Below, piece by piece: positions 1 to 54,786 of a stretch of DNA of 54,786 bases. The stretch's first letter is position 1. Each line of letters starts with the position of its first letter. The translations under genes were made by a program, and so were the position numbers. The notes under the pieces are model-generated. The model was not told the DNA's origin, searched no databases, and was given only the letters and a program-made list of their open reading frames with translations. Source of the stretch: Parvularcula maris (GTDB lineage: Bacteria; Pseudomonadota; Alphaproteobacteria; Caulobacterales; Parvularculaceae); the NCBI RefSeq assembly GCF_024505085.1, contig NZ_JANIBC010000015.1:1-54786 (forward strand), written 5' to 3'.

Positions 1-134
1 GCGACGACGTACCGCCCGCTCCAGCCTCCACCACACACAGCCGCCCACGGGCGGTCCCTGGTGCTGCCCCGCTCATCGACAGGAGCTCACCTCTCCGTTA
101 GATTGGCTGCGCCAGAGGCAGGGGAGAACGGCAT
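1..134. other. Left edge, no gene recognised
   Basis: No convincing coding region is visible before the first gene. A short inverted repeat (CCGCCC at 41-46, GGGCGG at 49-54) could be the end of an upstream transcript, but no T-run follows it. Confidence 0.4.
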
Positions 135-536
135 ATGGATCACGGTTTCTTCGAGTTCGGTCAGATCGGGGTGTTCACCTTCGTCATCCTGATCGTCTTC
201 ATCGGCGGGTTGTTTCAGTATCTCCGGGTCCGCTCCACCAACGAGACCCTGCGCAAGCTGGCTGAGAGCGGCCAGCCCATCGACCGGGAGCTCCTTGGCT
301 CGGTGCGCAGCACGGAGAGCGATGGCGGCCCGTCGAGCTACTTCGTCGGCGGCATCGTCACCATCGCGGCGGCCGCGGCGCTTTACGTGTTCGGCCAGCA
401 GCTCGGCGACATCACCGGCGATCCGCAGCTAGGCCCGGTCATGCGGGCGGTGGCGGTCTTCCCGGCGTTCATCGGCGGGGCTCTCCTCGTGGCAGGTCTC
501 GTCGTCGGCCTCACCCGCAAGGGCCGGACCGAGTAG
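135..536 (+). CDS. DUF6249-like small inner-membrane protein
   Basis: A 133-aa protein with three predicted membrane segments at about residues 12-28, 70-88 and 104-126. A soluble loop with the motif LRKLAESGQPIDRELL lies after the first helix. This layout and motif resemble the DUF6249 family of short bacterial membrane proteins, whose function is unknown. The ATG has a GGGGAG Shine-Dalgarno about 8 bases upstream. The product probably sits in the cytoplasmic membrane with the charged loop inside. Nothing around it indicates a role. The family assignment is from memory of the motif and is moderately sure. Confidence 0.7.
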   Translation: MDHGFFEFGQIGVFTFVILIVFIGGLFQYLRVRSTNETLRKLAESGQPIDRELLGSVRSTESDGGPSSYFVGGIVTIAAAAALYVFGQQLGDITGDPQLGPVMRAVAVFPAFIGGALLVAGLVVGLTRKGRTE

Positions 537-598
537 GCGCCGTTTCCCCGCCGCAGCATTCGGTGGTATGAGCGTCTTGCCGAAAAGCAGGAGGCACC

Positions 599-967
599 AT
601 GCGCGACTACACCAGTTTCGAGCAGTTCTGGCCGCACTATCTGCGCGAGCATGCGGATAAGGGCACGCGGATGCTGCACTATATCGGCACCGCACTGACC
701 CTCGTCGTGGCTGCTGCGGCGATCCTGACCGGCAAGCTCTGGATGCTGCTCCTGATCCCGGTGGTGGGCTACGGCTTCGCCTGGGTCAGCCACGCCTTCG
801 TCGAGCGCAACAAGCCCGCCACCTTCACCTATCCGCTCTGGTCGCTTCTGAGCGACTACCGCATGTTCTTCCTGGCGATCACCGGGCGTCTTGCGCCGGA
901 GCTCGAGAAGGCGGGCGTCACCGGGCCTGAAGCGAGCGCTCCGCCTCGGCCTTCAGCCACCCCGTAA
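599..967 (+). CDS. Mpo1/DUF962-family membrane protein
   Basis: A 122-aa protein of the DUF962 / Mpo1-like family. In yeast, Mpo1 is an iron-dependent 2-hydroxy fatty acid dioxygenase acting in phytosphingosine breakdown. Family hallmarks seen are FWPHYLREH near the N-terminus, MLHYIGT, and SHAFVERNKPATF after the hydrophobic pair; the histidines are candidate metal ligands. Two membrane segments lie at about residues 38-65. An AGGAG-type ribosome site precedes the ATG. The 3' end overlaps the convergent LysR gene by 50 bp. A fatty-acid role in this organism is inferred from the family only. Confidence 0.8.
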   Translation: MRDYTSFEQFWPHYLREHADKGTRMLHYIGTALTLVVAAAAILTGKLWMLLLIPVVGYGFAWVSHAFVERNKPATFTYPLWSLLSDYRMFFLAITGRLAPELEKAGVTGPEASAPPRPSATP

Positions 968-1826
968 AGGCGGAGACATCAGGCAACACCGCCTTCGCCT
1001 CGGGATAGACCAGCCAGTAGGCGAAGTCCGTCGGCGTTTCGTGGGCGAAAGGAATGACCAGCCGCGCGGCTTCCAGGTCTGCCACGGCGAGCGCGTAGCG
1101 GGCCAGCGCCACCCCCTTGCCAGCCACCGCCGCCTCGATAGCGAGGGACGACTGGTTGAAGCGCGGGCCTCTCGTGCCGGAAGCGGCCTCGATGCCCGCC
1201 GCGCGCAGCCACATCTCCCAGTTGGGCATGCCGTCCTTGTCGCTGTCGTCGTGGATCAGCGTGTGGTGGGCGAGGTCCTCGGGCGAGCGTAGGGCGTTCT
1301 GTCCCTTGGTGAGGGCGGGGCTGCAGACGGGGACGATGGTCTCCCCCATCAGCCGCTCGCTCACGAGCCCGTCATAACCGCCGCGCCCGAACCGCACCGC
1401 CACATCCACATCGGCCGAGCCGAAATCGACGATCTCCATATCGGCGTGGACATAGATATCGGTCTCGGGGCGCTGCTGCTGGAAGTCGTCGAGCCTGGGC
1501 ACCAGCCATTTGGAGGCGAAGGAGGGGGCGACCGAAACGGTGACCTTGGAGGGGCCTGTTCCGGCCTGCATCAACCTCGTTCCGGCAGCGAGACGGTCGA
1601 AACCCTCCCTCATCTGCGGCAGGGCAGCGAGGCCCGCTTCGGTGAGCTGCAGGCCCTTGGGGTCGCGGGTGAAGAGGGGCGTGCCGAGCCAGTTCTCCAG
1701 GATCCGCATCTGCTGGCTGATGGCACCGGGGGTCACTGCCAGCTCGTCGGCCGCTTTAGAAAAGCTCAAATGACGTCCGGCGGCCTCGAAGGCCCTGAGG
1801 GCGTTGAGGGGCGGTAGTTTTCTCAT
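918..1826 (-). CDS. LysR-family regulator, GcvA-like
   Basis: A 302-aa LysR-type regulator. The N-terminal winged helix (PPLNALRAFEAAGRHLSFSKAADELAVTPGAISQQ) has the form typical of the GcvA subgroup, followed by a periplasmic-binding-protein-like effector domain. An AGGAGG ribosome site lies 5 bases before the ATG. It is transcribed divergently from cysG and the sulfate assimilation operon across 116 bp. Control of those genes and of itself is therefore plausible, although true GcvA proteins control glycine cleavage. The ligand cannot be read from the sequence. Its 3' end runs 50 bp into the DUF962 gene. Confidence 0.88.
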   Translation of the reverse strand: MRKLPPLNALRAFEAAGRHLSFSKAADELAVTPGAISQQMRILENWLGTPLFTRDPKGLQLTEAGLAALPQMREGFDRLAAGTRLMQAGTGPSKVTVSVAPSFASKWLVPRLDDFQQQRPETDIYVHADMEIVDFGSADVDVAVRFGRGGYDGLVSERLMGETIVPVCSPALTKGQNALRSPEDLAHHTLIHDDSDKDGMPNWEMWLRAAGIEAASGTRGPRFNQSSLAIEAAVAGKGVALARYALAVADLEAARLVIPFAHETPTDFAYWLVYPEAKAVLPDVSAFTGWLKAEAERSLQAR

Positions 1827-1942
1827 CTTGTCCTCCTCAGTGAGGAAACCTAATCGACTATCGGACGAACATTCGTTTGCTAGGCAGCTTTGGTGACACC
1901 AGATAGGCCTGACGCCGAAGTTGGATAGGTTTTCTTAAGATC
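1827..1942. promoter_or_regulatory. Divergent LysR/cysG control region
   Basis: The 116-bp gap between divergent starts holds two dyads. TCCTCA-G-TGAGGA is at 1834-1846, next to the LysR ribosome site and of T-N11-A form. ACGAA-CA-TTCGT is at 1865-1876. Either could be a LysR operator. No clear -10/-35 pair was recognised, and cysG lacks an obvious Shine-Dalgarno. Confidence 0.45.
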
Positions 1943-3328
1943 ATGCGCTACTTCCCCGCATTCATGGACCTCCAAGGCCGCGACGTTCTCGTTTCCGGTG
2001 CCGGCGAGCTCGCCGTTCGGAAGGCTCGTTTGCTGGCTCCTTCCGGTGCCAGGCTCACCTTCTTCATGGCCAGCGACCATACGCTTGCTGCTGATGAGTT
2101 CGCAGACCAAGCCAGATTTGTTGCAGGCCCCATCAGCGATTCTGCTTTTGAAAACAGCCCCGCCCTTCTGATCGCCGCAACCGGCGATCCGGGCGAGGAC
2201 GAGCGCGCCGCAAAACTCGGCCGAGCCTACGGCGTGCCGGTCAACGCCGTGGACATGCCCGAGCTCTGCGACGTGGTGATCCCCTCGATCGTCGAGCGCG
2301 GCGACCTCGTCGTCGGCATCTCCACCGGCGGCGCTGCGCCTGTTTTGGGCCGGAGGCTGCGGGAGCGGCTGGAAGCGATGCTGCCCAGCCGTCTGGGCGA
2401 TCTCGTGGCCTTCGCGAAGGAGCGCCGCGACATCGTTGCAGCTAAGCTCTCCCCCAAGGAGCGCCGCGCTTTCTGGGAGCGGTTCTTCGAAGGCCCCGCC
2501 CGCGATGCAGTGCTTTCAGGCAACCGGGCAAGGGCCGAGCAGGCTTTCGCCGACGAGCTGCAGGGCAGGACCGAAGGCCATGTCTTCATCGTCGGCGCAG
2601 GACCGGGCGACCCCGAGCTTCTGACCCTCAAAGCCCTGCGCGTCTGCCAGGAGGCCGATGTGATCCTGCACGACAACCTCGTCTCGGATGAGATTCTTGC
2701 CCTCTGCAGGCGGGATGCCGAGCGGGTCTATGTGGGCAAGAAGCGCTCGAACCATTCTCTGCCGCAGGAAGCCATCGGCCAGCTCATGGTGCGCCTCGCG
2801 CGTGAGGGCAAAAGGGTGGTGCGGCTCAAGGGCGGCGACCCCTTCATTTTCGGCCGCGGCGGCGAAGAGCTTGATGCGCTCAAGGCCGCTGGCGTGCCTG
2901 CCACGGTGGTGCCGGGCATCTCCGCCGCCATGGGCTGCGCGGCCAGCGCTGAGCTGCCGCTGACCTATCGGGGTATCGCCCAGTCGGCGACCTTCGTGAC
3001 CGCCGAGGCCGGGAACGGCGCGGAAACCGGCATCGACTGGCAGGCGCTGGCGAGGCTGGGCGGCACGATCGTCGTCTATATGGGCGTGCGCAAGGCGTCG
3101 GGCGTGGCCCATGATCTGATCCAGGGCGGCCTCGCCCCCCAGACCCCTGTCGCCGTCATCGCCGACGGTACGAGGGATACGGAACGCGTCATCAGGGCCG
3201 ATCTCGGCTCGCTGGGCACAGCGGCGGCGCAGATCGAGGCGCCGGGCCTTCTCGTCATCGGCGAGGTGGCCGCCATGGCGCGCGGCGAGGAGCTGATCGC
3301 GCTCGCCGAAGAAAGGAGCGCGGCATGA
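1943..3328 (+). CDS. cysG: Siroheme synthase CysG (bifunctional)
   Basis: A 461-aa fusion matching the usual CysG length. Residues 1-200 form the precorrin-2 dehydrogenase/ferrochelatase part, with a nucleotide-binding VSGAGELAVRKA motif, the segment NAVDMPELCDVVIPSIV, and STGGAAPVLGRRLRE. Residues about 213-455 are the uroporphyrinogen-III C-methyltransferase, with VGAGPGDPELLTLKA and LKGGDPFIFGRGGEE. It turns uroporphyrinogen III into siroheme, the cofactor of the sulfite reductase two genes downstream. Its stop overlaps the next start (ATGA at 3325-3328), so it heads the operon. The first glycine-rich loop has serine where many homologues have glycine. Confidence 0.97.
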   Translation: MRYFPAFMDLQGRDVLVSGAGELAVRKARLLAPSGARLTFFMASDHTLAADEFADQARFVAGPISDSAFENSPALLIAATGDPGEDERAAKLGRAYGVPVNAVDMPELCDVVIPSIVERGDLVVGISTGGAAPVLGRRLRERLEAMLPSRLGDLVAFAKERRDIVAAKLSPKERRAFWERFFEGPARDAVLSGNRARAEQAFADELQGRTEGHVFIVGAGPGDPELLTLKALRVCQEADVILHDNLVSDEILALCRRDAERVYVGKKRSNHSLPQEAIGQLMVRLAREGKRVVRLKGGDPFIFGRGGEELDALKAAGVPATVVPGISAAMGCAASAELPLTYRGIAQSATFVTAEAGNGAETGIDWQALARLGGTIVVYMGVRKASGVAHDLIQGGLAPQTPVAVIADGTRDTERVIRADLGSLGTAAAQIEAPGLLVIGEVAAMARGEELIALAEERSAA

Positions 3329-3693
3329 GCGACGCGAGACCAGACCCCAACCGCCAGCCGGTCAAGATCCAGGCCGGCGGCGTCAAGAAGGGCAAGAACC
3401 AGGGCCTGAAAGTGGTCACTGCTAACGACCTTCTCACCGGGGAGGTTATATACTTCACCATGGATCGTCAGTGGTCGGTCAGCCTCGACGAGGCCCATGC
3501 GGTGGAGGGGCAAGATGCGCTGAACCTTCTGACCGAGGCGGCACTGGACGAAGCAACCGCCGTCGGCCCTTATCTCATGGATGTGGAGGAGGACCTCTCC
3601 CCCTCCGGCCGCGGGCGCCTGCGCGAGCTGATCCGCGAGACCGGCCCGACCATCCACCCCGAGTTCGCTCGGGCGAAAGGAACGGTGCACTGA
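3325..3693 (+). CDS. DUF2849 protein of the cys operon
   Basis: A 122-aa protein of the DUF2849 family. It is short, soluble, and found almost always between siroheme synthase and sulfite reductase genes in alphaproteobacteria. Features seen are a lysine-rich N-terminus (QAGGVKKGKNQGLKVVTANDLLTGEVIYF) and an acidic C-terminal half. It overlaps cysG by 4 bases and ends 2 bases before the reductase start, indicating translational coupling. No catalytic motif is apparent. An accessory role, such as electron delivery or assembly of the reductase, is an inference from context. Confidence 0.85.
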   Translation: MSDARPDPNRQPVKIQAGGVKKGKNQGLKVVTANDLLTGEVIYFTMDRQWSVSLDEAHAVEGQDALNLLTEAALDEATAVGPYLMDVEEDLSPSGRGRLRELIRETGPTIHPEFARAKGTVH

Positions 3694-3695
3694 TC

Positions 3696-5369
3696 ATGTA
3701 CGTCTATGACGAATATGACCGGGCCATGGTGCTCGACCGGGTGGAGGAGTTTCGCGGCCAAGTGCAGCGGCGCCTCTCCGGCGCGATCACCGAGGACGAG
3801 TTCAAGCCCCTGCGGCTGATGAACGGCCTCTATCTGCAGCTTCACGCCTATATGCTCAGGGTCGCGGTGCCCTACGGCACGCTCTCGCCGCATCAGCTTC
3901 GCGTCCTCGCCTCGGTAGCACGGGACTACGACCGCGGTTACGCCCATGTCAGTACGCGGCAGAACTTCCAGTTCAACTGGCCGAAGCTGAAGGATGTGCC
4001 GGACATCCTCGCGCGGCTCGCCGAGGCCGAGATGCACGGTATCCAGACCAGCGGCAACTGCATCCGCAACACCACCACTGATCCTTTCGCCGGTGCTGCC
4101 AAGGACGAGGTCGAGGACCCACGCGTCACTTGCGAGGCGATCCGTCAGTGGTCGACCTTCCACCCCGAGTTCTCCTTCCTGCCTAGGAAGTTCAAGATCG
4201 CCGTGACGGCGACGGCCCATGACCGCGCGGCGATCCAAGTGCACGATATCGGCCTCGAGATCGTTCGTAACGAGGCTGGCGAGGCAGGCTACCGCGTCCT
4301 GGTCGGCGGCGGGCAGGGGCGGACGCCCCATATCGGTCACTTCATCCGCGAGTTCCTACCGAAGGCGGAGCTTTTCTCCTATCTCGAAGCGATCCTGCGG
4401 GTCTATAACCTGCACGGACGGCGCGACAACCTCTATAAGGCGCGGATCAAGATCCTCGTCAGCGAGATGGGCGTCGAGGCCTTTGCGAAGGCTGTCGAGG
4501 AGGAGTTCGAGCATTTCCGGACCCTCGGGCCGGGCGGCTCGGTGGACCTTCCGCCTACCGAGTGGAAGCGGATCGCCTCTCATTTCGAAGGACCGAACCT
4601 CAGCCCCCGCGATACCGACAGCGCAGCCTTTGGCGATGCTCTTGGGCAGGACAAAGGCTTCGCCCAGTGGGTCAGGACCAATGTCCACCCCCACCGTCAG
4701 CCGGGCTATGTCTCGGTGACCGTCTCCCTCAAGCCGCAAGGCAAACCGCCGGGGGACATCACGGACGACCAGCTCGAAGCGTTGGCGGACATCGCCGAAC
4801 GCCACGGCTATGGCGACGTGCGCACCACCCACGAACAGAACATGGTGCTGCCCCATGTAGCGCTGGACGATCTTCATACGGCCTACCAAGCGCTTAGCGA
4901 GGCGGGGCTCGGCACGGCCAATCACGGCCTCGTCTCGGACATCATCGCCTGTCCGGGGCTCGACTACTGCAACCTCGCTAACACCCGCTCCATCCCGGTG
5001 GCGAACCGCATCCAGGAGCGCTTCGCGGACATCGAGCAGCAGCAAGCGATCGGTGAGCTGAAGGTCAAGATCTCCGGCTGCATCAATGCCTGCGGCCACC
5101 ACCATGTGGGTCATATCGGCATCTTGGGTGTCGATAAGAAAGGCGAAGAGTTCTACCAGCTCACCCTGGGCGGCAGCGCCGATGAGAACGCCGCCATCGG
5201 CGACATCGTCGGGCGCGGTCTGTCCACGGAGGAGGTGGTCGACGCCGTCGAGCGCGTGGTCGAGCGCTATCTCGAGCTACGAGGCTCACCGGAAGAACGC
5301 TTCATTGAGGCCTATCGCAGGGTCGGGGCGGAACCGTTCAAGGAGGCGCTCTATGCCGACGCTGTTTGA
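3696..5369 (+). CDS. cysI: Nitrite/sulfite reductase hemoprotein
   Basis: A 557-aa siroheme reductase with the two-fold ferredoxin-like repeat of the nitrite/sulfite reductase family. The [4Fe-4S]-siroheme ligands are C419-x5-C425 (CPGLDYC) and C462-x3-C466 (GCINACGHHH). A substrate-site segment, HVSTRQNFQFNW, is present. It reduces sulfite to sulfide, given the flanking cysG and cysH. The start at 3696 gives the expected MYVYDEYDRAMV N-terminus; a longer reading back to 3471 only repeats the DUF2849 gene in another frame. No flavoprotein CysJ gene is adjacent, so the electron donor is unknown. Confidence 0.94.
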   Translation: MYVYDEYDRAMVLDRVEEFRGQVQRRLSGAITEDEFKPLRLMNGLYLQLHAYMLRVAVPYGTLSPHQLRVLASVARDYDRGYAHVSTRQNFQFNWPKLKDVPDILARLAEAEMHGIQTSGNCIRNTTTDPFAGAAKDEVEDPRVTCEAIRQWSTFHPEFSFLPRKFKIAVTATAHDRAAIQVHDIGLEIVRNEAGEAGYRVLVGGGQGRTPHIGHFIREFLPKAELFSYLEAILRVYNLHGRRDNLYKARIKILVSEMGVEAFAKAVEEEFEHFRTLGPGGSVDLPPTEWKRIASHFEGPNLSPRDTDSAAFGDALGQDKGFAQWVRTNVHPHRQPGYVSVTVSLKPQGKPPGDITDDQLEALADIAERHGYGDVRTTHEQNMVLPHVALDDLHTAYQALSEAGLGTANHGLVSDIIACPGLDYCNLANTRSIPVANRIQERFADIEQQQAIGELKVKISGCINACGHHHVGHIGILGVDKKGEEFYQLTLGGSADENAAIGDIVGRGLSTEEVVDAVERVVERYLELRGSPEERFIEAYRRVGAEPFKEALYADAV

Positions 5370-5751
5370 CCTGCGCGAAGGTGCTGTCCGCCAGGAGGGC
5401 ATTGAGCCATCCGTCAGCATACCCTCGGGCCGTGACCTGGTTGCCGAACCGCTCGACCTGGAAGGCGTCACCGCCATCCGCCTCGACATGCCCGGTTTCA
5501 AGGACGGGCGCGCCTTCAGCCAAGCGAGGCTGCTGCGCCAGCGCTTCGGCTTCGAAGGCGACCTGATCGTCGGCGGACACGTCCTGCCCGACCAGGCGCA
5601 GGCGATGCTCCGTGTCGGGGTGAACCTTGTCGAGCTCGCCGATGACGTGCGCGTCGACGCTTTCGCCCAAGGCGTGAAAGCCTACCGCTACGCTTATCAG
5701 CGCCCTGCGGAAGGCCGTCCGGTCTTCGAGCTGAGGAGGGAAGAGCGATGA
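5353..5751 (+). CDS. DUF934 protein, sulfur assimilation partner
   Basis: A 132-aa protein of the DUF934 family, typical of the same cys operons. Diagnostic stretches are FKDGRAFSQARLLRQRFGF and GHVLPDQAQAMLRVGV. The ATG at 5353 lies inside the end of the reductase gene (17-bp overlap), behind an AAGGAGG ribosome site. Its own end overlaps cysH by 4 bases. The biochemical role is unknown; operon membership argues for work with sulfite or APS reductase. Longer readings upstream run inside the reductase gene in another frame and were discarded. Confidence 0.9.
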   Translation: MPTLFDLREGAVRQEGIEPSVSIPSGRDLVAEPLDLEGVTAIRLDMPGFKDGRAFSQARLLRQRFGFEGDLIVGGHVLPDQAQAMLRVGVNLVELADDVRVDAFAQGVKAYRYAYQRPAEGRPVFELRREER

Positions 5752-6464
5752 CTGCCGCCGTGCTTCAGATGCCTGCTCAGTCCCCTGAGGAACGTGTTCG
5801 CGCTCTATCGAAGGAGTTTTTTGGCGCCTCCGCCGAGGATATTCTCGAACGCGCTATCGCCCACGAGTTCGCCGGGGAGATTGCCCTTGTCAGCTCGTTC
5901 GGGGCGGAGTCGGGGGTGCTCCTGCACCTCGTCTCGCGGGTGGCGCCGGACACGCCGGTGATCTTCCTCGACACCCAAAAGCACTTCGCCCAGACCCTCA
6001 CCCACCGCCGCAAGCTGGCAGCGAGCCTGGGGCTGACCGATGTGCGCGACATCACACCGAACGAAGAAGAGCAGCAGGCGGAGGACCGCACCGGCGACCT
6101 TTGGCGCCGCGACCCCGATGCCTGTTGCGACCTGCGCAAGGTCCGCCCGCTGAAGGGTGCACTCGACGGCTTCGATGCCTGGGTCACCGGGCGCAAGGCC
6201 TTTCACGGGGGCGGCCGCGCGCATCTTCCGGCGTTCGAGTGGAACGGCACCCACTTCAAGGTGAACCCGCTGGTAAGTTGGGCGCAAAGCGATGTCAAAG
6301 CGTACACGGAAAAGCACGACATCCCCGCCCACCCGCTGGTCGCACAAGGCTACCCCTCCATCGGCTGCTGGCCCTGCACCATGCCGGTGGAGGAGGGCGA
6401 GGATGTCCGCGCGGGCCGCTGGTCTGGCTCCGGCAAGGTGGAGTGCGGCATCCATACGAGATAG
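5748..6464 (+). CDS. cysH: Adenylylsulfate (APS) reductase
   Basis: A 238-aa PAPS/APS reductase-family protein with a PP-loop-like SSFGAESGVLLHLV segment. The cysteine pairs C126-C127 and C207-x2-C210 mark the [4Fe-4S] type that prefers APS over PAPS. The C-terminal catalytic cysteine is C233, in VECGIH (KTECGIH in most relatives). It makes sulfite from activated sulfate, feeding the reductase encoded upstream. The ATG overlaps the DUF934 stop by 4 bases. It is the last gene of the five-gene operon; the next gene is 84 bp away and unrelated. Confidence 0.95.
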   Translation: MTAAVLQMPAQSPEERVRALSKEFFGASAEDILERAIAHEFAGEIALVSSFGAESGVLLHLVSRVAPDTPVIFLDTQKHFAQTLTHRRKLAASLGLTDVRDITPNEEEQQAEDRTGDLWRRDPDACCDLRKVRPLKGALDGFDAWVTGRKAFHGGGRAHLPAFEWNGTHFKVNPLVSWAQSDVKAYTEKHDIPAHPLVAQGYPSIGCWPCTMPVEEGEDVRAGRWSGSGKVECGIHTR

Positions 6465-6547
6465 GCGGCTGCACAAAACTGGCGTCCGTCCCTTGCGCTT
6501 CGTTCATTCTTTCCCAGTTGGTACTCATCAATGAGGGAGGAAGAGAC

Positions 6548-7048
6548 GTGCTACGATCACTGATAGGCGGCGCTATCGCCGCGGTCATGTCTTACGGCCT
6601 GGCTGCTGCAGAAGATCAGTCCAAAGACCTTCTGCATGAGACCATGCTGCTTCTCGATGGGCAGGTCTTCAGGGCCGCGTTCGAGACCTGCGACGTGGCC
6701 GTTCTCAAGCGGCTGATGACGGAGGATCTCGAGTTCTACCACGACAAGGGCGGCAAGACCGACACCCTGGACGGCTTCATCGAAAGCGTCGTGCCTGGCT
6801 GCAAAGAGCAGCGCGCAGGGAAAAGGCCCAAGGTCGATCGCGTCCTTTATCCCGAAACCGTCCAGGTGCGGACCTTGGGCGATTGGGGCGTGATGCAGAC
6901 CGGCAAGCACGGCTTCTACGGCCCGGACGAAAAGGGGGAGAGGATCCTCTACGAGACGGGTCTTTTCACCCACCTCTGGAAGAAGGACGGAGACGGCTGG
7001 AAGATCGCCCGCGTCATCAGCTACGACCATCTGCCGCCTGCGAAGTGA
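6548..7048 (+). CDS. Secreted SnoaL/NTF2-like protein (DUF4440 type)
   Basis: A 166-aa product from a GTG start preceded by GGAGGA at 6 bases. A signal peptide ends near AAA-ED (about residue 22). The rest fits the NTF2-like DUF4440 fold: an N-terminal helix containing DVAVLKRLMTEDLEFYHDKGG and a C-terminal sheet ending in HLWKKDGDGWKIARVISYDH. Such proteins are small cone-shaped binding or hydrolytic domains; no specific activity can be named. The reading frame is open far upstream but overlaps cysH there, so the start with a ribosome site was chosen. Confidence 0.8.
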   Translation: MLRSLIGGAIAAVMSYGLAAAEDQSKDLLHETMLLLDGQVFRAAFETCDVAVLKRLMTEDLEFYHDKGGKTDTLDGFIESVVPGCKEQRAGKRPKVDRVLYPETVQVRTLGDWGVMQTGKHGFYGPDEKGERILYETGLFTHLWKKDGDGWKIARVISYDHLPPAK

Positions 7049-7058
7049 GACCAGGCCA

Positions 7059-7314
7059 CGTGCACGGTTTTCACGCCGCCCTGGTTCGTGTCCAGAACGG
7101 CTGCTGGCAAGGCGCGGAGCCGCCGGAAGGGCCATCCCCTTGTCTGGCTTCGCAACGAAGCCAGGGGCCGTTCTGGCCGAACCCCGAAGGGGTCGCGGCT
7201 GAAGACCGCCGCTGCCGCGTCAGTCCTCCTCGAATATGCCAGCATGTCCTTCGTCGTCCTTCCTAACATCGCCCGCCTTCAGCCTTGACCAGGGCGGCGT
7301 GAAACCCGTGCACG
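7059..7314. repeat. MITE-like element with 27-bp inverted ends
   Basis: The ends at 7059-7085 and 7288-7314 are inverted copies of one another with 26 of 27 positions matching (starting CGTGCACGG, ending GCCGCCCTGGT). They bound 256 bp without a recognised gene. Inside are a hairpin made of CTGGCTTCG and CGAAGCCAG (about 7144-7163) and several CG-rich stretches. An open frame on the minus strand (7021-7269) crosses it but matches no family I know. No target duplication is obvious. It fills the gap between the SnoaL-like gene and rbfA. Confidence 0.6.
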
Positions 7315-7335
7315 GGGCCTAGCTTGCTAGGCCCC
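7314..7335. other. Perfect 10-bp-arm hairpin before rbfA
   Basis: GGGGCCTAGC at 7314-7323 and GCTAGGCCCC at 7326-7335 form a perfect stem around a 2-base loop, ending 23 bp before the rbfA start. There is no T-run, so a simple terminator is unlikely. It may be an operator or an mRNA leader structure. Confidence 0.5.
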
Positions 7336-7358
7336 GCCGCCGGCCCTACCTCTAGCGG

Positions 7359-7730
7359 ATGTCCAGAAGCCGCCACACGACCAAAGCCCCCTCCCAGCGC
7401 CAGCTTCGCGCCGGTGAGCTGATCCGTCACGAGCTCGCGCAGATCCTCCAGCGCGAGGAGGTGCATGACGACAGCCTGTTCGGGCTCAACGTGACGGTGA
7501 CCGAGGTGCAGGCCTCGCCCGACCTGCGCAACGCCACCGTCTACGTCACCACCCTCGGCGGGCAGGAGACCGACGATGCGGTGCGGCGACTTTCGGTTGC
7601 GTCGGCGAAGATCCGCCGCGTGCTGGCGCCGAAGCTCGCCATGAAGTTCATCCCCGACCTTCATTTCAAGCGCGACGCCAGCTTCGACACGGCGGACAGG
7701 ATCGACCAGCTCCTGCGTCAGGGCCGCTAG
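7359..7730 (+). CDS. rbfA: Ribosome-binding factor A
   Basis: A 123-aa RbfA, a KH-fold protein that binds the 30S subunit during 16S rRNA 5'-end maturation and helps growth in the cold. Recognised segments are RQLRAGELIRHELAQILQREEV at the N-terminus, NATVYVTTLGG, and the C-terminal KFIPDLHFKRDASFDTADRIDQLL. Length and order fit the family. In many genomes rbfA follows infB and precedes truB; here infB is absent and truB lies 2.7 kb away behind the potassium uptake pair. It follows the MITE-like repeat and a strong hairpin. Confidence 0.95.
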   Translation: MSRSRHTTKAPSQRQLRAGELIRHELAQILQREEVHDDSLFGLNVTVTEVQASPDLRNATVYVTTLGGQETDDAVRRLSVASAKIRRVLAPKLAMKFIPDLHFKRDASFDTADRIDQLLRQGR

Positions 7731-7844
7731 TTTCGACCCTGCCCAAGATCGGGTCTAGCCGGACCCGTTCTGAATTGTTAATGAGACGTTAGAGAAACCA
7801 GTACGCAGGGCGCCAGGGAGCCTCGCGGACCTTTGGAGGGTGGC

Positions 7845-8228
7845 ATGTTTTTCCGGCGGAAGAAGAACGAGGACGAGTTCGAGCAGAGCTTCGGTGACGA
7901 GCCGAAGGTCGAGGGCAGCCTTCCCGACCTCGTCGAGGAGGAGCCTCAGCAGTCGCTCGCCCCCGTGCCGGGACACACCGCACCGGCGCTGGCCGGGGAG
8001 ACCACCATCCGCCTCTTCCCCGGCTTTGAGACCGAGGACTTCGAGGTTGGTTTCGCCACCGAAATGGGTGATCCGAACTTAGTGATGCGCTGGAAGGACG
8101 GCGGCGAGTGGTTCACCGTGCCCGCCATGTTCAACCGCGCCGTCCTGTCCTCCATGGACGAGCGCGAAAGCGCCAACGACCTGCCTCGCCTCCTGCGCAG
8201 CTACGGCTACGACGTCGGTGGGCATTGA
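7845..8228 (+). CDS. Hypothetical protein with basic start and acidic linker
   Basis: A 127-aa soluble protein of no family I recognise. It opens with MFFRRKKNEDEFEQSF, passes through an acidic proline-rich linker, and has a C-terminal part (about residues 50-127) containing TIRLFPGFETEDFEVGFATEMG and a final LLRSYGYDVGGH. The ATG is 4 bases after GGAGGG; a TTG slightly upstream is less likely. It converges on ktrB with 34 bp between stops. Real coding status is supported by the ribosome site and normal codon use. Confidence 0.65.
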   Translation: MFFRRKKNEDEFEQSFGDEPKVEGSLPDLVEEEPQQSLAPVPGHTAPALAGETTIRLFPGFETEDFEVGFATEMGDPNLVMRWKDGGEWFTVPAMFNRAVLSSMDERESANDLPRLLRSYGYDVGGH

Positions 8229-8262
8229 TCCTTCCAGCGTGGCTTAGGGTACGACTTTCCGA

Positions 8263-9615
8263 TCAGCCCAAATAGATCGGGCTCGACGGGTACCTCACCC
8301 GCGGCGGCGTCTTGGTGGCGAGGAAGAATCCCAAGGTCAGCGGTCCGACCCGGCCAATGAACATCAAGAAGCAGATCACCGCGCGACCCATCTGGGACAG
8401 CTCGCCGGTCACCCCCTGGCTGAGCCCTACCGTGCCGAAGGCCGATGCCGCCTCGAAGAGAAGCTCGAGGAAGTCACCGTCCTCGCTCAGCACCAGCACG
8501 AAGAGAGAGCCGACGATGATGCTGGCGCCGATGGTGATCAGCGCCATGACCTTGAGCACCTGATCGAGGGCGATGCCGTGACCGAAGGCGTTGAGCCGGT
8601 CCTGCCGCCTGAAGAAGGCGGCGGTGGCCAGCATGGCGAGAAGGAAGGTCGTGACCTTGATCCCGCCAGCGGTGGAGGTCGGGCCGCCGCCGATCACCAT
8701 GAGGACGATGGTCAGAAGGGTAGTACCGTCCCTCATCCCGGCGGTGTCGGTGGTGTTGAAGCCCGCCGTCCTCGGCGTCACCCCCTGAAACCAGGACACC
8801 CAAAGCCTGTCCCCTAGGCCCGGCAGGCTGCCGAGGGTCTGCGGGTTGTTCCACTCGAGAAGGGCGAAGCCCCCCGCGCCGATGACGATCAGAAGCGCCG
8901 TCCCCGCCAGCATCAGCTTGGTATGCAGGCTGTACTGCCGCCACCCCCTCCGCCGGGACAGGTCGGACAGGACAGCGAAGCCCAGACCCCCGACAATGAA
9001 GAGGGCGGTGATGACGATGTTGACCAGCGGGTTCGACGCGTACCGGGTCAGACTGTCCGGGTTCAAGGAGAAGCCTGCATTGTTGAAGGCGGAGATCGAG
9101 TGGAAAAGCGCGTGCCAGAGCCCCTCGCCGAACCCCATCTCGGGCACCATGACAAAGGCCAGAAGCGCAAAGCCGAGAAGGACCGCGACGAGCACCACCT
9201 GAAAGATGACGGTGACGAGGCGCAGAAGCTGGTGAACCGAGGTCTGACCGAGATCCTCCTGGAGGAAGAGCTTCTGCGGTAGGCCGATGGGCAGCCCCAA
9301 GGAGGAGAGCACGATAACCGCAAAGGTCATCAGGCCCAGGCCGCCAAGCTGGATGAGTGCGGCGATCACCGCCTGGCCGAAAACGCTAAGTTCGCTACCG
9401 GGGTCGATCACGACGAGACCTGTCACCGTCACCGCCGAAGTGGCCATGAAGACCGCGTCCGACCAGGTGATGACGGTGATGCTGGCCACGGGCAGACGCA
9501 GCAGGACCGCCCCCAGACCGATCAGCCCCGCATAAAGAAAGGCGAGAAGGGCAGGGGGAGGCAGATGGATCGTCCCGCCCCGGACCAAGCTCGCTAGGCC
9601 TCTCGCTCTTGCCAC
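8263..9615 (-). CDS. ktrB: Potassium uptake membrane subunit (TrkH/KtrB)
   Basis: A 450-aa TrkH/KtrB-family pore protein made of four M1-P-M2 units. The selectivity loops are visible in order: TSAVTVTGLVV, SAFNNAGFSLN, TPRTAGFNTTD and SAFGTVGLSQG, each with its conserved glycine. IGGGPTSTAGGIKVTT, the flexible intramembrane gate after the third unit, is also present. Length favours the KtrB type over the longer TrkH. It imports K+ together with the regulatory subunit encoded 11 bp upstream. Ion coupling (Na+ or H+) cannot be judged. It overlaps no neighbour. Confidence 0.94.
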   Translation of the reverse strand: MARARGLASLVRGGTIHLPPPALLAFLYAGLIGLGAVLLRLPVASITVITWSDAVFMATSAVTVTGLVVIDPGSELSVFGQAVIAALIQLGGLGLMTFAVIVLSSLGLPIGLPQKLFLQEDLGQTSVHQLLRLVTVIFQVVLVAVLLGFALLAFVMVPEMGFGEGLWHALFHSISAFNNAGFSLNPDSLTRYASNPLVNIVITALFIVGGLGFAVLSDLSRRRGWRQYSLHTKLMLAGTALLIVIGAGGFALLEWNNPQTLGSLPGLGDRLWVSWFQGVTPRTAGFNTTDTAGMRDGTTLLTIVLMVIGGGPTSTAGGIKVTTFLLAMLATAAFFRRQDRLNAFGHGIALDQVLKVMALITIGASIIVGSLFVLVLSEDGDFLELLFEAASAFGTVGLSQGVTGELSQMGRAVICFLMFIGRVGPLTLGFFLATKTPPRVRYPSSPIYLG

Positions 9616-9626
9616 GACCGCCTTGC

Positions 9627-10280
9627 CTAGTTGCGATCCACGAAGGACCGCATGGCCGGTCGCGTGCCGATGAGGAACAGGCTGTCGCCCTCGGCGACCT
9701 CCTCGTCCCCGCCGCAGGCCACGGGCACCTTGCCGCGTAAGAGTCCGAGGCAGCGAAGGTCGTAGCGACGCTCGAAGGGTATGGCAGCGAGCTTCTGGCC
9801 GTGCACGCAGCGCGGCGCCTCCACAAAGGCGAGGTGCAGCTCGCTGGTGAGGCGGACCGAGCCGCGCATGAGGGGGTTATGGAGGGACTGGGCGACGAGC
9901 TCCCCGAAGCTCTCCTCGGGGGTGAGTATCCGGTCGATCCCCACCTGCTGCAGAATGCGGTGATGGGTGGAGGATGCGGCCTTCGCCCAGACCTCGGGCA
10001 CGCCGGTATCCTTGGCGTTCATCACGGCGAGAAGGTTGGCCTCGAGGTCGGACGCCATGCAGATCACCGCGACGTCGTAGGAGCCGAGCCCCGCCTCGGC
10101 GAGTGCCTTGGGCTCCCGCGCATCGAGGATCACCGAGCGGGTGAGGTCGTCGGCGAGCCTTGCGACCACCGACTCGTCCCTGTCGATGCCCAGCACATGG
10201 TCGCCGAACCTGGCGAGGTGCCTCGCCATGGCGGCCCCGAACGTGCCGAGCCCTATCACTGCGATACTGCGCGCTGTCAT
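9627..10280 (-). CDS. ktrA: Potassium uptake regulatory subunit (RCK, KtrA/TrkA)
   Basis: A 217-aa cytoplasmic RCK protein. The N-terminal Rossmann domain has the nucleotide loop IAVIGLGTFGAAMARHL and the acidic residue of GIDRDES at the end of the second strand. The RCK_C domain lies at about residues 135-217, ending SLFLIGTRPAMRSFV. KtrA rings bind ATP/ADP or NAD(H) and gate the KtrB pore. It precedes ktrB on the same strand with 11 bp between, so they form an operon. Length matches single-RCK KtrA rather than the two-domain TrkA. Confidence 0.93.
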   Translation of the reverse strand: MTARSIAVIGLGTFGAAMARHLARFGDHVLGIDRDESVVARLADDLTRSVILDAREPKALAEAGLGSYDVAVICMASDLEANLLAVMNAKDTGVPEVWAKAASSTHHRILQQVGIDRILTPEESFGELVAQSLHNPLMRGSVRLTSELHLAFVEAPRCVHGQKLAAIPFERRYDLRCLGLLRGKVPVACGGDEEVAEGDSLFLIGTRPAMRSFVDRN

Positions 10281-10415
10281 GCCGCCCCGTCCTTCAAAAG
10301 CGATGGAGTAATGGGGTGAGACGCCGTTTGGTTCGTTCGCGCAAGAGCGCTTGACCGGCGCGCGTCAGCCTTTATGCCCCTCCGCCATTTCTAAGTTCTA
10401 GCGGAGGCACGGCGG

Positions 10416-11375
10416 ATGGCGCGGCGTAAGAAGGGCCGGAAGGTTCATGGCTGGCTGATCCTCGACAAGTCCTATGATGTAGGCTCGACGGAGGCGGTCT
10501 CGCGCATGCGCTGGTTCGCGGAGGCGCAGAAGGCGGGACATGCGGGCACGCTGGACCCGCTCGCCACGGGCATCCTGCCGATCGCCTTCGGGGAGGCGAC
10601 CAAGACCGTGCCCTTCGTTCAGGAAGGGCTGAAGACCTACCGCTTCACCGCGCGTTGGGGGTTGCGGACCTCCACCGATGACCGCGAGGGCGAGGTGACG
10701 GAGGAGAGCGCTAAGCGTCCCTCTAGGGAAGAGATCGAGGCGGTGCTGCCTCGTTTCGAGGGCGAGATCGAACAGGTGCCGCCTCAGTTTTCAGCCGTCC
10801 TGGTGGACGGCGAGCGCGCCTACGACCTCGCCCGCGACGGCGAGAAGGTGGAGCTCAAACCCCGCATCGTCGACATCGAGGAGCTGCGCCTGGTCGAGCA
10901 GCCGGACGAGGACCACGCCGTCTTCGAGGCGGTGGTGGGCAAAGGCACCTATGTGCGCGCCCTCGTCCGCGACATCGCCGAGGCGCTGGGTACGGTGGCT
11001 CACGTTTCCGCGCTGCGCCGCACCCGCGTCGGCCCCTTTGGCGAGGAGCAGGCGGTGACGATGGAGGAGGTGACCGGCCAGCCGGACGAGCTGCGCCTGA
11101 CCCCCGAGCACCGCGACCATGAGCGCTTCGACGGCTTTCTCGTCCCCGTCGGCGAGGCGCTGGCTGACTACCCTAAGGAGAAGGTGGCGGGCTTCGAGGC
11201 GGACAGGCTCCGCTCCGGCCAGGGCATCGTCCTCATCCCGCCCCGCGCCAAAGCACTGCGAGCCGGGGAGGCAGGTGAGCTCGACGTAGTGCTGGCAGAG
11301 GATGATCAGGGGGAGGTGGCGCTCTGCCGCCTGGACGGTCTGACGCTGCAGCCGACCAAGGTGTTCGTTCACTGA
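10416..11375 (+). CDS. truB: tRNA pseudouridine-55 synthase
   Basis: A 319-aa TruB. The catalytic aspartate is D47 in GHAGTLDPLATGILPIAFGEATK. KTYRFTARWGLRTSTDDREG, the PPQFSAVLVDGERAYDLARDG segment and GTYVRALVRDIAEALG complete the fold. A short C-terminal extension (about residues 235-319) resembles the alphaproteobacterial TruB tail. It forms Psi55 in the T-loop of tRNAs. GGAGG lies 8 bases before the ATG. It stands alone, divergent from ktrA across 135 bp. Confidence 0.96.
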   Translation: MARRKKGRKVHGWLILDKSYDVGSTEAVSRMRWFAEAQKAGHAGTLDPLATGILPIAFGEATKTVPFVQEGLKTYRFTARWGLRTSTDDREGEVTEESAKRPSREEIEAVLPRFEGEIEQVPPQFSAVLVDGERAYDLARDGEKVELKPRIVDIEELRLVEQPDEDHAVFEAVVGKGTYVRALVRDIAEALGTVAHVSALRRTRVGPFGEEQAVTMEEVTGQPDELRLTPEHRDHERFDGFLVPVGEALADYPKEKVAGFEADRLRSGQGIVLIPPRAKALRAGEAGELDVVLAEDDQGEVALCRLDGLTLQPTKVFVH

Positions 11376-11450
11376 GAGAACCCGAGCCGTATGGTAGGTC
11401 AGGTAAGGCTCGTGTAAGCGGTAGGAACGACGAAGAGGAGTGTCAGCGTT

Positions 11451-11792
11451 ATGCGTGGTTGGTCGAGGGTTTGGGTTTGTTGTGCTCTACTGATGGGCTG
11501 CGCCTCAAGCGGTTCCGGTACCGGTACCATGCTTACCAGGGCCGATTACGAGGCTGAGGTGGATTGCGCCGACTATGCGAGCGTTGAGCAGTGCTCATGT
11601 GTCAAGGAGACGGCGTATCGAGGCCAGGGCGACGTTCCCCTCTCCACGCTGACCGCAGGGCGTCTGACCCCCGAACAGCAGAAGCTGGCCGACCGAAACG
11701 TCAAAATCCTAACCTTGGCGATGTCCGTCGGGGCAGCCGAGACGTCTTGCGGTGTGCCCAAGGCGGAGACGCCTGATCAGGATTCCGATTAG
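11451..11792 (+). CDS. Small lipoprotein, unknown function
   Basis: A 113-aa protein with a lipoprotein signal: CCALLMGC gives a lipobox with the lipidated cysteine at residue 17. The mature part carries five further cysteines, including EQCSCV and TSCGVP, which could form disulfides in the periplasm. No family is recognised. AAGAGGAG lies about 12 bases upstream of the ATG. It is isolated between truB and two small minus-strand genes. Confidence 0.65.
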   Translation: MRGWSRVWVCCALLMGCASSGSGTGTMLTRADYEAEVDCADYASVEQCSCVKETAYRGQGDVPLSTLTAGRLTPEQQKLADRNVKILTLAMSVGAAETSCGVPKAETPDQDSD

Positions 11793-11896
11793 TAGGGATG
11801 GCGGACTACCGGACATTCCGGGGCAAGACTGAGATGTAGAGAGTTCCGGAAAGAGGTGGGCGGCCAACCATTGCAGGATCAGCCGCCTTCAATGGT

Positions 11897-12049
11897 CTAC
11901 TCTTCCTCTTCGCTCTCGCGAGCTTGGTCCTGGGCTTTCGCCTGGCCGGTCTCGTCCTCGACGGTGGCTTGGATACGCTGGGCTTCGTCGGTGGTCTGCT
12001 CGCGGTAGCGGTCCATCGTGCTGTCGTCGGTCATGGGTAGCTTGCGCAT
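11897..12049 (-). CDS. Small acidic hypothetical protein
   Basis: A 50-aa hydrophilic protein (MRKLPMTDDSTMDRYRE..., ending SEEEE), rich in Glu, Gln and Asp and probably disordered or a single helix. The internal ATG at 12049 was chosen because GGAGGAG lies just upstream; a longer in-frame reading to 12103 has no ribosome site. It follows the 12081-12374 gene on the same strand by 31 bp and may share its transcript. Function is unknown. Confidence 0.55.
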   Translation of the reverse strand: MRKLPMTDDSTMDRYREQTTDEAQRIQATVEDETGQAKAQDQARESEEEE

Positions 12050-12080
12050 AGGGTTCTCCTCCTGAGTGCGGCTTTTCGAA

Positions 12081-12374
12081 CTAGTGGTGGTCGCCGCCCT
12101 CATGGCGGTCGATGAACTTGACGAAGCGGCTGGTGCTGCCGTCGGCGGTTTCCTCCTGGAGGAGGGCGGCCAGCTCGTTCTTCTCGAAGGTGTTGAAGAA
12201 GCTGTTCCAGTCGGTGGTGGCGAGGTCGCCCTCCTCGTCCTGGAACTTGATGCGCAGGACGCCGCCTGCCTCGCCCTTTTCCTGGGTGTCGGCCACGAAG
12301 GCGGGCTCGCCGCCGCGCGCTTCGGCCCACTGCCTGATCGTGTCGTGGTCGGTGGTGGTCTGCGTGTCGCCCAT
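12081..12374 (-). CDS. Small conserved TTDHDTIRxWAE protein
   Basis: A 97-aa soluble protein beginning MGDTQTTTDHDTIRQWAEARGG. It belongs to a widespread family of short acidic proteins with the layout TTDHDTI-WAE-RGG, VLRIKF, W-x-FF-x-FE and QEETADG-SRF. These are often misnamed as branching-enzyme fragments and their function is not established. GAGGAGG lies 8 bases before the ATG, which favours this start over one 33 bases upstream. Many relatives sit beside small stress proteins; that role here is only a guess. Confidence 0.75.
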   Translation of the reverse strand: MGDTQTTTDHDTIRQWAEARGGEPAFVADTQEKGEAGGVLRIKFQDEEGDLATTDWNSFFNTFEKNELAALLQEETADGSTSRFVKFIDRHEGGDHH

Positions 12375-12498
12375 AAAAGGCACCTCCTCTTCTACCCGTC
12401 CTGACACGCCGCAGATGAGCCGCGTTCCCCTGTTGCCGATGGGTCAGGGTTCCGTCAGAGAGGCTGTTTGACGGTGAATGGCAGCCTGGAGGAACGCG

Positions 12499-13893
12499 AT
12501 GACGATGAGACGGCTCTTGATGGGGATCGGCCTTGCGGGCCTTGCCGCCTGCGGTTCCGGGGAAGACGGACGAAGCGCCTATCCCAACCCCGACCCCTTC
12601 CCCTCCACCTACGAGCCCTACCCGTCGGAGAACATGGTCATCCAGGGTGCGACGATCCTGACCGGCACGGGGAAGCGGATCGAGAACGGCTCCGTCCTGG
12701 TCCTCGGCGGCAAGATCCAGGCCGTCGGCGAGGCGGGCGAGCTCGACGTGCCGCGCGGCTTCACCGTGGTCGATGCGGAAGGCAAGTACGTCACGCCCGG
12801 CATCATCGACCTTCACAGCCATCTCGGCGTCTATCCGAGCCCCTCCAACGCCTCGACCTCGGACGGCAACGAGGCGACCTCACCCAACACCGCCGGGGTC
12901 TGGGCCGAGCACTCGATCTTCCCCCAGGACGCAGGCTTCGGCAGAGCTTTGGCGGGAGGGATCACCTCGCTCCACATCATGCCGGGCTCGGCGAACCTCT
13001 TCGGCGGACGGACCGTCACGGTCAAGAACGTCCCTTCACGGACGGTCCAGGGGATGAAGTTCCCCGGCGCCCCCTACGGCATCAAGATGGCCTGCGGCGA
13101 GAACCCCAAAAGGGTCTACGGATCGCGCGGCGGCCCCGCCACCCGCATGGGCAATTTCCGCGGCTACCGCCAGGCCTGGATCGACGCCAAGGCGTATAAG
13201 GACGAGTGGGACGGCTATGCCCGTAGCGTCGAGGCTGGCGAAGGCGGGAAGGCGCCGCGCCGCGACCTCGACAAGGAGACATTGGCGGGCGTTCTCGCAG
13301 GCGACATCATCGTCCACATGCACTGCTACCGGGGCGACGAGATGGTGCAGGTCCTCGATATGGCCGAGGAGTTCGGTTACGAGGTCGGCACCTTCCACCA
13401 CGCCATCGAGGCCTACAAGGTCGCCGACATCCTGGCCGAGAACGATGTGTGTGCCGCCGTCTGGGCCGATTGGTGGGGCTTCAAGCTCGAAGCCTATGAC
13501 GCCGTGCGCGAGAACGCGGCCCTCGTCGCCAACCAGCCGAACGGCTGCGTGGTGATCCACTCGGACGATCCCAACGGCGTCCAGCGCCTCAACCAGGAAG
13601 CGGCCAAGGCCATGGCTGACGGGCGGGCTCTCGGCATCGACATCGCGCCGGAGGAGGCGATCACCTGGATCACGGCGAACCCGGCCAAGGCGGCGGGCAT
13701 CCTCGACCGCACCGGTACGCTGGAGAGTGGCAAGGACGCCGATCTCGTCATCTGGGACCAGGACCCCTTCTCCGTCTACGCACGGCCTGAGAAGGTCTTC
13801 GTGGACGGCGCCTTGATGTTCGACCGCGAGGACGAGACCCGTCAGCCGGTCTTCGACTACGAGCTCGGCCAGTCCGCGCTGGAGGATGCATAA
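12499..13893 (+). CDS. Exported amidohydrolase (lipoprotein)
   Basis: A 464-aa metal-dependent amidohydrolase. A signal with lipobox GLAAC places it in the periplasm or outer membrane. The N-terminal beta sandwich (VIQGATILTGTGKRIENGSV) leads into the metal motif PGIIDLHSHLG. Further histidines in IVHMHCY and TFHHAIEAY and the HSDDP aspartate complete a binuclear centre. The C-terminal segment TLESGKDADLVIWDQDPF closes the fold. The substrate is unknown; relatives are imidazolonepropionase-like or dipeptidase-like. GGAGG sits 6 bases before the chosen ATG. Its stop is immediately followed by the paralogue. Confidence 0.88.
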   Translation: MTMRRLLMGIGLAGLAACGSGEDGRSAYPNPDPFPSTYEPYPSENMVIQGATILTGTGKRIENGSVLVLGGKIQAVGEAGELDVPRGFTVVDAEGKYVTPGIIDLHSHLGVYPSPSNASTSDGNEATSPNTAGVWAEHSIFPQDAGFGRALAGGITSLHIMPGSANLFGGRTVTVKNVPSRTVQGMKFPGAPYGIKMACGENPKRVYGSRGGPATRMGNFRGYRQAWIDAKAYKDEWDGYARSVEAGEGGKAPRRDLDKETLAGVLAGDIIVHMHCYRGDEMVQVLDMAEEFGYEVGTFHHAIEAYKVADILAENDVCAAVWADWWGFKLEAYDAVRENAALVANQPNGCVVIHSDDPNGVQRLNQEAAKAMADGRALGIDIAPEEAITWITANPAKAAGILDRTGTLESGKDADLVIWDQDPFSVYARPEKVFVDGALMFDREDETRQPVFDYELGQSALEDA

Positions 13894-13894
13894 C

Positions 13895-15181
13895 ATGCTG
13901 AAACGTACCCTGATCGCCTCGCTTCTCCTCACCGGCACGGCCCTCGCGCAGGAGGGGCCTTTGGTCATCACCAATGCCGAGCTGCACATGACGTCCGAGG
14001 ACGGCGACGTCATCGAGAACGGCCAGCTGGTCATGCGCGGCGGTAGGATCGTTGCCGTGGGCGCGAATGTCTCCCAGCCGAGCGGCGCGACCGTCATCGA
14101 CGCGGGCGGCATGCCGGTGACGCCCGGCTTCTTCGTGCCCATGTCGGGGATCGGGCTGACCGAGATCGGCGCCGTGCAGGAGGCCAACGATGCGTCCACG
14201 GACAACGAAGCGCTCTCGGCGGCGCTCGATGCCCGCGACGGCTATAACGAGGACACGAGCGTCATCGACGTGACCCGCGCGGGCGGCATCACCCGCGCCT
14301 ATGTCACCCCCGATGCGGGCGGCACGCTGTTCGGCGGCTGCGGCATGGTGATCGCCATGGAGCGTGGGCCGGGCTCGATCATGGAGGGCTGCATCGGCCA
14401 AGTCGCCACCTTGGGCGAGGGCGCGGCGAGAAGCGCCGGCGGCAGCCGCCAGGCGGGCATCGCCATGTTCCGCCGGGCGCTCGAGGACGCACTTCTCTAC
14501 GATGAGGACCCAGAAGCCTACGCCCGGTCCGACCACCACAACCGCCTGTCGGTCGAGGACGCCCGCGGCCTCGCTCCGGCGGCGACAGGCGAGCAGCTTC
14601 TCCTCGTCGACGTCAACGGCGCTTCGGACATCCGCCGGGTGCTGAGCATGAAGGACGAGTACGAGCTGGACCTCGTCATCGTCGGCGGGGCGGAGGCCTA
14701 CAGGCTCGCCGAGGACGTGGCCGATGCGGATGTACCGGTCATCATCAACCCGATCGCCAACCTGCCCTCCAACTTCGAGCGCATGGGCTCGACCATGGAG
14801 GCGGCTTCGAGGCTTGCCGATGCCGATGTGACGGTGGCGTTCTACGACACTGGTACGGGGTACACGCACAATGCGAGGCTCCTGCCCCAGCTCGCGGGCA
14901 ACGCGGTCGCCTCCGGCATGGACCACGCCGAAGCGATGCGTGCTGTCACCCTGGGCCCCGCGACGATCTTCGGCGTCGAGGATGCGCTGGGCACGCTGGA
15001 GCGCGGCAAGCTGGGCGATGTGGTGATCTGGGACGGCGACCCCTTCGAGGTCACCTCCCGGCCTCTTCATGTCTTCATCGAGGGCGAGGAGAAGAGCCTC
15101 GAGAACCGTCAGAGCAAGCTGGCCGAGCGGTACAAGGACCTCGGCCGCGGCGACAGGCCTTTTCAGTATCGGAACAGGTAG
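13895..15181 (+). CDS. Exported amidohydrolase paralogue lacking HxH
   Basis: A 428-aa paralogue of the preceding gene with a signal peptide ending ALA-QEG. The overall fold is kept: ITNAELHMTSEDGDVIENGQ at the start, and GTLERGKLGDVVIWDGDPFEV at the end. The HxH that should follow the first barrel strand is replaced (PGFFVPMSGIGLTEIG), and the other metal histidines are not obvious. It is therefore probably not a normal metallohydrolase, and may be a structural partner of the upstream enzyme. The ATG at 13895, with GGAGG 9 bases before it, is preferred to one at 13886. Confidence 0.82.
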   Translation: MLKRTLIASLLLTGTALAQEGPLVITNAELHMTSEDGDVIENGQLVMRGGRIVAVGANVSQPSGATVIDAGGMPVTPGFFVPMSGIGLTEIGAVQEANDASTDNEALSAALDARDGYNEDTSVIDVTRAGGITRAYVTPDAGGTLFGGCGMVIAMERGPGSIMEGCIGQVATLGEGAARSAGGSRQAGIAMFRRALEDALLYDEDPEAYARSDHHNRLSVEDARGLAPAATGEQLLLVDVNGASDIRRVLSMKDEYELDLVIVGGAEAYRLAEDVADADVPVIINPIANLPSNFERMGSTMEAASRLADADVTVAFYDTGTGYTHNARLLPQLAGNAVASGMDHAEAMRAVTLGPATIFGVEDALGTLERGKLGDVVIWDGDPFEVTSRPLHVFIEGEEKSLENRQSKLAERYKDLGRGDRPFQYRNR

Positions 15182-15200
15182 ACACCTGCATTCCAGCGGC

Positions 15201-15316
15201 CTCCCCCTCAGCCTGCCGGCAGCTCCCCCTCACGGAGGGGGAGCGTTCCTCAAACCAACGCTCGTTCTGCTTCCCTCCCCCACCAGTGGGGGAGGTGCCC
15301 GAAGGGCGGAGGGGGC
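15201..15316. repeat. REP family A, copy 1
   Basis: Two GC-rich hairpins about 40 bases apart. The left contains CTCAGCCTGCCGGCAGCTCC and a CCCCCT/AGGGGG stem; the right has CCTCCCCCACCAGTGGGGGAG followed by GTGCCCGAAGGGCGGAGGGGG. It lies between convergent genes. Further copies are at 16479, 34795, 36933 and 48795. Confidence 0.85.
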
Positions 15317-15318
15317 AG

Positions 15319-15594
15319 CTACTCCTCCTCGTGAAAGCCCGCTTCGATCAGCTCACGGACGGCCTTCACCGCTTCCTCCGCATCGGGACCTTCGGCGCGC
15401 AAAGTTACCTTACTGCCCTTTCCTGCGCCGAGCATGAGGAGCGCCATCAGGGAGCGGGCACCGACGGCTGTGCCGTCCTTGGACACCTCGATGCGCGACT
15501 GGAAGGCGCTGGCGGTCTCGCATATCTTGGCGGCGGCGCGGGCGTGGAGGCCGCGCATGTTGACGATGGTGACCCTGGCCGAGGCCTCGCTCAC
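15319..15594 (-). CDS. ptsH: HPr phosphocarrier protein
   Basis: A 91-aa HPr-family protein. The active-site histidine is H17 in MRGLHARAAAK; the regulatory serine, target of HprK, is S48 in ARSLMALLMLGA. It passes phosphate from enzyme I to the EIIA encoded just upstream. No sugar permease is nearby, as expected for the regulatory PTS of alphaproteobacteria. It overlaps the EIIA gene by 4 bases and is the last gene of the chvI-chvG-hprK-EIIA-HPr cluster. A REP element follows its stop. Confidence 0.95.
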   Translation of the reverse strand: MSEASARVTIVNMRGLHARAAAKICETASAFQSRIEVSKDGTAVGARSLMALLMLGAGKGSKVTLRAEGPDAEEAVKAVRELIEAGFHEEE

Positions 15595-16010
15595 GCCGCT
15601 CCCTCTTCGCCCTTCAGTACCCAGGAGGCAACGGAGATGTATTTCCGGCCCGCCTCGTGGGCGCCCTTGACCGCCTCGTCTCGCGGCGTCGCGGTGCGGT
15701 AGTTTTCCGGCGCGAGCTTGATCAGCATGGGGAGGTTGACGCCTGCGATGACCTCGGCATTGGCCTCCTCCATCACGGCGATGGCGAGGTTGGATGGGGT
15801 GCCGCCGAACATGTCGGTGAGAATAATCGCGCCTTCCTCGCCGCTCGCCTCGGCGCAGGCGCGGACGATGTCCCGGCGGCGCTTCTCCATGTCGTCATCG
15901 GCCTCGATGCAGACGGCGCGAAGCCCCGGCTGGGGTCCGACCACGTGAAGGGCGGCCTGGAGTAGCTCCTTGGCCAGCTGCCCGTGGGTGACGACGACGA
16001 TCCCGATCAT
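15591..16010 (-). CDS. PTS EIIA, mannose-family type
   Basis: A 139-aa EIIA of the mannose/fructose family. The start MIGIVVVTHGQLA carries the phosphorylated histidine H9, and GAIILTDMFGGTPSN is the family signature. It stands alone without IIB, IIC or IID domains, which points to a regulatory phosphate acceptor rather than transport. The ATG at 16010 overlaps the hprK stop by 4 bases, with a GGAG ribosome site. An in-frame extension upstream lies inside hprK and was discarded. The partner is HPr, encoded immediately downstream. Confidence 0.93.
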   Translation of the reverse strand: MIGIVVVTHGQLAKELLQAALHVVGPQPGLRAVCIEADDDMEKRRRDIVRACAEASGEEGAIILTDMFGGTPSNLAIAVMEEANAEVIAGVNLPMLIKLAPENYRTATPRDEAVKGAHEAGRKYISVASWVLKGEEGAA

Positions 16011-16456
16011 GAAGACGCTCCGTGGTTTGACGGCCCAGGTTCGAATCCGCACCACAAGCTCTCGCCGGATGCAAGGGAGGAAAGTTGAAGGCGCAGGGCT
16101 GCTGCCGCGGGAAAGGCAGGGACTTCGATGACGGATGCCTCCGGGAGCTCGGGCGCGGGCGCGCCCACGCTGACAGCCCACCTGATGGATAGCGCTTCGC
16201 ACCCCCTGACCCGCGCGATGCCCAGGCCGCGCAGGTGGAGGAGGGGGCCGAGCTCGCCGAGTAGGGCGCGGCCATCGCTATCGAGGCGGACGAGGTCGTC
16301 GGCGATGAGGGCGGTGCGCCGGTAGGGGCAGTGGGCGATCAGCTCGGCGGCCAGCGCCGACTTGCCGGAGCCTGGAGGGCCGCAGAGGAGAAGGCCTTGA
16401 AGGGGTTCTTGTTCGGTCAGCGCGATGCCTAGAGCCGTGCCGTGGAGGGCGGTCAC
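16007..16456 (-). CDS. hprK: HPr kinase/phosphorylase, short form
   Basis: About 149 aa, the truncated alphaproteobacterial form that keeps only the kinase domain. The Walker A loop is GPPGSGKS at residues 26-33, followed by ALIADDLVRLDSDGRALLG. It phosphorylates the regulatory serine of HPr and so links carbon or nitrogen status to the ChvGI system. A GTG at 16456 is taken as the start; codons further upstream come from the REP element at 16479-16597. No good ribosome site is visible, so the start is uncertain. It overlaps the EIIA gene by 4 bases. Confidence 0.88.
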   Translation of the reverse strand: MTALHGTALGIALTEQEPLQGLLLCGPPGSGKSALAAELIAHCPYRRTALIADDLVRLDSDGRALLGELGPLLHLRGLGIARVRGCEALSIRWAVSVGAPAPELPEASVIEVPAFPAAAALRLQLSSLASGESLWCGFEPGPSNHGASS

Positions 16457-16478
16457 TCGGTCGCTACGGGCCGCCGCA

Positions 16479-16597
16479 GCCCCCTCCGCCCTTCGGGCAC
16501 CTCCCCCACTAGTGGGGGAGGGAGACAGAACCGGCGCTGCGATTGACTTCGCTCCCCCTCCCCGAGGGGGAGCTGCCGGCAGGTTGAGGGGGAGGGG
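16479..16597. repeat. REP family A, copy 2 (inside an operon)
   Basis: An inverted-orientation copy of the two-hairpin repeat, filling most of the gap between chvG (stop at 16634) and the hprK start. It lies within a same-strand operon, where hairpins of this strength could affect mRNA decay or partial termination. Confidence 0.85.
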
Positions 16598-16633
16598 CCG
16601 AAGCGTTCGCCACAAAAACGAACGCCGAGCCTC

Positions 16634-18445
16634 TTACGCTTCCCCGCCCTTCTGCACCGGTAGCTCCACCAGGAACCTGGCGCCTCCCGGTTGGTCGCTG
16701 AACTGGGGGTCGAGGGGCGGCATGTTCTCGCACCAGATGCGGCCGCCATGGCTCTCGCAGATCTGCCGGGCGATGGCGAGGCCGAGGCCTGAATTGGCGC
16801 CGAAGTTCTCGCCATTGCCGCGCTTGGTGTAGAAACGGTCGAAGACATGTTCGAGGTTCTCCTCCGGCACGCCCGGCCCCTCATCGGAGACGGTGATGAC
16901 GAGGGGTGCACCCTGGCGAACCGGTTTCTCGAGCGCAACGGTCACGGCGCCGGTGGGCGGGGAGAAGCTGACGGCGTTGTCCACCAGGTTGCGGATCACC
17001 CGGCCAAGCGCGGAGGGGGCGCCATAGACCTTCAGCTTGCCGTCCGTATCGTCCCAGAAATTGACCCTGGGGCCGCCCGCCTTGGTCACAGCCCCGTAGC
17101 TGCCCGCCACATCGCCCGCGAGCTTGGACGCGGAGAGGGTGGTGCGCTTCTCGGTGGCGAGCTGCGCATCGAGGCGGGAAGCGCCAGCAATGTCCGAGAT
17201 CAGCCGGTCCATGCGCTCGACATCGGAGGCGATGACCCGGAAGAGCCGCGTCTTTTGCTCGTCGGTCTGGCACTTCTCGAAGGTCTCGACGGCGGAGCGG
17301 ATCGAGGTGAGGGGGTTTTTGAGCTCGTGGCTCACATCGGCGGCGAAGTCGTCGATGCTCTCGATGCGGTGGGTCAGCGCCTCGGTCATGGCGCGGAACG
17401 AGCGCGAGAGGCGGCCCACCTCGTCCTGGCGGTGATCGAGATTAGGAAGCTTCACCTGGCCCGCCCGCCCGACGCAGGAGCGCACCTTGTCGGCAGCGTT
17501 CGCAAGCTGGCGGAGGGGCTGGGTGATCGCGGCCGTCAGGGTGACGGCGGAGAAGCTCGACAGGGCGAAGACGGTGACGAGGAGGGGCAGGAGCAGCGTG
17601 CCGAGCCTGGCGCTGACGGCCTCGACATCGGTGCTTTCGGCGATGACCAGCGCCTGGACCTTGCCGTCCTGAAGAAGCGGTAGGGCCGCCGCCGCGTGGA
17701 GCGCGCCGCCCTGATGGTAGCGCAGCCTCGTTCCGCCGCGGCTGTCACCGCGCAGGATGCGGACGGCATCGGTCTCCGGGGGCAGGGTGCTGATGCGCTC
17801 CTTGAGGGGCAGCTCGAAGAGGAGCTTGCCGAGAAGACCGCTCGCCAGCGCCTGGCCGCGGGAGACGAGGGAGGCTTCGGGTATGGCGGCGGGGATGGGG
17901 ACGGCCTCCGGCTTGACCTCGGCCGCGCTGCCGCTCTCGGCCACCTGGCGCAGCTTGCCGCCGTCGAGGACGTAGTAGGAGAGCCTGCCGTCGAAGCCCT
18001 TGGCCGCCTCGGTCAGCACCAAGGTGGCGGTGATCGGGTCGCCGACGCAGCTCCCGTCGCCGCAGATGCCGAGGGCTTCGGAGGAGAGAGCAGCGCGAGC
18101 GAGGGAGGCCTGCCGCTCGATGGTCTCGAGCCGGGCCTCGATCAGCCCGTCGCGATAGGCAGAGAGCCCCAGCCCGGCAAAGACGAGGAGGATCGCCGCC
18201 AGCGTGTTGCCGATGAGCAGCGCGCCGCCGAAGCGGGAGAAGACGTTGCGGCTCCGGCGCACCTTGGTGGCTTTGGGGAAGGCAGCACGAGCCTCCTCAC
18301 GGCTGCGCGCAGCCGCTTCGGCAGCCTTGCGCAGCGCGTTCTCACCGGCCTTCTCGGCAGGCTCCCGTCCCTCGGCATGCTCCTTCGCGCGAAGGCGAAG
18401 GAGGCTTGCGGGGTCAATCCGTTTTGTACTTGTAGCCGACGCCAT
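16634..18445 (-). CDS. chvG: Sensor histidine kinase ChvG
   Basis: About 603 aa. A long charged cytoplasmic N-terminus precedes the first membrane helix ([23 protein letters not shown]). A periplasmic domain of roughly 230 residues follows, then a second helix ([21 protein letters not shown]), HAMP, the phosphorylated histidine in [18 protein letters not shown], and the ATP-binding boxes [18 protein letters not shown] and [14 protein letters not shown]. In rhizobia ChvG senses acid or envelope state and controls ChvI. The ATG at 18445 overlaps chvI by 32 bp; longer readings lie entirely inside chvI. One periplasmic cysteine pair (CGDGSC) might form a disulfide. Confidence 0.95.
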
Positions 18446-19109
18446 AGAGGGTCTCGATCCCGTCAAAGGCAGGGTCCACCTGCCTGAACTTCTTGCGGAT
18501 GCGCTTGATGTGGCTGTCGATGGTGCGGTCATCGACATAGATCTCGTCGTCATAGGCCGCGTCCATCAGCGAATCGCGCGATTTGACGAAGCCTGGCCTG
18601 TTGGCCAGCGACTGCAGGATCAGGAACTCGGTCACGGTCAGGGTCACCTCCGATCCCTTCCAGGCGCAGGCGTGGCGCGGCGCATCGAGGGTGAGGCTGC
18701 CGCGGCGCAGGACCTCCGAACCGCCCGCCTCCTCCTGCGGAGCCGAGGTCGCCCGGCGCAGCACCGATTTGATCCGCTCCAGAAGAAGCCGCTGGCTGAA
18801 AGGCTTCTTGACGTAGTCGTCGGCCCCCATCGTCAGGCCCAGCATCTCGTCGATCTCTTCATCTTTGGAGGTCAGGAAGATGAAGGGCACCGAGCTCTCG
18901 GCGCGCAGGCGGCGCAGAAGCTCCACCCCGTCCATGCGGGGCATCTTCACATCGGACAGGACGAGGTCGGGGCTCTTGGCGAGGATACCGTCGAGGGCGG
19001 AGGAGCCGTCGGTGAAGGTCCTGACGCCGTAGCCCTCTGCCTCGAGGGCGATCGAGACCGAGGTCAGGATGTTCTCGTCATCGTCGATCAGCGCGATGGA
19101 CGCAGTCAT
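18414..19109 (-). CDS. chvI: Response regulator ChvI
   Basis: A 231-aa OmpR/PhoB-type regulator. Its receiver domain has the acidic pair in [10 protein letters not shown], phospho-acceptor D53 in [12 protein letters not shown], and the lysine in YVKKPFS. The winged helix covers about residues 130-231, with the recognition segment [16 protein letters not shown] and ending [10 protein letters not shown]. It is the partner of ChvG. It is the first gene of the cluster, so its promoter lies in the 171 bp shared with the divergent TonB receptor gene. Confidence 0.95.
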
Positions 19110-19210
19110 CAGCCGTCACTCCCACCTTCCCCAGCGGACACTAGTCCTAAGACGCAAAGGTAGGAGGGCGGTGAAAAGGGCGGGGCAAATTGCAAGGATC
19201 GGCTGCACAT

Positions 19211-19231
19211 GCGAATGATTTTCATTTACGC
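19211..19231 (+). promoter_or_regulatory. Fur-box-like operator
   Basis: AATGA-TTT-TCATT at 19214-19226, inside GCGAATGATTTTCATTTACG, closely matches the core of the Fur box. It is 50-70 bp before the TonB receptor start and is the likely iron-responsive operator for the receptor and PepSY genes. Confidence 0.7.
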
Positions 19232-19280
19232 GGAAGTCAGTTCCCTCTAGGCCGCCCTGGCAGTTTCGAGTTTCCCCGCC

Positions 19281-21335
19281 ATGCCGCCGCAAAACCGCGC
19301 TTTTCTTCTCAGTCTGAGCCTGCCCGCCCTCATGTCCGCCATGGCCCATGCCGAACCCGGCGGCGCAAGCGACCGGCTCGACGAGATCGTCGTGACCGGG
19401 GAGCGGACCGATAGGAGCCTTAAGGAGACCGCCTCCAGCGTCGCGGTGACCACGGCAGCCCGGCAGGACGCCCTGGCGGGTCTCGATACGCTGGAGCAGA
19501 TCATCAGGCAGACGGTGGGTGTGAACCCGGCGAACGAGGGCAACCAGGGGCCGACGATCCGCGGCGCCAATACGAGCGGCGTGCTGACCAGTCTGGAGTC
19601 CTTCTTCGGCGGCTCGCAGCCGCGCACCACGATCACGGTAGATGGCCGCCAGCTCACCTTCAACGAGTTCGTCTTCTCGCCCGCTTCCACCTGGGACCTC
19701 GATCAGGTGGAGATCTTCCGTGGACCGCAGACCACGACCCAGGGGCGGAACGCGATCTCGGGGGCGATCCTCATCGAGACGGCGGACCCCAACCACGATG
19801 TCCTCGAGGGGCGGGCGCAGGTGGTGGTAGGCAGCCTCGATACGCTGCGGACCTCCGGCGTCATCTCCGGTCCCATCGGTGACGGCCAGCTCGCCTTCAG
19901 ACTGGCGGCCGACTACCTCGAGGAGGAGAGCCCGGTCACGCCCCTTGGTGTCGAGGAGGATATTGGTGCCGACCTGCGCGCCATCGAGACGTTGAACCTG
20001 CGCGGGAAGCTCGGATGGAAACCCGATGCGCTAGAAGGGTTCGAGGCGCTCTTCACCGTGACGCATACGGACACCCAGCGCCCGCAGACCGACAGCGTCG
20101 ACCTCCCCTTCGAGGACCGCGAACGCTTCAACCCCGGCTTCTCCGTCTTCACCACGGGCAGCACCGGCGGCATTTTGGAGACGGGCCTGACGCTGTCGGA
20201 CAAACTCAGCCTACGCAACACCGCGACCGTCACGACCATCGACGTGGAGCGGCTGGCGCCTGTAGGCACGGGCAATGCGGACATCGAGAACGACGAGTTC
20301 AGCAACGAGTTCGTAGCCGAGTTCGGCGGAGAGACAATGCTGAGCGGCCTTTTCGGGGTCTATGTCTGGGAGCTGGAGAGTGACGAGCGGCTGGACCTCT
20401 CCGCCTTCGGTATCGGCACGGGTACGTTCACGGACGAGCGCTCCAGCCTGGGCGTCTTCGGCCAGACGACATGGTCGCCGACGGAGGCTCTGCACCTGAC
20501 CCTTGGCGGGCGTTACCAGCGGGATGCCCAGAACCGGGAAGGCGGCTTTGACGGCATCATCCCGGTCGATTTTGATGAGACCTTCGACGCCTTCCTTCCG
20601 AGGGCGGAGCTTGCCCTCGACGTGACGCCCCGGACCCGCATTGGCCTGACGGCGGAGCGCGGCTTCAACGCCGGCGGCTTCACCTTCAACTTCGATACCT
20701 TCGCCACCGAGCTGTTCGAGGAGGAGACCCTCTGGAACTACGAGGCTTTCCTGCGGAGCGATCTGGCGGGCGGCACGGTCAGCATCGCGGCCAATCTGTT
20801 CTACACGGACTTCGAGGACCTTCAGATCGCCACCCTGGTCGAGCTGGGACCGGAGTTCTTCGCCAATGTCTTCAGCAATGTGCCCGAAGCCCGCTCTATC
20901 GGCGCCGAAGTGGACGTGAGTTGGTCGCCGTCCGATGCGCTGACCCTCACCGGCGGTGTGGGCCTGGTCGATACGGAGTTCACGAGCGATTCCGTTGCGG
21001 GGGCGGAGCTCGACGGCAACGAGTTCCAGCGCGCCCCCGGCGTGACCGCTATCGCCAGCGCCGTGTGGCGTCCGCTGCCTCGCTGGACCCTCAGCGCCTT
21101 CGGTCGCTACACGGATGGATTCTTCAGCGACGACTCCAATCTGCCCGAGAACGAGGTGGACAGCTTCTTCGTCGCCGACGCGCAGGTCAGCTACGAGCTC
21201 GGCCGAGCCCGCCTGTTCGTCGACGCCACCAACATCTTCGACGAGACCTTCGAAACCTTCGTCTTCGATAGAGGCAGCACGGCCAGCCTCGGTGAGCCCC
21301 GCCGCGTCACCGGCGGGATCGATGTGAGGTTCTAG
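19281..21335 (+). CDS. TonB-dependent receptor, iron/siderophore type
   Basis: A 684-aa outer-membrane receptor. The signal peptide ends AHA-EP. A TonB box DEIVVTGER is followed by a plug domain (GPTIRGANTSGV, DQVEIFRGPQTTTQGRNAISG) and a 22-strand barrel ending with a terminal phenylalanine (GGIDVRF). The Fur-box-like site upstream and the PepSY protein 3 bases downstream indicate uptake of an iron chelate. The exact ligand is unknown. The barrel carries few cysteines and no metal-binding clusters, unlike the receptor at 52391. Confidence 0.93.
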   Translation: MPPQNRAFLLSLSLPALMSAMAHAEPGGASDRLDEIVVTGERTDRSLKETASSVAVTTAARQDALAGLDTLEQIIRQTVGVNPANEGNQGPTIRGANTSGVLTSLESFFGGSQPRTTITVDGRQLTFNEFVFSPASTWDLDQVEIFRGPQTTTQGRNAISGAILIETADPNHDVLEGRAQVVVGSLDTLRTSGVISGPIGDGQLAFRLAADYLEEESPVTPLGVEEDIGADLRAIETLNLRGKLGWKPDALEGFEALFTVTHTDTQRPQTDSVDLPFEDRERFNPGFSVFTTGSTGGILETGLTLSDKLSLRNTATVTTIDVERLAPVGTGNADIENDEFSNEFVAEFGGETMLSGLFGVYVWELESDERLDLSAFGIGTGTFTDERSSLGVFGQTTWSPTEALHLTLGGRYQRDAQNREGGFDGIIPVDFDETFDAFLPRAELALDVTPRTRIGLTAERGFNAGGFTFNFDTFATELFEEETLWNYEAFLRSDLAGGTVSIAANLFYTDFEDLQIATLVELGPEFFANVFSNVPEARSIGAEVDVSWSPSDALTLTGGVGLVDTEFTSDSVAGAELDGNEFQRAPGVTAIASAVWRPLPRWTLSAFGRYTDGFFSDDSNLPENEVDSFFVADAQVSYELGRARLFVDATNIFDETFETFVFDRGSTASLGEPRRVTGGIDVRF

Positions 21336-21338
21336 AGC

Positions 21339-22520
21339 GTGGATGTCGCCAGCCCCGTCGCGGTCAGGCTGAGGGCGAAGAGGACCTCTCTTCGCCGCCT
21401 GGTCCACGCCGTCCATGGTTGGCTGGGCGCAGCGGCGTCACTGTTCATTCTCCTCGTTGCGCTCAGCGGTGTACTGATCTCCTTCTCCGGTCCTCTCATG
21501 GGATGGGAGACCGGCGCCTATGCCGTCTCCAGCCCCCGCCCCGAAGGTTCCTCCGCCGACCTTTCCGAGATGATCGCTGCGGCGAAGGCCGAAGCGGGTC
21601 CTGGTTTCATACCCCTCGGCTATCTCGGTCCGCATGCGGAGATCGTCACCGAGGCGGAGATGGTCTACGGCCTCTCCGCGCCGCCTGACGAGGGAGGGGA
21701 GGTCGAGATCGTCGCCTTCGATCCCGGAACGGGCGAGACGACCGGCACCTTCCTTCTGGACCGGACGCTGACCCACGGTCTGATCGACTTTCATACCAGC
21801 CTTCTCGCAGGTCCGGCAGGGGCGGTTCTCGTCGCTATCGTCGGTCTACTGATGAGCCTTCTCGCGGCGCTCGGCCTGTGGCTATGGTTGCCGCGGACCC
21901 TCAGCCAGGTTCGAGGCAAGGCCTTGAGCTTTCGCGCGGCACGCAAGCTTCTGCGCCAGAGCCTCAGCATCCACAGCCTGGCCGGTTTCTGGCTCGGGGC
22001 GGCAGTGATCCTCTGGGGGCTGAGCGGTACCTACTGGTCGAAGCCTGACTGGTTCGCGTCCGCCCAGACCGACCGTGCCGGAACGGACCTGCCTCAAGCC
22101 TTCGAAAGCGAGGGTTGCGGCGAGAGCGTTTCAGCCTCCGAGGCCGCCGCCTTGGCCCTCTCCCTCCACCCAGGCAAAACGCTTCTGGAGGCCGAGTTCG
22201 CCGCCCCCTGGCAGCCCTACCATGTTCTCTACCTCACCAAGGAAGGCGCTATAGACAGGGACGATGGCGACACTCGCGTCTGGGTCCATGCTGCCTGCGA
22301 AGCCATCTCTTATACCGTGTCGAACGGAGGTGCAGGTCATGCGGCGGGGCTCGCCAAGGCATTCCATTCGGGCCGCCTCTTCGGCCCGCTACGGACTGTG
22401 GTTGTGGGCCTTCTCGGCGTGGGCCTAGTCCTTCTTTCGGTGACCGGCCTGCATCTATGGTGGGTGAAGACCGCCTCGCCGATGATCGCGGCCAGCCGAG
22501 CGCGCCGGGGATCGAGATAG
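21339..22520 (+). CDS. PepSY-domain inner-membrane protein (PiuB-like)
   Basis: A 393-aa PepSY_TM family protein. The first helix contains HAVHGWLGAAASLFILLVALSGVLISF; a PepSY-rich periplasmic part and further helices follow near residues 165-190, 210-230 and 350-375. Histidines in HAVHGW, DFHTSL, SIHSLAGFW and TGLHLWW recur next to helices, as in relatives thought to reduce ferric siderophores or take part in haem handling. A GTG start lies 3 bases after the receptor stop, with GAGGT in the receptor end as ribosome site. Co-expression with the receptor is likely. Confidence 0.88.
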   Translation: MDVASPVAVRLRAKRTSLRRLVHAVHGWLGAAASLFILLVALSGVLISFSGPLMGWETGAYAVSSPRPEGSSADLSEMIAAAKAEAGPGFIPLGYLGPHAEIVTEAEMVYGLSAPPDEGGEVEIVAFDPGTGETTGTFLLDRTLTHGLIDFHTSLLAGPAGAVLVAIVGLLMSLLAALGLWLWLPRTLSQVRGKALSFRAARKLLRQSLSIHSLAGFWLGAAVILWGLSGTYWSKPDWFASAQTDRAGTDLPQAFESEGCGESVSASEAAALALSLHPGKTLLEAEFAAPWQPYHVLYLTKEGAIDRDDGDTRVWVHAACEAISYTVSNGGAGHAAGLAKAFHSGRLFGPLRTVVVGLLGVGLVLLSVTGLHLWWVKTASPMIAASRARRGSR

Positions 22521-22587
22521 AACGGCGCAGGTCTTTTCTCTGCCTTTGTGCGCTGCAACGGCCTTCGACACAGGCTAGGCCCGTCCC

Positions 22588-23520
22588 ATGAGCCAGTCTT
22601 CCGAGCCGACCCTTCGCCAGCTTCGCTACCTCGTGGCGCTCGGCTCGACCTTGAGCTTCCGCCGGGCGGCGGCGATCTGCGGCATCACCCAGCCCTCCTT
22701 CAGCGCGCAGATCAAGGCGCTGGAGGGCAGCCTCGGCGTGCTGGTCGCCGAGCGGGGCACGGGGGCGGTGACCATGACGCCGATCGGGCGCGAGCTGGCG
22801 GCGGCCGCAGTGGAGATCCTCGACCGGGTGGATGGGCTGCGAGCCAAGGCCGCCGAGGGGCCGGTGGCCGGGGTGCTGCGGCTAGGGGTCAAGGCGACCC
22901 TCGGCCCCTATCTTCTTCCCAGGGTGATCGAGAACCTCCACCGCACCCATCCCGAGCTCAAGCTCTTCATCCGCGAGGGGGCGCCGGTGGACCTCGAGAT
23001 GGAGCTGGCTGCGGGCCTTCACGACATGCTCCTGGCGCAGCTTCCCATTCTTTCCCAGGACATCTCCTCGGCGAGGCTGTTCCGCGAGCCGCTCTTCCTT
23101 GCGGTCGCCGGGGACCATCCTTTGGCCTCCAAAACGAGCTTCGAGCCGGAGGACCTTCGCGGCCTCGACGTCCTGACCCTCTCCCCGCGCTACCACCTTC
23201 ACGAGCAGGTGCTGCGGCTCTGCGAGGAGCATGGCGCCAGGATGCGGCGCGACTACGAGGGCACGAGCCTCGACGCGCTGCGCCAGATGGTGGGGATGGG
23301 GCTGGGCGCGACCTTTCTGCCCGGCCTCTATGTCGCCTCCGAGGTGCACAACACGAAAGACGTGGCCGTGCTGCGCTCCTCGCGGCTGCGCATGTCCCGC
23401 ACCATGGGTCTGGCCTGGCGGCGAGCCTCCGCCATCGACCCGGCCCGCGAGGCCATCACCCAGGCGGTGGGCGAGGTGCTGAAGGGCGGCAGCGAGTACG
23501 CGATCCTCGACCGGAGCTGA
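22588..23520 (+). CDS. OxyR-like LysR regulator without peroxidatic Cys
   Basis: A 310-aa LysR-type regulator closest in layout to OxyR: LRQLRYLVALGSTLSFRRAAAICGITQPSFSAQIKALE, then a C-terminal effector domain with GTSLDALRQMVGMGLGATFLPGLY. In E. coli OxyR the peroxide-reactive Cys199 and its partner Cys208 lie just before this stretch. Here the aligned segment is RYHLHEQVLRLCEEHGA: the second cysteine is kept but the first position is not cysteine. Direct peroxide sensing by the usual disulfide is therefore doubtful. It follows the PepSY gene by 67 bp on the same strand. Confidence 0.85.
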   Translation: MSQSSEPTLRQLRYLVALGSTLSFRRAAAICGITQPSFSAQIKALEGSLGVLVAERGTGAVTMTPIGRELAAAAVEILDRVDGLRAKAAEGPVAGVLRLGVKATLGPYLLPRVIENLHRTHPELKLFIREGAPVDLEMELAAGLHDMLLAQLPILSQDISSARLFREPLFLAVAGDHPLASKTSFEPEDLRGLDVLTLSPRYHLHEQVLRLCEEHGARMRRDYEGTSLDALRQMVGMGLGATFLPGLYVASEVHNTKDVAVLRSSRLRMSRTMGLAWRRASAIDPAREAITQAVGEVLKGGSEYAILDRS

Positions 23521-23727
23521 CGAGGGCCACCTCTGCCCATGCCGGTTACCACCGCCGCCGATAGGATTGCCCTATGCGGATTGCCCGTGAGATCGGCGCC
23601 GTGCATATGAGGGGTGCGGACGAGGAAGCCCGTGCCTTCTGCCCCTGAGGCCGGTTTTGCCCTCCCTGCCTTCTTGGTCCGCCACTGCTGGGACGACGCG
23701 GCACTCCCGACGCCGCCCTCCCGGTTC
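23521..23727. other. Intergenic stretch, nothing recognised
   Basis: About 200 bp between the OxyR-like gene and the bidirectional terminator. No open frame with a ribosome site and no recognised RNA or repeat. Confidence 0.5.
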
Positions 23728-23772
23728 GGAGGCAGCGGCCGTCCTGACCTGAGCCGCTGCCTCCGCGATTTT
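23728..23772 (+). terminator. Rho-independent terminator
   Basis: Arms GGAGGCAGCGGC (23728-23739) and GCCGCTGCCTCC (23753-23764) pair perfectly around a 13-base loop. GCGA and five T residues follow on the plus strand, next to the stop of the convergent regulator gene. It should end the OxyR-like transcript. Confidence 0.8.
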
Positions 23773-25353
23773 TCAGAGCGTGCCGCCGAGGGAAGGCGCC
23801 GGAAGGTCGATGAACTCGGCCAGGCTTCGGGTCGCCATGATCAGCTCTTCTTGGGCTTCGAGCTCCAGTCTCACGCGATCCACGACGCGGCGCCCCTCCT
23901 CCGATGCCATCAGCTCGCGGAGATAGGGGGACTGCTTCAGCCAAGCGATATCGCGCCAGCCGAGGTCCACCGCCTGCGAGAGCGCGTCGAGGGCTTCGAC
24001 CTCCCTGCCGAGACCGGCCATGATTTCGGCCAGCGCCACCCTCGACCAGGTCGACATCCTTTTCTCCTCAAGGCTTAGCGTCGACGCAGCGAGCCAGGCT
24101 TCGGTCGGCGGGTTTTCTCCGGTACCTGCCTCCAGGGCTGCAAGGTCCCATGCCGCCCAGGCGCCCGCCGCTTCGAACGACCGCCGGGCCTCATCGTGCC
24201 TACCCAGCATCAGCGCCGCTCGGCCCCGAAGCTGCAGAATGATCGGCGCCGAGCGGTCCTCTCCCCTGGTCTGATCCAGAACTTCGAGAGCCGCCTCCGC
24301 CTCGCCCCGGCGTAGGTGCGAGCGCGCCAGCTCGCTCAGCACCACCACTTGCCCTGGGTTCATCGACAGCGCCCTCGCCCGCCAGGCCTCGGCGGCGGGG
24401 TGGCCGATCAGCTCCAACGCCTGGGCGATCTGAATCTCGGCGTAGCGTGATGCTCCCCCCGCCTCCTGCGCCTGCCGTTCGAGCATCAGCGCCTGGTGGA
24501 GGTCCCCCTGGATGAGGTGCACATAGGCCGCGCTCGAAAGAGCCGAGGCGTTGGTCGGGTCCAGCCGATAGGCGTAGCGGTAGGCGGTCAGGCCCTCATT
24601 CGATCTTCCTTGGGCGTCGAGCGAGTATCCGAGGGAGGACCATGCGCCGCTGCTCTTGGGCTCGGCGGCGATCAAGGCGCGGGCCAGCGCCTCGGCCTCT
24701 TTCTTCTCCTCGAGGCCGCCGCCGAACTTGGTGGCTTTCGTGGTCAGGGCGAAGCTGAGCGCCAGACGCGCATCGAAGTTCTCCGGTTCCCTCGCGACCG
24801 CCTCTCTCAGGAGGGCCAAGGCGCGATCGGTCTCGCGGAACTGGTGAAGGGCGAGCTGCTGCTTCGCACGATGAACGAGGATCGCCGTCTCCGACTGGGG
24901 ACCGGTATGGGCGGCGCCTGGCGTTTCCCGCTCGCCGCCCAGCGCACCTAGCGTTACCGCGACCGCCGCGATGGCCAGGCTAGCAGCCGCTGCCAGACGG
25001 GACGGCTGGACCTTCCACAAGCTCGGCGGCGGCGTGTCAGCTTCCGCTCGGGCGACGCTCGCGGTAGCGGCGTAGCCCGCCCCGCGGACGGTTCTGATAT
25101 AGCGCGGCCTCTTCGGGTCGTCGCCAAGGGCTTTGCGCAGCAGCGCGATGCGCTGCGCCACCGTCTCCGCGCTCACATGCTCCAAGCGCCAGACCCGGCG
25201 CGCGAAGTCATCGACACTGAGAGGATGAGGTGCGGCCTCGAGGAGCGCCAGCAGGGCATCGAAGCTCAGATCCGGCAGCTCGACAGGCTCGCCGCCGCGG
25301 CGCACGGACCGCGCTTGGCTATCGACCGACAGATCATCGAGCATGAACCGCAT
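23773..25353 (-). CDS. CadC-like winged-helix regulator with TPR domain
   Basis: A 526-aa protein. An OmpR/CadC-type DNA-binding domain fills residues 1-100 (LSFDALLALLEAAP, VSAETVAQRIALLRKALGDDPKRPRYIRTVRGAGY). A single membrane helix lies at about 115-135 (LAAAASLAIAAVAVTLGAL). The rest is a helical TPR domain of some eight repeats, such as SSLGYSLDAQGRSNEGLTAYRYAYRLDPTNA. Such proteins bind DNA from the membrane. It is divergent from the serine hydrolase gene across 120 bp holding a perfect 11-bp-arm dyad, so it probably controls that gene and itself. Confidence 0.88.
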   Translation of the reverse strand: MRFMLDDLSVDSQARSVRRGGEPVELPDLSFDALLALLEAAPHPLSVDDFARRVWRLEHVSAETVAQRIALLRKALGDDPKRPRYIRTVRGAGYAATASVARAEADTPPPSLWKVQPSRLAAAASLAIAAVAVTLGALGGERETPGAAHTGPQSETAILVHRAKQQLALHQFRETDRALALLREAVAREPENFDARLALSFALTTKATKFGGGLEEKKEAEALARALIAAEPKSSGAWSSLGYSLDAQGRSNEGLTAYRYAYRLDPTNASALSSAAYVHLIQGDLHQALMLERQAQEAGGASRYAEIQIAQALELIGHPAAEAWRARALSMNPGQVVVLSELARSHLRRGEAEAALEVLDQTRGEDRSAPIILQLRGRAALMLGRHDEARRSFEAAGAWAAWDLAALEAGTGENPPTEAWLAASTLSLEEKRMSTWSRVALAEIMAGLGREVEALDALSQAVDLGWRDIAWLKQSPYLRELMASEEGRRVVDRVRLELEAQEELIMATRSLAEFIDLPAPSLGGTL

Positions 25354-25369
25354 GACGCTATCCTAAAGC

Positions 25370-25396
25370 CTTTCTTGAAGACGCGCTTCAAGAAAG
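25370..25396. promoter_or_regulatory. Dyad operator between regulator and hydrolase
   Basis: CTTTCTTGAAG (25370-25380) and CTTCAAGAAAG (25386-25396) are perfect inverted repeats separated by 5 bases. An extra CTTCAAG half-site lies at 25406-25412. Their place between divergent genes makes them the likely binding sites of the CadC-like protein. Confidence 0.65.
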
Positions 25397-25473
25397 TTCG
25401 GGCGTCTTCAAGTGACGCCGCACCAGCCTCCCAGCAGGATCTCCTCGTTTCGACGATATCAAGGGAGCGATCC

Positions 25474-26538
25474 ATGAAGACATTCCTCATCGCGGCTGGC
25501 GCACTGGCCGGCAGCGTCACCCCGCTGGCGGCCCAGGGCCGCTGGAGCGATATGAGCACCCTCGAAGAGGCCATCGGTAAGGGTGAGTACGGCACCGTCA
25601 CCAGCGTCCTGATCATGGAGCGGGGGCGCACGGTCTATGAGGGCTATTTCAACGGCGCCGATGCGGAGACCCTGCACAACACCCGCTCGGTGACCAAGAC
25701 CATCACCGGCATGGCCGTCGGCGCCGCCGTCGATGAGGGCCTGATGACCGCGGACACCGCAGCGGCGACCTTCTTCACCGACATCGCGCCCTTCGACCAT
25801 CCCGACCCGCGCAAGCTGGACGTGACCATGCAGGACCTTCTCACCATGAGCAGCATCCTCGAATGCGACGATAACGACAATTTCTCCCGCGGCACCGAAG
25901 CAAGGATGCACAATGTCGAGGACTGGGCCTCGTTCTTCTGGGACCTGCCGATCAGGGGCTACCCCTCCTGGTCCGAAAAGCCCGCAACCGCCAAGTATGG
26001 CCGGGTCTTCGCCTACTGCTCCGCCGGGGTGGAGATGGCCGGCTGGGCGGTCGAACGCGCCAGCGGCGAGACCTTCCAGAACTATGTCCAGGCGAAGTTC
26101 TTCGGCCCCATGGGGATCGAGCGTTTCGAATGGCAAGAGAACGGGCTCGGCCAAGCCCATAAGAGCGGCGGTCTCGGCCTGACGACTAGGGGGCTCGCCA
26201 AGTTCGCGGAGATGCAGCGCCGCGGCGGCCTTCACGGCAGGCGCCGCATCCTCTCGAAGAGCTGGACCGAAGAAGCCGTCAAGCCCCGCGTGGTCGCCGA
26301 TGCCGAGCGCGACATCGAGTACGGCTATCTCTGGTGGCTCGACTCCTACGAGACCTCAAACAATCGGTACACGGTTCAGTATATGAGCGGCAACGGCGGC
26401 AACCGCGTCGGCGTCATGCCGGAGCACGAGGTGATCTTCGTCATCACCAAGACCGATTACAACCAGCAGGACATGCACCCGAAGACGAACGATCTCATCG
26501 AGAACGAGATCGTCCCCCGTCTGACGAAGCGTCGGTAG
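25474..26538 (+). CDS. Exported serine hydrolase, class C beta-lactamase fold
   Basis: A 354-aa protein with a signal peptide ending LAA-QG. The catalytic SxxK is S72-VT-K75 (NTRSVTKTITG). The second motif position reads Y181-C-S183 where esterases and class C enzymes usually have YxN. KSGGLGLTTRGLAKF and a C-terminal SGNGGNRVGVMPEH, in the KTG/HxG position, complete the fold. Relatives include esterases, peptidases and 6-aminohexanoate-dimer hydrolases, so resistance should not be assumed. AGGGAG lies 7 bases before the ATG. It is divergent from the CadC-like regulator. Confidence 0.85.
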   Translation: MKTFLIAAGALAGSVTPLAAQGRWSDMSTLEEAIGKGEYGTVTSVLIMERGRTVYEGYFNGADAETLHNTRSVTKTITGMAVGAAVDEGLMTADTAAATFFTDIAPFDHPDPRKLDVTMQDLLTMSSILECDDNDNFSRGTEARMHNVEDWASFFWDLPIRGYPSWSEKPATAKYGRVFAYCSAGVEMAGWAVERASGETFQNYVQAKFFGPMGIERFEWQENGLGQAHKSGGLGLTTRGLAKFAEMQRRGGLHGRRRILSKSWTEEAVKPRVVADAERDIEYGYLWWLDSYETSNNRYTVQYMSGNGGNRVGVMPEHEVIFVITKTDYNQQDMHPKTNDLIENEIVPRLTKRR

Positions 26539-26547
26539 GTCCGGACC

Positions 26548-26838
26548 CTAGCCCCGTATCCGGTCGATGAACGCCGCCATCTTCTCGTCGCGTTCGGACA
26601 GGCCGCCTGCGTCGTGGGTGGTGAGGGTGATCTCGACGCGGTTGTAGACGTTGAACCATTCGGGGTGGTGGTCGTGCTTGTCGGCATAGACCGCCACCCG
26701 GCTCATGAAGCCCCAGGCCTCGTTGAAGTCGGCGAAGGTGAGGGTGGTTTCGGCGGCGTCCTTGCCTTCGGCCTCCTTCCAAGCGGGATGGTCGGCAAAG
26801 AACTGCTGGCGGGCCTCGGCGGTGAGTTTGTGAACCAT
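26548..26838 (-). CDS. phhB: Pterin-4a-carbinolamine dehydratase
   Basis: A 96-aa protein of the PCD/DCoH family. The active-site motif is DKHDHHPEW, preceded by [18 protein letters not shown] and followed by [20 protein letters not shown]. It dehydrates 4a-hydroxytetrahydropterin, normally recycling the cofactor of phenylalanine hydroxylase. No hydroxylase gene is in the window. It converges on the hydrolase gene with 9 bp between stops and is divergent from the MFS gene; the transposon has entered that divergent gap. Confidence 0.95.
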
Positions 26839-26991
26839 GGAAGCCGGTTAGCCTTGCCGGACGCTCCCGCCAAGGACCTGGGTGCCGGGCCGCTCATCTC
26901 TCACATCGGGAGAGATCGGCATCTCTGATGCCGAGTGGGGGCAAGCTGTGTGGGAGCTCAATCGAGTAGGGGACGTGAGAGCCTCAGAAAG

Positions 26992-27055
26992 CCCTCACCC
27001 AAAACCCTCCTGTCGTCAGGTTTTGACCTCTCCCGAAGGGAGAGGTGGCGGGAGG
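26992..27055. repeat. REP family B, copy 1
   Basis: CCCTCACCC, then an AAAACC/GGTTTT stem, then CCTCTCCCGAAGGGAGAGG. The same order of parts occurs at 54561-54693. It lies just before the transposon insertion point. Confidence 0.7.
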
Positions 27056-27070
27056 AACCAGCTCCCAAAC

Positions 27071-27078
27071 CGCTGCCT
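27071..27078. repeat. Target-site duplication, left
   Basis: CGCTGCCT directly before the transposon end; an identical copy follows the right end at 29830-29837. Confidence 0.9.
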
Positions 27079-27097
27079 GGTAGTGGGTCAGTTTGAA
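27079..27097 (+). repeat. Left terminal inverted repeat
   Basis: GGTAGTGGGTCAGTTTGAA; the exact reverse complement stands at 29811-29829. The transposase stop codon (27088-27090) lies inside it. Confidence 0.93.
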
Positions 27098-27978
27098 TTT
27101 TCTTTCTTGCGGTAGGCCTTCGGGCGGTTCGGCTTGGGTGCCCGCTCATCGACCAGCTTGATGATGTCTTCCACGTCCCAGATGCGATCCGTGAGGCCAG
27201 CCGCCATCGCTGGCGTCCACTTGTTGAGCGACTTGTGCTGACGGCAGAAGTTGTAGTTCATGAAGTGCAGCGCGCCCGCCAGAGCGTGGTTCTCCACTTT
27301 CTTTGAGAAGGCGTTCGTTAAGCGCGTGAAGCGGCGCATGTTCATCCGCATGGTGAGGTTCTGACGCTCTACGAACGACGTGGAGACCTTCGCCATATCC
27401 GGCTCGCCTTCGATGACATCCTTGCGTGTCTTGCAGCACTCGCCGGGGCTGTAGCGGCGCTCCTGCGGCTTGCCCTTGGGCTCTTGGAACAGCTTCACGA
27501 GCTGGGCGTAGTCCACGTCTGCGCCGAACGCTTCTTCGATGGCTTCAAGGTACGGCTTATGACCATCGGTCGTGATCTGAACCCGCGAGGCGAGACGCGC
27601 CGCCAGATCGGAGATGAAGAGGCGAGCGTAGGAGCTGTCGCGACCGCCGATCAGGTATGAAATGCAAAGCTTGCTGTCGGCGTCGATTGCCGTCCACGTC
27701 CACACGTCGCCAGCGTCTTCGGGAGCGGCCTTCGCATCGGCGACGTTCTTCGCTTTGGCGTAGCAAAAGGACCAGATTTCATCGCACTGGACGCGCTCGG
27801 CTTCGACCTCGCGCACCATTTCGTTATGAAAGGCAGCGCAGGCTTCACCCGCTTCCACTAGCAGCTTCGAAACCGTGTTTTTGGAAACTTCGGCGATCCG
27901 CGCCGTGCCCCGGATCGACATGCCATCGAGAAGACACTTCAAGATGGTCTTGCGGGTATGAAGGGGCAGCTTGTTCAT
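27088..27978 (-). CDS. IS1-family DDE transposase
   Basis: A 296-aa single-frame transposase. An N-terminal helix-turn-helix (about residues 13-45, GMSIRGTARIAEVSKNTVSKLL) is followed by the catalytic triad D66 (QCDEIWSF), D138 (TTDGHKPY) and E204 (SFVERQNLTMRM). A conserved NHALAGALHFMNYNFCRQHKSL tail follows. Unlike classical IS1 it needs no frameshift, as in the single-frame subgroup seen in many alphaproteobacteria. All catalytic residues are present and the gene is unbroken. The start at 27978 is preceded by a weak AAGGGG. Confidence 0.93.
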   Translation of the reverse strand: MNKLPLHTRKTILKCLLDGMSIRGTARIAEVSKNTVSKLLVEAGEACAAFHNEMVREVEAERVQCDEIWSFCYAKAKNVADAKAAPEDAGDVWTWTAIDADSKLCISYLIGGRDSSYARLFISDLAARLASRVQITTDGHKPYLEAIEEAFGADVDYAQLVKLFQEPKGKPQERRYSPGECCKTRKDVIEGEPDMAKVSTSFVERQNLTMRMNMRRFTRLTNAFSKKVENHALAGALHFMNYNFCRQHKSLNKWTPAMAAGLTDRIWDVEDIIKLVDERAPKPNRPKAYRKKENSN

Positions 27979-27998
27979 GCCCCTTCATATTGACCTTT

Positions 27999-28017
27999 AT
28001 GCTTGAGCGTCAAGCAT
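27999..28017. promoter_or_regulatory. Palindrome upstream of the transposase gene
   Basis: ATGCTTGA-GCG-TCAAGCAT, with 8-bp arms, lies 21 bp before the transposase start and abuts the end of the last cargo gene. On the minus strand it overlaps a possible -35 (TTGACG), with TATGAA 18 bases further on. It could be an operator limiting transposase expression. Confidence 0.4.
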
Positions 28018-28190
28018 CAATGGTCAGTTTGCTGCTTCTTCCTCTGCCGATACTCTGCAAAGAGTTTACTGATCTGATTATCGAATTTGCCCATAACCTC
28101 AGCTAGTTGCGGGCTGGGTGGTGCAGGCTCGTGGCGGTTGGCGTTGCTTTGACGAAACCCGCGTCCTTGTCGATCAAACGCTCGCTGCAT
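28017..28190 (-). CDS. Cargo gene 3: small basic protein
   Basis: A 57-aa hydrophilic protein beginning MQRAFDRQGRGFRQS, with a basic amphipathic C-terminus (VMGKFDNQISKLFAEYRQRKKQQ). The family is unknown. AGGAGG lies 6 bases before the ATG at 28190, which favours it over an ATG two codons upstream that touches the ribosome site. It overlaps the end of the Ntn-hydrolase-like gene by 17 bases, so it is translated from the same message. A partner or regulator of that protein is possible but unproven. Confidence 0.6.
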   Translation of the reverse strand: MQRAFDRQGRGFRQSNANRHEPAPPSPQLAEVMGKFDNQISKLFAEYRQRKKQQTDH

Positions 28191-29526
28191 CGTCATCCTC
28201 CTGAGGCGCATCCCGAGATATAGCTATTCGCTCGAAATATCTAGCGTTCAAATCAGGTGGAAAGTAATGTTTTCTCTTAACCCAAACGAAACCTTCAGTT
28301 TTCGAGATAACAGCAACGTCAATAGGCCCGCCGACTGTCTCAAACCCCCGCGAGACTTTCCGCTTCGTAGAGGTCAGATCTACTAGTGCTTCTGCTGTCT
28401 TTGCCATCTCAGGCTTCGGCATGAACTCAATCATGGATATTATATCACTTCGAGCATCGGTCTGGATGGCCTCAAAAGCCTCTTTGTCAATTTGCTCTTT
28501 GAACTGACTGATTGCTTCTTCAACGGTCGTCTTGAGGTCGTCATATGCCCCATCGGATGGGAGGGACTCAATGACTTCCGAGAGGACTTTGTTCACAGCG
28601 TTCGAGCAATATTGAGACAGTTGGTCGCGCACCTCCTGGTCGAGACCATCCACGAAACGGTCCACAACATCTCGCTGCGCGAACGGAACAATGTCTGCCC
28701 TCGGCTTGGAGCGGTCAATATCGCAGGTGTAATCACACTCGTATTTGAGTCGGTCACCGATCATCCCGCCGATCTTGAAACTAAGCAGAGATGGAAAGCG
28801 TTCCTTCTTGCCAAAACCAAAAACAACAAGTCCGGTATATCCGCCAGCGAAACTTCTCAGTAGAACAAGCTCGAGTACGCGAACGGCTTTTCTCTTTACC
28901 TCATCAGGAAGGGGCAACATTGCAAAGTCATTGACAAAACTCTCAAGGTTTTCGATATCGGCAGCCGAAAGCTGAGGTTGGCTCTCCGACCCGAAGAACC
29001 GAAGCTCGGGATCGGACTCCAATATTGAAATACGTTCGTCTAGCTCTTTGCTGTATAATTCCTCGTAGCGTGCCTGGGACCGTTCCCTAAAGTCTTTGAT
29101 TGACTGGTCAGGCTCCCCGTTCTTACTGGCCTCAACCGCTTCGCGGGTCATTGTATACGATACCTTGTGCTGGATGCTGTCCCACATCTCGCCCAAAGTG
29201 GCTTCAATTTCCTCGTTGATTAGCTCCGACGCTGCCCCCTTCCCCTCGTTGTTCAGAAATTCGAGAAAGGCGAACGCAGCATTCTCAACCTTGTCGAAAG
29301 CACCTGCTTGATCACGGAACTCGCGAACCAGGGATTGGAGAGGAATGCCGAGAAAGTGCATCCCGCTATAAACCATGATGCCGATCGGCTGGGCCGTAGT
29401 CAGCTCGAAAATTTTGTCGGCGCTATCGTATGTCTTGGAAAAATTTGCGCCATGAGTGATTGTCACTGCGCTGTCGGCCGCCACGGCAACGGCAGTTTTG
29501 TTCAAAATCGCAACTTCAGCTGTCAC
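28174..29526 (-). CDS. Cargo gene 2: proteasome-like Ntn hydrolase (predicted)
   Basis: About 450 aa. AGGAG lies 8 bases before a GTG at 29526; removal of Met would leave Thr1 of TAEVAILNKTAVAVAADSAV. Counting from that Thr, Asp17 falls in AADSA exactly as in proteasome beta subunits and HslV. KIFEL places Lys37 where those proteins have Lys33. GIMVYSG (48-54) resembles the glycine turn lining the active site. Later GGYTGLVVFGFG and GGPIDVAVISK read as core strands. Extra, mostly helical parts (roughly 75-225 and 280-400) make it over twice the usual size. Similar long proteins occur in other bacteria without known function. Protease activity is inferred, not shown. Confidence 0.72.
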   Translation of the reverse strand: MTAEVAILNKTAVAVAADSAVTITHGANFSKTYDSADKIFELTTAQPIGIMVYSGMHFLGIPLQSLVREFRDQAGAFDKVENAAFAFLEFLNNEGKGAASELINEEIEATLGEMWDSIQHKVSYTMTREAVEASKNGEPDQSIKDFRERSQARYEELYSKELDERISILESDPELRFFGSESQPQLSAADIENLESFVNDFAMLPLPDEVKRKAVRVLELVLLRSFAGGYTGLVVFGFGKKERFPSLLSFKIGGMIGDRLKYECDYTCDIDRSKPRADIVPFAQRDVVDRFVDGLDQEVRDQLSQYCSNAVNKVLSEVIESLPSDGAYDDLKTTVEEAISQFKEQIDKEAFEAIQTDARSDIISMIEFMPKPEMAKTAEALVDLTSTKRKVSRGFETVGGPIDVAVISKTEGFVWVKRKHYFPPDLNARYFERIAISRDAPQEDDDAASV

Positions 29527-29752
29527 ACTTCCAGCGCTCCTTTGCGGCAATCCGAGCAATCTCTGCGCGCCGCTCAGGAGACAGTTTGCGGGCTCGGGAG
29601 ACCCCGCCCTTCAATCCACCCTCGCGACCGAGCTTCACTTGCTCAGTCTCATTTGATTCGCAATCTTCAGACTCAGCCCCGGTAGCTAAGTCAACAATCC
29701 GCTTAGCCAGCTGGTTCGCATCGCGAGGGCGCTTGGGGTTCTTTCCGGTCAT
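29516..29752 (-). CDS. Cargo gene 1: histone-H1-like small protein
   Basis: A 78-aa hydrophilic protein, MTGKNPKRPRDANQLAKRIVDLATG, then an acidic linker, then LGREGGLKGGVSRARKLSPERRAEIARIAAKERW. This layout matches short proteins of alphaproteobacteria often labelled histone H1-like; they may bind nucleic acid. The ATG at 29752 is taken because the longer reading starts with TTG inside the terminal repeat. It is the first cargo gene, 58 bp inside the right end, and its 3' end contains the ribosome site and start of the Ntn-like gene (11-base overlap). Confidence 0.7.
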   Translation of the reverse strand: MTGKNPKRPRDANQLAKRIVDLATGAESEDCESNETEQVKLGREGGLKGGVSRARKLSPERRAEIARIAAKERWKCDS

Positions 29753-29810
29753 GCCCCAAGATATGGCACCTTGCGGGCCCGGGGACAAACCCCCGTCAAT
29801 CCCGCCGATT

Positions 29811-29829
29811 TTCAAACTGACCCACTACC
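29811..29829 (-). repeat. Right terminal inverted repeat
   Basis: TTCAAACTGACCCACTACC, the exact reverse complement of the left end at 27079-27097. Confidence 0.93.
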
Positions 29830-29837
29830 CGCTGCCT
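29830..29837. repeat. Target-site duplication, right
   Basis: CGCTGCCT, identical to 27071-27078, directly after the right terminal repeat. Confidence 0.9.
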
Positions 29838-29880
29838 TCCCGTATCGACACGTAGATGAGCGAGCCGCTACGTGCCCGGC

Positions 29881-31401
29881 ATGGCCGATGTGACGAGCTG
29901 CACCGATCCCGCCCGCACCAGGCCAGCATCAAAGAACGAGGCTCGGCCCTGCGCCAAGAGCGACCGCAAATGGGTGCTGACGGCGGCCATCCTCGCCTCG
30001 GCGCTCGGCTTCATCGAGGGGTCCGTGGTCACCCTCGCCGTCCCTGCGATCAGGCAGGGGCTCGGTGCGAGCTTCGCCGAGATCCAGTGGATCATGAACG
30101 GCTATCTTCTGATGCTGGGCGCCTTCATTTTGCCCGCCGGGGGGCTCGGGGATCGGTTCGGGCAGCGCGACGTGATCCTCGTCGGCATCGTCGTCTTCAT
30201 CGCCACCTCGGTCTGGTGCGGCCTCGCCCAGTCGCCCGAAGAGCTGATCGCGGCTAGGGTGGTCAAGGGGGCAGGCGCGGCGCTGATGGTGCCGGGCTCC
30301 CTGGCGCTGATCGCCAAGAACTTCCCCAAGGAAGAGCGCGGCGCGGCCATCGGCCTCTGGTCGGGCGCGTCGGCGGTGACCACGGCCCTCGGTCCCGTCC
30401 TGGGCGGCGCGATCCTGCAGGGGGCAGGGGAGGAGGGCTGGCGGATGATCTTCTTCCTCAACGTGCCCCTCGGCGCCCTGGCCGTGCTGGTCCTTCTCAA
30501 GGTGCCGCGCGACGAGGGAAGGCCCGAGCGCAAGATCGACCTGCCGGGCGGCGTGCTCGCCGCGCTGATGCTGGGCAGCCTCGCCTACGCCCTGACGGTG
30601 CTGGGCGAGGAGGGCGGCCGCGTTATGGCGGCGGTCGGCTTCCTCGGCTTTGCGGCCGCACTGGCGGCGCTTCTCGCCGCCGAGCACCGCTCGCCATCAC
30701 CCATGATGCCGCTCGGCCTTTTCGCCAGCAAAAGCTTTTCGGGTGCGAACCTCCTCACGCTTCTTCTCTACCTGGCTCTCGGCGGGGTCCTGTTCTTCGC
30801 GCCCATGACGCTGATCGAGATGCATGGCCTGTCGGAGGGGGCGGCGGGGCTTCTCTTCGTGCCGTTCTCCTTGGTCATCGCCGCAGCCTCACGGCTCACC
30901 GGGGGATGGGCCGACAAGGTGGGGTTCCGCCTGCCTCTGACCCTAGGCCCCGTCGTCGCCGCTATAGGCTTCGCCCTGGTGGGCTTCTTCATCATGCGCG
31001 GCGCGTTCTATGTCGGCGTGCTGCCTTCCATGGCGTTTTTGGGCCTCGGCATGGGGATCGCCGTTCCTCCCCTCGGCGCTGCCGTGATGGCTTCGGTGCC
31101 GGACGACCGGGTGGGCGTCGCCTCCGGCATCAATAACGGCGTCAGCCGGGTCAGCCAGCTCCTCGCCGTGGCGGCGCTCGGTCTTCTGGCGTCTCTGGCG
31201 TTTCGCGCCAGCCTGCCCGAGGGGGCCGGGGCGGCGGATTTCGGCGAGGGGAGGGAGGTGCTGCCCGCCGAGGCCTTCGCTTCCGCCATGGGGGCAGGGT
31301 TCACCGCCATCACCGCTGCAGCCGTTCTTCTGTCCCTCCTCGCTGCGGCCACGGCCTTTCTCACCCAGGACGGGCGGCCCCCCGCCAACACTGCGACGTG
31401 A
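29881..31401 (+). CDS. MFS drug/solute exporter, DHA2 (14-TM) type
   Basis: About 506 aa with the 14-helix layout of the DHA2 family. Features seen are a cytoplasmic N-terminus rich in Arg/Lys, first helix WVLTAAILASALGFIEGSVVTLAVPAI, motif GGLGDRFGQRD (loop 2-3), and the helix-5 antiporter motif within SGASAVTTALGPVLGGAIL. These proteins export hydrophobic or cationic compounds using the proton gradient. The start is uncertain: ATG 29881 or GTG 29872, neither with a clear ribosome site. The transposon ends only about 50 bp upstream and may have displaced the native promoter. Confidence 0.9.
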   Translation: MADVTSCTDPARTRPASKNEARPCAKSDRKWVLTAAILASALGFIEGSVVTLAVPAIRQGLGASFAEIQWIMNGYLLMLGAFILPAGGLGDRFGQRDVILVGIVVFIATSVWCGLAQSPEELIAARVVKGAGAALMVPGSLALIAKNFPKEERGAAIGLWSGASAVTTALGPVLGGAILQGAGEEGWRMIFFLNVPLGALAVLVLLKVPRDEGRPERKIDLPGGVLAALMLGSLAYALTVLGEEGGRVMAAVGFLGFAAALAALLAAEHRSPSPMMPLGLFASKSFSGANLLTLLLYLALGGVLFFAPMTLIEMHGLSEGAAGLLFVPFSLVIAAASRLTGGWADKVGFRLPLTLGPVVAAIGFALVGFFIMRGAFYVGVLPSMAFLGLGMGIAVPPLGAAVMASVPDDRVGVASGINNGVSRVSQLLAVAALGLLASLAFRASLPEGAGAADFGEGREVLPAEAFASAMGAGFTAITAAAVLLSLLAAATAFLTQDGRPPANTAT

Positions 31402-31490
31402 CAGTTTTGTCCGCCTCGCCCGGTGGTGCTTGATCCGTTAAGCTTAATGACGGACAAGAGAAGCTCAGCTGGATAGCGGCGGGGCGCGTC

Positions 31491-32531
31491 TTGGTCAGGC
31501 ATCTTCCCATTCTGGGGCTCATCATCCTTGTGGCGGCGGCGTTTGCGGGCGGCTCCTCGGCGCGGGCCGAGTACAGCCTGTGCAACAAGACGAGCTACGC
31601 GCTCTCGGCGGCGCTCGGCTTCGTGGAGGAGGACAACCTCCTCACCCGCGGCTGGTGGCGGCTTCGTCCCGGCGAGTGCAAGAAGGTCATCTCCGAAGAG
31701 ATCCAGGCGGGCCGCTACTACGTCTATGCCGAGGCGATCCCCGGCCACCGGGGCGAGCTCAAGACCTGGTCCGGCGGCACGCCGCTCTGCGTTCAGAACG
31801 ACAGCCTCTTCACCCTGCGCGACCAGTCGGTCTGCGCCGAGGACCCGTCCCGCCAGCGCGACTTCAACGGCGTCGACATCGCAGCGGAGGACGGCGGCAA
31901 CTTCACCACCGACTTCACCGACGAGAACAACTTCTCCACCTACCAGGCCCAGGTGGCGGGCATTCAGCGGCTCCTCGCCGATGTGGGTTTCGACATCGGC
32001 GCCGTGGACGGCCAGCTCGGTGCCACCACCAAATCCGCTCTTCGCCAGTACAGAAGGTCGAGGGGCATCGGCCAGGACGGGGTGATCGACGACCAGGTGA
32101 TGGACCAACTCATTACTGAGGTGAACAACGAGGACGCCAAGCTCGGCTTCTTCTTCTGCAACGAGACGCTCTTGCCCGTCTGGTCCGCCTTCGCCCAGCC
32201 AGCGCGCAACGGGGAGGGCTACGAGGCGTCCGGCTGGTGGCGGCTTGAGCCCTCGTCTTGCGCCAAGGTCAGGCGCGGCGAGCTCTCCGCCGAGCCCTAC
32301 TATGTCTACGGCATCATGCAGGCCGAGGATCAGGAGCTGCAGCTCGCCGGCGGCGACACCGAGTTCTGCGTCAGCGCCGTGCAGTTCGAGGCCCGCTCCG
32401 ACGTCGCCTGCGCCGAGAGCGGCTTCGACGTGGCCAGCTTCCGCCGCATCGACACTGGCAGCGAGAAGGCCTGGACCTTCGTCTTCCGCCCCGAACAGTT
32501 CAACGCCGAGCTGAGCCAGGCGACGCAGTGA
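31491..32531 (+). CDS. Exported DUF1036 / peptidoglycan-binding protein
   Basis: A 346-aa protein from a TTG start, with a signal peptide ending ARA-EY. Two DUF1036 domains (about residues 27-140 and 220-335) each show the pattern LCNKT / FCNET, SGWWRLEP-type WWRL and a conserved cysteine. Between them is a PG_binding_1 module (about 155-205: IQRLLADVGFDIGAVDGQLGATTKSALRQYRRSRGI). This suggests a periplasmic protein anchored to the cell wall; the DUF1036 ligand is unknown. No better start than the TTG is in frame. The stop overlaps the following gene by 3 bases. Confidence 0.82.
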   Translation: MVRHLPILGLIILVAAAFAGGSSARAEYSLCNKTSYALSAALGFVEEDNLLTRGWWRLRPGECKKVISEEIQAGRYYVYAEAIPGHRGELKTWSGGTPLCVQNDSLFTLRDQSVCAEDPSRQRDFNGVDIAAEDGGNFTTDFTDENNFSTYQAQVAGIQRLLADVGFDIGAVDGQLGATTKSALRQYRRSRGIGQDGVIDDQVMDQLITEVNNEDAKLGFFFCNETLLPVWSAFAQPARNGEGYEASGWWRLEPSSCAKVRRGELSAEPYYVYGIMQAEDQELQLAGGDTEFCVSAVQFEARSDVACAESGFDVASFRRIDTGSEKAWTFVFRPEQFNAELSQATQ

Positions 32532-33334
32532 GTTCTTCCAAAGGCCTCGCTGGCGCGGACGATGCAGCTTCGCGGCGGTTCCAAACTGCGGGACCTGTCA
32601 GCACGTGCAGCGATGCATCCAGCGAGGCCGCCGAAAAGATCAGACAGGACTTCACGCATGTGAAGTCCTGGGTGTTCGACCTCGACAACACGCTCTACCC
32701 CGCAGGCTGCAACCTCTTCGCCGAGATCGACCAGCGCATGACGTCCTTCATCGAGGAGGAGCTGGGTCTCCCCTTCGAGGAAGCCCGACGGGTGCAGAAG
32801 AGCCTCTATGTCGAGCATGGCACGACCCTGGCGGGGCTGATGCGTGAGCACGACGTGGACCCCCACCACTTCATGGACCACGTGCACGAGATCGACCTCT
32901 CGCCCCTCACCGTGCTGCCTGGTTTGAAAGAGGCGGTCGAAGCGCTACCGGGGCGCAAATTCGTCCACACCAACGGCTCGGTGCGCCATGCCGAGAACGT
33001 CCTCGGCGCCCTCGGTTTAGAGGGAGTGATGGAAGATATCTTCGACGTGGAACTAGGCGGCTGGGTGCCCAAGCCCCACGCCTCGAACTACGCGCTCTGC
33101 AAGGACCGTTTCGGCCTAGACCCCAGCTCCGCTGCCATGTTCGAGGACATGGCGGTGAACCTGGAAGTACCCCATGAGCTCGGCATGCGGACGGTCCTGG
33201 TCACCTGCCCCGACGCCCCGTGGATCGCCGACGAGCCCGAGGAGAAGCGGCCGGGGCTCGCAGTAGAGGGGGCGGAGCACATCCACCACGTGACGGACGA
33301 TCTGGTGGGGTTTTTGAGAACGGCTTCAGGCTGA
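32528..33334 (+). CDS. HAD pyrimidine 5'-nucleotidase-like phosphatase
   Basis: Up to 268 aa. The HAD core begins VKSWVFDLDNTLYPAG (nucleophile Asp and general acid Asp), with FVHTNGS (motif II), and KPHASNYALCKDRFGLDPSSAAMFEDMAVNL (motifs III/IV). This matches the SDT1/Phm8-type pyrimidine 5'-nucleotidases, which hydrolyse nucleotides or small phosphates. The GTG at 32528 overlaps the previous stop. Homologues usually start closer to the core, so the first 35 or so residues may be untranslated or an extension. A perfect 11-bp-arm hairpin (32645-32670) lies just before the FDLDNT codons. Confidence 0.85.
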   Translation: MSSSKGLAGADDAASRRFQTAGPVSTCSDASSEAAEKIRQDFTHVKSWVFDLDNTLYPAGCNLFAEIDQRMTSFIEEELGLPFEEARRVQKSLYVEHGTTLAGLMREHDVDPHHFMDHVHEIDLSPLTVLPGLKEAVEALPGRKFVHTNGSVRHAENVLGALGLEGVMEDIFDVELGGWVPKPHASNYALCKDRFGLDPSSAAMFEDMAVNLEVPHELGMRTVLVTCPDAPWIADEPEEKRPGLAVEGAEHIHHVTDDLVGFLRTASG

Positions 33335-33338
33335 CCCG

Positions 33339-33411
33339 TAGGGCGGAACGCGAAGCTTTCCGCCAATACCTACGCGCCTACTCAAGGCGGAAAGCTTCGC
33401 GTTCCGCCCTA
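33339..33411. repeat. Repeat family D, long perfect hairpin
   Basis: Arms at 33339-33364 and 33386-33411 are perfect 26-bp inverted copies, TAGGGCGGAACGCGAAGCTT onward, around a 21-base loop. Related single arms are at 47069-47093 and 48922-48949. It lies between the HAD gene and dapD. Confidence 0.85.
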
Positions 33412-33469
33412 TGCTTCTTGTTCAAATTCACCGCTAGGCGCGACGGCTTCCCGCCGCTATGGCGCGCCC

Positions 33470-34288
33470 ATGGATACGAACACGGCCCGCACCCTTATCG
33501 ACGACGGTTTTGACCAAGGCTCCGACACGAAGGAGCTGCGCGAGGCGGTGAGCTTTGCGCTGCGGGGGCTCGATGCCGGGCGGTTCCGGGTTGCCTCGAA
33601 GGGTGAGGGCGGCGAGTGGGAGGTGCATCAGTGGCTGAAGAAGGCCGTGCTGCTCTCCTTCCGCCTGACCCCCAACGCGGTGATCCCCGGTGGACCGGGC
33701 GAGGCGTCCTGGTTCGACAAGGTGCCTTCGAAGTTCGAGGACTGGTCCGAGGCCGAGTTCAAATCCGCAGGCTTCCGCGCCGTGCCGCCTGCCGCGGTGC
33801 GCAGGGGCAGCTTCATCGGCAAGGGGGCTGTGCTGATGCCGTCCTACGTCAATATCGGCGCCTATGTGGGCGAGGGGACCATGGTCGATACCTGGGCCAC
33901 CATCGGCTCCTGCGCGCAAGTGGGGGCGAACTGCCATATCTCCGGCGGGGTCGGCATCGGCGGCGTGCTCGAGCCGCTGCAGGCGAACCCGGTGATCATC
34001 GAGGACAACGTCTTCATCGGCGCCCGCTCGGAGGTGGCCGAGGGGGTGATCGTGCGCGAGGGCTCCGTCATCTCCATGGGCGTGTTCCTCGGCGCCTCCA
34101 CCAAGATCGTCGATCGCGCCTCGGGCGAGGTCCGTTACGGCGAGGTGCCGCCCTACTCAGTCATCGTCCCGGGCACGCTGCCCGGCAAGGATGCGGCCGC
34201 TCCGAGCCTCGCCTGCGCCGTGATCGTGAAGACCGTGGACGAGCGCACGCGCTCCAAGACCGGCATCAACGAGCTCCTACGCAGCTAG
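33470..34288 (+). CDS. dapD: Tetrahydrodipicolinate N-succinyltransferase
   Basis: A 272-aa DapD. The helical N-terminus ([20 protein letters not shown]) leads to a left-handed beta-helix of hexapeptide repeats ([32 protein letters not shown]...) and the C-terminal part with [16 protein letters not shown]. It succinylates tetrahydrodipicolinate in lysine and diaminopimelate synthesis. Length fits the family. The ATG follows the family D hairpin by about 58 bp. No other dap gene is in the window. Confidence 0.96.
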
Positions 34289-34373
34289 CCCCGGCTGCTC
34301 TTTCCAACCTGTCAAGTCTTTCAATGCCTTGCCTGTTTCGCTATCGAAACAGGGCGGACGGCAAGGATTCCCG

Positions 34374-34721
34374 ATGAGCCAGAACGATCTTCTGACCCCC
34401 TGGCGCGAGGTGATGGTGGAGATGGTGCGCGGTGACCAGCCCGACCTCTCCATGCGCCAGTGGGCGCTGCTCCTGACGGTCTATCTGACGCCTGGTCCCC
34501 ACACGGTGCGGCGTCTGTCGGAGGACCTGGAAGTTCCCAAACCCGCTATCAGCCGGGCTCTCGACGCGCTCTCCATCCACGGCCTCGTCAAGCGCGAGCG
34601 CCATGATGCGGACCGCCGGGTGGTGCTGGTGCGCAAGACGGCTGACGGCTCGGAGTTTCTCGACCGCTTCGCCGAGGCGGTGGACGCCTCCGAGCGCTCG
34701 GCGGATCTGGGGTATTACTAA
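34374..34721 (+). CDS. MarR-family regulator
   Basis: A 115-aa winged-helix protein of MarR type. MRQWALLLTVYLTPGPHTVRRLSEDLEVPKPAISRALDALSIHGLVKRERHDADRRVVLVRKTADGSEFL covers the helix-turn-helix and wing. It is shorter than typical MarR proteins (about 140 aa), with a brief dimerisation helix at each end. The ATG at 34374 gives the natural N-terminus; a reading from 34329 has no ribosome site. The target is unknown: dapD lies upstream on the same strand, and a REP element and the convergent cytochrome gene lie downstream. Confidence 0.85.
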   Translation: MSQNDLLTPWREVMVEMVRGDQPDLSMRQWALLLTVYLTPGPHTVRRLSEDLEVPKPAISRALDALSIHGLVKRERHDADRRVVLVRKTADGSEFLDRFAEAVDASERSADLGYY

Positions 34722-34794
34722 GAGCCTGCACAGCGACCCAAAACGGGCGTTTGTATCGTTTGCAAAGAGACGGGGACATAGGCGCTGCTGGCTC

Positions 34795-34911
34795 CTCCCC
34801 CTCAGCCTACCGGCAGCTCCCCCTCAAAGAGGGGGAGTGAAATGGGTAGCCAACGCCTTTCAGCTTCCCTCCCCTACGAAGTGGGGGAGGTGCCCGAAGG
34901 GCGGAGGGGGC
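34795..34911. repeat. REP family A, copy 3
   Basis: CTCAGCCTACCGGCAGCTCC start, a CCCCCTC/GAGGGGG stem, then CCTCCCCTACGAAGTGGGGGAG and GTGCCCGAAGGGCGGAGGGGG. It lies between the convergent MarR and cytochrome genes. Confidence 0.85.
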
Positions 34912-34939
34912 GACCTGCGTTTGCGAGAGAGACAAACGC

Positions 34940-34963
34940 AAAGAAGGCGGGCCGCAGCCCGCC
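34940..34963 (-). terminator. Rho-independent terminator of the cytochrome gene
   Basis: On the minus strand GGCGGGC-TGCG-GCCCGCC is followed by TTCTTT, 26 bases after the stop of the cytochrome c gene. Confidence 0.75.
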
Positions 34964-34989
34964 TCCGTAAGCTTCAGATAACCGCGACC

Positions 34990-35898
34990 TTACTGGCCGC
35001 TGCCCTCACCGGCGTCCGGCTCGGGGGCATCGGGGCTGTCGCCGTCGGCGGTGCCGCCCTCGGGCAGGGCGTTCTCGTTGCCGGGAGCGCCTTCGTCGGG
35101 GGTGTTGTCCTGGGGCACTTCGCTGAGATTGGCGGGCTGTTCGCGGGTGGCGTCGCCTGGATAGCCGTCATTGCCGGGGTTGTTCACCTGGCTGTCGGGC
35201 AGGGTGGCTTCGCCGGGCTCGGGCACTTCGAAGTCGACCCGGTCGGCGGCCTCACCGGCTACCTCCTCCATCGGTGTCTCGCCCTCGCCCTCGGCCATCT
35301 CTTCGCCCTCCTCAGCGGGGGGCTCGCAGGTCGGATAGGCGGCAGGCTCGCCGCTCTTCAGCGTGCCGAGATAGGCGAGGATGTCCGCGCGCTTGTTGTC
35401 CTTGCGGATCTTCTGCGCCATCTGCGTGCCGCTGATATAGCTCTGGCTGTCGTAGAGATAGGCGTCGAGCTTCTCATAGGTCCAGGCACCCTCCTCGGAC
35501 TGGAGCGCCGAGGAGTAGCCGCCATAGGCGCCGACCGAGGCGATGTCGCGGTTCACCACTTCCCAGAGGTTCGGACCCGTGCCTTGGGGACCGCCCTGGT
35601 CGAAGCTGTGGCAGGCCGCGCAGACACCGGCGGAGCGGGCGCCGCGCTCGGCGTCGGCCTCGGCGAGAAGGCAGCCTAAGAAGATCTCTTCCTCTTCGGC
35701 CTGGCCCTCGCCGCCGCCGACCAGCTCTGCGTAGGGGGTGTAGCTGAGCCCGAAGGGGTTCTCCTCTTCATAGTGGTGACCGTGGTGGCCACCGGCCAGC
35801 TCCACCACCGTGCCCGCGATCACGGGCAGGCCGATGAAGAGCAGAAGGACAACCAGCACCGCCCCGGCGAGCTTGTTACTGAAAAGAGGATCTTTCAT
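34990..35898 (-). CDS. Membrane-anchored cytochrome c (CycM-like)
   Basis: A 302-aa protein. An uncleaved N-terminal helix (LAGAVLVVLLLFIGLPVIAGT) anchors a class I cytochrome c with haem motif C93-AAC-H97 and axial Met160 (SGTQM). This is the layout of CycM/cytochrome c552, which carries electrons from the bc1 complex to the oxidase. After residue about 190 it has a roughly 110-residue disordered tail, very rich in Glu, Asp, Pro and Gly, not part of the usual CycM (about 180 aa). A His-rich patch (GGHHGHHYEEE) follows the anchor. Confidence 0.88.
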   Translation of the reverse strand: MKDPLFSNKLAGAVLVVLLLFIGLPVIAGTVVELAGGHHGHHYEEENPFGLSYTPYAELVGGGEGQAEEEEIFLGCLLAEADAERGARSAGVCAACHSFDQGGPQGTGPNLWEVVNRDIASVGAYGGYSSALQSEEGAWTYEKLDAYLYDSQSYISGTQMAQKIRKDNKRADILAYLGTLKSGEPAAYPTCEPPAEEGEEMAEGEGETPMEEVAGEAADRVDFEVPEPGEATLPDSQVNNPGNDGYPGDATREQPANLSEVPQDNTPDEGAPGNENALPEGGTADGDSPDAPEPDAGEGSGQ

Positions 35899-36035
35899 CT
35901 GACGGCTCGTACCTTGTACCTAGTGTGTGCGAGCACGCGCGGGCGTGCTCTCAGCATTCGGGCGCCCATAGCGCCCGAGGCTCGTCACCGCAACGCGCGC
36001 TTTGATCGCGGGCGCCGCTTTTTGGGGGAAAGACA

Positions 36036-36899
36036 TTGAAAATAGCCTATCAGGGTGAGCCGGGAGCCTTTTCCGAGCTGTGCTGCCAGGCTCACGCTCC
36101 CGCCTACGAGCCCGTGCCGCACCCCACCTTCGACGCTGTCTTCGGCGCGGTGACCGGCGGCTCCTGCGAGGCGGCCATGGTGCCGGTGGAGAACTCGCTG
36201 GCGGGACGGGTGGACGATGTCTACCGCCTGCTCCCCGACCGCAAGCTCAGCATCGTCGCCGAGCACTTCCTGCCGGTGCACATGCAGCTCATGACCCTGC
36301 CGGGCGCCGATCCGAAGGCGCTCAGGACGGTGCGCTCCCACCCCATGGCGCTCAGCCAGTGCCGCCGGACGATCAGGGCGAGGGGCCTGATACCCGATGC
36401 GGCGCGGGACACGGCCGGGGCGGCGAGGGAGCTGCGCGACGATCACGACCCGAGCGTTGCCGTCATCGCGCCGCGCTCCGCCGCCGAGCGCTACGGCCTC
36501 ACTATCATCGAGCCCGACTGCCAGGACGCCGACCGCAATGTCACCCGCTTTCTCAGGCTCGTTCCGGAAGCGGAAACGTCGGAGGCCTGGCCGAAACGGG
36601 GCCGGAGCCCGATGCTGACGAGCTTCGTCTTCCGCGTGCGCAACATCCCGGCGGCGCTCTACAAGGCGCTGGGGGGCTTCGCCACCAACGGCGTCAACCT
36701 GACCAAGCTCGAAAGCTATCAGGAGGATGCGAGCTTCGAGGCCACGCGCTTCCAGGTCGAGGCGGAGGGGCACCCGGACGATCCGGCCATGCAGCGCGCC
36801 TTGGAGGAGCTCACCTACTTCACCGCCGACCGGAAGATCCTAGGCGTCTTCGCCGCCGATCCCTACCGGCTGCAGCGGATGGAGGGGGAGGGGGTTTAG
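36036..36899 (+). CDS. pheA: Prephenate dehydratase
   Basis: A 287-aa monofunctional prephenate dehydratase. Catalytic-domain motifs are AYQGEPGAFSE, VPVENSLAGRV and DRNVTRFLRL, with the essential TRF. A C-terminal ACT domain (about 195-275: TSFVFRVRNIPAALYKALGGFATNGVNLTKLESYQ) senses phenylalanine. It forms phenylpyruvate for phenylalanine synthesis. The start is a TTG at 36036, 6 bases after GGGGGA. No chorismate mutase domain is fused. A REP element follows. Confidence 0.95.
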   Translation: MKIAYQGEPGAFSELCCQAHAPAYEPVPHPTFDAVFGAVTGGSCEAAMVPVENSLAGRVDDVYRLLPDRKLSIVAEHFLPVHMQLMTLPGADPKALRTVRSHPMALSQCRRTIRARGLIPDAARDTAGAARELRDDHDPSVAVIAPRSAAERYGLTIIEPDCQDADRNVTRFLRLVPEAETSEAWPKRGRSPMLTSFVFRVRNIPAALYKALGGFATNGVNLTKLESYQEDASFEATRFQVEAEGHPDDPAMQRALEELTYFTADRKILGVFAADPYRLQRMEGEGV

Positions 36900-36932
36900 A
36901 CTTGCGGGCAAGCGCACCACTAGTCGCTCCCG

Positions 36933-37047
36933 GCCCCCTCAGCCTGCCGGCAGCTCCCCCACTCGTGGGGGAGCGAAATAAGAGCCCGACATGGGTACTG
37001 CTTCCCTCCCCCACCAGTGGGGGAAGTGCCCGAAGGGCGGAGGGGGC
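36933..37047. repeat. REP family A, copy 4
   Basis: CTCAGCCTGCCGGCAGCTCC start, a CCCCCACTCGTGGGGG hairpin, then CCTCCCCCACCAGTGGGGGA and GTGCCCGAAGGGCGGAGGGGG. It lies between the convergent pheA and response regulator genes. Confidence 0.85.
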
Positions 37048-37056
37048 TTCGGGCCG

Positions 37057-37761
37057 TCAGTGAACGGCCTTCTCCAGTGCCAGCCTGTAGCCGCCGCTCT
37101 CGGTCAGGAGGAGCGCGTTCTCGCCTGGCTTGGGCTCGATCTTCTGGCGCAGGCGGTAGACATGGGTCTCCAGCGTGTGGGTCGTGACGCCCGAGTTGTA
37201 GCCCCAGACCTCGTTGAGGAGGATGTCGCGGCTCACGGGCTGGCCGCCCGCGCGGTAGAGATATTTGAGGATCGAGCTCTCCTTCTCGGTGAGCTTGATC
37301 TTCCGGTCCTGGCCGTCGACCAGCATCTTCACCGCGGGCTTGAACTCGTAGGGGCCGATCTTGAAGACCGCGTCCTCGGACTGCTCGTGGCTGCGCAGGT
37401 GGGCGCGCAGTCGGGCCAGGAGGACAGCGAACTTGAACGGCTTGGTGACGTAGTCGTTGGCACCTGAATCGAGGCCGTTGATGACGTCGTCGTCGCCGTC
37501 CGAGCCAGTCAGCATGATGATGGGCGACTTGAAGCCTTGGTCGCGCAGTTTTCGGCAGGCCTCGCGCCCGTCCATGTCCGGCAGGCCGATATCGAGCAGC
37601 ACCAAGTCGATGTGCTGCTCCTTGGTCAGCCGCTCGATCGCGTCGCCCGCGGTCTCCGCCGTGCTGAGCTGAAACTCGCTATGGGCCGCGAACTGATCGG
37701 TCAGAGCCTCACGCAGGAGCTCGTCGTCCTCGACCAACAGGACCTTCGCTGCTCTGGCCAT
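37057..37761 (-). CDS. Orphan OmpR-family response regulator
   Basis: A 234-aa regulator: receiver domain with KVLLVEDDELLREAL, phospho-acceptor Asp in LVLLDIGLPDMDG, MLTGSD and YVTKPFK. An OmpR/PhoB winged helix follows (KLTEKESSILKYLYRAGGQPVSRDILLNEVWGYNSGVTTHTLETHVYRLRQKIEP). GGAGG lies 8 bases before the ATG at 37761; a longer reading to 37809 was not preferred. No histidine kinase is adjacent, so its partner and targets are unknown. Confidence 0.9.
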   Translation of the reverse strand: MARAAKVLLVEDDELLREALTDQFAAHSEFQLSTAETAGDAIERLTKEQHIDLVLLDIGLPDMDGREACRKLRDQGFKSPIIMLTGSDGDDDVINGLDSGANDYVTKPFKFAVLLARLRAHLRSHEQSEDAVFKIGPYEFKPAVKMLVDGQDRKIKLTEKESSILKYLYRAGGQPVSRDILLNEVWGYNSGVTTHTLETHVYRLRQKIEPKPGENALLLTESGGYRLALEKAVH

Positions 37762-38008
37762 ATTCCTTGCCTCCAAGACCCGGGAGGGGTCGCCCCGCCG
37801 GCCTTCCAAACTTGTGCTCTACTACCCTGCGGGCTGCCTCGTTCAGGAGCAGGCCCCTTGCGCCACCACGCTTCCTACGTGTTTCGTTAGAAACCGCCAG
37901 CTTTCGTGATTTCACACCGTGTTGAACGCAAGAACGCTCAAGCTTCTGACATAGTTCCCGAGTTTGGCAAAACCTCCTGCGACATTCCATCCTGTCGCAG
38001 GTGAGCCT

Positions 38009-38686
38009 TCACGGAGAGGGGCGAGGCCCGAATATCCCGCTGCCCACACGAACCTCCGTCGAGCCGAGGCTTACGGCCGCCTCATAGTCGCCGGACATGC
38101 CCATGCTGACACGCGCAAGGTTCGAGCGCTCCGCCAGCCTCCTCAGAAGAGCGAAATGGGGGGCGGGAACGGCGCCCGCGGGCGGGATCGCCATCAGACC
38201 CACCACCTCTAGCCCCAGCTCGTCCCGGCAATGTTTGACGAACGAAACGGCCTCCGAAGGGGCGACCCCCGCCTTCTGCGGCTCCTCGCCCGTGTTGACC
38301 TGAACGAAGACGGGGAGACTGCGTTCCTGCTTCTCCATCTCGGACGCTAGGACCTTGGCGATCTTGGGGCGGTCCACGGTCTCGATGACATCGAACAGGG
38401 CCACGGCATCGGCGGCCTTGTTGGACTGCAGGGGGCCGATCAGGCGCAGCTCGAGACCCCCGAACTCCTCGCGCAGGGCGGGCCACTTGCCTGCGCTCTC
38501 CTGCACCCGGTTCTCGCCGAACTGGCGGTGGCCAGCCTCTAGAAGGGGCCGGATGTCCTCCGCCGTGAACATCTTGGAGACCGCCGTCAGCCCCACGTCG
38601 CCGGGGTCCCGGCCCGCCTCCTCAGCCGCCTTTGCGATCGCTTCACGGACTTGGTGCAGGTTGCGGATGCGCTCTTCGCCGTTCAT
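38009..38686 (-). CDS. yggS: YggS-type PLP homeostasis protein
   Basis: A 225-aa single-domain PLP-binding protein. The PLP lysine is K38 in LTAVSKMF, followed by FGENRVQE, LRLIGPLQSNK, FVQVNTGEEPQKAG and the C-terminal SMGMSGDYEAAVSLGSTEVRVGSGIFG. It buffers pyridoxal phosphate and affects amino-acid pools; no enzymatic activity is established for the family. Its start codon overlaps that of the divergent thiamine-phosphate-synthase-like gene at the palindrome CATG (38684-38687). Confidence 0.94.
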   Translation of the reverse strand: MNGEERIRNLHQVREAIAKAAEEAGRDPGDVGLTAVSKMFTAEDIRPLLEAGHRQFGENRVQESAGKWPALREEFGGLELRLIGPLQSNKAADAVALFDVIETVDRPKIAKVLASEMEKQERSLPVFVQVNTGEEPQKAGVAPSEAVSFVKHCRDELGLEVVGLMAIPPAGAVPAPHFALLRRLAERSNLARVSMGMSGDYEAAVSLGSTEVRVGSGIFGPRPSP

Positions 38687-39287
38687 GGACCCGCCTGTGG
38701 CAGACTTCACCTCCCGTGTCATCGTGCTGAACGAGGCGGCATGGCGTCTACGCCGGGCCGCCCCTAGACCGGCGGAGCTGCCCTTCGCCCTGGCTCTCTT
38801 CAGCGATGAGAAGCGGACGCCGGACATCCTGAAGATGGCGGAGGGGCTGCCCGATGGGGGAGAGCCCATCGCTGTGATCTTCCGCCATGACGGTCTGCCC
38901 GCAGACGAGCGTCTGCGCTTGGCGGGCGAGGTCCGGGACGTGGTGCAGGCCAAGGGGCATCTGTTCCTCATGGCGCGCCGCCCGCTGCCCGGTGCGGACG
39001 GTGTTCACGCGGGGGAGGGGGAGGGGCTGCGCACAGCCCCTGTCCATGATGAGGACGAGATCGTGCGCGCCGTCATGGACGAGGTGGACGCGGCCTTCCT
39101 GTCGCCGGTCTACGCCACGCAGAGTCACCCCGGCGCGACCCCGCTGGGCCGCAGCCGGGCGGTCGCGCTAGCGCAAGCGGCTAGGGTGCCGCTTCTAGCA
39201 TTGGGCGGCATGAACGAGCGCACCGCCGCGAGCCTGGAGGGCGCCCCGTTTCAGGGCTTTGGTGCGATCGGCGCGTTCACAGGGTGA
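38685..39287 (+). CDS. Thiamine-phosphate synthase-like (ThiE/TenI fold)
   Basis: About 200 aa. The C-terminal half has the TMP-TENI signature: DAAFLSPVYATQSHPGATPLGRSRAVALAQAARVPLLALGGMNERTAASL. The N-terminal half is divergent, and the usual ThiE diphosphate-binding residues are not easy to place. It is therefore closer to TenI-like members than to a certain ThiE. The start is either ATG 38685, sharing bases with the divergent yggS start, or GTG 38697. Neither has a good ribosome site. Function in thiamine metabolism is only suggested. Confidence 0.75.
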   Translation: MDPPVADFTSRVIVLNEAAWRLRRAAPRPAELPFALALFSDEKRTPDILKMAEGLPDGGEPIAVIFRHDGLPADERLRLAGEVRDVVQAKGHLFLMARRPLPGADGVHAGEGEGLRTAPVHDEDEIVRAVMDEVDAAFLSPVYATQSHPGATPLGRSRAVALAQAARVPLLALGGMNERTAASLEGAPFQGFGAIGAFTG

Positions 39288-39387
39288 TGGGTAGACTGCG
39301 GGTTGAAGCCCCAGTGAACCTAACAGAGAGACGAAGCACGCGAGCGAAGCGAAAGCGAGCGGTGGCGCCAGAATAAAAAGCGAGCCT

Positions 39388-40617
39388 CTAGAACCGGATC
39401 GAGCTCTCGAGCATCACCGCCGTGGTGTCTTCCTGGCCGCCAAGAAGGCCGGGGCGGTCGCTGTCCACGAACTGGGCGGCGGCGCCGAGGGTGATGCCGC
39501 GGCCCAGCACATAGGCGACACCGGCCTGGGTCGTCTGGGTCTTGCGGTCGAGGGCGAAGGGCAGGTCCACATTGAGCTGCGGGCCGATCAGAAGGCTCGC
39601 ATCACGCTCGGCATCGGCCTGGCCGTAGCCCAGCATCATCCGCCAGTCGCCCGCGGTGTAGGTGATGCCCGCATCGAAGGCGAGGTAGTCGCTGGGGCCG
39701 GCCACGTCCTCATCGATGCCCGTATTGGTGGTCTTGACCGAGCCGCCGATGGTCAGGTCGCCGTAGGCCACGTTGAGGCCGAGGGAGACGGCCTGGTAGT
39801 CGTCCAGCAGGATCTCCTGGATCGAGGCGTCGCCGTTCTCCTCGTCGGCATGGACGAAGCTGGCGCCGAGGCCGAAGCTGAGCCGGTCGCCGCCGAGCCG
39901 GAAGCCGTTCTCGTAGTAGAGCGCCGCCTCGGACACGTCGCGCCAGCGCTGCTCCTGCAGGAGGACCCGGCCATCGGGGCTGACCGCGAAGCCGCCCTCG
40001 GGCGCGCACTCCTCGATGCCGCAGGTCCTGAACTGCGGCGCGTAGGAGATGCCGAGCTGGAGGTTGCCGATCACGCCGCCGAAGAGCCCCGCGGGGGGCA
40101 TGTAGGTGATCTTGGCTGCGCTGCCGGAGAAGTCGTTGACCGTGTGCACGTCGTTGAGGCCGGTGGGGTCCGCCCGCCAGTCATTGACGCCGAGCGCCCT
40201 GAAGATGTTGGGCGAGGTCACCGCGAGCTTGGCCGCGGCCCCCTCATGGGCACCGACGGAGAGGCTGCCGAAGCCGCCGCGGGCGAAGAGGAAGGCGCGG
40301 TCCACGAAGAGGTCGCTGCCGTCCAGGGAGAAGCCGCGCGTGCCGCCTGCGCCCAGAGAGGAGTAGCGCCCACCGAGCACCTGGCGGTCGAGCCGGTCCT
40401 CGTCGAAGCGGATGCCCGCCTCGGCCCCAAGCTCCAGGCCGGAAGCGGTGAAGGTGGTGCCGCGTACGCTGAGCCGCGCATCCACATCGCCGACGAGCTC
40501 GTCATCGGCCAGCCCCGTGGTGGCGACCAGGTCGCCTTCCACCACGATGGGATCATCCTGCGCGAAGGCGCTGGATGCGGCCAAGAGGACCGTGCTGGCG
40601 AGAAGCGCTCTCATCAT
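39388..40617 (-). CDS. Outer-membrane porin
   Basis: A 409-aa Gram-negative porin. The signal peptide ends AFA-QDD. Sixteen-strand-type beta patterns follow, such as SGLELGAEAGIRFDEDR, GGDRLSFGLGASFVHAD and DWRMMLGYGQADAERDASL, ending with the terminal phenylalanine motif LESSIRF needed for BAM insertion. Two cysteines (FRTCGIEECAP) in a loop may form a disulfide. It should allow diffusion of small solutes; selectivity is unknown. It is isolated between yggS/thiE-like and the DUF3576 gene, divergent from the latter. Confidence 0.88.
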   Translation of the reverse strand: MMRALLASTVLLAASSAFAQDDPIVVEGDLVATTGLADDELVGDVDARLSVRGTTFTASGLELGAEAGIRFDEDRLDRQVLGGRYSSLGAGGTRGFSLDGSDLFVDRAFLFARGGFGSLSVGAHEGAAAKLAVTSPNIFRALGVNDWRADPTGLNDVHTVNDFSGSAAKITYMPPAGLFGGVIGNLQLGISYAPQFRTCGIEECAPEGGFAVSPDGRVLLQEQRWRDVSEAALYYENGFRLGGDRLSFGLGASFVHADEENGDASIQEILLDDYQAVSLGLNVAYGDLTIGGSVKTTNTGIDEDVAGPSDYLAFDAGITYTAGDWRMMLGYGQADAERDASLLIGPQLNVDLPFALDRKTQTTQAGVAYVLGRGITLGAAAQFVDSDRPGLLGGQEDTTAVMLESSIRF

Positions 40618-40809
40618 AACCCTAGACGTACTTCAAACTTCACCTTGGAGGGGAAATGGGAACGCCGAAAGCCCTAAACTAGCCGCTAAGCTGCAAAACT
40701 GCGTTTTTCGGCCCCCCTGCGGCTTCCCTGCAACCATATCGGGCCGTGGGGGTTTGAAAGGCGGTGTAGGGGTGCTACCTGCCCTCCCAAGATTTCACGG
40801 GGTACTCCT

Positions 40810-41265
40810 TTGCGTTCCGAACACCATCGCCTCTTCAAGATCTTCGGCACGGCTGCCCTGGCTGCCATCCTGGCGGCCTGCGCCAATACCGGGGAGGGCC
40901 GCGACCTGAATGTGGGTGCGTCGGACGGGACGAGGGCGGTGACCACGGTCAACCGCTATCTCTGGACGGCCTCGCTCGAGACCATCAACTTCATGCCCAT
41001 CGACACGGTGGACCCGGTGGCGGGCGTGCTCACCACCGACTGGTTCGCCAGTGCCCAGGCACCCAATGAGCGCTTCCGCACGAACGTGCTGGTGCTGGAC
41101 ACGGCGCTGAGGGCCGACGCGCTCAAGGTCAACGTCTTCCGCCAGGTCCAGGACCCCGCCACGGGCCGGTGGAGCGATGCGGCCACCAACCCCAACACGG
41201 CCCGCGAGATCGAGAACGCGATCCTGACGAGAGCCCGCGAGCTGCGCCTCAACGCGGTGAACTAA
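40810..41265 (+). CDS. DUF3576 lipoprotein
   Basis: A 151-aa lipoprotein of the DUF3576 family, from a TTG start. The signal ends in a lipobox AAILAAC. The mature protein holds TTVNRYLWTASLETINFMPIDTVDPVAGVLTTDWF and ERFRTNVLVLDTALRADALKVNVFRQV. In alphaproteobacteria this gene usually precedes leuS and lptE, as here (110 bp before leuS). An envelope role alongside LptE is a reasonable guess, but nothing is proven. Confidence 0.88.
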   Translation: MRSEHHRLFKIFGTAALAAILAACANTGEGRDLNVGASDGTRAVTTVNRYLWTASLETINFMPIDTVDPVAGVLTTDWFASAQAPNERFRTNVLVLDTALRADALKVNVFRQVQDPATGRWSDAATNPNTAREIENAILTRARELRLNAVN

Positions 41266-41374
41266 GCGAAGCGGCCTTTCGACGGGGCGCTTTCCTTCCG
41301 ATGCGAGTTTACTATGCTGAGCGGCGTCCCTAGGGCGCCGCAATCCTTTCCCCTATCCGCAAGGCTGACGATCC

Positions 41375-44263
41375 ATGGCTCGCTACAACCCCGCCTCCGC
41401 TGAACCGAAATGGCAGAAGGCCTGGGACGACGCGAAAAGCTTCGAAGCCAAAGAGACGGGGGCGGAGAAATACTACGTCCTGGAGATGTTCCCCTACCCC
41501 TCAGGCAAGATCCATATCGGGCATGTGCGCAACTACGCCATGGGCGACGTCATCGCGCGCTACAAGAAGGCCCAAGGCTACGACGTTCTGCACCCGATGG
41601 GCTGGGACGCTTTCGGTCTGCCTGCGGAGAATGCGGCGCGGGACCAGGGCGGGCATCCGCGCGAGTGGACCTACGGCAATATTGCAGTGATGAAGGAGCA
41701 GCTCCAGCGCATGGGGCTGGCCATCGACTGGAGCCGCGAGTTCGCGACCTGCGATCCTGAGTACTACGTCCACCAACAAAAGCTGTTCCTGGAGTTCCTG
41801 GAGAAGGGTTTCGTCGAGCGTCGCGAGAGCCTAGTGAACTGGGACCCGGTGGAGATGACCGTGCTCGCCAACGAACAGGTGGTGGACGGCAAGGGCTGGC
41901 GCTCCGGCGCGCCGGTCGAGAAGAAGTCCATGGCCACCTGGTTCTTCAAGATCACCGACCGGGCCGACGACCTCCTCGCCGCCCTCGACGATGGCCGCCT
42001 CGAAGGCTGGCCCGCTCACGTCAAGGAAATGCAGAGGAACTGGATCGGCAAGTCCGAGGGGCTGAAGATGAGCTTCCCTCTGTCGGGGAATGATCTGCCC
42101 CAGGACAGCCTGCCGATCTACACGACCAGGCCCGACACGCTCTACGGCGCGAGCTTCCTGGGCGTCGCGCCCGATCATCCGCTGGCGAAGCACTACGCGT
42201 CAAGCGATCCCAAGGTGGCTGCCTTCGTCGCCGAGTGCGCGGCGCAGGGCACCTCCGAGGCCGATATCGAGAAGGCCGAGAAGAAGGGGGTGCCGCTGCC
42301 TATCACCGGACGCCATCCGTTCACGGATGAGGAGCTGCCGGTCTATGCCTGCAACTTCATCCTGATGCAGTACGGCACCGGCGCTATCTTCGCCTGCCCG
42401 GCCCATGACCAGCGCGACCTCGATTTCGCGCGGAAGTATGGGCTGCCGGTGAAGCCTGTCATCTCACCCGTCATCCCGGAAGGCGAAGCCTATCCGGGAC
42501 CCATGGACCAGGCATCTGATAACGGCTCCATGGGTCCCGGATCTTCGGCTACGCCTACGTCCGGGATGACGGATGATGGGAGAGTGGAGGCCTATACCGG
42601 CCCGGGCCACATGATCCACTCGGGCTTTCTCGACGGTAAGTCCACGGACGAAGCGCTGCCCAAGGCCATCGCGAAGATCGAAGAGATGGGCTGGGGCGAG
42701 GGCACCACGAACTACCGCCTGCGCGATTGGGGCCTCAGCCGTCAGCGCTACTGGGGCTGCCCGGTGCCGATCATCCACTGCGAGGCCTGCGGCGCCGTGC
42801 CCGTGCCGGAGCAGCAGCTGCCTGTCTCCCTGCCCGAGGTGGACCCGGAGGAGTTCAAGACCCCCGGCAACCCGCTGGACCGTGAAGGCGCGAGGGCCTG
42901 GCGCGAGACCCCTTGCCCCTCCTGCGACGGCCCGGCCCGCCGCGACACCGACACCATGGACACCTTCGTCGACAGCTCCTGGTACTATGCCCGCTTCGCC
43001 TCTCAGCCTACGGACAAGCCGGTGGACAAGGCCGAGGCCGATGCCTGGCTGCCGGTGCAGCAGTATATCGGCGGCATCGAGCACGCCATCCTCCACCTCC
43101 TCTACGCCCGCTACTTTATGCGTATGATGAAGGAGTGCGGCTATACGGAGCAGGACGAGCCGTTCACGAACCTCTTTACCCAGGGGATGGTGACGCATGA
43201 AGTGTACAAGGGTCGTTACATTACAGGCTTCGAAAGTTTTGTTTTCCCAGAGGATGTTGCTCCAAGAAGCACATTTTTCCGCAGTACTGATGAGGCTGAG
43301 AAGTATATCAATATCTGGAAAGAGGTCGTAGAACGCTCGAAAAGAGAGCAATACGAAGCTACTTCTTATTCAGGTGGCACAGATATCGATCCTTCCAAAA
43401 CCAAATTGGCGAAAGATCATCCCCTACTGAAAGTCGACCTGGACGCCTGCCTTTGGACGTATGACCAACAAAACTGGGAAACGGGGGATGGCAAGCCATA
43501 CATATGGGCGGGCGTAACACCGGTAGCCCGTTTCCCCATCGAAAAAATGTCCAAGTCCAAGAAGAACGTGGTCAACCCCATGGCCATGGCGGACGCTTAC
43601 GGCGCCGACGCCGTGCGCTTCTTCATGCTCTCGGACAGCCCGCCCGAGCGCGACGTGGAGTGGACCGAGGCAGGGGCTGAGGGCGCCTGGCGCTTCGCCA
43701 ACCGGGTCTATGAGACGGTGGAGAAGGGTCGTGGCCTCGCCTCCGCCGGTCAGCCTTCGGACGATCTGCCCGAGGCGCTTCTCGGCATCCGCAAGGCCGC
43801 GCACCGCACCGCCGCGGGCGTCACCGCCGATATCGAGCATTTCCGCTTCAACAAGGCCATCGCCCGCCTCTACGAGTTCCTCGGGACCCTGAAGGGCCTG
43901 AAGACCGAAGGCGATGCAGCGCCCGTGGCCGCCGAGGCGCTGACCTTCCTCACCCAGCTCACCGCCCCCTTCATGCCGCACCTCGCCGAGGAGTGCTGGG
44001 AGCTCTTAGGCCATGACGGCCTCTGCTGCGACGCGGCCTGGCCTTCCGTCAACGAAACGTTCCTCGAGGACGACACGGTCACCCTGCCTGTTCAGGTCAA
44101 CGGCAAGCGCCGGGGTGAGATCAAGGCGTCCAAGGATGCGTCCAAGGAGGACATCGAGGCCATGGCCCTAGCGCAGCCCGACGTGGCCCGCTTCATGGAG
44201 GGCAAGACGGTACGCAAGCTGATCGTCGTGCCCGGCCGCATCGTCAACGTGGTGGCAGGCTGA
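41375..44263 (+). CDS. leuS: Leucyl-tRNA synthetase with two insertions
   Basis: A 962-aa class I synthetase, about 100 residues longer than usual. HIGH is at 47-50 (GKIHIGHVRNYAMGD), the editing domain is in the middle, and KMSKS is at 724-728 (EKMSKSKKNV), with the anticodon-binding domain after. Two oddities stand out. Residues about 365-400 are encoded by a dispersed palindromic repeat inserted in frame. Residues about 607-723, between FTQGMV and KMSKS, are encoded by AT-rich DNA unlike the rest, and this leucine-specific region is some 70 residues longer than normal. The frame stays open and the catalytic motifs are intact. Confidence 0.96.
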   Translation: MARYNPASAEPKWQKAWDDAKSFEAKETGAEKYYVLEMFPYPSGKIHIGHVRNYAMGDVIARYKKAQGYDVLHPMGWDAFGLPAENAARDQGGHPREWTYGNIAVMKEQLQRMGLAIDWSREFATCDPEYYVHQQKLFLEFLEKGFVERRESLVNWDPVEMTVLANEQVVDGKGWRSGAPVEKKSMATWFFKITDRADDLLAALDDGRLEGWPAHVKEMQRNWIGKSEGLKMSFPLSGNDLPQDSLPIYTTRPDTLYGASFLGVAPDHPLAKHYASSDPKVAAFVAECAAQGTSEADIEKAEKKGVPLPITGRHPFTDEELPVYACNFILMQYGTGAIFACPAHDQRDLDFARKYGLPVKPVISPVIPEGEAYPGPMDQASDNGSMGPGSSATPTSGMTDDGRVEAYTGPGHMIHSGFLDGKSTDEALPKAIAKIEEMGWGEGTTNYRLRDWGLSRQRYWGCPVPIIHCEACGAVPVPEQQLPVSLPEVDPEEFKTPGNPLDREGARAWRETPCPSCDGPARRDTDTMDTFVDSSWYYARFASQPTDKPVDKAEADAWLPVQQYIGGIEHAILHLLYARYFMRMMKECGYTEQDEPFTNLFTQGMVTHEVYKGRYITGFESFVFPEDVAPRSTFFRSTDEAEKYINIWKEVVERSKREQYEATSYSGGTDIDPSKTKLAKDHPLLKVDLDACLWTYDQQNWETGDGKPYIWAGVTPVARFPIEKMSKSKKNVVNPMAMADAYGADAVRFFMLSDSPPERDVEWTEAGAEGAWRFANRVYETVEKGRGLASAGQPSDDLPEALLGIRKAAHRTAAGVTADIEHFRFNKAIARLYEFLGTLKGLKTEGDAAPVAAEALTFLTQLTAPFMPHLAEECWELLGHDGLCCDAAWPSVNETFLEDDTVTLPVQVNGKRRGEIKASKDASKEDIEAMALAQPDVARFMEGKTVRKLIVVPGRIVNVVAG
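42467..42572. repeat. RPE-like palindromic repeat inside leuS
   Basis: Begins CCCGTCATCCCGGA and ends TCCGGGATGACGG. The inner parts ATCCGGGACCCATGGAC and TCCATGGGTCCCGGAT are also inverted. A clearly related, non-coding copy is at 48223-48349. It encodes low-complexity residues such as MGPGSSATPTSG within leuS. Confidence 0.88.
43190..43540 (+). other. AT-rich segment of leuS
   Basis: About 350 bp of visibly lower GC, with codons rare elsewhere in the gene (AGA, TTT, GTT, ATA), coding for the stretch between FTQGMV and KMSKS. Composition returns to host-like GC right after KMSKS. This looks like intragenic transfer or a recombinant domain. Confidence 0.75.
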
Positions 44264-44892
44264 TGATCCGGTTTGCGCTTGCCCTATCCGCCGCCCTGCT
44301 GCTTTCCTCCTGCGGCTTCAAACCCCTCTACGCCGAGGTTCAGACGGCGGAGGGGGAGAGCCGGCTGTCCGACATCGATTTCCGCATCGTCCGTGCACCG
44401 GTACAGCCGCGCGACGTGATGATCGAGGCGCTGCAGAGGCGGTTCCGGGACACGGCGGCGGAGCCGCGCTACACGGCGAACATCGCTCTGCGTCAGCAGT
44501 CACAAGGCGTCGCGGTCAGCATCGACAGCAATGCCAGCCGCTTCAACTACAGCCTCTTCGCCACGGTGACGTACCGTGACAATCAGACCGGAGAGCAGCG
44601 CGTGCAGACCCTGCGCAGCATCGCCTCCTACGCGGTGGTGCCGGGGCTCTATGCCTCGCTGGTGGCGGAGGAGGACGCCGTTCGCCGGGCGACGCTAGAC
44701 CTCACACGGAAGATCGAGACCGATGCTGCGCTCTACGCCGCGGGCCAGGCGCCCCAGACCGCCAACGGCTCGCTGCTGCAGGGCAACGGCCAGACCGACA
44801 GCCTGCGCCAACTCGAGAACGAGGCCGACCGCCAGCGCGAGCTCGAAACCGAGGACGAAGACGTCGAGCTGATCACGGACCCGGTGCCGTGA
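44263..44892 (+). CDS. lptE: LPS assembly lipoprotein LptE
   Basis: A 209-aa lipoprotein with lipobox LLSSC followed by GFKPLYAE, the typical LptE mature start. The body fits LptE (RYTANIALRQQSQGVAVSIDSNASRFNYSLFATVTYRD). It plugs the LptD barrel and delivers LPS to the outer leaflet. The C-terminal 50 residues are Gln/Glu/Asp-rich and probably disordered. Its ATG shares one base with the leuS stop, and its end overlaps holA by 4 bases. Confidence 0.92.
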   Translation: MIRFALALSAALLLSSCGFKPLYAEVQTAEGESRLSDIDFRIVRAPVQPRDVMIEALQRRFRDTAAEPRYTANIALRQQSQGVAVSIDSNASRFNYSLFATVTYRDNQTGEQRVQTLRSIASYAVVPGLYASLVAEEDAVRRATLDLTRKIETDAALYAAGQAPQTANGSLLQGNGQTDSLRQLENEADRQRELETEDEDVELITDPVP

Positions 44893-45938
44893 CCGCCCTC
44901 AAGGGAGCGGCGCTGAAGCAGTTCCTGGAGGACCCGGCGCCGGGCGTGGTCTGTGCCTTGGTCTACGGTCCCGAGCAAGGGCTGGTGGCCGAACGGGCAC
45001 GGATGATCGCCAAGGCCGTCGCCGAGGATTTGGACGATCCCTGGCGATCGGTGACCCTATCCGATCAGGACGCCTCGGACGCGGCGAAGCTCACCGACGA
45101 GGCGGCCGCTCAGAGCTTCCTCGGCGGACGCCGAGCCATCCGTGTGCGAAGCGCCGGGCCGCAGCTTGCAGGCGCCGTGACCTCGCTCCTGACGGCGGCG
45201 GAGGCGGGGACGCTGCAGGGCGCCGGGCTGGTGGTGATCGAGGCGGGGGACCTGAAGAAGACCTCCGCCCTCAGGAAAGTCTGTGAGAAGAGCACCGCTG
45301 CTGCCGCCATCCCCTGCTACGCCGAGGGCGGGCGGGACGCGATGGCGGCGATCCGCCGTCAGCTTGCGGATGAAGACCTCACCATCGGCGACGAAGCGTT
45401 GATGCTGCTCTCTGTGGCCCTGGGGGAGAGCAGGGGGCTTCTGCGTCAGGAGGTGGAGAAGCTCATCCTCTACAAGGGGACCAGGGCGCAGCGCCAGAGT
45501 ACGGAAGAGGTGACCCCGGAAGATGTGCGCGACTGCCTCGCCGAGGTGGCCCAGGACGATGCGGGCGCGGCGCTGGCGGCGTTTTCGGGGCGCACTGCTC
45601 CGCTCTCCGACATTCTCTTCGGTGCCGAGGAGCTCGGCACATCGCCGGTGACCCTGCTCCGCCAGGCCCAGAACCGGGTGCTGCGCCTTCTGCCTGCCGC
45701 CAAAGCGATACAGTCCGGCGACAACGCTGCAGGCGCCATGCGCAAGATGAAACCGCCTGTCTTCTTCAAGGAGGAGGCGGAGACCAAGCGCCAGCTCGAA
45801 CGCTGGACGGCAGGCGGTCTCGAAGCGGCACTGACCAAGCTCTACGAAGCCGAGGCCGCGACCAAGATCACCGGCGCCCCCGCCCGCCTGATCGCCGAGC
45901 GGGCGCTGTTCGAGATCGCCAGGGGATCAGGGCGGTGA
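44889..45938 (+). CDS. holA: DNA polymerase III delta subunit
   Basis: A 349-aa clamp-loader subunit delta. N-terminal ATPase-like domain: CALVYGPEQGLVAERARMIA, SFLGGRRAIRVRSAG, LVVIEAGDLKKTSALRKVCE. Collar region with LRQAQNRVLRLLPAAKAI and a C-terminal helix bundle. It opens the beta clamp. The GTG start overlaps lptE by 4 bases (GTGA), and its own end overlaps trmD in the same way. This is the alphaproteobacterial leuS-lptE-holA order. Confidence 0.92.
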   Translation: MTALKGAALKQFLEDPAPGVVCALVYGPEQGLVAERARMIAKAVAEDLDDPWRSVTLSDQDASDAAKLTDEAAAQSFLGGRRAIRVRSAGPQLAGAVTSLLTAAEAGTLQGAGLVVIEAGDLKKTSALRKVCEKSTAAAAIPCYAEGGRDAMAAIRRQLADEDLTIGDEALMLLSVALGESRGLLRQEVEKLILYKGTRAQRQSTEEVTPEDVRDCLAEVAQDDAGAALAAFSGRTAPLSDILFGAEELGTSPVTLLRQAQNRVLRLLPAAKAIQSGDNAAGAMRKMKPPVFFKEEAETKRQLERWTAGGLEAALTKLYEAEAATKITGAPARLIAERALFEIARGSGR

Positions 45939-46663
45939 GCTGGCGGGCGGGGATCGTCAGCCTCTACCCCGATGCCTTTCCGGGACCCTTGGGTGTGGGC
46001 GTTTTGGGCCGTGGGCTGAAGGACGGGCTCTGGTCCTACGACGTTTATAACCCGCGGGACTTCGCCGGGGATAAGCACCGCACCGTCGATGACACCCCGG
46101 CGGGCGGCGGGCCTGGCATGGTCATGCGGGCCGACGTCCTTGCCCGAACCATCGACGCCGCCGAGAGCGTTCCGGGGCCGAAACTGCTGCTCAGCCCTCG
46201 CGGGCGGCCCTTCAGCCAGGCTAGAGCGCATGAGCTGGCCGAGGGGTCTGGCGCCCTCTTCGTCTGCGGCCGCTTCGAGGGGATCGACCAGCGGGTGATC
46301 GAGGCGCGGGGGCTCGAGGAGATCTCCCTTGGCGACTTCGTTCTGGCGGGGGGCGAGGTGGCCGCCATGGCCATGATCGAGGCTTGCGTGCGCCTCCTCC
46401 CCGGTGTACTGGGCGCCCCGGCCTCGCGGGAGGAGGAGAGCTTCGAGCAGAACCTGCTCGAGTATCCTCAGTTCACAAGGCCTAGGGAGTTTGAAGGGCG
46501 GCCCATCCCCGATGTGCTGCTCTCCGGCGACCACCAGAAGATCCACCAGTGGCGACGGGCAGAGGCCCTGACCCTGACGCGCGCGCGACGACCGGACTTG
46601 CTCGGGGAGGCTCCCCAAAGGGCGCGGTCCAATCCGCCGAATGAAGAGACGGACGAGACATGA
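45935..46663 (+). CDS. trmD: tRNA (guanine-37-N1)-methyltransferase
   Basis: A 242-aa TrmD of the SPOUT class. Motifs: [97 protein letters not shown] (trefoil-knot SAM site) and [14 protein letters not shown]. It methylates G37 next to the anticodon and prevents frameshifting. A GTG start overlaps holA by 4 bases, and the stop overlaps rplS by 4. Confidence 0.96.
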
Positions 46664-47061
46664 ACATCATCCAGCAGCTCGAAGCCGAGCTGGCACAAGA
46701 GCTGAAACCCGAAGTCCCCGAATTCGCCCCCGGCGACACCGTGCGTGTCCAGGTGAAGGTGCGCGAGGGCCAGCGTGAGCGCCTCCAGGCCTTCGAAGGC
46801 GTCTGCATCGCCCGCTCCGGCGGCGGCATCAATGAGAGCTTCACCGTGCGCAAGATCAGCTTCGGCGAAGGCGTCGAGCGGGTCTTCCCGATCTACTCGC
46901 CCCTCGTGGACGCGATCGAGGTCGTGCGCCGAGGCAAGGTCCGCCGTGCCAAGCTCTACTACCTGCGCGGCCGCCAGGGCAAATCCGCCCGCATCGCCGA
47001 GAAGGTCGACACCAAGCGCCAGGCAGCAGCCGCCGCCAAGAAGGCGAAGAAGAAGGGCTGA
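46660..47061 (+). CDS. rplS: Ribosomal protein L19
   Basis: A 133-aa L19. The core [60 protein letters not shown] and [25 protein letters not shown] is complete. A lysine/alanine-rich tail follows ([12 protein letters not shown]). It sits at the 30S-50S interface. ATGA overlap with trmD shows tight coupling, and it ends the leuS-lptE-holA-trmD-rplS run. No clear terminator follows; a family D repeat begins 8 bases after the stop. Confidence 0.97.
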
Positions 47062-47068
47062 GCCCTTC

Positions 47069-47093
47069 AGGGCGGAAGGCGAAGCTTTCCGCC
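47069..47093. repeat. Repeat family D, single arm
   Basis: AGGGCGGAAGGCGAAGCTTT, then CCGCC, one substitution region away from the arm of the 33339-33411 hairpin. It starts just after rplS. Confidence 0.7.
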
Positions 47094-47162
47094 ACTCCCC
47101 CCGGATATCGAAGTCCGCTTCAAGCTCGGGCGGAAGATCGTTTGCGGCAGGGGCCTCACCTA

Positions 47163-47205
47163 CTAGAGCACCGGACTGTTCCAGGGAATCAGTCCGGTGC
47201 TCTAG
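47163..47205. repeat. CTAGAGC hairpin element 1
   Basis: CTAGAGCACCGGACT (47163-47177) and AGTCCGGTGCTCTAG (47191-47205) are perfect 15-bp inverted arms around 13 bases. CTAGAGC ends recur at 47346-47391. Confidence 0.8.
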
Positions 47206-47503
47206 CCGGTTCAACTTACCGGCTGATACCGGCGGTGAAGGTGGTCGTCCTCCAGTGCCCGAACGGCGGAAGCGCCTTCGCATTTCTCGAACCGTAGATG
47301 TCTGTTGACTACTCTCAAGACAAAACGTGTTCACCACGAATTATCCTAGAGCGTTTCGAACTCATTACGGTTCTTTTAACCCGCGCTCTAGCTGTTTGTT
47401 TTGTCGCATTTTAGAACCGCCGAACCGGTATTCCTTTCGGCTGAAAATATTCTAGACAAAAGATTAATATAGCCACTATGTTCCCCGACGAGGGGGACCG
47501 TCC
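47206..47503. other. Spacer before the VPLPA-CTERM gene
   Basis: AT-richer than its surroundings, without a supported gene. It contains the second CTAGAGC element (47346-47391) and a likely promoter zone (TAGACAAAAGATTAATATAG, 47452-47471) for the gene at 47504. Confidence 0.5.
47346..47391. repeat. CTAGAGC hairpin element 2
   Basis: CTAGAGCG at 47346-47353 and CGCTCTAG at 47384-47391 bound an AT-richer 30-bp centre. The CTAGAGC ends resemble intergenic mosaic repeats of rhizobia. Confidence 0.6.
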
Positions 47504-48067
47504 ATGATCAAATTCGCATTTGCCGCCGCCGCCATCAGCCTTGCCAGCCTTTCGGCCGCGTCCGCCGCCATCATGTACGACGAAGCCATCGATGGCGACA
47601 TATCCGGTACGACCGTCTTAGCGCTGAACCTCGGGTTGGGCACGAACGTCGTCACGGGTACGGTGACAGCCAATCTCGACGGCGAGACCGATGCCGACCT
47701 GTTTCAGATTTTCGGACTTGAAGATTTTGCGATCACATCTGCGACGTTCGTCGCGACCGTCGAGGGGACGGAAGGCGGCTTCGTGAACTCGAACGCCATT
47801 CCCGTGATCAGCGGCGGGACCCTTCAGGACCTGCTTGGCGCCGGCATCTCGCGAACCCTCGACCTGAGCACCCTGGCCACCGCGTTGATCCTAGTCGATG
47901 CACAAGGCTTGCCGCCCGGCTCGGACTTCCCGCGGGTCGTCAGCTACACGCTGACGATCAACGCGGCGCCTGTGCCCGTGCCCGCCGCCGGACTCCTCTT
48001 CGCTTCGGCCCTCGCGGGCGGCATCGCGGCGCGGCGGCGCAGGCGTCCGTTACCGCAGCCCGCCTGA
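47504..48067 (+). CDS. VPLPA-CTERM surface protein
   Basis: A 187-aa exported protein. The signal peptide ends ASA-AIM. A beta-rich middle (GTTVLALNLGLGTNVVTGTVTANLDGETDADLFQIFG) precedes a C-terminal sorting signal: VPVPAAGLLFASALAGGIAARRRRR, i.e. a VPxPA motif, a hydrophobic helix and an arginine cluster. This is a VPLPA-CTERM tail, recognised by exosortase-type transpeptidases. Such proteins are often secreted with exopolysaccharide. No exosortase gene is in the window. The gene is isolated among repeats. Confidence 0.85.
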   Translation: MIKFAFAAAAISLASLSAASAAIMYDEAIDGDISGTTVLALNLGLGTNVVTGTVTANLDGETDADLFQIFGLEDFAITSATFVATVEGTEGGFVNSNAIPVISGGTLQDLLGAGISRTLDLSTLATALILVDAQGLPPGSDFPRVVSYTLTINAAPVPVPAAGLLFASALAGGIAARRRRRPLPQPA

Positions 48068-48222
48068 ATGGAGAGGGCGGGTATCACGCCCCGCCGGTCG
48101 ATCAGCGTACAATATGTTCGCCGTAGGAGCAGGTCATTCCGCTCAGGCATTCTGACGGTAGCAACTCCTTTCTTTTTTCATTCCGGGGCGGCCACCTCTT
48201 CTGGGCCGTATGTCTCCTCCCC

Positions 48223-48349
48223 CCGTCATCCCGGACAGCGAAGCTGATCCGGGACCCATGGACAGGTGGTATTCGTTGTTCGGTCCGTTGCATTAGTGAA
48301 AGCTGACCGGTCCATGGGTCCCGGATAGCCTTCGGCTTCCGGGATGACG
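48223..48349. repeat. RPE-like palindromic repeat, intergenic copy
   Basis: Begins CCCGTCATCCCGGACAGCG and ends CTTCCGGGATGACG, with inner ATCCGGGACCCATGGAC and TCCATGGGTCCCGGAT. It has the same architecture as the copy inside leuS at 42467-42572, but with a longer, different centre. Confidence 0.88.
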
Positions 48350-48794
48350 TGAGAAGGCACACAGCACGATCATCCGCTTGGCGCGGACATAAGAAACAAA
48401 CGGGGACCCAGCGCGCGGCGCTGCCGCAGCTTGGGTGTGAAACTGTGAAAGGTGCTTTGGCATGAGGGAGGCCCATCTCCCTACGCCGCGCGCCAGCTTG
48501 GTAAGGCTCTGAACAGGGGCCAATCCTTAGCTCGCCCTGCTCGGGTCCAGCCTGCGGGTAGACGGTAAGCGGACGCGCCGCCCCCAGGACCACCCGCCCC
48601 GAAGCCTCACCAAGGCAGCAGACCGAGGTGGATGGCCACTGCTGTGGCCTTCTTCGCCTATATTCGGTCCCCCCGGACCGAACATTCCGCTGATCGCGGA
48701 CCGGCTACGAAGCCTCCCGCCCCGTGTGCCTGCTGCGATGGGCGGGGAAGATAAAAGAAGGGGAGAGGGCGGGGATAAGTTGGCCGCCGCCGCT

Positions 48795-48913
48795 GCCCCC
48801 TCCGCCCCTCCGGGGCACCTCCCCCATTCCATGGGGGAGGGAAGCAGTGACCGGCGTTGGCTTACTACTTCGCTCCCCCACTGGTGGGGGAGCTGCCGGT
48901 AGGCTGAGGGGGC
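48795..48913. repeat. REP family A, copy 5
   Basis: Inverted orientation: CCCCTCCGCCCCTCCGGGGCA, a CTCCCCCATTCCATGGGGGAG hairpin, then CTCCCCCACTGGTGGGGGAG and CTGCCGGTAGGCTGAGGGGGC. Confidence 0.85.
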
Positions 48914-48921
48914 GGGGGCGC

Positions 48922-48949
48922 GGCGAAAAGCCTCGCGTTCCGCCCTACG
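48922..48949. repeat. Repeat family D, single arm (inverted)
   Basis: GGCGAAAAGCCTCGCGTTCC, then GCCCTACG, an inverted and slightly diverged arm of the 33339-33411 hairpin. It directly follows REP family A copy 5. Confidence 0.65.
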
Positions 48950-49212
48950 GAAGAACCACCACTTCGTCTTCCCACGGCGTAGCGAAGCGGAGACCGTGGG
49001 ACCCAGCTCCTGCCCGCGACGCCTATCCTGCTGTTCGGAGATGGGTCCCATGGATCGCTGCGCGACCATGGGAAGGCGTCATTGAGAGCTGTAAGCTTTG
49101 AAGGCGAGTGGGGAACTGTAGGCCGGAACACAGTAGGTGATCCGCCGTGGCTCGGTTGCCCCCACGAACGGCGGCACGCTCCGCGAGCCGCCCTACGATG
49201 GTGCCGCCTCCG

Positions 49213-50181
49213 CTAGTACCGCTTCACCTCGTAGCCGCGGCGGCGGAGGTGGGTGGGGAGGCTCTCGTCTCCCACCATGTGGCCTGCGGGGATGGCGACG
49301 AGAAAGATGCCCTTCTCGTCGGTCAGCACGCGGTCGAGCTGCTGTGCCCAGGACTGGTGGCGCTCGATGATGACGCGCTCCTTCACCTGGGGCGGGGCGG
49401 CGTAGATGGGGCCGTTGAGGAGGAAGTCGAGGCGGTCGAGATCGCCCTCGTACCAGGCGCTGAGGATGTCGGCGTAGTAGGGCTGTCCCAGCGCCAGGCG
49501 TTCGAGGAGCGCGAGGAGGTAGGGGGCGTCCTCCTCGTCCCGGCCCGCCGCCTGCACGGCGAGCATATCCGCCGCGCTTTCGAGGTAGCGAAGGCGCTTG
49601 CCCCCCTCCACGGCCTCGCGGGCGATGACGATATCGAGCTGTCCTGCGGGATCGCCCCCCGCGGCGACCTGGGCGAGGGTCCGGCTCTGCACGGCGGCGA
49701 ACCAGGGGCGGAAGGTGCCAAACTCCGACGCGCTGGCGCCGATCGTGCTCAGGGCATCGGTGACCGTCTCCCGGTCGGAGCCCTTGTAGAGCTGGGTCAG
49801 GGTCTTGCCGGAGCGCAGCTCGGCGGTCTGGGCGACGACCACGCCCATGGAGCGCTGGCCCTCGCGGGAGATGAAGTCGGCCTCGAGGAAGACCGTGCTC
49901 GCCTGGCCGAAGGCGGCGCGCACGCCCTGGTTCTGCCAGTTCGTTCCCGGCGGGATGAGGGGCACCGTGCCGATCATGTAGACGATGGTGTCGGGGTCGC
50001 TGACCTCCCAGAGGGGGACGCGGCTCTCCTCGGTGACGGCGGAGGACAGGGTCTGCGGCCGCTCCTCCGCCGCGATGGGCAGGGTTCCTTTCGTCGCCGC
50101 AGGCTCCTGCGTGCCGCTCCCGTCGCCGCAGCTCGCAAGCGCGCCGAGAAGCGGAAGGAGAAGCAAAGCAAGCCTGGTCAT
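49213..50181 (-). CDS. TraB/GumN-family lipoprotein
   Basis: A 322-aa protein. The signal has lipobox GALASC. TraB/GumN hallmarks are seen: YMIGTVPLIPPGTNWQ (the GTxHxx position, here without the histidine), VFLEADF, and the C-terminal FLVAIPAGHMVGDESLPTHLRRRGYEVKRY. Members are predicted metalloproteases related to the Tiki family. Function here is unknown, and loss of the first GTxH histidine may weaken metal binding. The ATG at 50181 gives a normal signal peptide. A reading from 50277 adds an unlikely N-terminus. Confidence 0.85.
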   Translation of the reverse strand: MTRLALLLLPLLGALASCGDGSGTQEPAATKGTLPIAAEERPQTLSSAVTEESRVPLWEVSDPDTIVYMIGTVPLIPPGTNWQNQGVRAAFGQASTVFLEADFISREGQRSMGVVVAQTAELRSGKTLTQLYKGSDRETVTDALSTIGASASEFGTFRPWFAAVQSRTLAQVAAGGDPAGQLDIVIAREAVEGGKRLRYLESAADMLAVQAAGRDEEDAPYLLALLERLALGQPYYADILSAWYEGDLDRLDFLLNGPIYAAPPQVKERVIIERHQSWAQQLDRVLTDEKGIFLVAIPAGHMVGDESLPTHLRRRGYEVKRY

Positions 50182-50377
50182 CACGCCGGTCCGTCTGAAG
50201 CGTCCCACCTTGGGTAGGCAAGCATGGTTGTTCATTGATGAACAGGCCCGAAAGACAAGCGCTGCCGGTGACTGCAACGGTTTCTTCGGCTTCGTTGACG
50301 CCCGATAACCTTGTGCGTGGGCTGCTTAACAATATCGGCACGACTTGTCCGCTAGAAGGGTGACAGGAGAGAACATC

Positions 50378-51922
50378 GTGCTGCTTACAAACGCTTCTGC
50401 TCAGATCGCGCTCAAGACGCTCCGCGTGGCCAACAGCAAGCTGGACGCCACCCAGCAGCGCATCTCCACGGGGCTCAAGGTGCAGAGCGCCAAGGACAAC
50501 GCGGCGTTCTTTCTCGTCTCGAACACCCAGCGCTCGGACATCACCGTTCAGGACGGCATTCGCGAGAACCTTCTTTACGCCCTCGGTGCCGTCCAGGCCG
50601 CCCAGTCGGCGCAGCCCTCGATCGACCAGTCGATCCTCAACATCAAGAACGCCATCGTGGCGCTGGAGACCGGCACCGCTGAGGCGCAGCTCGAAGAGGT
50701 GATCAAGAACCAGATCGAGGAGATCAAAAAGGTCATCCGCGGCACGAGCTTCAACGGCATCAACCTTCTGGAGCGAGAGAACCTCGAGACCCTGATCATC
50801 GGCGCGAGCCGCGACGGTGCGTCGGGCTCCTACGACTTCCAGACCTTGACGCTTCAGGGCGCAGGGCTCGGCCTCAAGACGCCTGCGGTCTCGGGGACCG
50901 TGCCGCCTTTTCCCGGCGCAGTGATGGACCTCAACAGCCAGGTCATCAGCGGCACGCCGGGGCAGCTCCAGGTCACCAACCCGACGCCGCCCAACACTGC
51001 GGGCGTGAATGTCGGCACCAATGGCTCGGGCGGCATCGCCCAGCGGACCTTCGCCATCAGCTTCGAGACCGGCGCCGACATCAACACCACCCAGGTGATC
51101 TACGAAGAGGGCGGCAATGTCCGCGGCGTCAACATCTCGATCCGCAACGGCAACCTCGTCTTCGGCGGCTACAATTTGCCCAATGGCGACCCCGGCATTC
51201 AGTGGCCCTATAGAGAGGTGACGGCGGGCATCGAGGCCAACACGCGCTACACCGCGCAGCTCGTCCTCGACGGCAATTCGAGCGCCACGGGCGAGTTCAG
51301 GGCCTATGTGAACGGCGAGCTGATCGACACGGCCACCGGCGTGGGCATCCTGTTCGACCACCCCGGCGGGATCGGCGTGGGACGGATCAACGGCAACGCG
51401 GTGCTCAACGGCGCGGTGATCAATGCCAGCGCCGCCACCCAGTTCCAGGGCCAGATCGACAAGATCGTCACCTACAACCAGACCTTCAGCGCCGCCGCCT
51501 TCGACCAGGTGAACACCTATCTCGCCGAGGGCTGGCTGCCGACGGGGGGCATCCAGTACTATGTCGGCTCGCCGGAGCGCCGCGAGCAGGCCACCCTTAT
51601 CGAGCTTCTGGACTCGCTGATCCCCCTCGACCAGGCGGGCTTCTCGACCACCACCGCCCTCGAAGTGCTGGACGCCGCCCAGTCCAAGGCGAACCGCGCC
51701 TTCGCCGAGATCGGCTTCATCGAGGGACGGCTGCAGCGCCAGCAGGACTACCTCTTCAACCTCTCCGGCTCCATGGAGGAGGGGGTTGCGGCCCTGGTGG
51801 AGGCGGACCTGGCCGAGGAATCGGCCAAGCTCCAGTCCTTCCAGGTGCAGACCCAGCTCGCCCAGCAGAGCCTGTTCATCTCGAACCAGCGTCCCACGGT
51901 GCTGCTGCAGCTCTTCAACTAA
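50378..51922 (+). CDS. Flagellin with LamG-like inserted domain
   Basis: About 514 aa from a GTG with GGAGAG 6 bases upstream. The flagellin D0/D1 helices are clear at the N-terminus (LKTLRVANSKLDATQQRISTGLKVQSAKDNAAFF..., about 1-140) and C-terminus (about 405-514, ending RPTVLLQLFN). The surface-exposed middle (about 180-385) is a concanavalin A/LamG-like sandwich. It has FAISFETGADINTTQVIYEEGG, the YVNGELIDT strand, GIGVGRI and FQGQIDKIVTYNQTFS, as in LamG_3 domains. This would display many lectin-like domains along the filament. No other flagellar gene is in the window. Confidence 0.88.
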   Translation: MLLTNASAQIALKTLRVANSKLDATQQRISTGLKVQSAKDNAAFFLVSNTQRSDITVQDGIRENLLYALGAVQAAQSAQPSIDQSILNIKNAIVALETGTAEAQLEEVIKNQIEEIKKVIRGTSFNGINLLERENLETLIIGASRDGASGSYDFQTLTLQGAGLGLKTPAVSGTVPPFPGAVMDLNSQVISGTPGQLQVTNPTPPNTAGVNVGTNGSGGIAQRTFAISFETGADINTTQVIYEEGGNVRGVNISIRNGNLVFGGYNLPNGDPGIQWPYREVTAGIEANTRYTAQLVLDGNSSATGEFRAYVNGELIDTATGVGILFDHPGGIGVGRINGNAVLNGAVINASAATQFQGQIDKIVTYNQTFSAAAFDQVNTYLAEGWLPTGGIQYYVGSPERREQATLIELLDSLIPLDQAGFSTTTALEVLDAAQSKANRAFAEIGFIEGRLQRQQDYLFNLSGSMEEGVAALVEADLAEESAKLQSFQVQTQLAQQSLFISNQRPTVLLQLFN

Positions 51923-52011
51923 GCTGTGACACTATAGCCACAATGGGCGAGCTTCGGAGGTCCCCGGCGTGATCGGCTAGCCCCCCTCGCCAAGGGGTGT
52001 TAGAGGGCGGC

Positions 52012-52293
52012 ATGGTCGCAGGGCACCTTCTTCGTTGGCTGCTGCTTGCCTGGCTGGTCGCGGCACCCGCCTTCGCGGCGACGCACGACCTCTCCCACAG
52101 CGACGAGAAGGCCTCCGCGACGACGGAGTGCGTGCTCTGTCACCTGGCCGGCGATGAGAGTCTCGAAGGCAGCGAGACGGTGCTGGCCGAAGCGCTCGTC
52201 CTGTTCGAGCGCGAGGTCGAGGCCGCCCTCAAGACGCACGAGCCAGCGCCCCTGTTCCGCCGCAGCATCAGAGGGCCGCCGTCCGTCGTCTGA
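52012..52293 (+). CDS. Small exported CXXCH protein next to zinc receptor
   Basis: A 93-aa protein. The signal peptide ends AFA-ATH. The short mature part has potential metal ligands: THDLSHSDE and ECVLCHLAGDE. The CVLCH could look like a haem c site, but the protein resembles DUF2946-type small periplasmic proteins with Cys/His clusters that accompany metal receptors. AGAGGG lies 4 bases before the ATG. It precedes the His-rich TonB receptor by 97 bp on the same strand, so a role in zinc handling is the best guess. Confidence 0.65.
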   Translation: MVAGHLLRWLLLAWLVAAPAFAATHDLSHSDEKASATTECVLCHLAGDESLEGSETVLAEALVLFEREVEAALKTHEPAPLFRRSIRGPPSVV

Positions 52294-52390
52294 ACGACCG
52301 ACCGACGATCTTCCCTTCTGAACAGTTCGAGCTGGCCTCTTCACGCGCGCTGCGCGGAGCCGCTCGGCGACATGCTTTGCGAGTTCCACC

Positions 52391-54541
52391 ATGGGTTTTC
52401 TTCTTCTGACCACGAGCCTGTTCGGCTCGATCTCCGCCCCTGCCGCCACCGCTGCAGTGTCCTCCGCCCTCCACGACCCCGACGAGGACGTCATCATCGT
52501 GACCGCGTCGCCGCTGGACCGGCCTAGCGATCAGCTCATCGCTCCCGTCTCCATCCTGGAAGGCGAGGAGCTGCAGCGCCAGCTCCGCGGCACGCTGGGC
52601 GAGACGCTGCGCCGTGAGCCGGGCGTCACCTCGACCTCCTTCGGTCCCGGCGCCAGCCGCCCGATCATCCGCGGCCTCGGCGGCGACCGTGTCCGCACCC
52701 TGACCAACGGCATCGGCTCCATCGACGCCGCAGCCGCAAGCCCCGACCACGCCACCCCTATCGAACCTGCACTTGCCGAGCGGATCGAGATCGTCCGCGG
52801 TACCGGCCTCCTGCGCTACGGCAGCTCGGCCGCGGGCGGCGTCGTCAACGTGCTCGACGGCCGGATCGCCAGCGAGACGCCCGAGGACGGCCTCGAAGCG
52901 GCGGTCCGCGTGGCAGGCACCACGGTAGACAACGGCATCGAGACCTCCGCCAGCCTGCAGGGCAAGCTCTTCGAACTCGGCGGCCTCGACGTCGTCTATA
53001 GCGGCCAGGTCGCCTATCGCGACGCCGAGGACATCGACATTCCCGGCTTCGCCGAAAGCGATATCCTGCGTGCCCTTGAAGAGGAGGAAGAGCACGAGCA
53101 TGACGAGGAGCACGAGGACGAGGAAGAGCGCGGCACGCTCGAGAACTCGTTCCAGGAGACCCTGAGCTTCGCCAACGGCCTGTCCTTCATCGGCGAGCGC
53201 GGCTTCTTCGGCTTCTCCGTCCAGCGCAACGAGACCCAGTACGGCGTTCCCGGCGGCCACGGCCATGGGCACGGCCACGAAGAGGAAGAAGGCGAAGAGC
53301 ACGAGGGTGAGGAGCACGAAGAAGAGGAAGGCGGCGTCTTCATCGAGCTCGACCAGACCCGTGTCGATGTGAACGGCCGCCTGGAGATGGACGGCCCCTT
53401 CCAGCGCTTCGACATCTTCGCCGGCTACGCCGACTACGAACATATCGAGTTCGAGGGTCCCGGTGAGCCCGGTACGGTGTTCTCGAACGAAGGCTTCGAG
53501 ATCCGTGCAGAGGCGGCGCAGCAGCAGCGCGGCAACTGGCGCGGCGCCACCGGCGTTCAGTATCGTGGCCGCGAGTTCTCCGCCATCGGCGAGGAAGCCT
53601 TCGTGCCGCCCACCGAAACCGATCAGTTCGGTGTCTACACCTTCCAGGAGCTCAGCTTCGGCGAGGGCGTGATCGAGGCCTCGGCCCGCTACGAGCATAC
53701 GGAGCAGCTCAACACTGTCACCGGCGTGGACCTCGACTTCGACGGCATCTCGGCGGCCATCGGCGGCAGCTACCCCCTCGCCGAGGGTGTGACGGCGACC
53801 TTGAACCTCTTCCGGACGGAGCGCGCTCCGACGACGGAGGAGCTCTTCTCCGACGGCCCTCACCTCGCCACCAGCAGCTTCGATATCGGCGATGCGTCGC
53901 TTGACAAGGAGACGGCCCTCGGGATCGAGGCTGGCATTCGCTTCGCCAACGACAGGGCCTCGCTCAGCATCAACGGTTTCTACACCGACTATGAGGACTT
54001 CATCTTCCAGCAGGCCGACGGCACCACGGGCGCGGACATCCTTCTGGCGCGCGGCGAAGACGACGAGGAAGAGCTCGAAGAGTTCGGTGAGCTGATGGTC
54101 CTCAACTTCGTTGCCGAGGATGCCCGTTTCGCCGGTGTCGAGGTGGTCGGACGGGCCGACCTCTTCGAGGCCAACGGCTTCGACGTCAGCACCGATGTGG
54201 TGGTGGACTATGTCGATGCCGAGAGCGACAGCGACAACCTGCCCCGCATTCCGCCGCTCGGCGTGATCTGGGGTATCGACGCGGTAACCGGCCCCCTCGC
54301 CCTGCGCGCCGAGGCCGAGTACGCCTCCGAGCAGGACGATACGGCGGAGTTCGAGCTGCCCACGGACAGCTTCACCGTCGCCAACTTCTACGCGGACTAT
54401 CAGATCACGGACCGGGTCACCCTCTCCGGTGCGCTGCTCAACGCCTTCGACGAGGAGGCGCGCATCCACGCCTCGTTCTTGAAGGACGTCGCCCCTCAAC
54501 CGGGCCGGAACTTCCGCATCGCCCTGCGCCTGACCTACTAG
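52391..54541 (+). CDS. TonB-dependent receptor, ZnuD-like (zinc)
   Basis: A 716-aa outer-membrane receptor. After the signal peptide come the TonB box EDVIIVTASPLDR and a plug with PIIRGLGGDRVRTLTNGIG and IEIVRGTGLLRYGSSAAGGVVNVLDG. The barrel ends in a terminal tyrosine (RIALRLTY). Two loops are packed with His, Glu and Asp: about residues 231-246 (EEEEHEHDEEHEDEEE) and 289-313 (GHGHGHGHEEEEGEEHEGEE). An acidic loop lies near 555. These traits match ZnuD-type zinc receptors. No Zur operator was recognised upstream. The small CXXCH protein gene precedes it. Confidence 0.9.
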   Translation: MGFLLLTTSLFGSISAPAATAAVSSALHDPDEDVIIVTASPLDRPSDQLIAPVSILEGEELQRQLRGTLGETLRREPGVTSTSFGPGASRPIIRGLGGDRVRTLTNGIGSIDAAAASPDHATPIEPALAERIEIVRGTGLLRYGSSAAGGVVNVLDGRIASETPEDGLEAAVRVAGTTVDNGIETSASLQGKLFELGGLDVVYSGQVAYRDAEDIDIPGFAESDILRALEEEEEHEHDEEHEDEEERGTLENSFQETLSFANGLSFIGERGFFGFSVQRNETQYGVPGGHGHGHGHEEEEGEEHEGEEHEEEEGGVFIELDQTRVDVNGRLEMDGPFQRFDIFAGYADYEHIEFEGPGEPGTVFSNEGFEIRAEAAQQQRGNWRGATGVQYRGREFSAIGEEAFVPPTETDQFGVYTFQELSFGEGVIEASARYEHTEQLNTVTGVDLDFDGISAAIGGSYPLAEGVTATLNLFRTERAPTTEELFSDGPHLATSSFDIGDASLDKETALGIEAGIRFANDRASLSINGFYTDYEDFIFQQADGTTGADILLARGEDDEEELEEFGELMVLNFVAEDARFAGVEVVGRADLFEANGFDVSTDVVVDYVDAESDSDNLPRIPPLGVIWGIDAVTGPLALRAEAEYASEQDDTAEFELPTDSFTVANFYADYQITDRVTLSGALLNAFDEEARIHASFLKDVAPQPGRNFRIALRLTY

Positions 54542-54560
54542 GTCGGGGATCGAGACTTAC

Positions 54561-54693
54561 CTCTCCCGCTTCGCGGGAGAGGCCGAAATCTTCCGATTTC
54601 GGGTGAGGGCTTCGGCGAAGCCGTTGCGCGTGCGACGAAGGTTACCGCTCAGGTCCCCTCACCCTCGGTCCCTCTCCCGCAGGCGGGAGAGGG
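54561..54693. repeat. REP family B, copy 2
   Basis: CTCTCCCGCTTCGCGGGAGAG, CCGAAATC/GATTTCGG, GGCTTC/GAAGCC and a final CCTCTCCCGCAGGCGGGAGAG form a run of hairpins between the convergent receptor and ABC genes. It shares its order of parts with 26992-27055. Confidence 0.75.
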
Positions 54694-54705
54694 AGGCGAT
54701 CGCCG

Positions 54706-54786
54706 CTACCCGTCGCTCCCATAGGTCATCTCGAGGAAGACATCCTCGAGGTCGGCCTCCACCGTCGATAGGTCGCGTACGGAGAT
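54706..54786 (-). CDS. ABC transporter ATP-binding protein, C-terminal fragment
   Basis: The minus strand at the window edge is open for 26 codons before a TAG, ending VEADLEDVFLEMTYGSDG. The LEDVFLEMT ending is typical of the last helix of ABC-2-type exporter ATPases (DrrA/CcmA-like). The rest of the gene lies outside the window, so the transported substrate is unknown. Confidence 0.6.
   Translation of the reverse strand: MSVRDLSTVEADLEDVFLEMTYGSDG

Follow-up and report, generated by a model that had tools for sequence, protein, structure and literature searches.

The window analysed here is the whole stretch of 54,786 nucleotides of Parvularcula maris (contig NZ_JANIBC010000015.1, assembly GCF_024505085.1). 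An IS1-like transposon with cargo (tIS) of 2751 bp occupies positions 27079–29829. It is bounded by perfect terminal inverted repeats, GGTAGTGGGTCAGTTTGAA at 27079–27097 on the forward strand and its counterpart at 29811–29829 on the reverse strand, which form a 100% complementary pair over 19 nt. Identical 8-bp flanks, the target-site duplication CGCTGCCT, lie at 27071–27078 (left copy) and 29830–29837 (right copy); IS1-family target duplications are 8–9 bp long. An earlier note on this DNA had called the locus transposon-borne, which is confirmed and made exact by the repeats and the duplication. The G+C content is 54% in the transposon versus 67% in the flanks. Three reading frames run in one direction, on the reverse strand: a 99-aa ORF at the transposon end (29516–29815), which recurs in sister transposons with various cargo, an Ntn hydrolase gene (28174–29526), and an uninterrupted IS1-family-like transposase gene of 296 aa (27088–27978). 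The Ntn gene and the upstream 99-aa ORF overlap by 11 bases at 29516–29526.

The transposase is single-copy in the host genome. It matches Pfam DDE_Tnp_IS1 (PF03400) with 29.6 bits, over the cut-off of 24.1, and the NCBIfam IS1 equivalog with 67.5 bits, under the cut-off of 100; hence it is assigned to a divergent IS1 branch. No empty insertion site was seen in nine other genomes of the genus. The pterin-dehydratase gene to the left of the element is present in all ten genus genomes, host included, and in the nine others neither the further left flank nor the right-side gene lies beside it. Scans for promoters and terminators did not exceed chance level.

The Ntn gene encodes 450 aa plus a stop, as oversized as first described, and opens with a GTG codon at 29524–29526 on the reverse strand. 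Of the ribosome-binding site that had been placed 8 bases before this codon, the Shine-Dalgarno-like motif is present (AAAGGAG at 29537–29543) and the spacing is corrected to 10 bases. The G+C content at the three codon positions of the ORF is 0.58, 0.38, and 0.55. Since an alternative TTG start, 33 bases upstream of the GTG, is also open, the choice of start needed testing. For this, 200 fetched loci were aligned, among them two entries of the window gene (L001 and L004) and near-identical copies from phages. In all 200, a possible start codon (172 ATG, 18 GTG, 9 TTG, and 1 ATT) stands at the position of the first codon and is followed directly by Thr, in line with the earlier placing of Thr after the Met. 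A further-upstream in-frame ATG was found in 17 of 197 family members, and a Shine-Dalgarno-like 4-mer in 104 of the 197.

Counting from Thr1, an Asp lies exactly at position 17 and a Lys at position 37, as had been noted. In a member-by-member check all three residues were kept in 198/198 family members, no homologue with a change at any of them being found. Of these members, 30 were collected from genomes of the host's family (HMM or protein search), 8 from phages or plasmids, and 80 each from genome contigs and viral contigs; one is a truncated frame of 85 aa (L073). Patterns with Asp17 or Lys37 helped to collect the genome-contig and viral-contig groups, so that the 38 host-family and phage/plasmid members are the unbiased part for these two residues; Thr1 was in none of the patterns. 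A further lysine, Lys30, is present in 195 of the 198 members, and HslV likewise has two lysines in its N-terminal region, at 28 and 33. In the 115-sequence alignment (A2), the invariant residues are Thr1, Asp17, Ser18, and Lys37 (T2, D18, S19, and K38 if the Met is counted); the Gly after strand 48–54 of the window protein (VYSG), a candidate equivalent of the oxyanion-hole Gly47, lies outside the invariant columns.

Predicted fold and relation to the proteasome

An AlphaFold2 model computed from the 115-row alignment (pLDDT 92.7, pTM 0.89) shows a predicted four-layer Ntn sandwich. Searched against the PDB with Foldseek, this model had 273 matches at E ≤ 10; the 50 listed are all proteasome subunits. 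The best match was 8f66_H from the Thermoplasma 20S proteasome (E 2.7e-4, probability 1.00, TM-score by target 0.54), and only 2 of all PDB matches have E ≤ 0.001. The rmsd across the whole aligned span of the PDB matches is 12–24 Å, which is put down to the predicted helical inserts. Among viral models (BFVD), the top match was a phage protein annotated 'Proteasome beta type-2 subunit' (E 2.4e-4, TM-score by target 0.64).

In the N-terminal half of the model, strands within 4–54 are followed by helices 63–73 and 80–96 and a helical insert at about 100–224. The C-terminal half consists of strands 231–283, helices 285–321, an inserted helix at about 328–367, helix 371–391, strands 402–417, and a C-terminal helix. 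The first insert is made up of helices 100–135, 143–171, 188–201, and 208–224, between H2 (80–96) and the strand at 231, and the second is the single helix 328–367 between helices 297–321 and 371–391. The large helical inserts expected from the sequence are thus present in the predicted model.

Homology to the proteasome was much less evident from sequence comparison. The earlier note had pointed to a search with PF00227, and the window protein gave no match over the cut-off of this family; nor did Pfam or NCBIfam yield any family beyond chance level. When 74 N-terminal segments were searched, PF00227 matched weakly in 13 (best E 0.0098), and the next Pfam family in 3. The N-terminal profile aligned with HslV at a score of 20.7 (E 0.0096, probability 4.3%), the best of 50 shuffles reaching 19.6. 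In this register, weak and scarcely above the shuffles, Thr1 falls on Thr1, Asp17 on Asp17, and the lysine of KIFEL on that of KVRRL. With the full-length profile, the best match to 29 HslV-like sequences, picked by pattern from 30 loci, covered a helical stretch only (score 20.4, probability 1.0%); as the best of 20 column shuffles reached 20.8, this comparison gave no evidence of homology. A profile search of the PDB by sequence placed cullin-3 helices first and a proteasome beta subunit at E 0.029 over 17 positions; with the N-terminal profile, a proteasome chain ranked third of five, at no better than E 3.1. The single-sequence search gave chance-level matches only, with cathepsin L first at E 0.075.

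Given this weak sequence-only homology, the proteasome identity rests on the fold and the triad. Both support the proteasome-like Ntn hydrolase reading of the earlier note, which had named comparison with PDB proteasome folds as a check: the sandwich is present in the model and proteasome subunits were matched first. There is little doubt that the window protein is a proteasome-family Thr hydrolase. It is also likely to be catalytically active.

Protein family and known relatives

The protein family is already known and is not new. Residues 1–433 of the window protein match positions 1–426 of the 427-position profile of PHROG 5990, a phage family with no assigned function, at E 9.9e-91. The match is full-length, and the library entry of PHROG 5990 gives no fold, activity, or link to transposons.

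Fuchs, Alva and Lupas (2021; PMC8665760) described 22 new proteasome-like subfamilies, which they sought below the significance line too. Among them are those named PMI, 'Proteasome homolog with Multiple Insertions': PMI-3 and PMI-4 both have a long insertion after H1/H2, at the pore-loop site, and further insertions between H3 and H4. Of the two, it is PMI-4 that is widespread, with 501 sequences at 90% identity in bacteria, Euryarchaeota, and phages; Table 1 of that paper gives phages for PMI-4 and none for PMI-3. Like PMI-4, the window protein carries inserts both after H1/H2 and between H3 and H4, in agreement with insertion sites three and four of PMC8665760, its family occurs in many bacterial phyla, archaea, and phages, and the active-site residues are conserved in both. 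Judged by insert sites and spread, and compared by description, the window protein most likely belongs to PMI-4. Unlike for the window gene, carriage by a transposon is not mentioned in the description of PMI-4 in PMC8665760. The AAH subfamily of the same paper, considered for its name and phage link, was rejected, as it is described as compact and without insertions, whereas the window protein has two large inserts.

HslV shares Thr1 and Asp17 with the window protein, and its Lys is at 33 as against 37 here. It has about 170–172 aa, matches PF00227, and has HslU as partner, whereas the window protein has 450 aa, large inserts, and no PF00227 match, and no HslU-like gene was found in the transposon. 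Identity as HslV was rejected on these points. A different protein of the host (G000:C1:358141-358662), the one with a PF00227 match, is presumably its HslV.

Relatives were found in 13 of 50,697 phage records, nine of the 13 being Streptococcus phages or satellites, and in 9 of 72,556 plasmids. Genome contigs gave at least 332 relatives among at least 587 pattern matches, from many bacterial phyla and archaea, and IMG/VR gave 148 among 205; the best 80 were kept from each. Nine of 5,426 E. coli genomes matched in a distant DNA search made with an Enterobacter relative, the matches covering 28% of the query.

The genes that most often neighbour the Ntn gene across 114 loci come from prophages (up to 9 loci), followed by the 99-aa ORF (5 loci) and the transposase gene (4 loci). 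Among the 25 neighbour clusters listed for these loci and read by eye, no unfoldase stood out as a recurrent neighbour, and no conserved neighbours of note were seen besides transposon and prophage genes. PMC8665760 gives for the new subfamilies no genomic context that would hint at a particular function, and no AAA+ partner that co-occurs with them. Multiubiquitin-type and ThiF-family (E1-type) genes adjoin the Ntn gene on rhizobial plasmids and on one actinobacterial contig. As a general partner, this ubiquitin-like neighbourhood was rejected: multiubiquitin is present in 11 of 385 genomes of the class (10 over the cut-off) and the Ntn gene in 17, and the two co-occur in one genome (G065), on different contigs, versus 0.5 expected. 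Multiubiquitin is found in only 3 of 160 related Ntn loci (the best 80 genome-contig and best 80 viral loci).

Transposon lineage and its cargo

Transposase matches were found in 48 of 385 genomes of the class, host included. Twenty transposase neighbourhoods were fetched, and all collected loci were then scanned for the terminal repeat, which gave 23 distinct complete elements of 2.7–4.0 kb. An exact 8-bp duplication flanks 22 of them, L246 being without one, and the 99-aa protein has a match (tblastn, E 1e-4) in 21, the window element included; two of these matches are inverted. Variable cargo lies between the 99-aa ORF and the transposase; in several elements, the transposase is followed by another cargo region. 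Six of the 23 carry the Ntn gene among their cargo, namely the window element, elements of Nitrobacter (L041), Methylobacterium (L050), Litoreibacter (L062), and Hyphomicrobium (L084, with two identical tandem copies), and L247. This fraction is to be read with the search in mind: four of the six were found via the Ntn gene itself, and among the 18 elements found via the transposase one (L247) carries it.

In a quick tree of 130 rows, the six transposon-borne Ntn rows need six state changes, five of which are required even if only the well-supported branches are considered. With 40 of the 127 inner branches open, the figure is approximate; on this tree, transposon carriage must have been gained or lost at least five times. 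The transposon-borne label is not clustered on the tree, as 500 of 500 label shuffles need no more changes.

Other cargo was compared with PADLOC models using 27 proteins from 18 elements, of which L233 and L245 are represented with one end only. The comparison covered part of the cargo ORFs and, besides the Ntn gene, none from L232, L235, L236, L062, or L084. Eight of the 27 proteins, from eight elements, matched below 1e-20, versus none of 19 host genes (one-sided p 0.0085). The control is small: 9 of its genes come from the window (best E 1.6e-7), and the others are the largest ORFs found in ten stretches of 6 kb each at hand-chosen positions (best E 6e-9). The matches are to PD-Lambda-2_B (L231, L244, and L246, the last also with a HigB-like toxin), RmrA (L237 and L238), PDC-S13 (L241), PDC-M06B (L248), and PDC-S15, the last being an FRG-domain protein encoded alongside the Ntn gene in L050. 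PDC models are candidates only, and the five PD-Lambda-2_B and RmrA matches are HTH and M78-peptidase proteins, a broad regulator type (Pfam was run on three of the five). Pfam assigned further cargo proteins as SocA/Panacea antitoxin (L225), acetyltransferase (L247), nSTAND/AAA, P63C, Bro-N, and DUF6941. Cargo that is not defence-like includes DUF6941 and P63C proteins, a coiled-coil protein in L235, a protein without assignment in L236, and several proteins without any match. By these matches the cargo is enriched for putative conflict genes and is not limited to them.

What is new here is a transposon lineage carrying exchangeable cargo that includes a proteasome homologue; no mention of carriage of this family by such a transposon was found among the open-licence PubMed Central papers listed. 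Like the tIS described in PMC7986276, insertion sequences with passenger genes, the elements combine a transposase with an unrelated passenger gene, are bounded by terminal repeats, and duplicate 8 bp of the target. They differ from the tIS of that description in the conserved 99-aa gene at one end and in the exchangeable, often defence-like cargo, a combination for which no description was found among the papers listed. The antiviral hotspots of P2/P4-type phages and satellites (PMC9122126) are similarly described as one mobile platform with many exchangeable conflict genes; the platform here is instead an IS1-like transposon of 2.7–4.0 kb.

Roles considered for the hydrolase

The best explanation overall, which is given somewhat more credence than doubt, is that the window gene encodes a stand-alone proteasome-family Thr hydrolase that is carried as transposon cargo and serves as a conflict gene against phages or mobile elements. 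Computed results behind it are the triad conservation, the fold prediction, the intact transposon, the repeated capture, and the company of defence-like cargo. That phages and satellites carry relatives in the manner of extra genes also speaks for it. Removal of the Met would expose Thr1, which would be the nucleophile acting with Asp17 and Lys37. In the model, the two large helical insertions occupy the sites of ring and double-ring contacts of the proteasome and HslV, and the enzyme is therefore most likely a monomer or small oligomer; PMC8665760 likewise considers that H3–H4 insertions could prevent double-ring layers. The helical lid may select few substrates, and no dedicated AAA+ unfoldase would be used. 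The gene is cargo of an IS1-like lineage in which anti-phage-like or toxin-antitoxin-like genes are often among the exchangeable cargo, and the most likely job of the enzyme would be to cleave (or ligate) a protein during attack by a phage or mobile element. The presence of defence-like cargo in sister transposons lends circumstantial support to the defence idea, and a role in anti-phage defence in particular is considered evenly balanced between acceptance and rejection. Against it, PADLOC has no model of the window protein itself, which matched no more than part of 'Unk_02' (E 0.0023).

The distribution of the family in close relatives of the host bears on a rather unlikely alternative, in which the protein is a general quality-control or stress peptidase, like BPH or an uncapped 20S, that is merely spread by mobile elements. 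The window genome has a second copy of the gene on another contig, 31% identical to the first and without a PADLOC match, and 59 of the 62 host-family genomes contain a PHROG 5990 match, which favours housekeeping. Of 29 host-family copies compared, 28, the host's second copy counted, are 60–100% identical to that copy over about the whole length, as would suit housekeeping; the exception, G051, is 27% identical. Judged by these identities, the host's family has a settled copy of the gene. In L286 and L290, two other genomes of the class, the Ntn gene occupies the queA–tgt interval (the gene names were confirmed by Pfam for L286), and unfoldase-free clearance is proposed in the discussion of PMC8665760. 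Against housekeeping, the gene is patchy across the class (17/385 genomes) and has phages, satellites, plasmids, and transposons among its carriers, and the predicted inserts would occupy the ring interfaces that a degradative chamber needs. The host-family copy is either a domesticated mobile conflict gene or the bearer of an ancestral housekeeping role that mobile elements borrowed.

A small gene lies behind the settled copy in several host-family genomes.

By analogy with connectase, described in PMC8665760 as a monomeric protein ligase of the superfamily with a helical insertion over its active site, the window protein might instead be a specific protein ligase or amidase and not a protease. 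It too has large helical insertions, and the element contains no obvious partner gene besides the 99-aa ORF. However, the insertion sites in the model differ from that of connectase, with no helical insert between S3 and S4, and this role is considered improbable. A function in maintenance of the element, in which the enzyme would process the transposase or the 99-aa protein, or pair with the latter in a toxin-antitoxin-like manner and so stabilise the transposon, could be suggested by the 11-base overlap of the two genes. It is very improbable, since the 99-aa ORF accompanies many other cargoes (21/23 complete elements) and has a relative in only 6 of the 80 genome-contig and none of the 80 viral Ntn loci kept (tblastn). 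A catalytically dead, scaffold-like relative, as in proteasome alpha subunits, would fit the fact that no activity or function of the new subfamilies was seen reported in PMC8665760, but is hardly credible, since each of the 198 members has Thr1 directly after the initiator as well as Asp17 and Lys37.

With the conflict-gene explanation preferred, a wider form of it can be advanced tentatively: the protein would be a proteasome-family immune effector, a stand-alone Thr protease or ligase forming a one-gene anti-phage system that is spread by transposons, prophages, satellites, and plasmids and shuttled by an IS1-like lineage exchanging defence genes. In some lineages, where multiubiquitin and ThiF genes are its neighbours, it might supply the proteolysis in a minimal immune locus of bacteria that resembles a ubiquitin-proteasome system. 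Repeated capture by a lineage with defence-like cargo gives this broad family of proteasome relatives a concrete functional hypothesis, and should the defence role be true, the proteasome fold would join the folds common to bacterial immunity and eukaryotic cell biology. The terminal repeat, the transposase, and the 99-aa gene together mark the lineage and can be used to find further cargo of unassigned function.

In phage genomes, seen here as individual loci and not as a tabulation of the 80 viral contigs, the Ntn gene is the last gene in Streptococcus satellite Javan198 and in Streptococcus phage Javan85. In a Providencia phage, the gene is located between those for a DNA adenine methylase and for lysis, in the same direction as both. 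Stenotrophomonas phage BUCT708 and an E. coli prophage have it in the direction opposite to its neighbours. Such positions often hold extra genes expressed from the prophage state.

Genes near relatives of the Ntn hydrolase

Genes for a multiubiquitin and a ThiF-family protein lie within a few kb of Ntn relatives in the neighbourhoods L338, L339, L340, L341, L064, L080 and L107. The combination was found on four Rhizobium or Mesorhizobium plasmids (among the 7 plasmid neighbourhoods inspected, out of 9), three of which also carry ClpP in this neighbourhood, and, again within a few kb, on two rhizobial contigs. The neighbours of an Ntn relative on an actinobacterial contig include ThiF, identified by Pfam, and a sub-threshold multiubiquitin match. 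Across the host's class (385 genomes searched), the association is not general.

A further relative is located in a prophage remnant of Escherichia coli strain H3 (L337; NZ_CP010167.1, coordinates 2817399 to 2832670), where it is flanked by an antiterminator Q gene on one side and by DNA-methyltransferase and lysis genes on the other, in divergent arrangement. A distant DNA search with an Enterobacter relative revealed a match in 9 of 5,426 E. coli genomes.

Cargo of sister transposons

A transposon of the same lineage in L246 (coordinates 2747 to 4668) carries genes for a HigB-like toxin and an HTH/M78 protein and a third small gene. The HTH/M78 protein is a match to PD-Lambda-2_B, and this middle gene is the only one of the trio matched by PADLOC. 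As PD-Lambda-2 consists of three genes, the gene content suggests that the L246 cargo may be a complete system of this type. Another cargo family recurs in sister transposons in L245, L248, L250, L221 and L225, and by eye shares a motif resembling SPxFPxIPLxxAIxR near the start of the protein. The members in L245 and L248 match no PADLOC model, and those in L248 and L250 match no Pfam family.

Tandem and broken copies, and a possible relic

In Hyphomicrobium (L084, coordinates 4531 to 10128), the Ntn transposon is present as two identical copies of 2795 bp each in tandem, with TGTGGTTC between the copies and on both outer sides, a pattern that is as expected for repeated insertion or unequal exchange. 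In the window, a 22-nt segment behind the Ntn gene (28022 to 28043) is 77% like the transposon end at 27086 to 27107 and has the same direction; it is perhaps a relic of an older transposon end, or a chance resemblance. Broken copies of the Ntn gene, such as are expected when a gene is gained and lost, occur in L073, where the frame is truncated at 85 aa, and in G101 (C2, coordinates 386508 to 387759), where two frames that overlap each cover part of the gene.

Chromosomal copies

The host's second Ntn copy (L002, coordinates 1501 to 2790; G000:C3) is followed by a 146-aa ORF (2810 to 3250), which has no Pfam match and is a possible partner. Small ORFs of similar look follow the Ntn copy in L293 to L296, with pairwise similarity only in part. 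In L286 and L290, queA and tgt flank the Ntn gene, one on each side, and their identities in L286 are backed by Pfam. Both also adjoin the Ntn gene in L288, but there the frames overlap.
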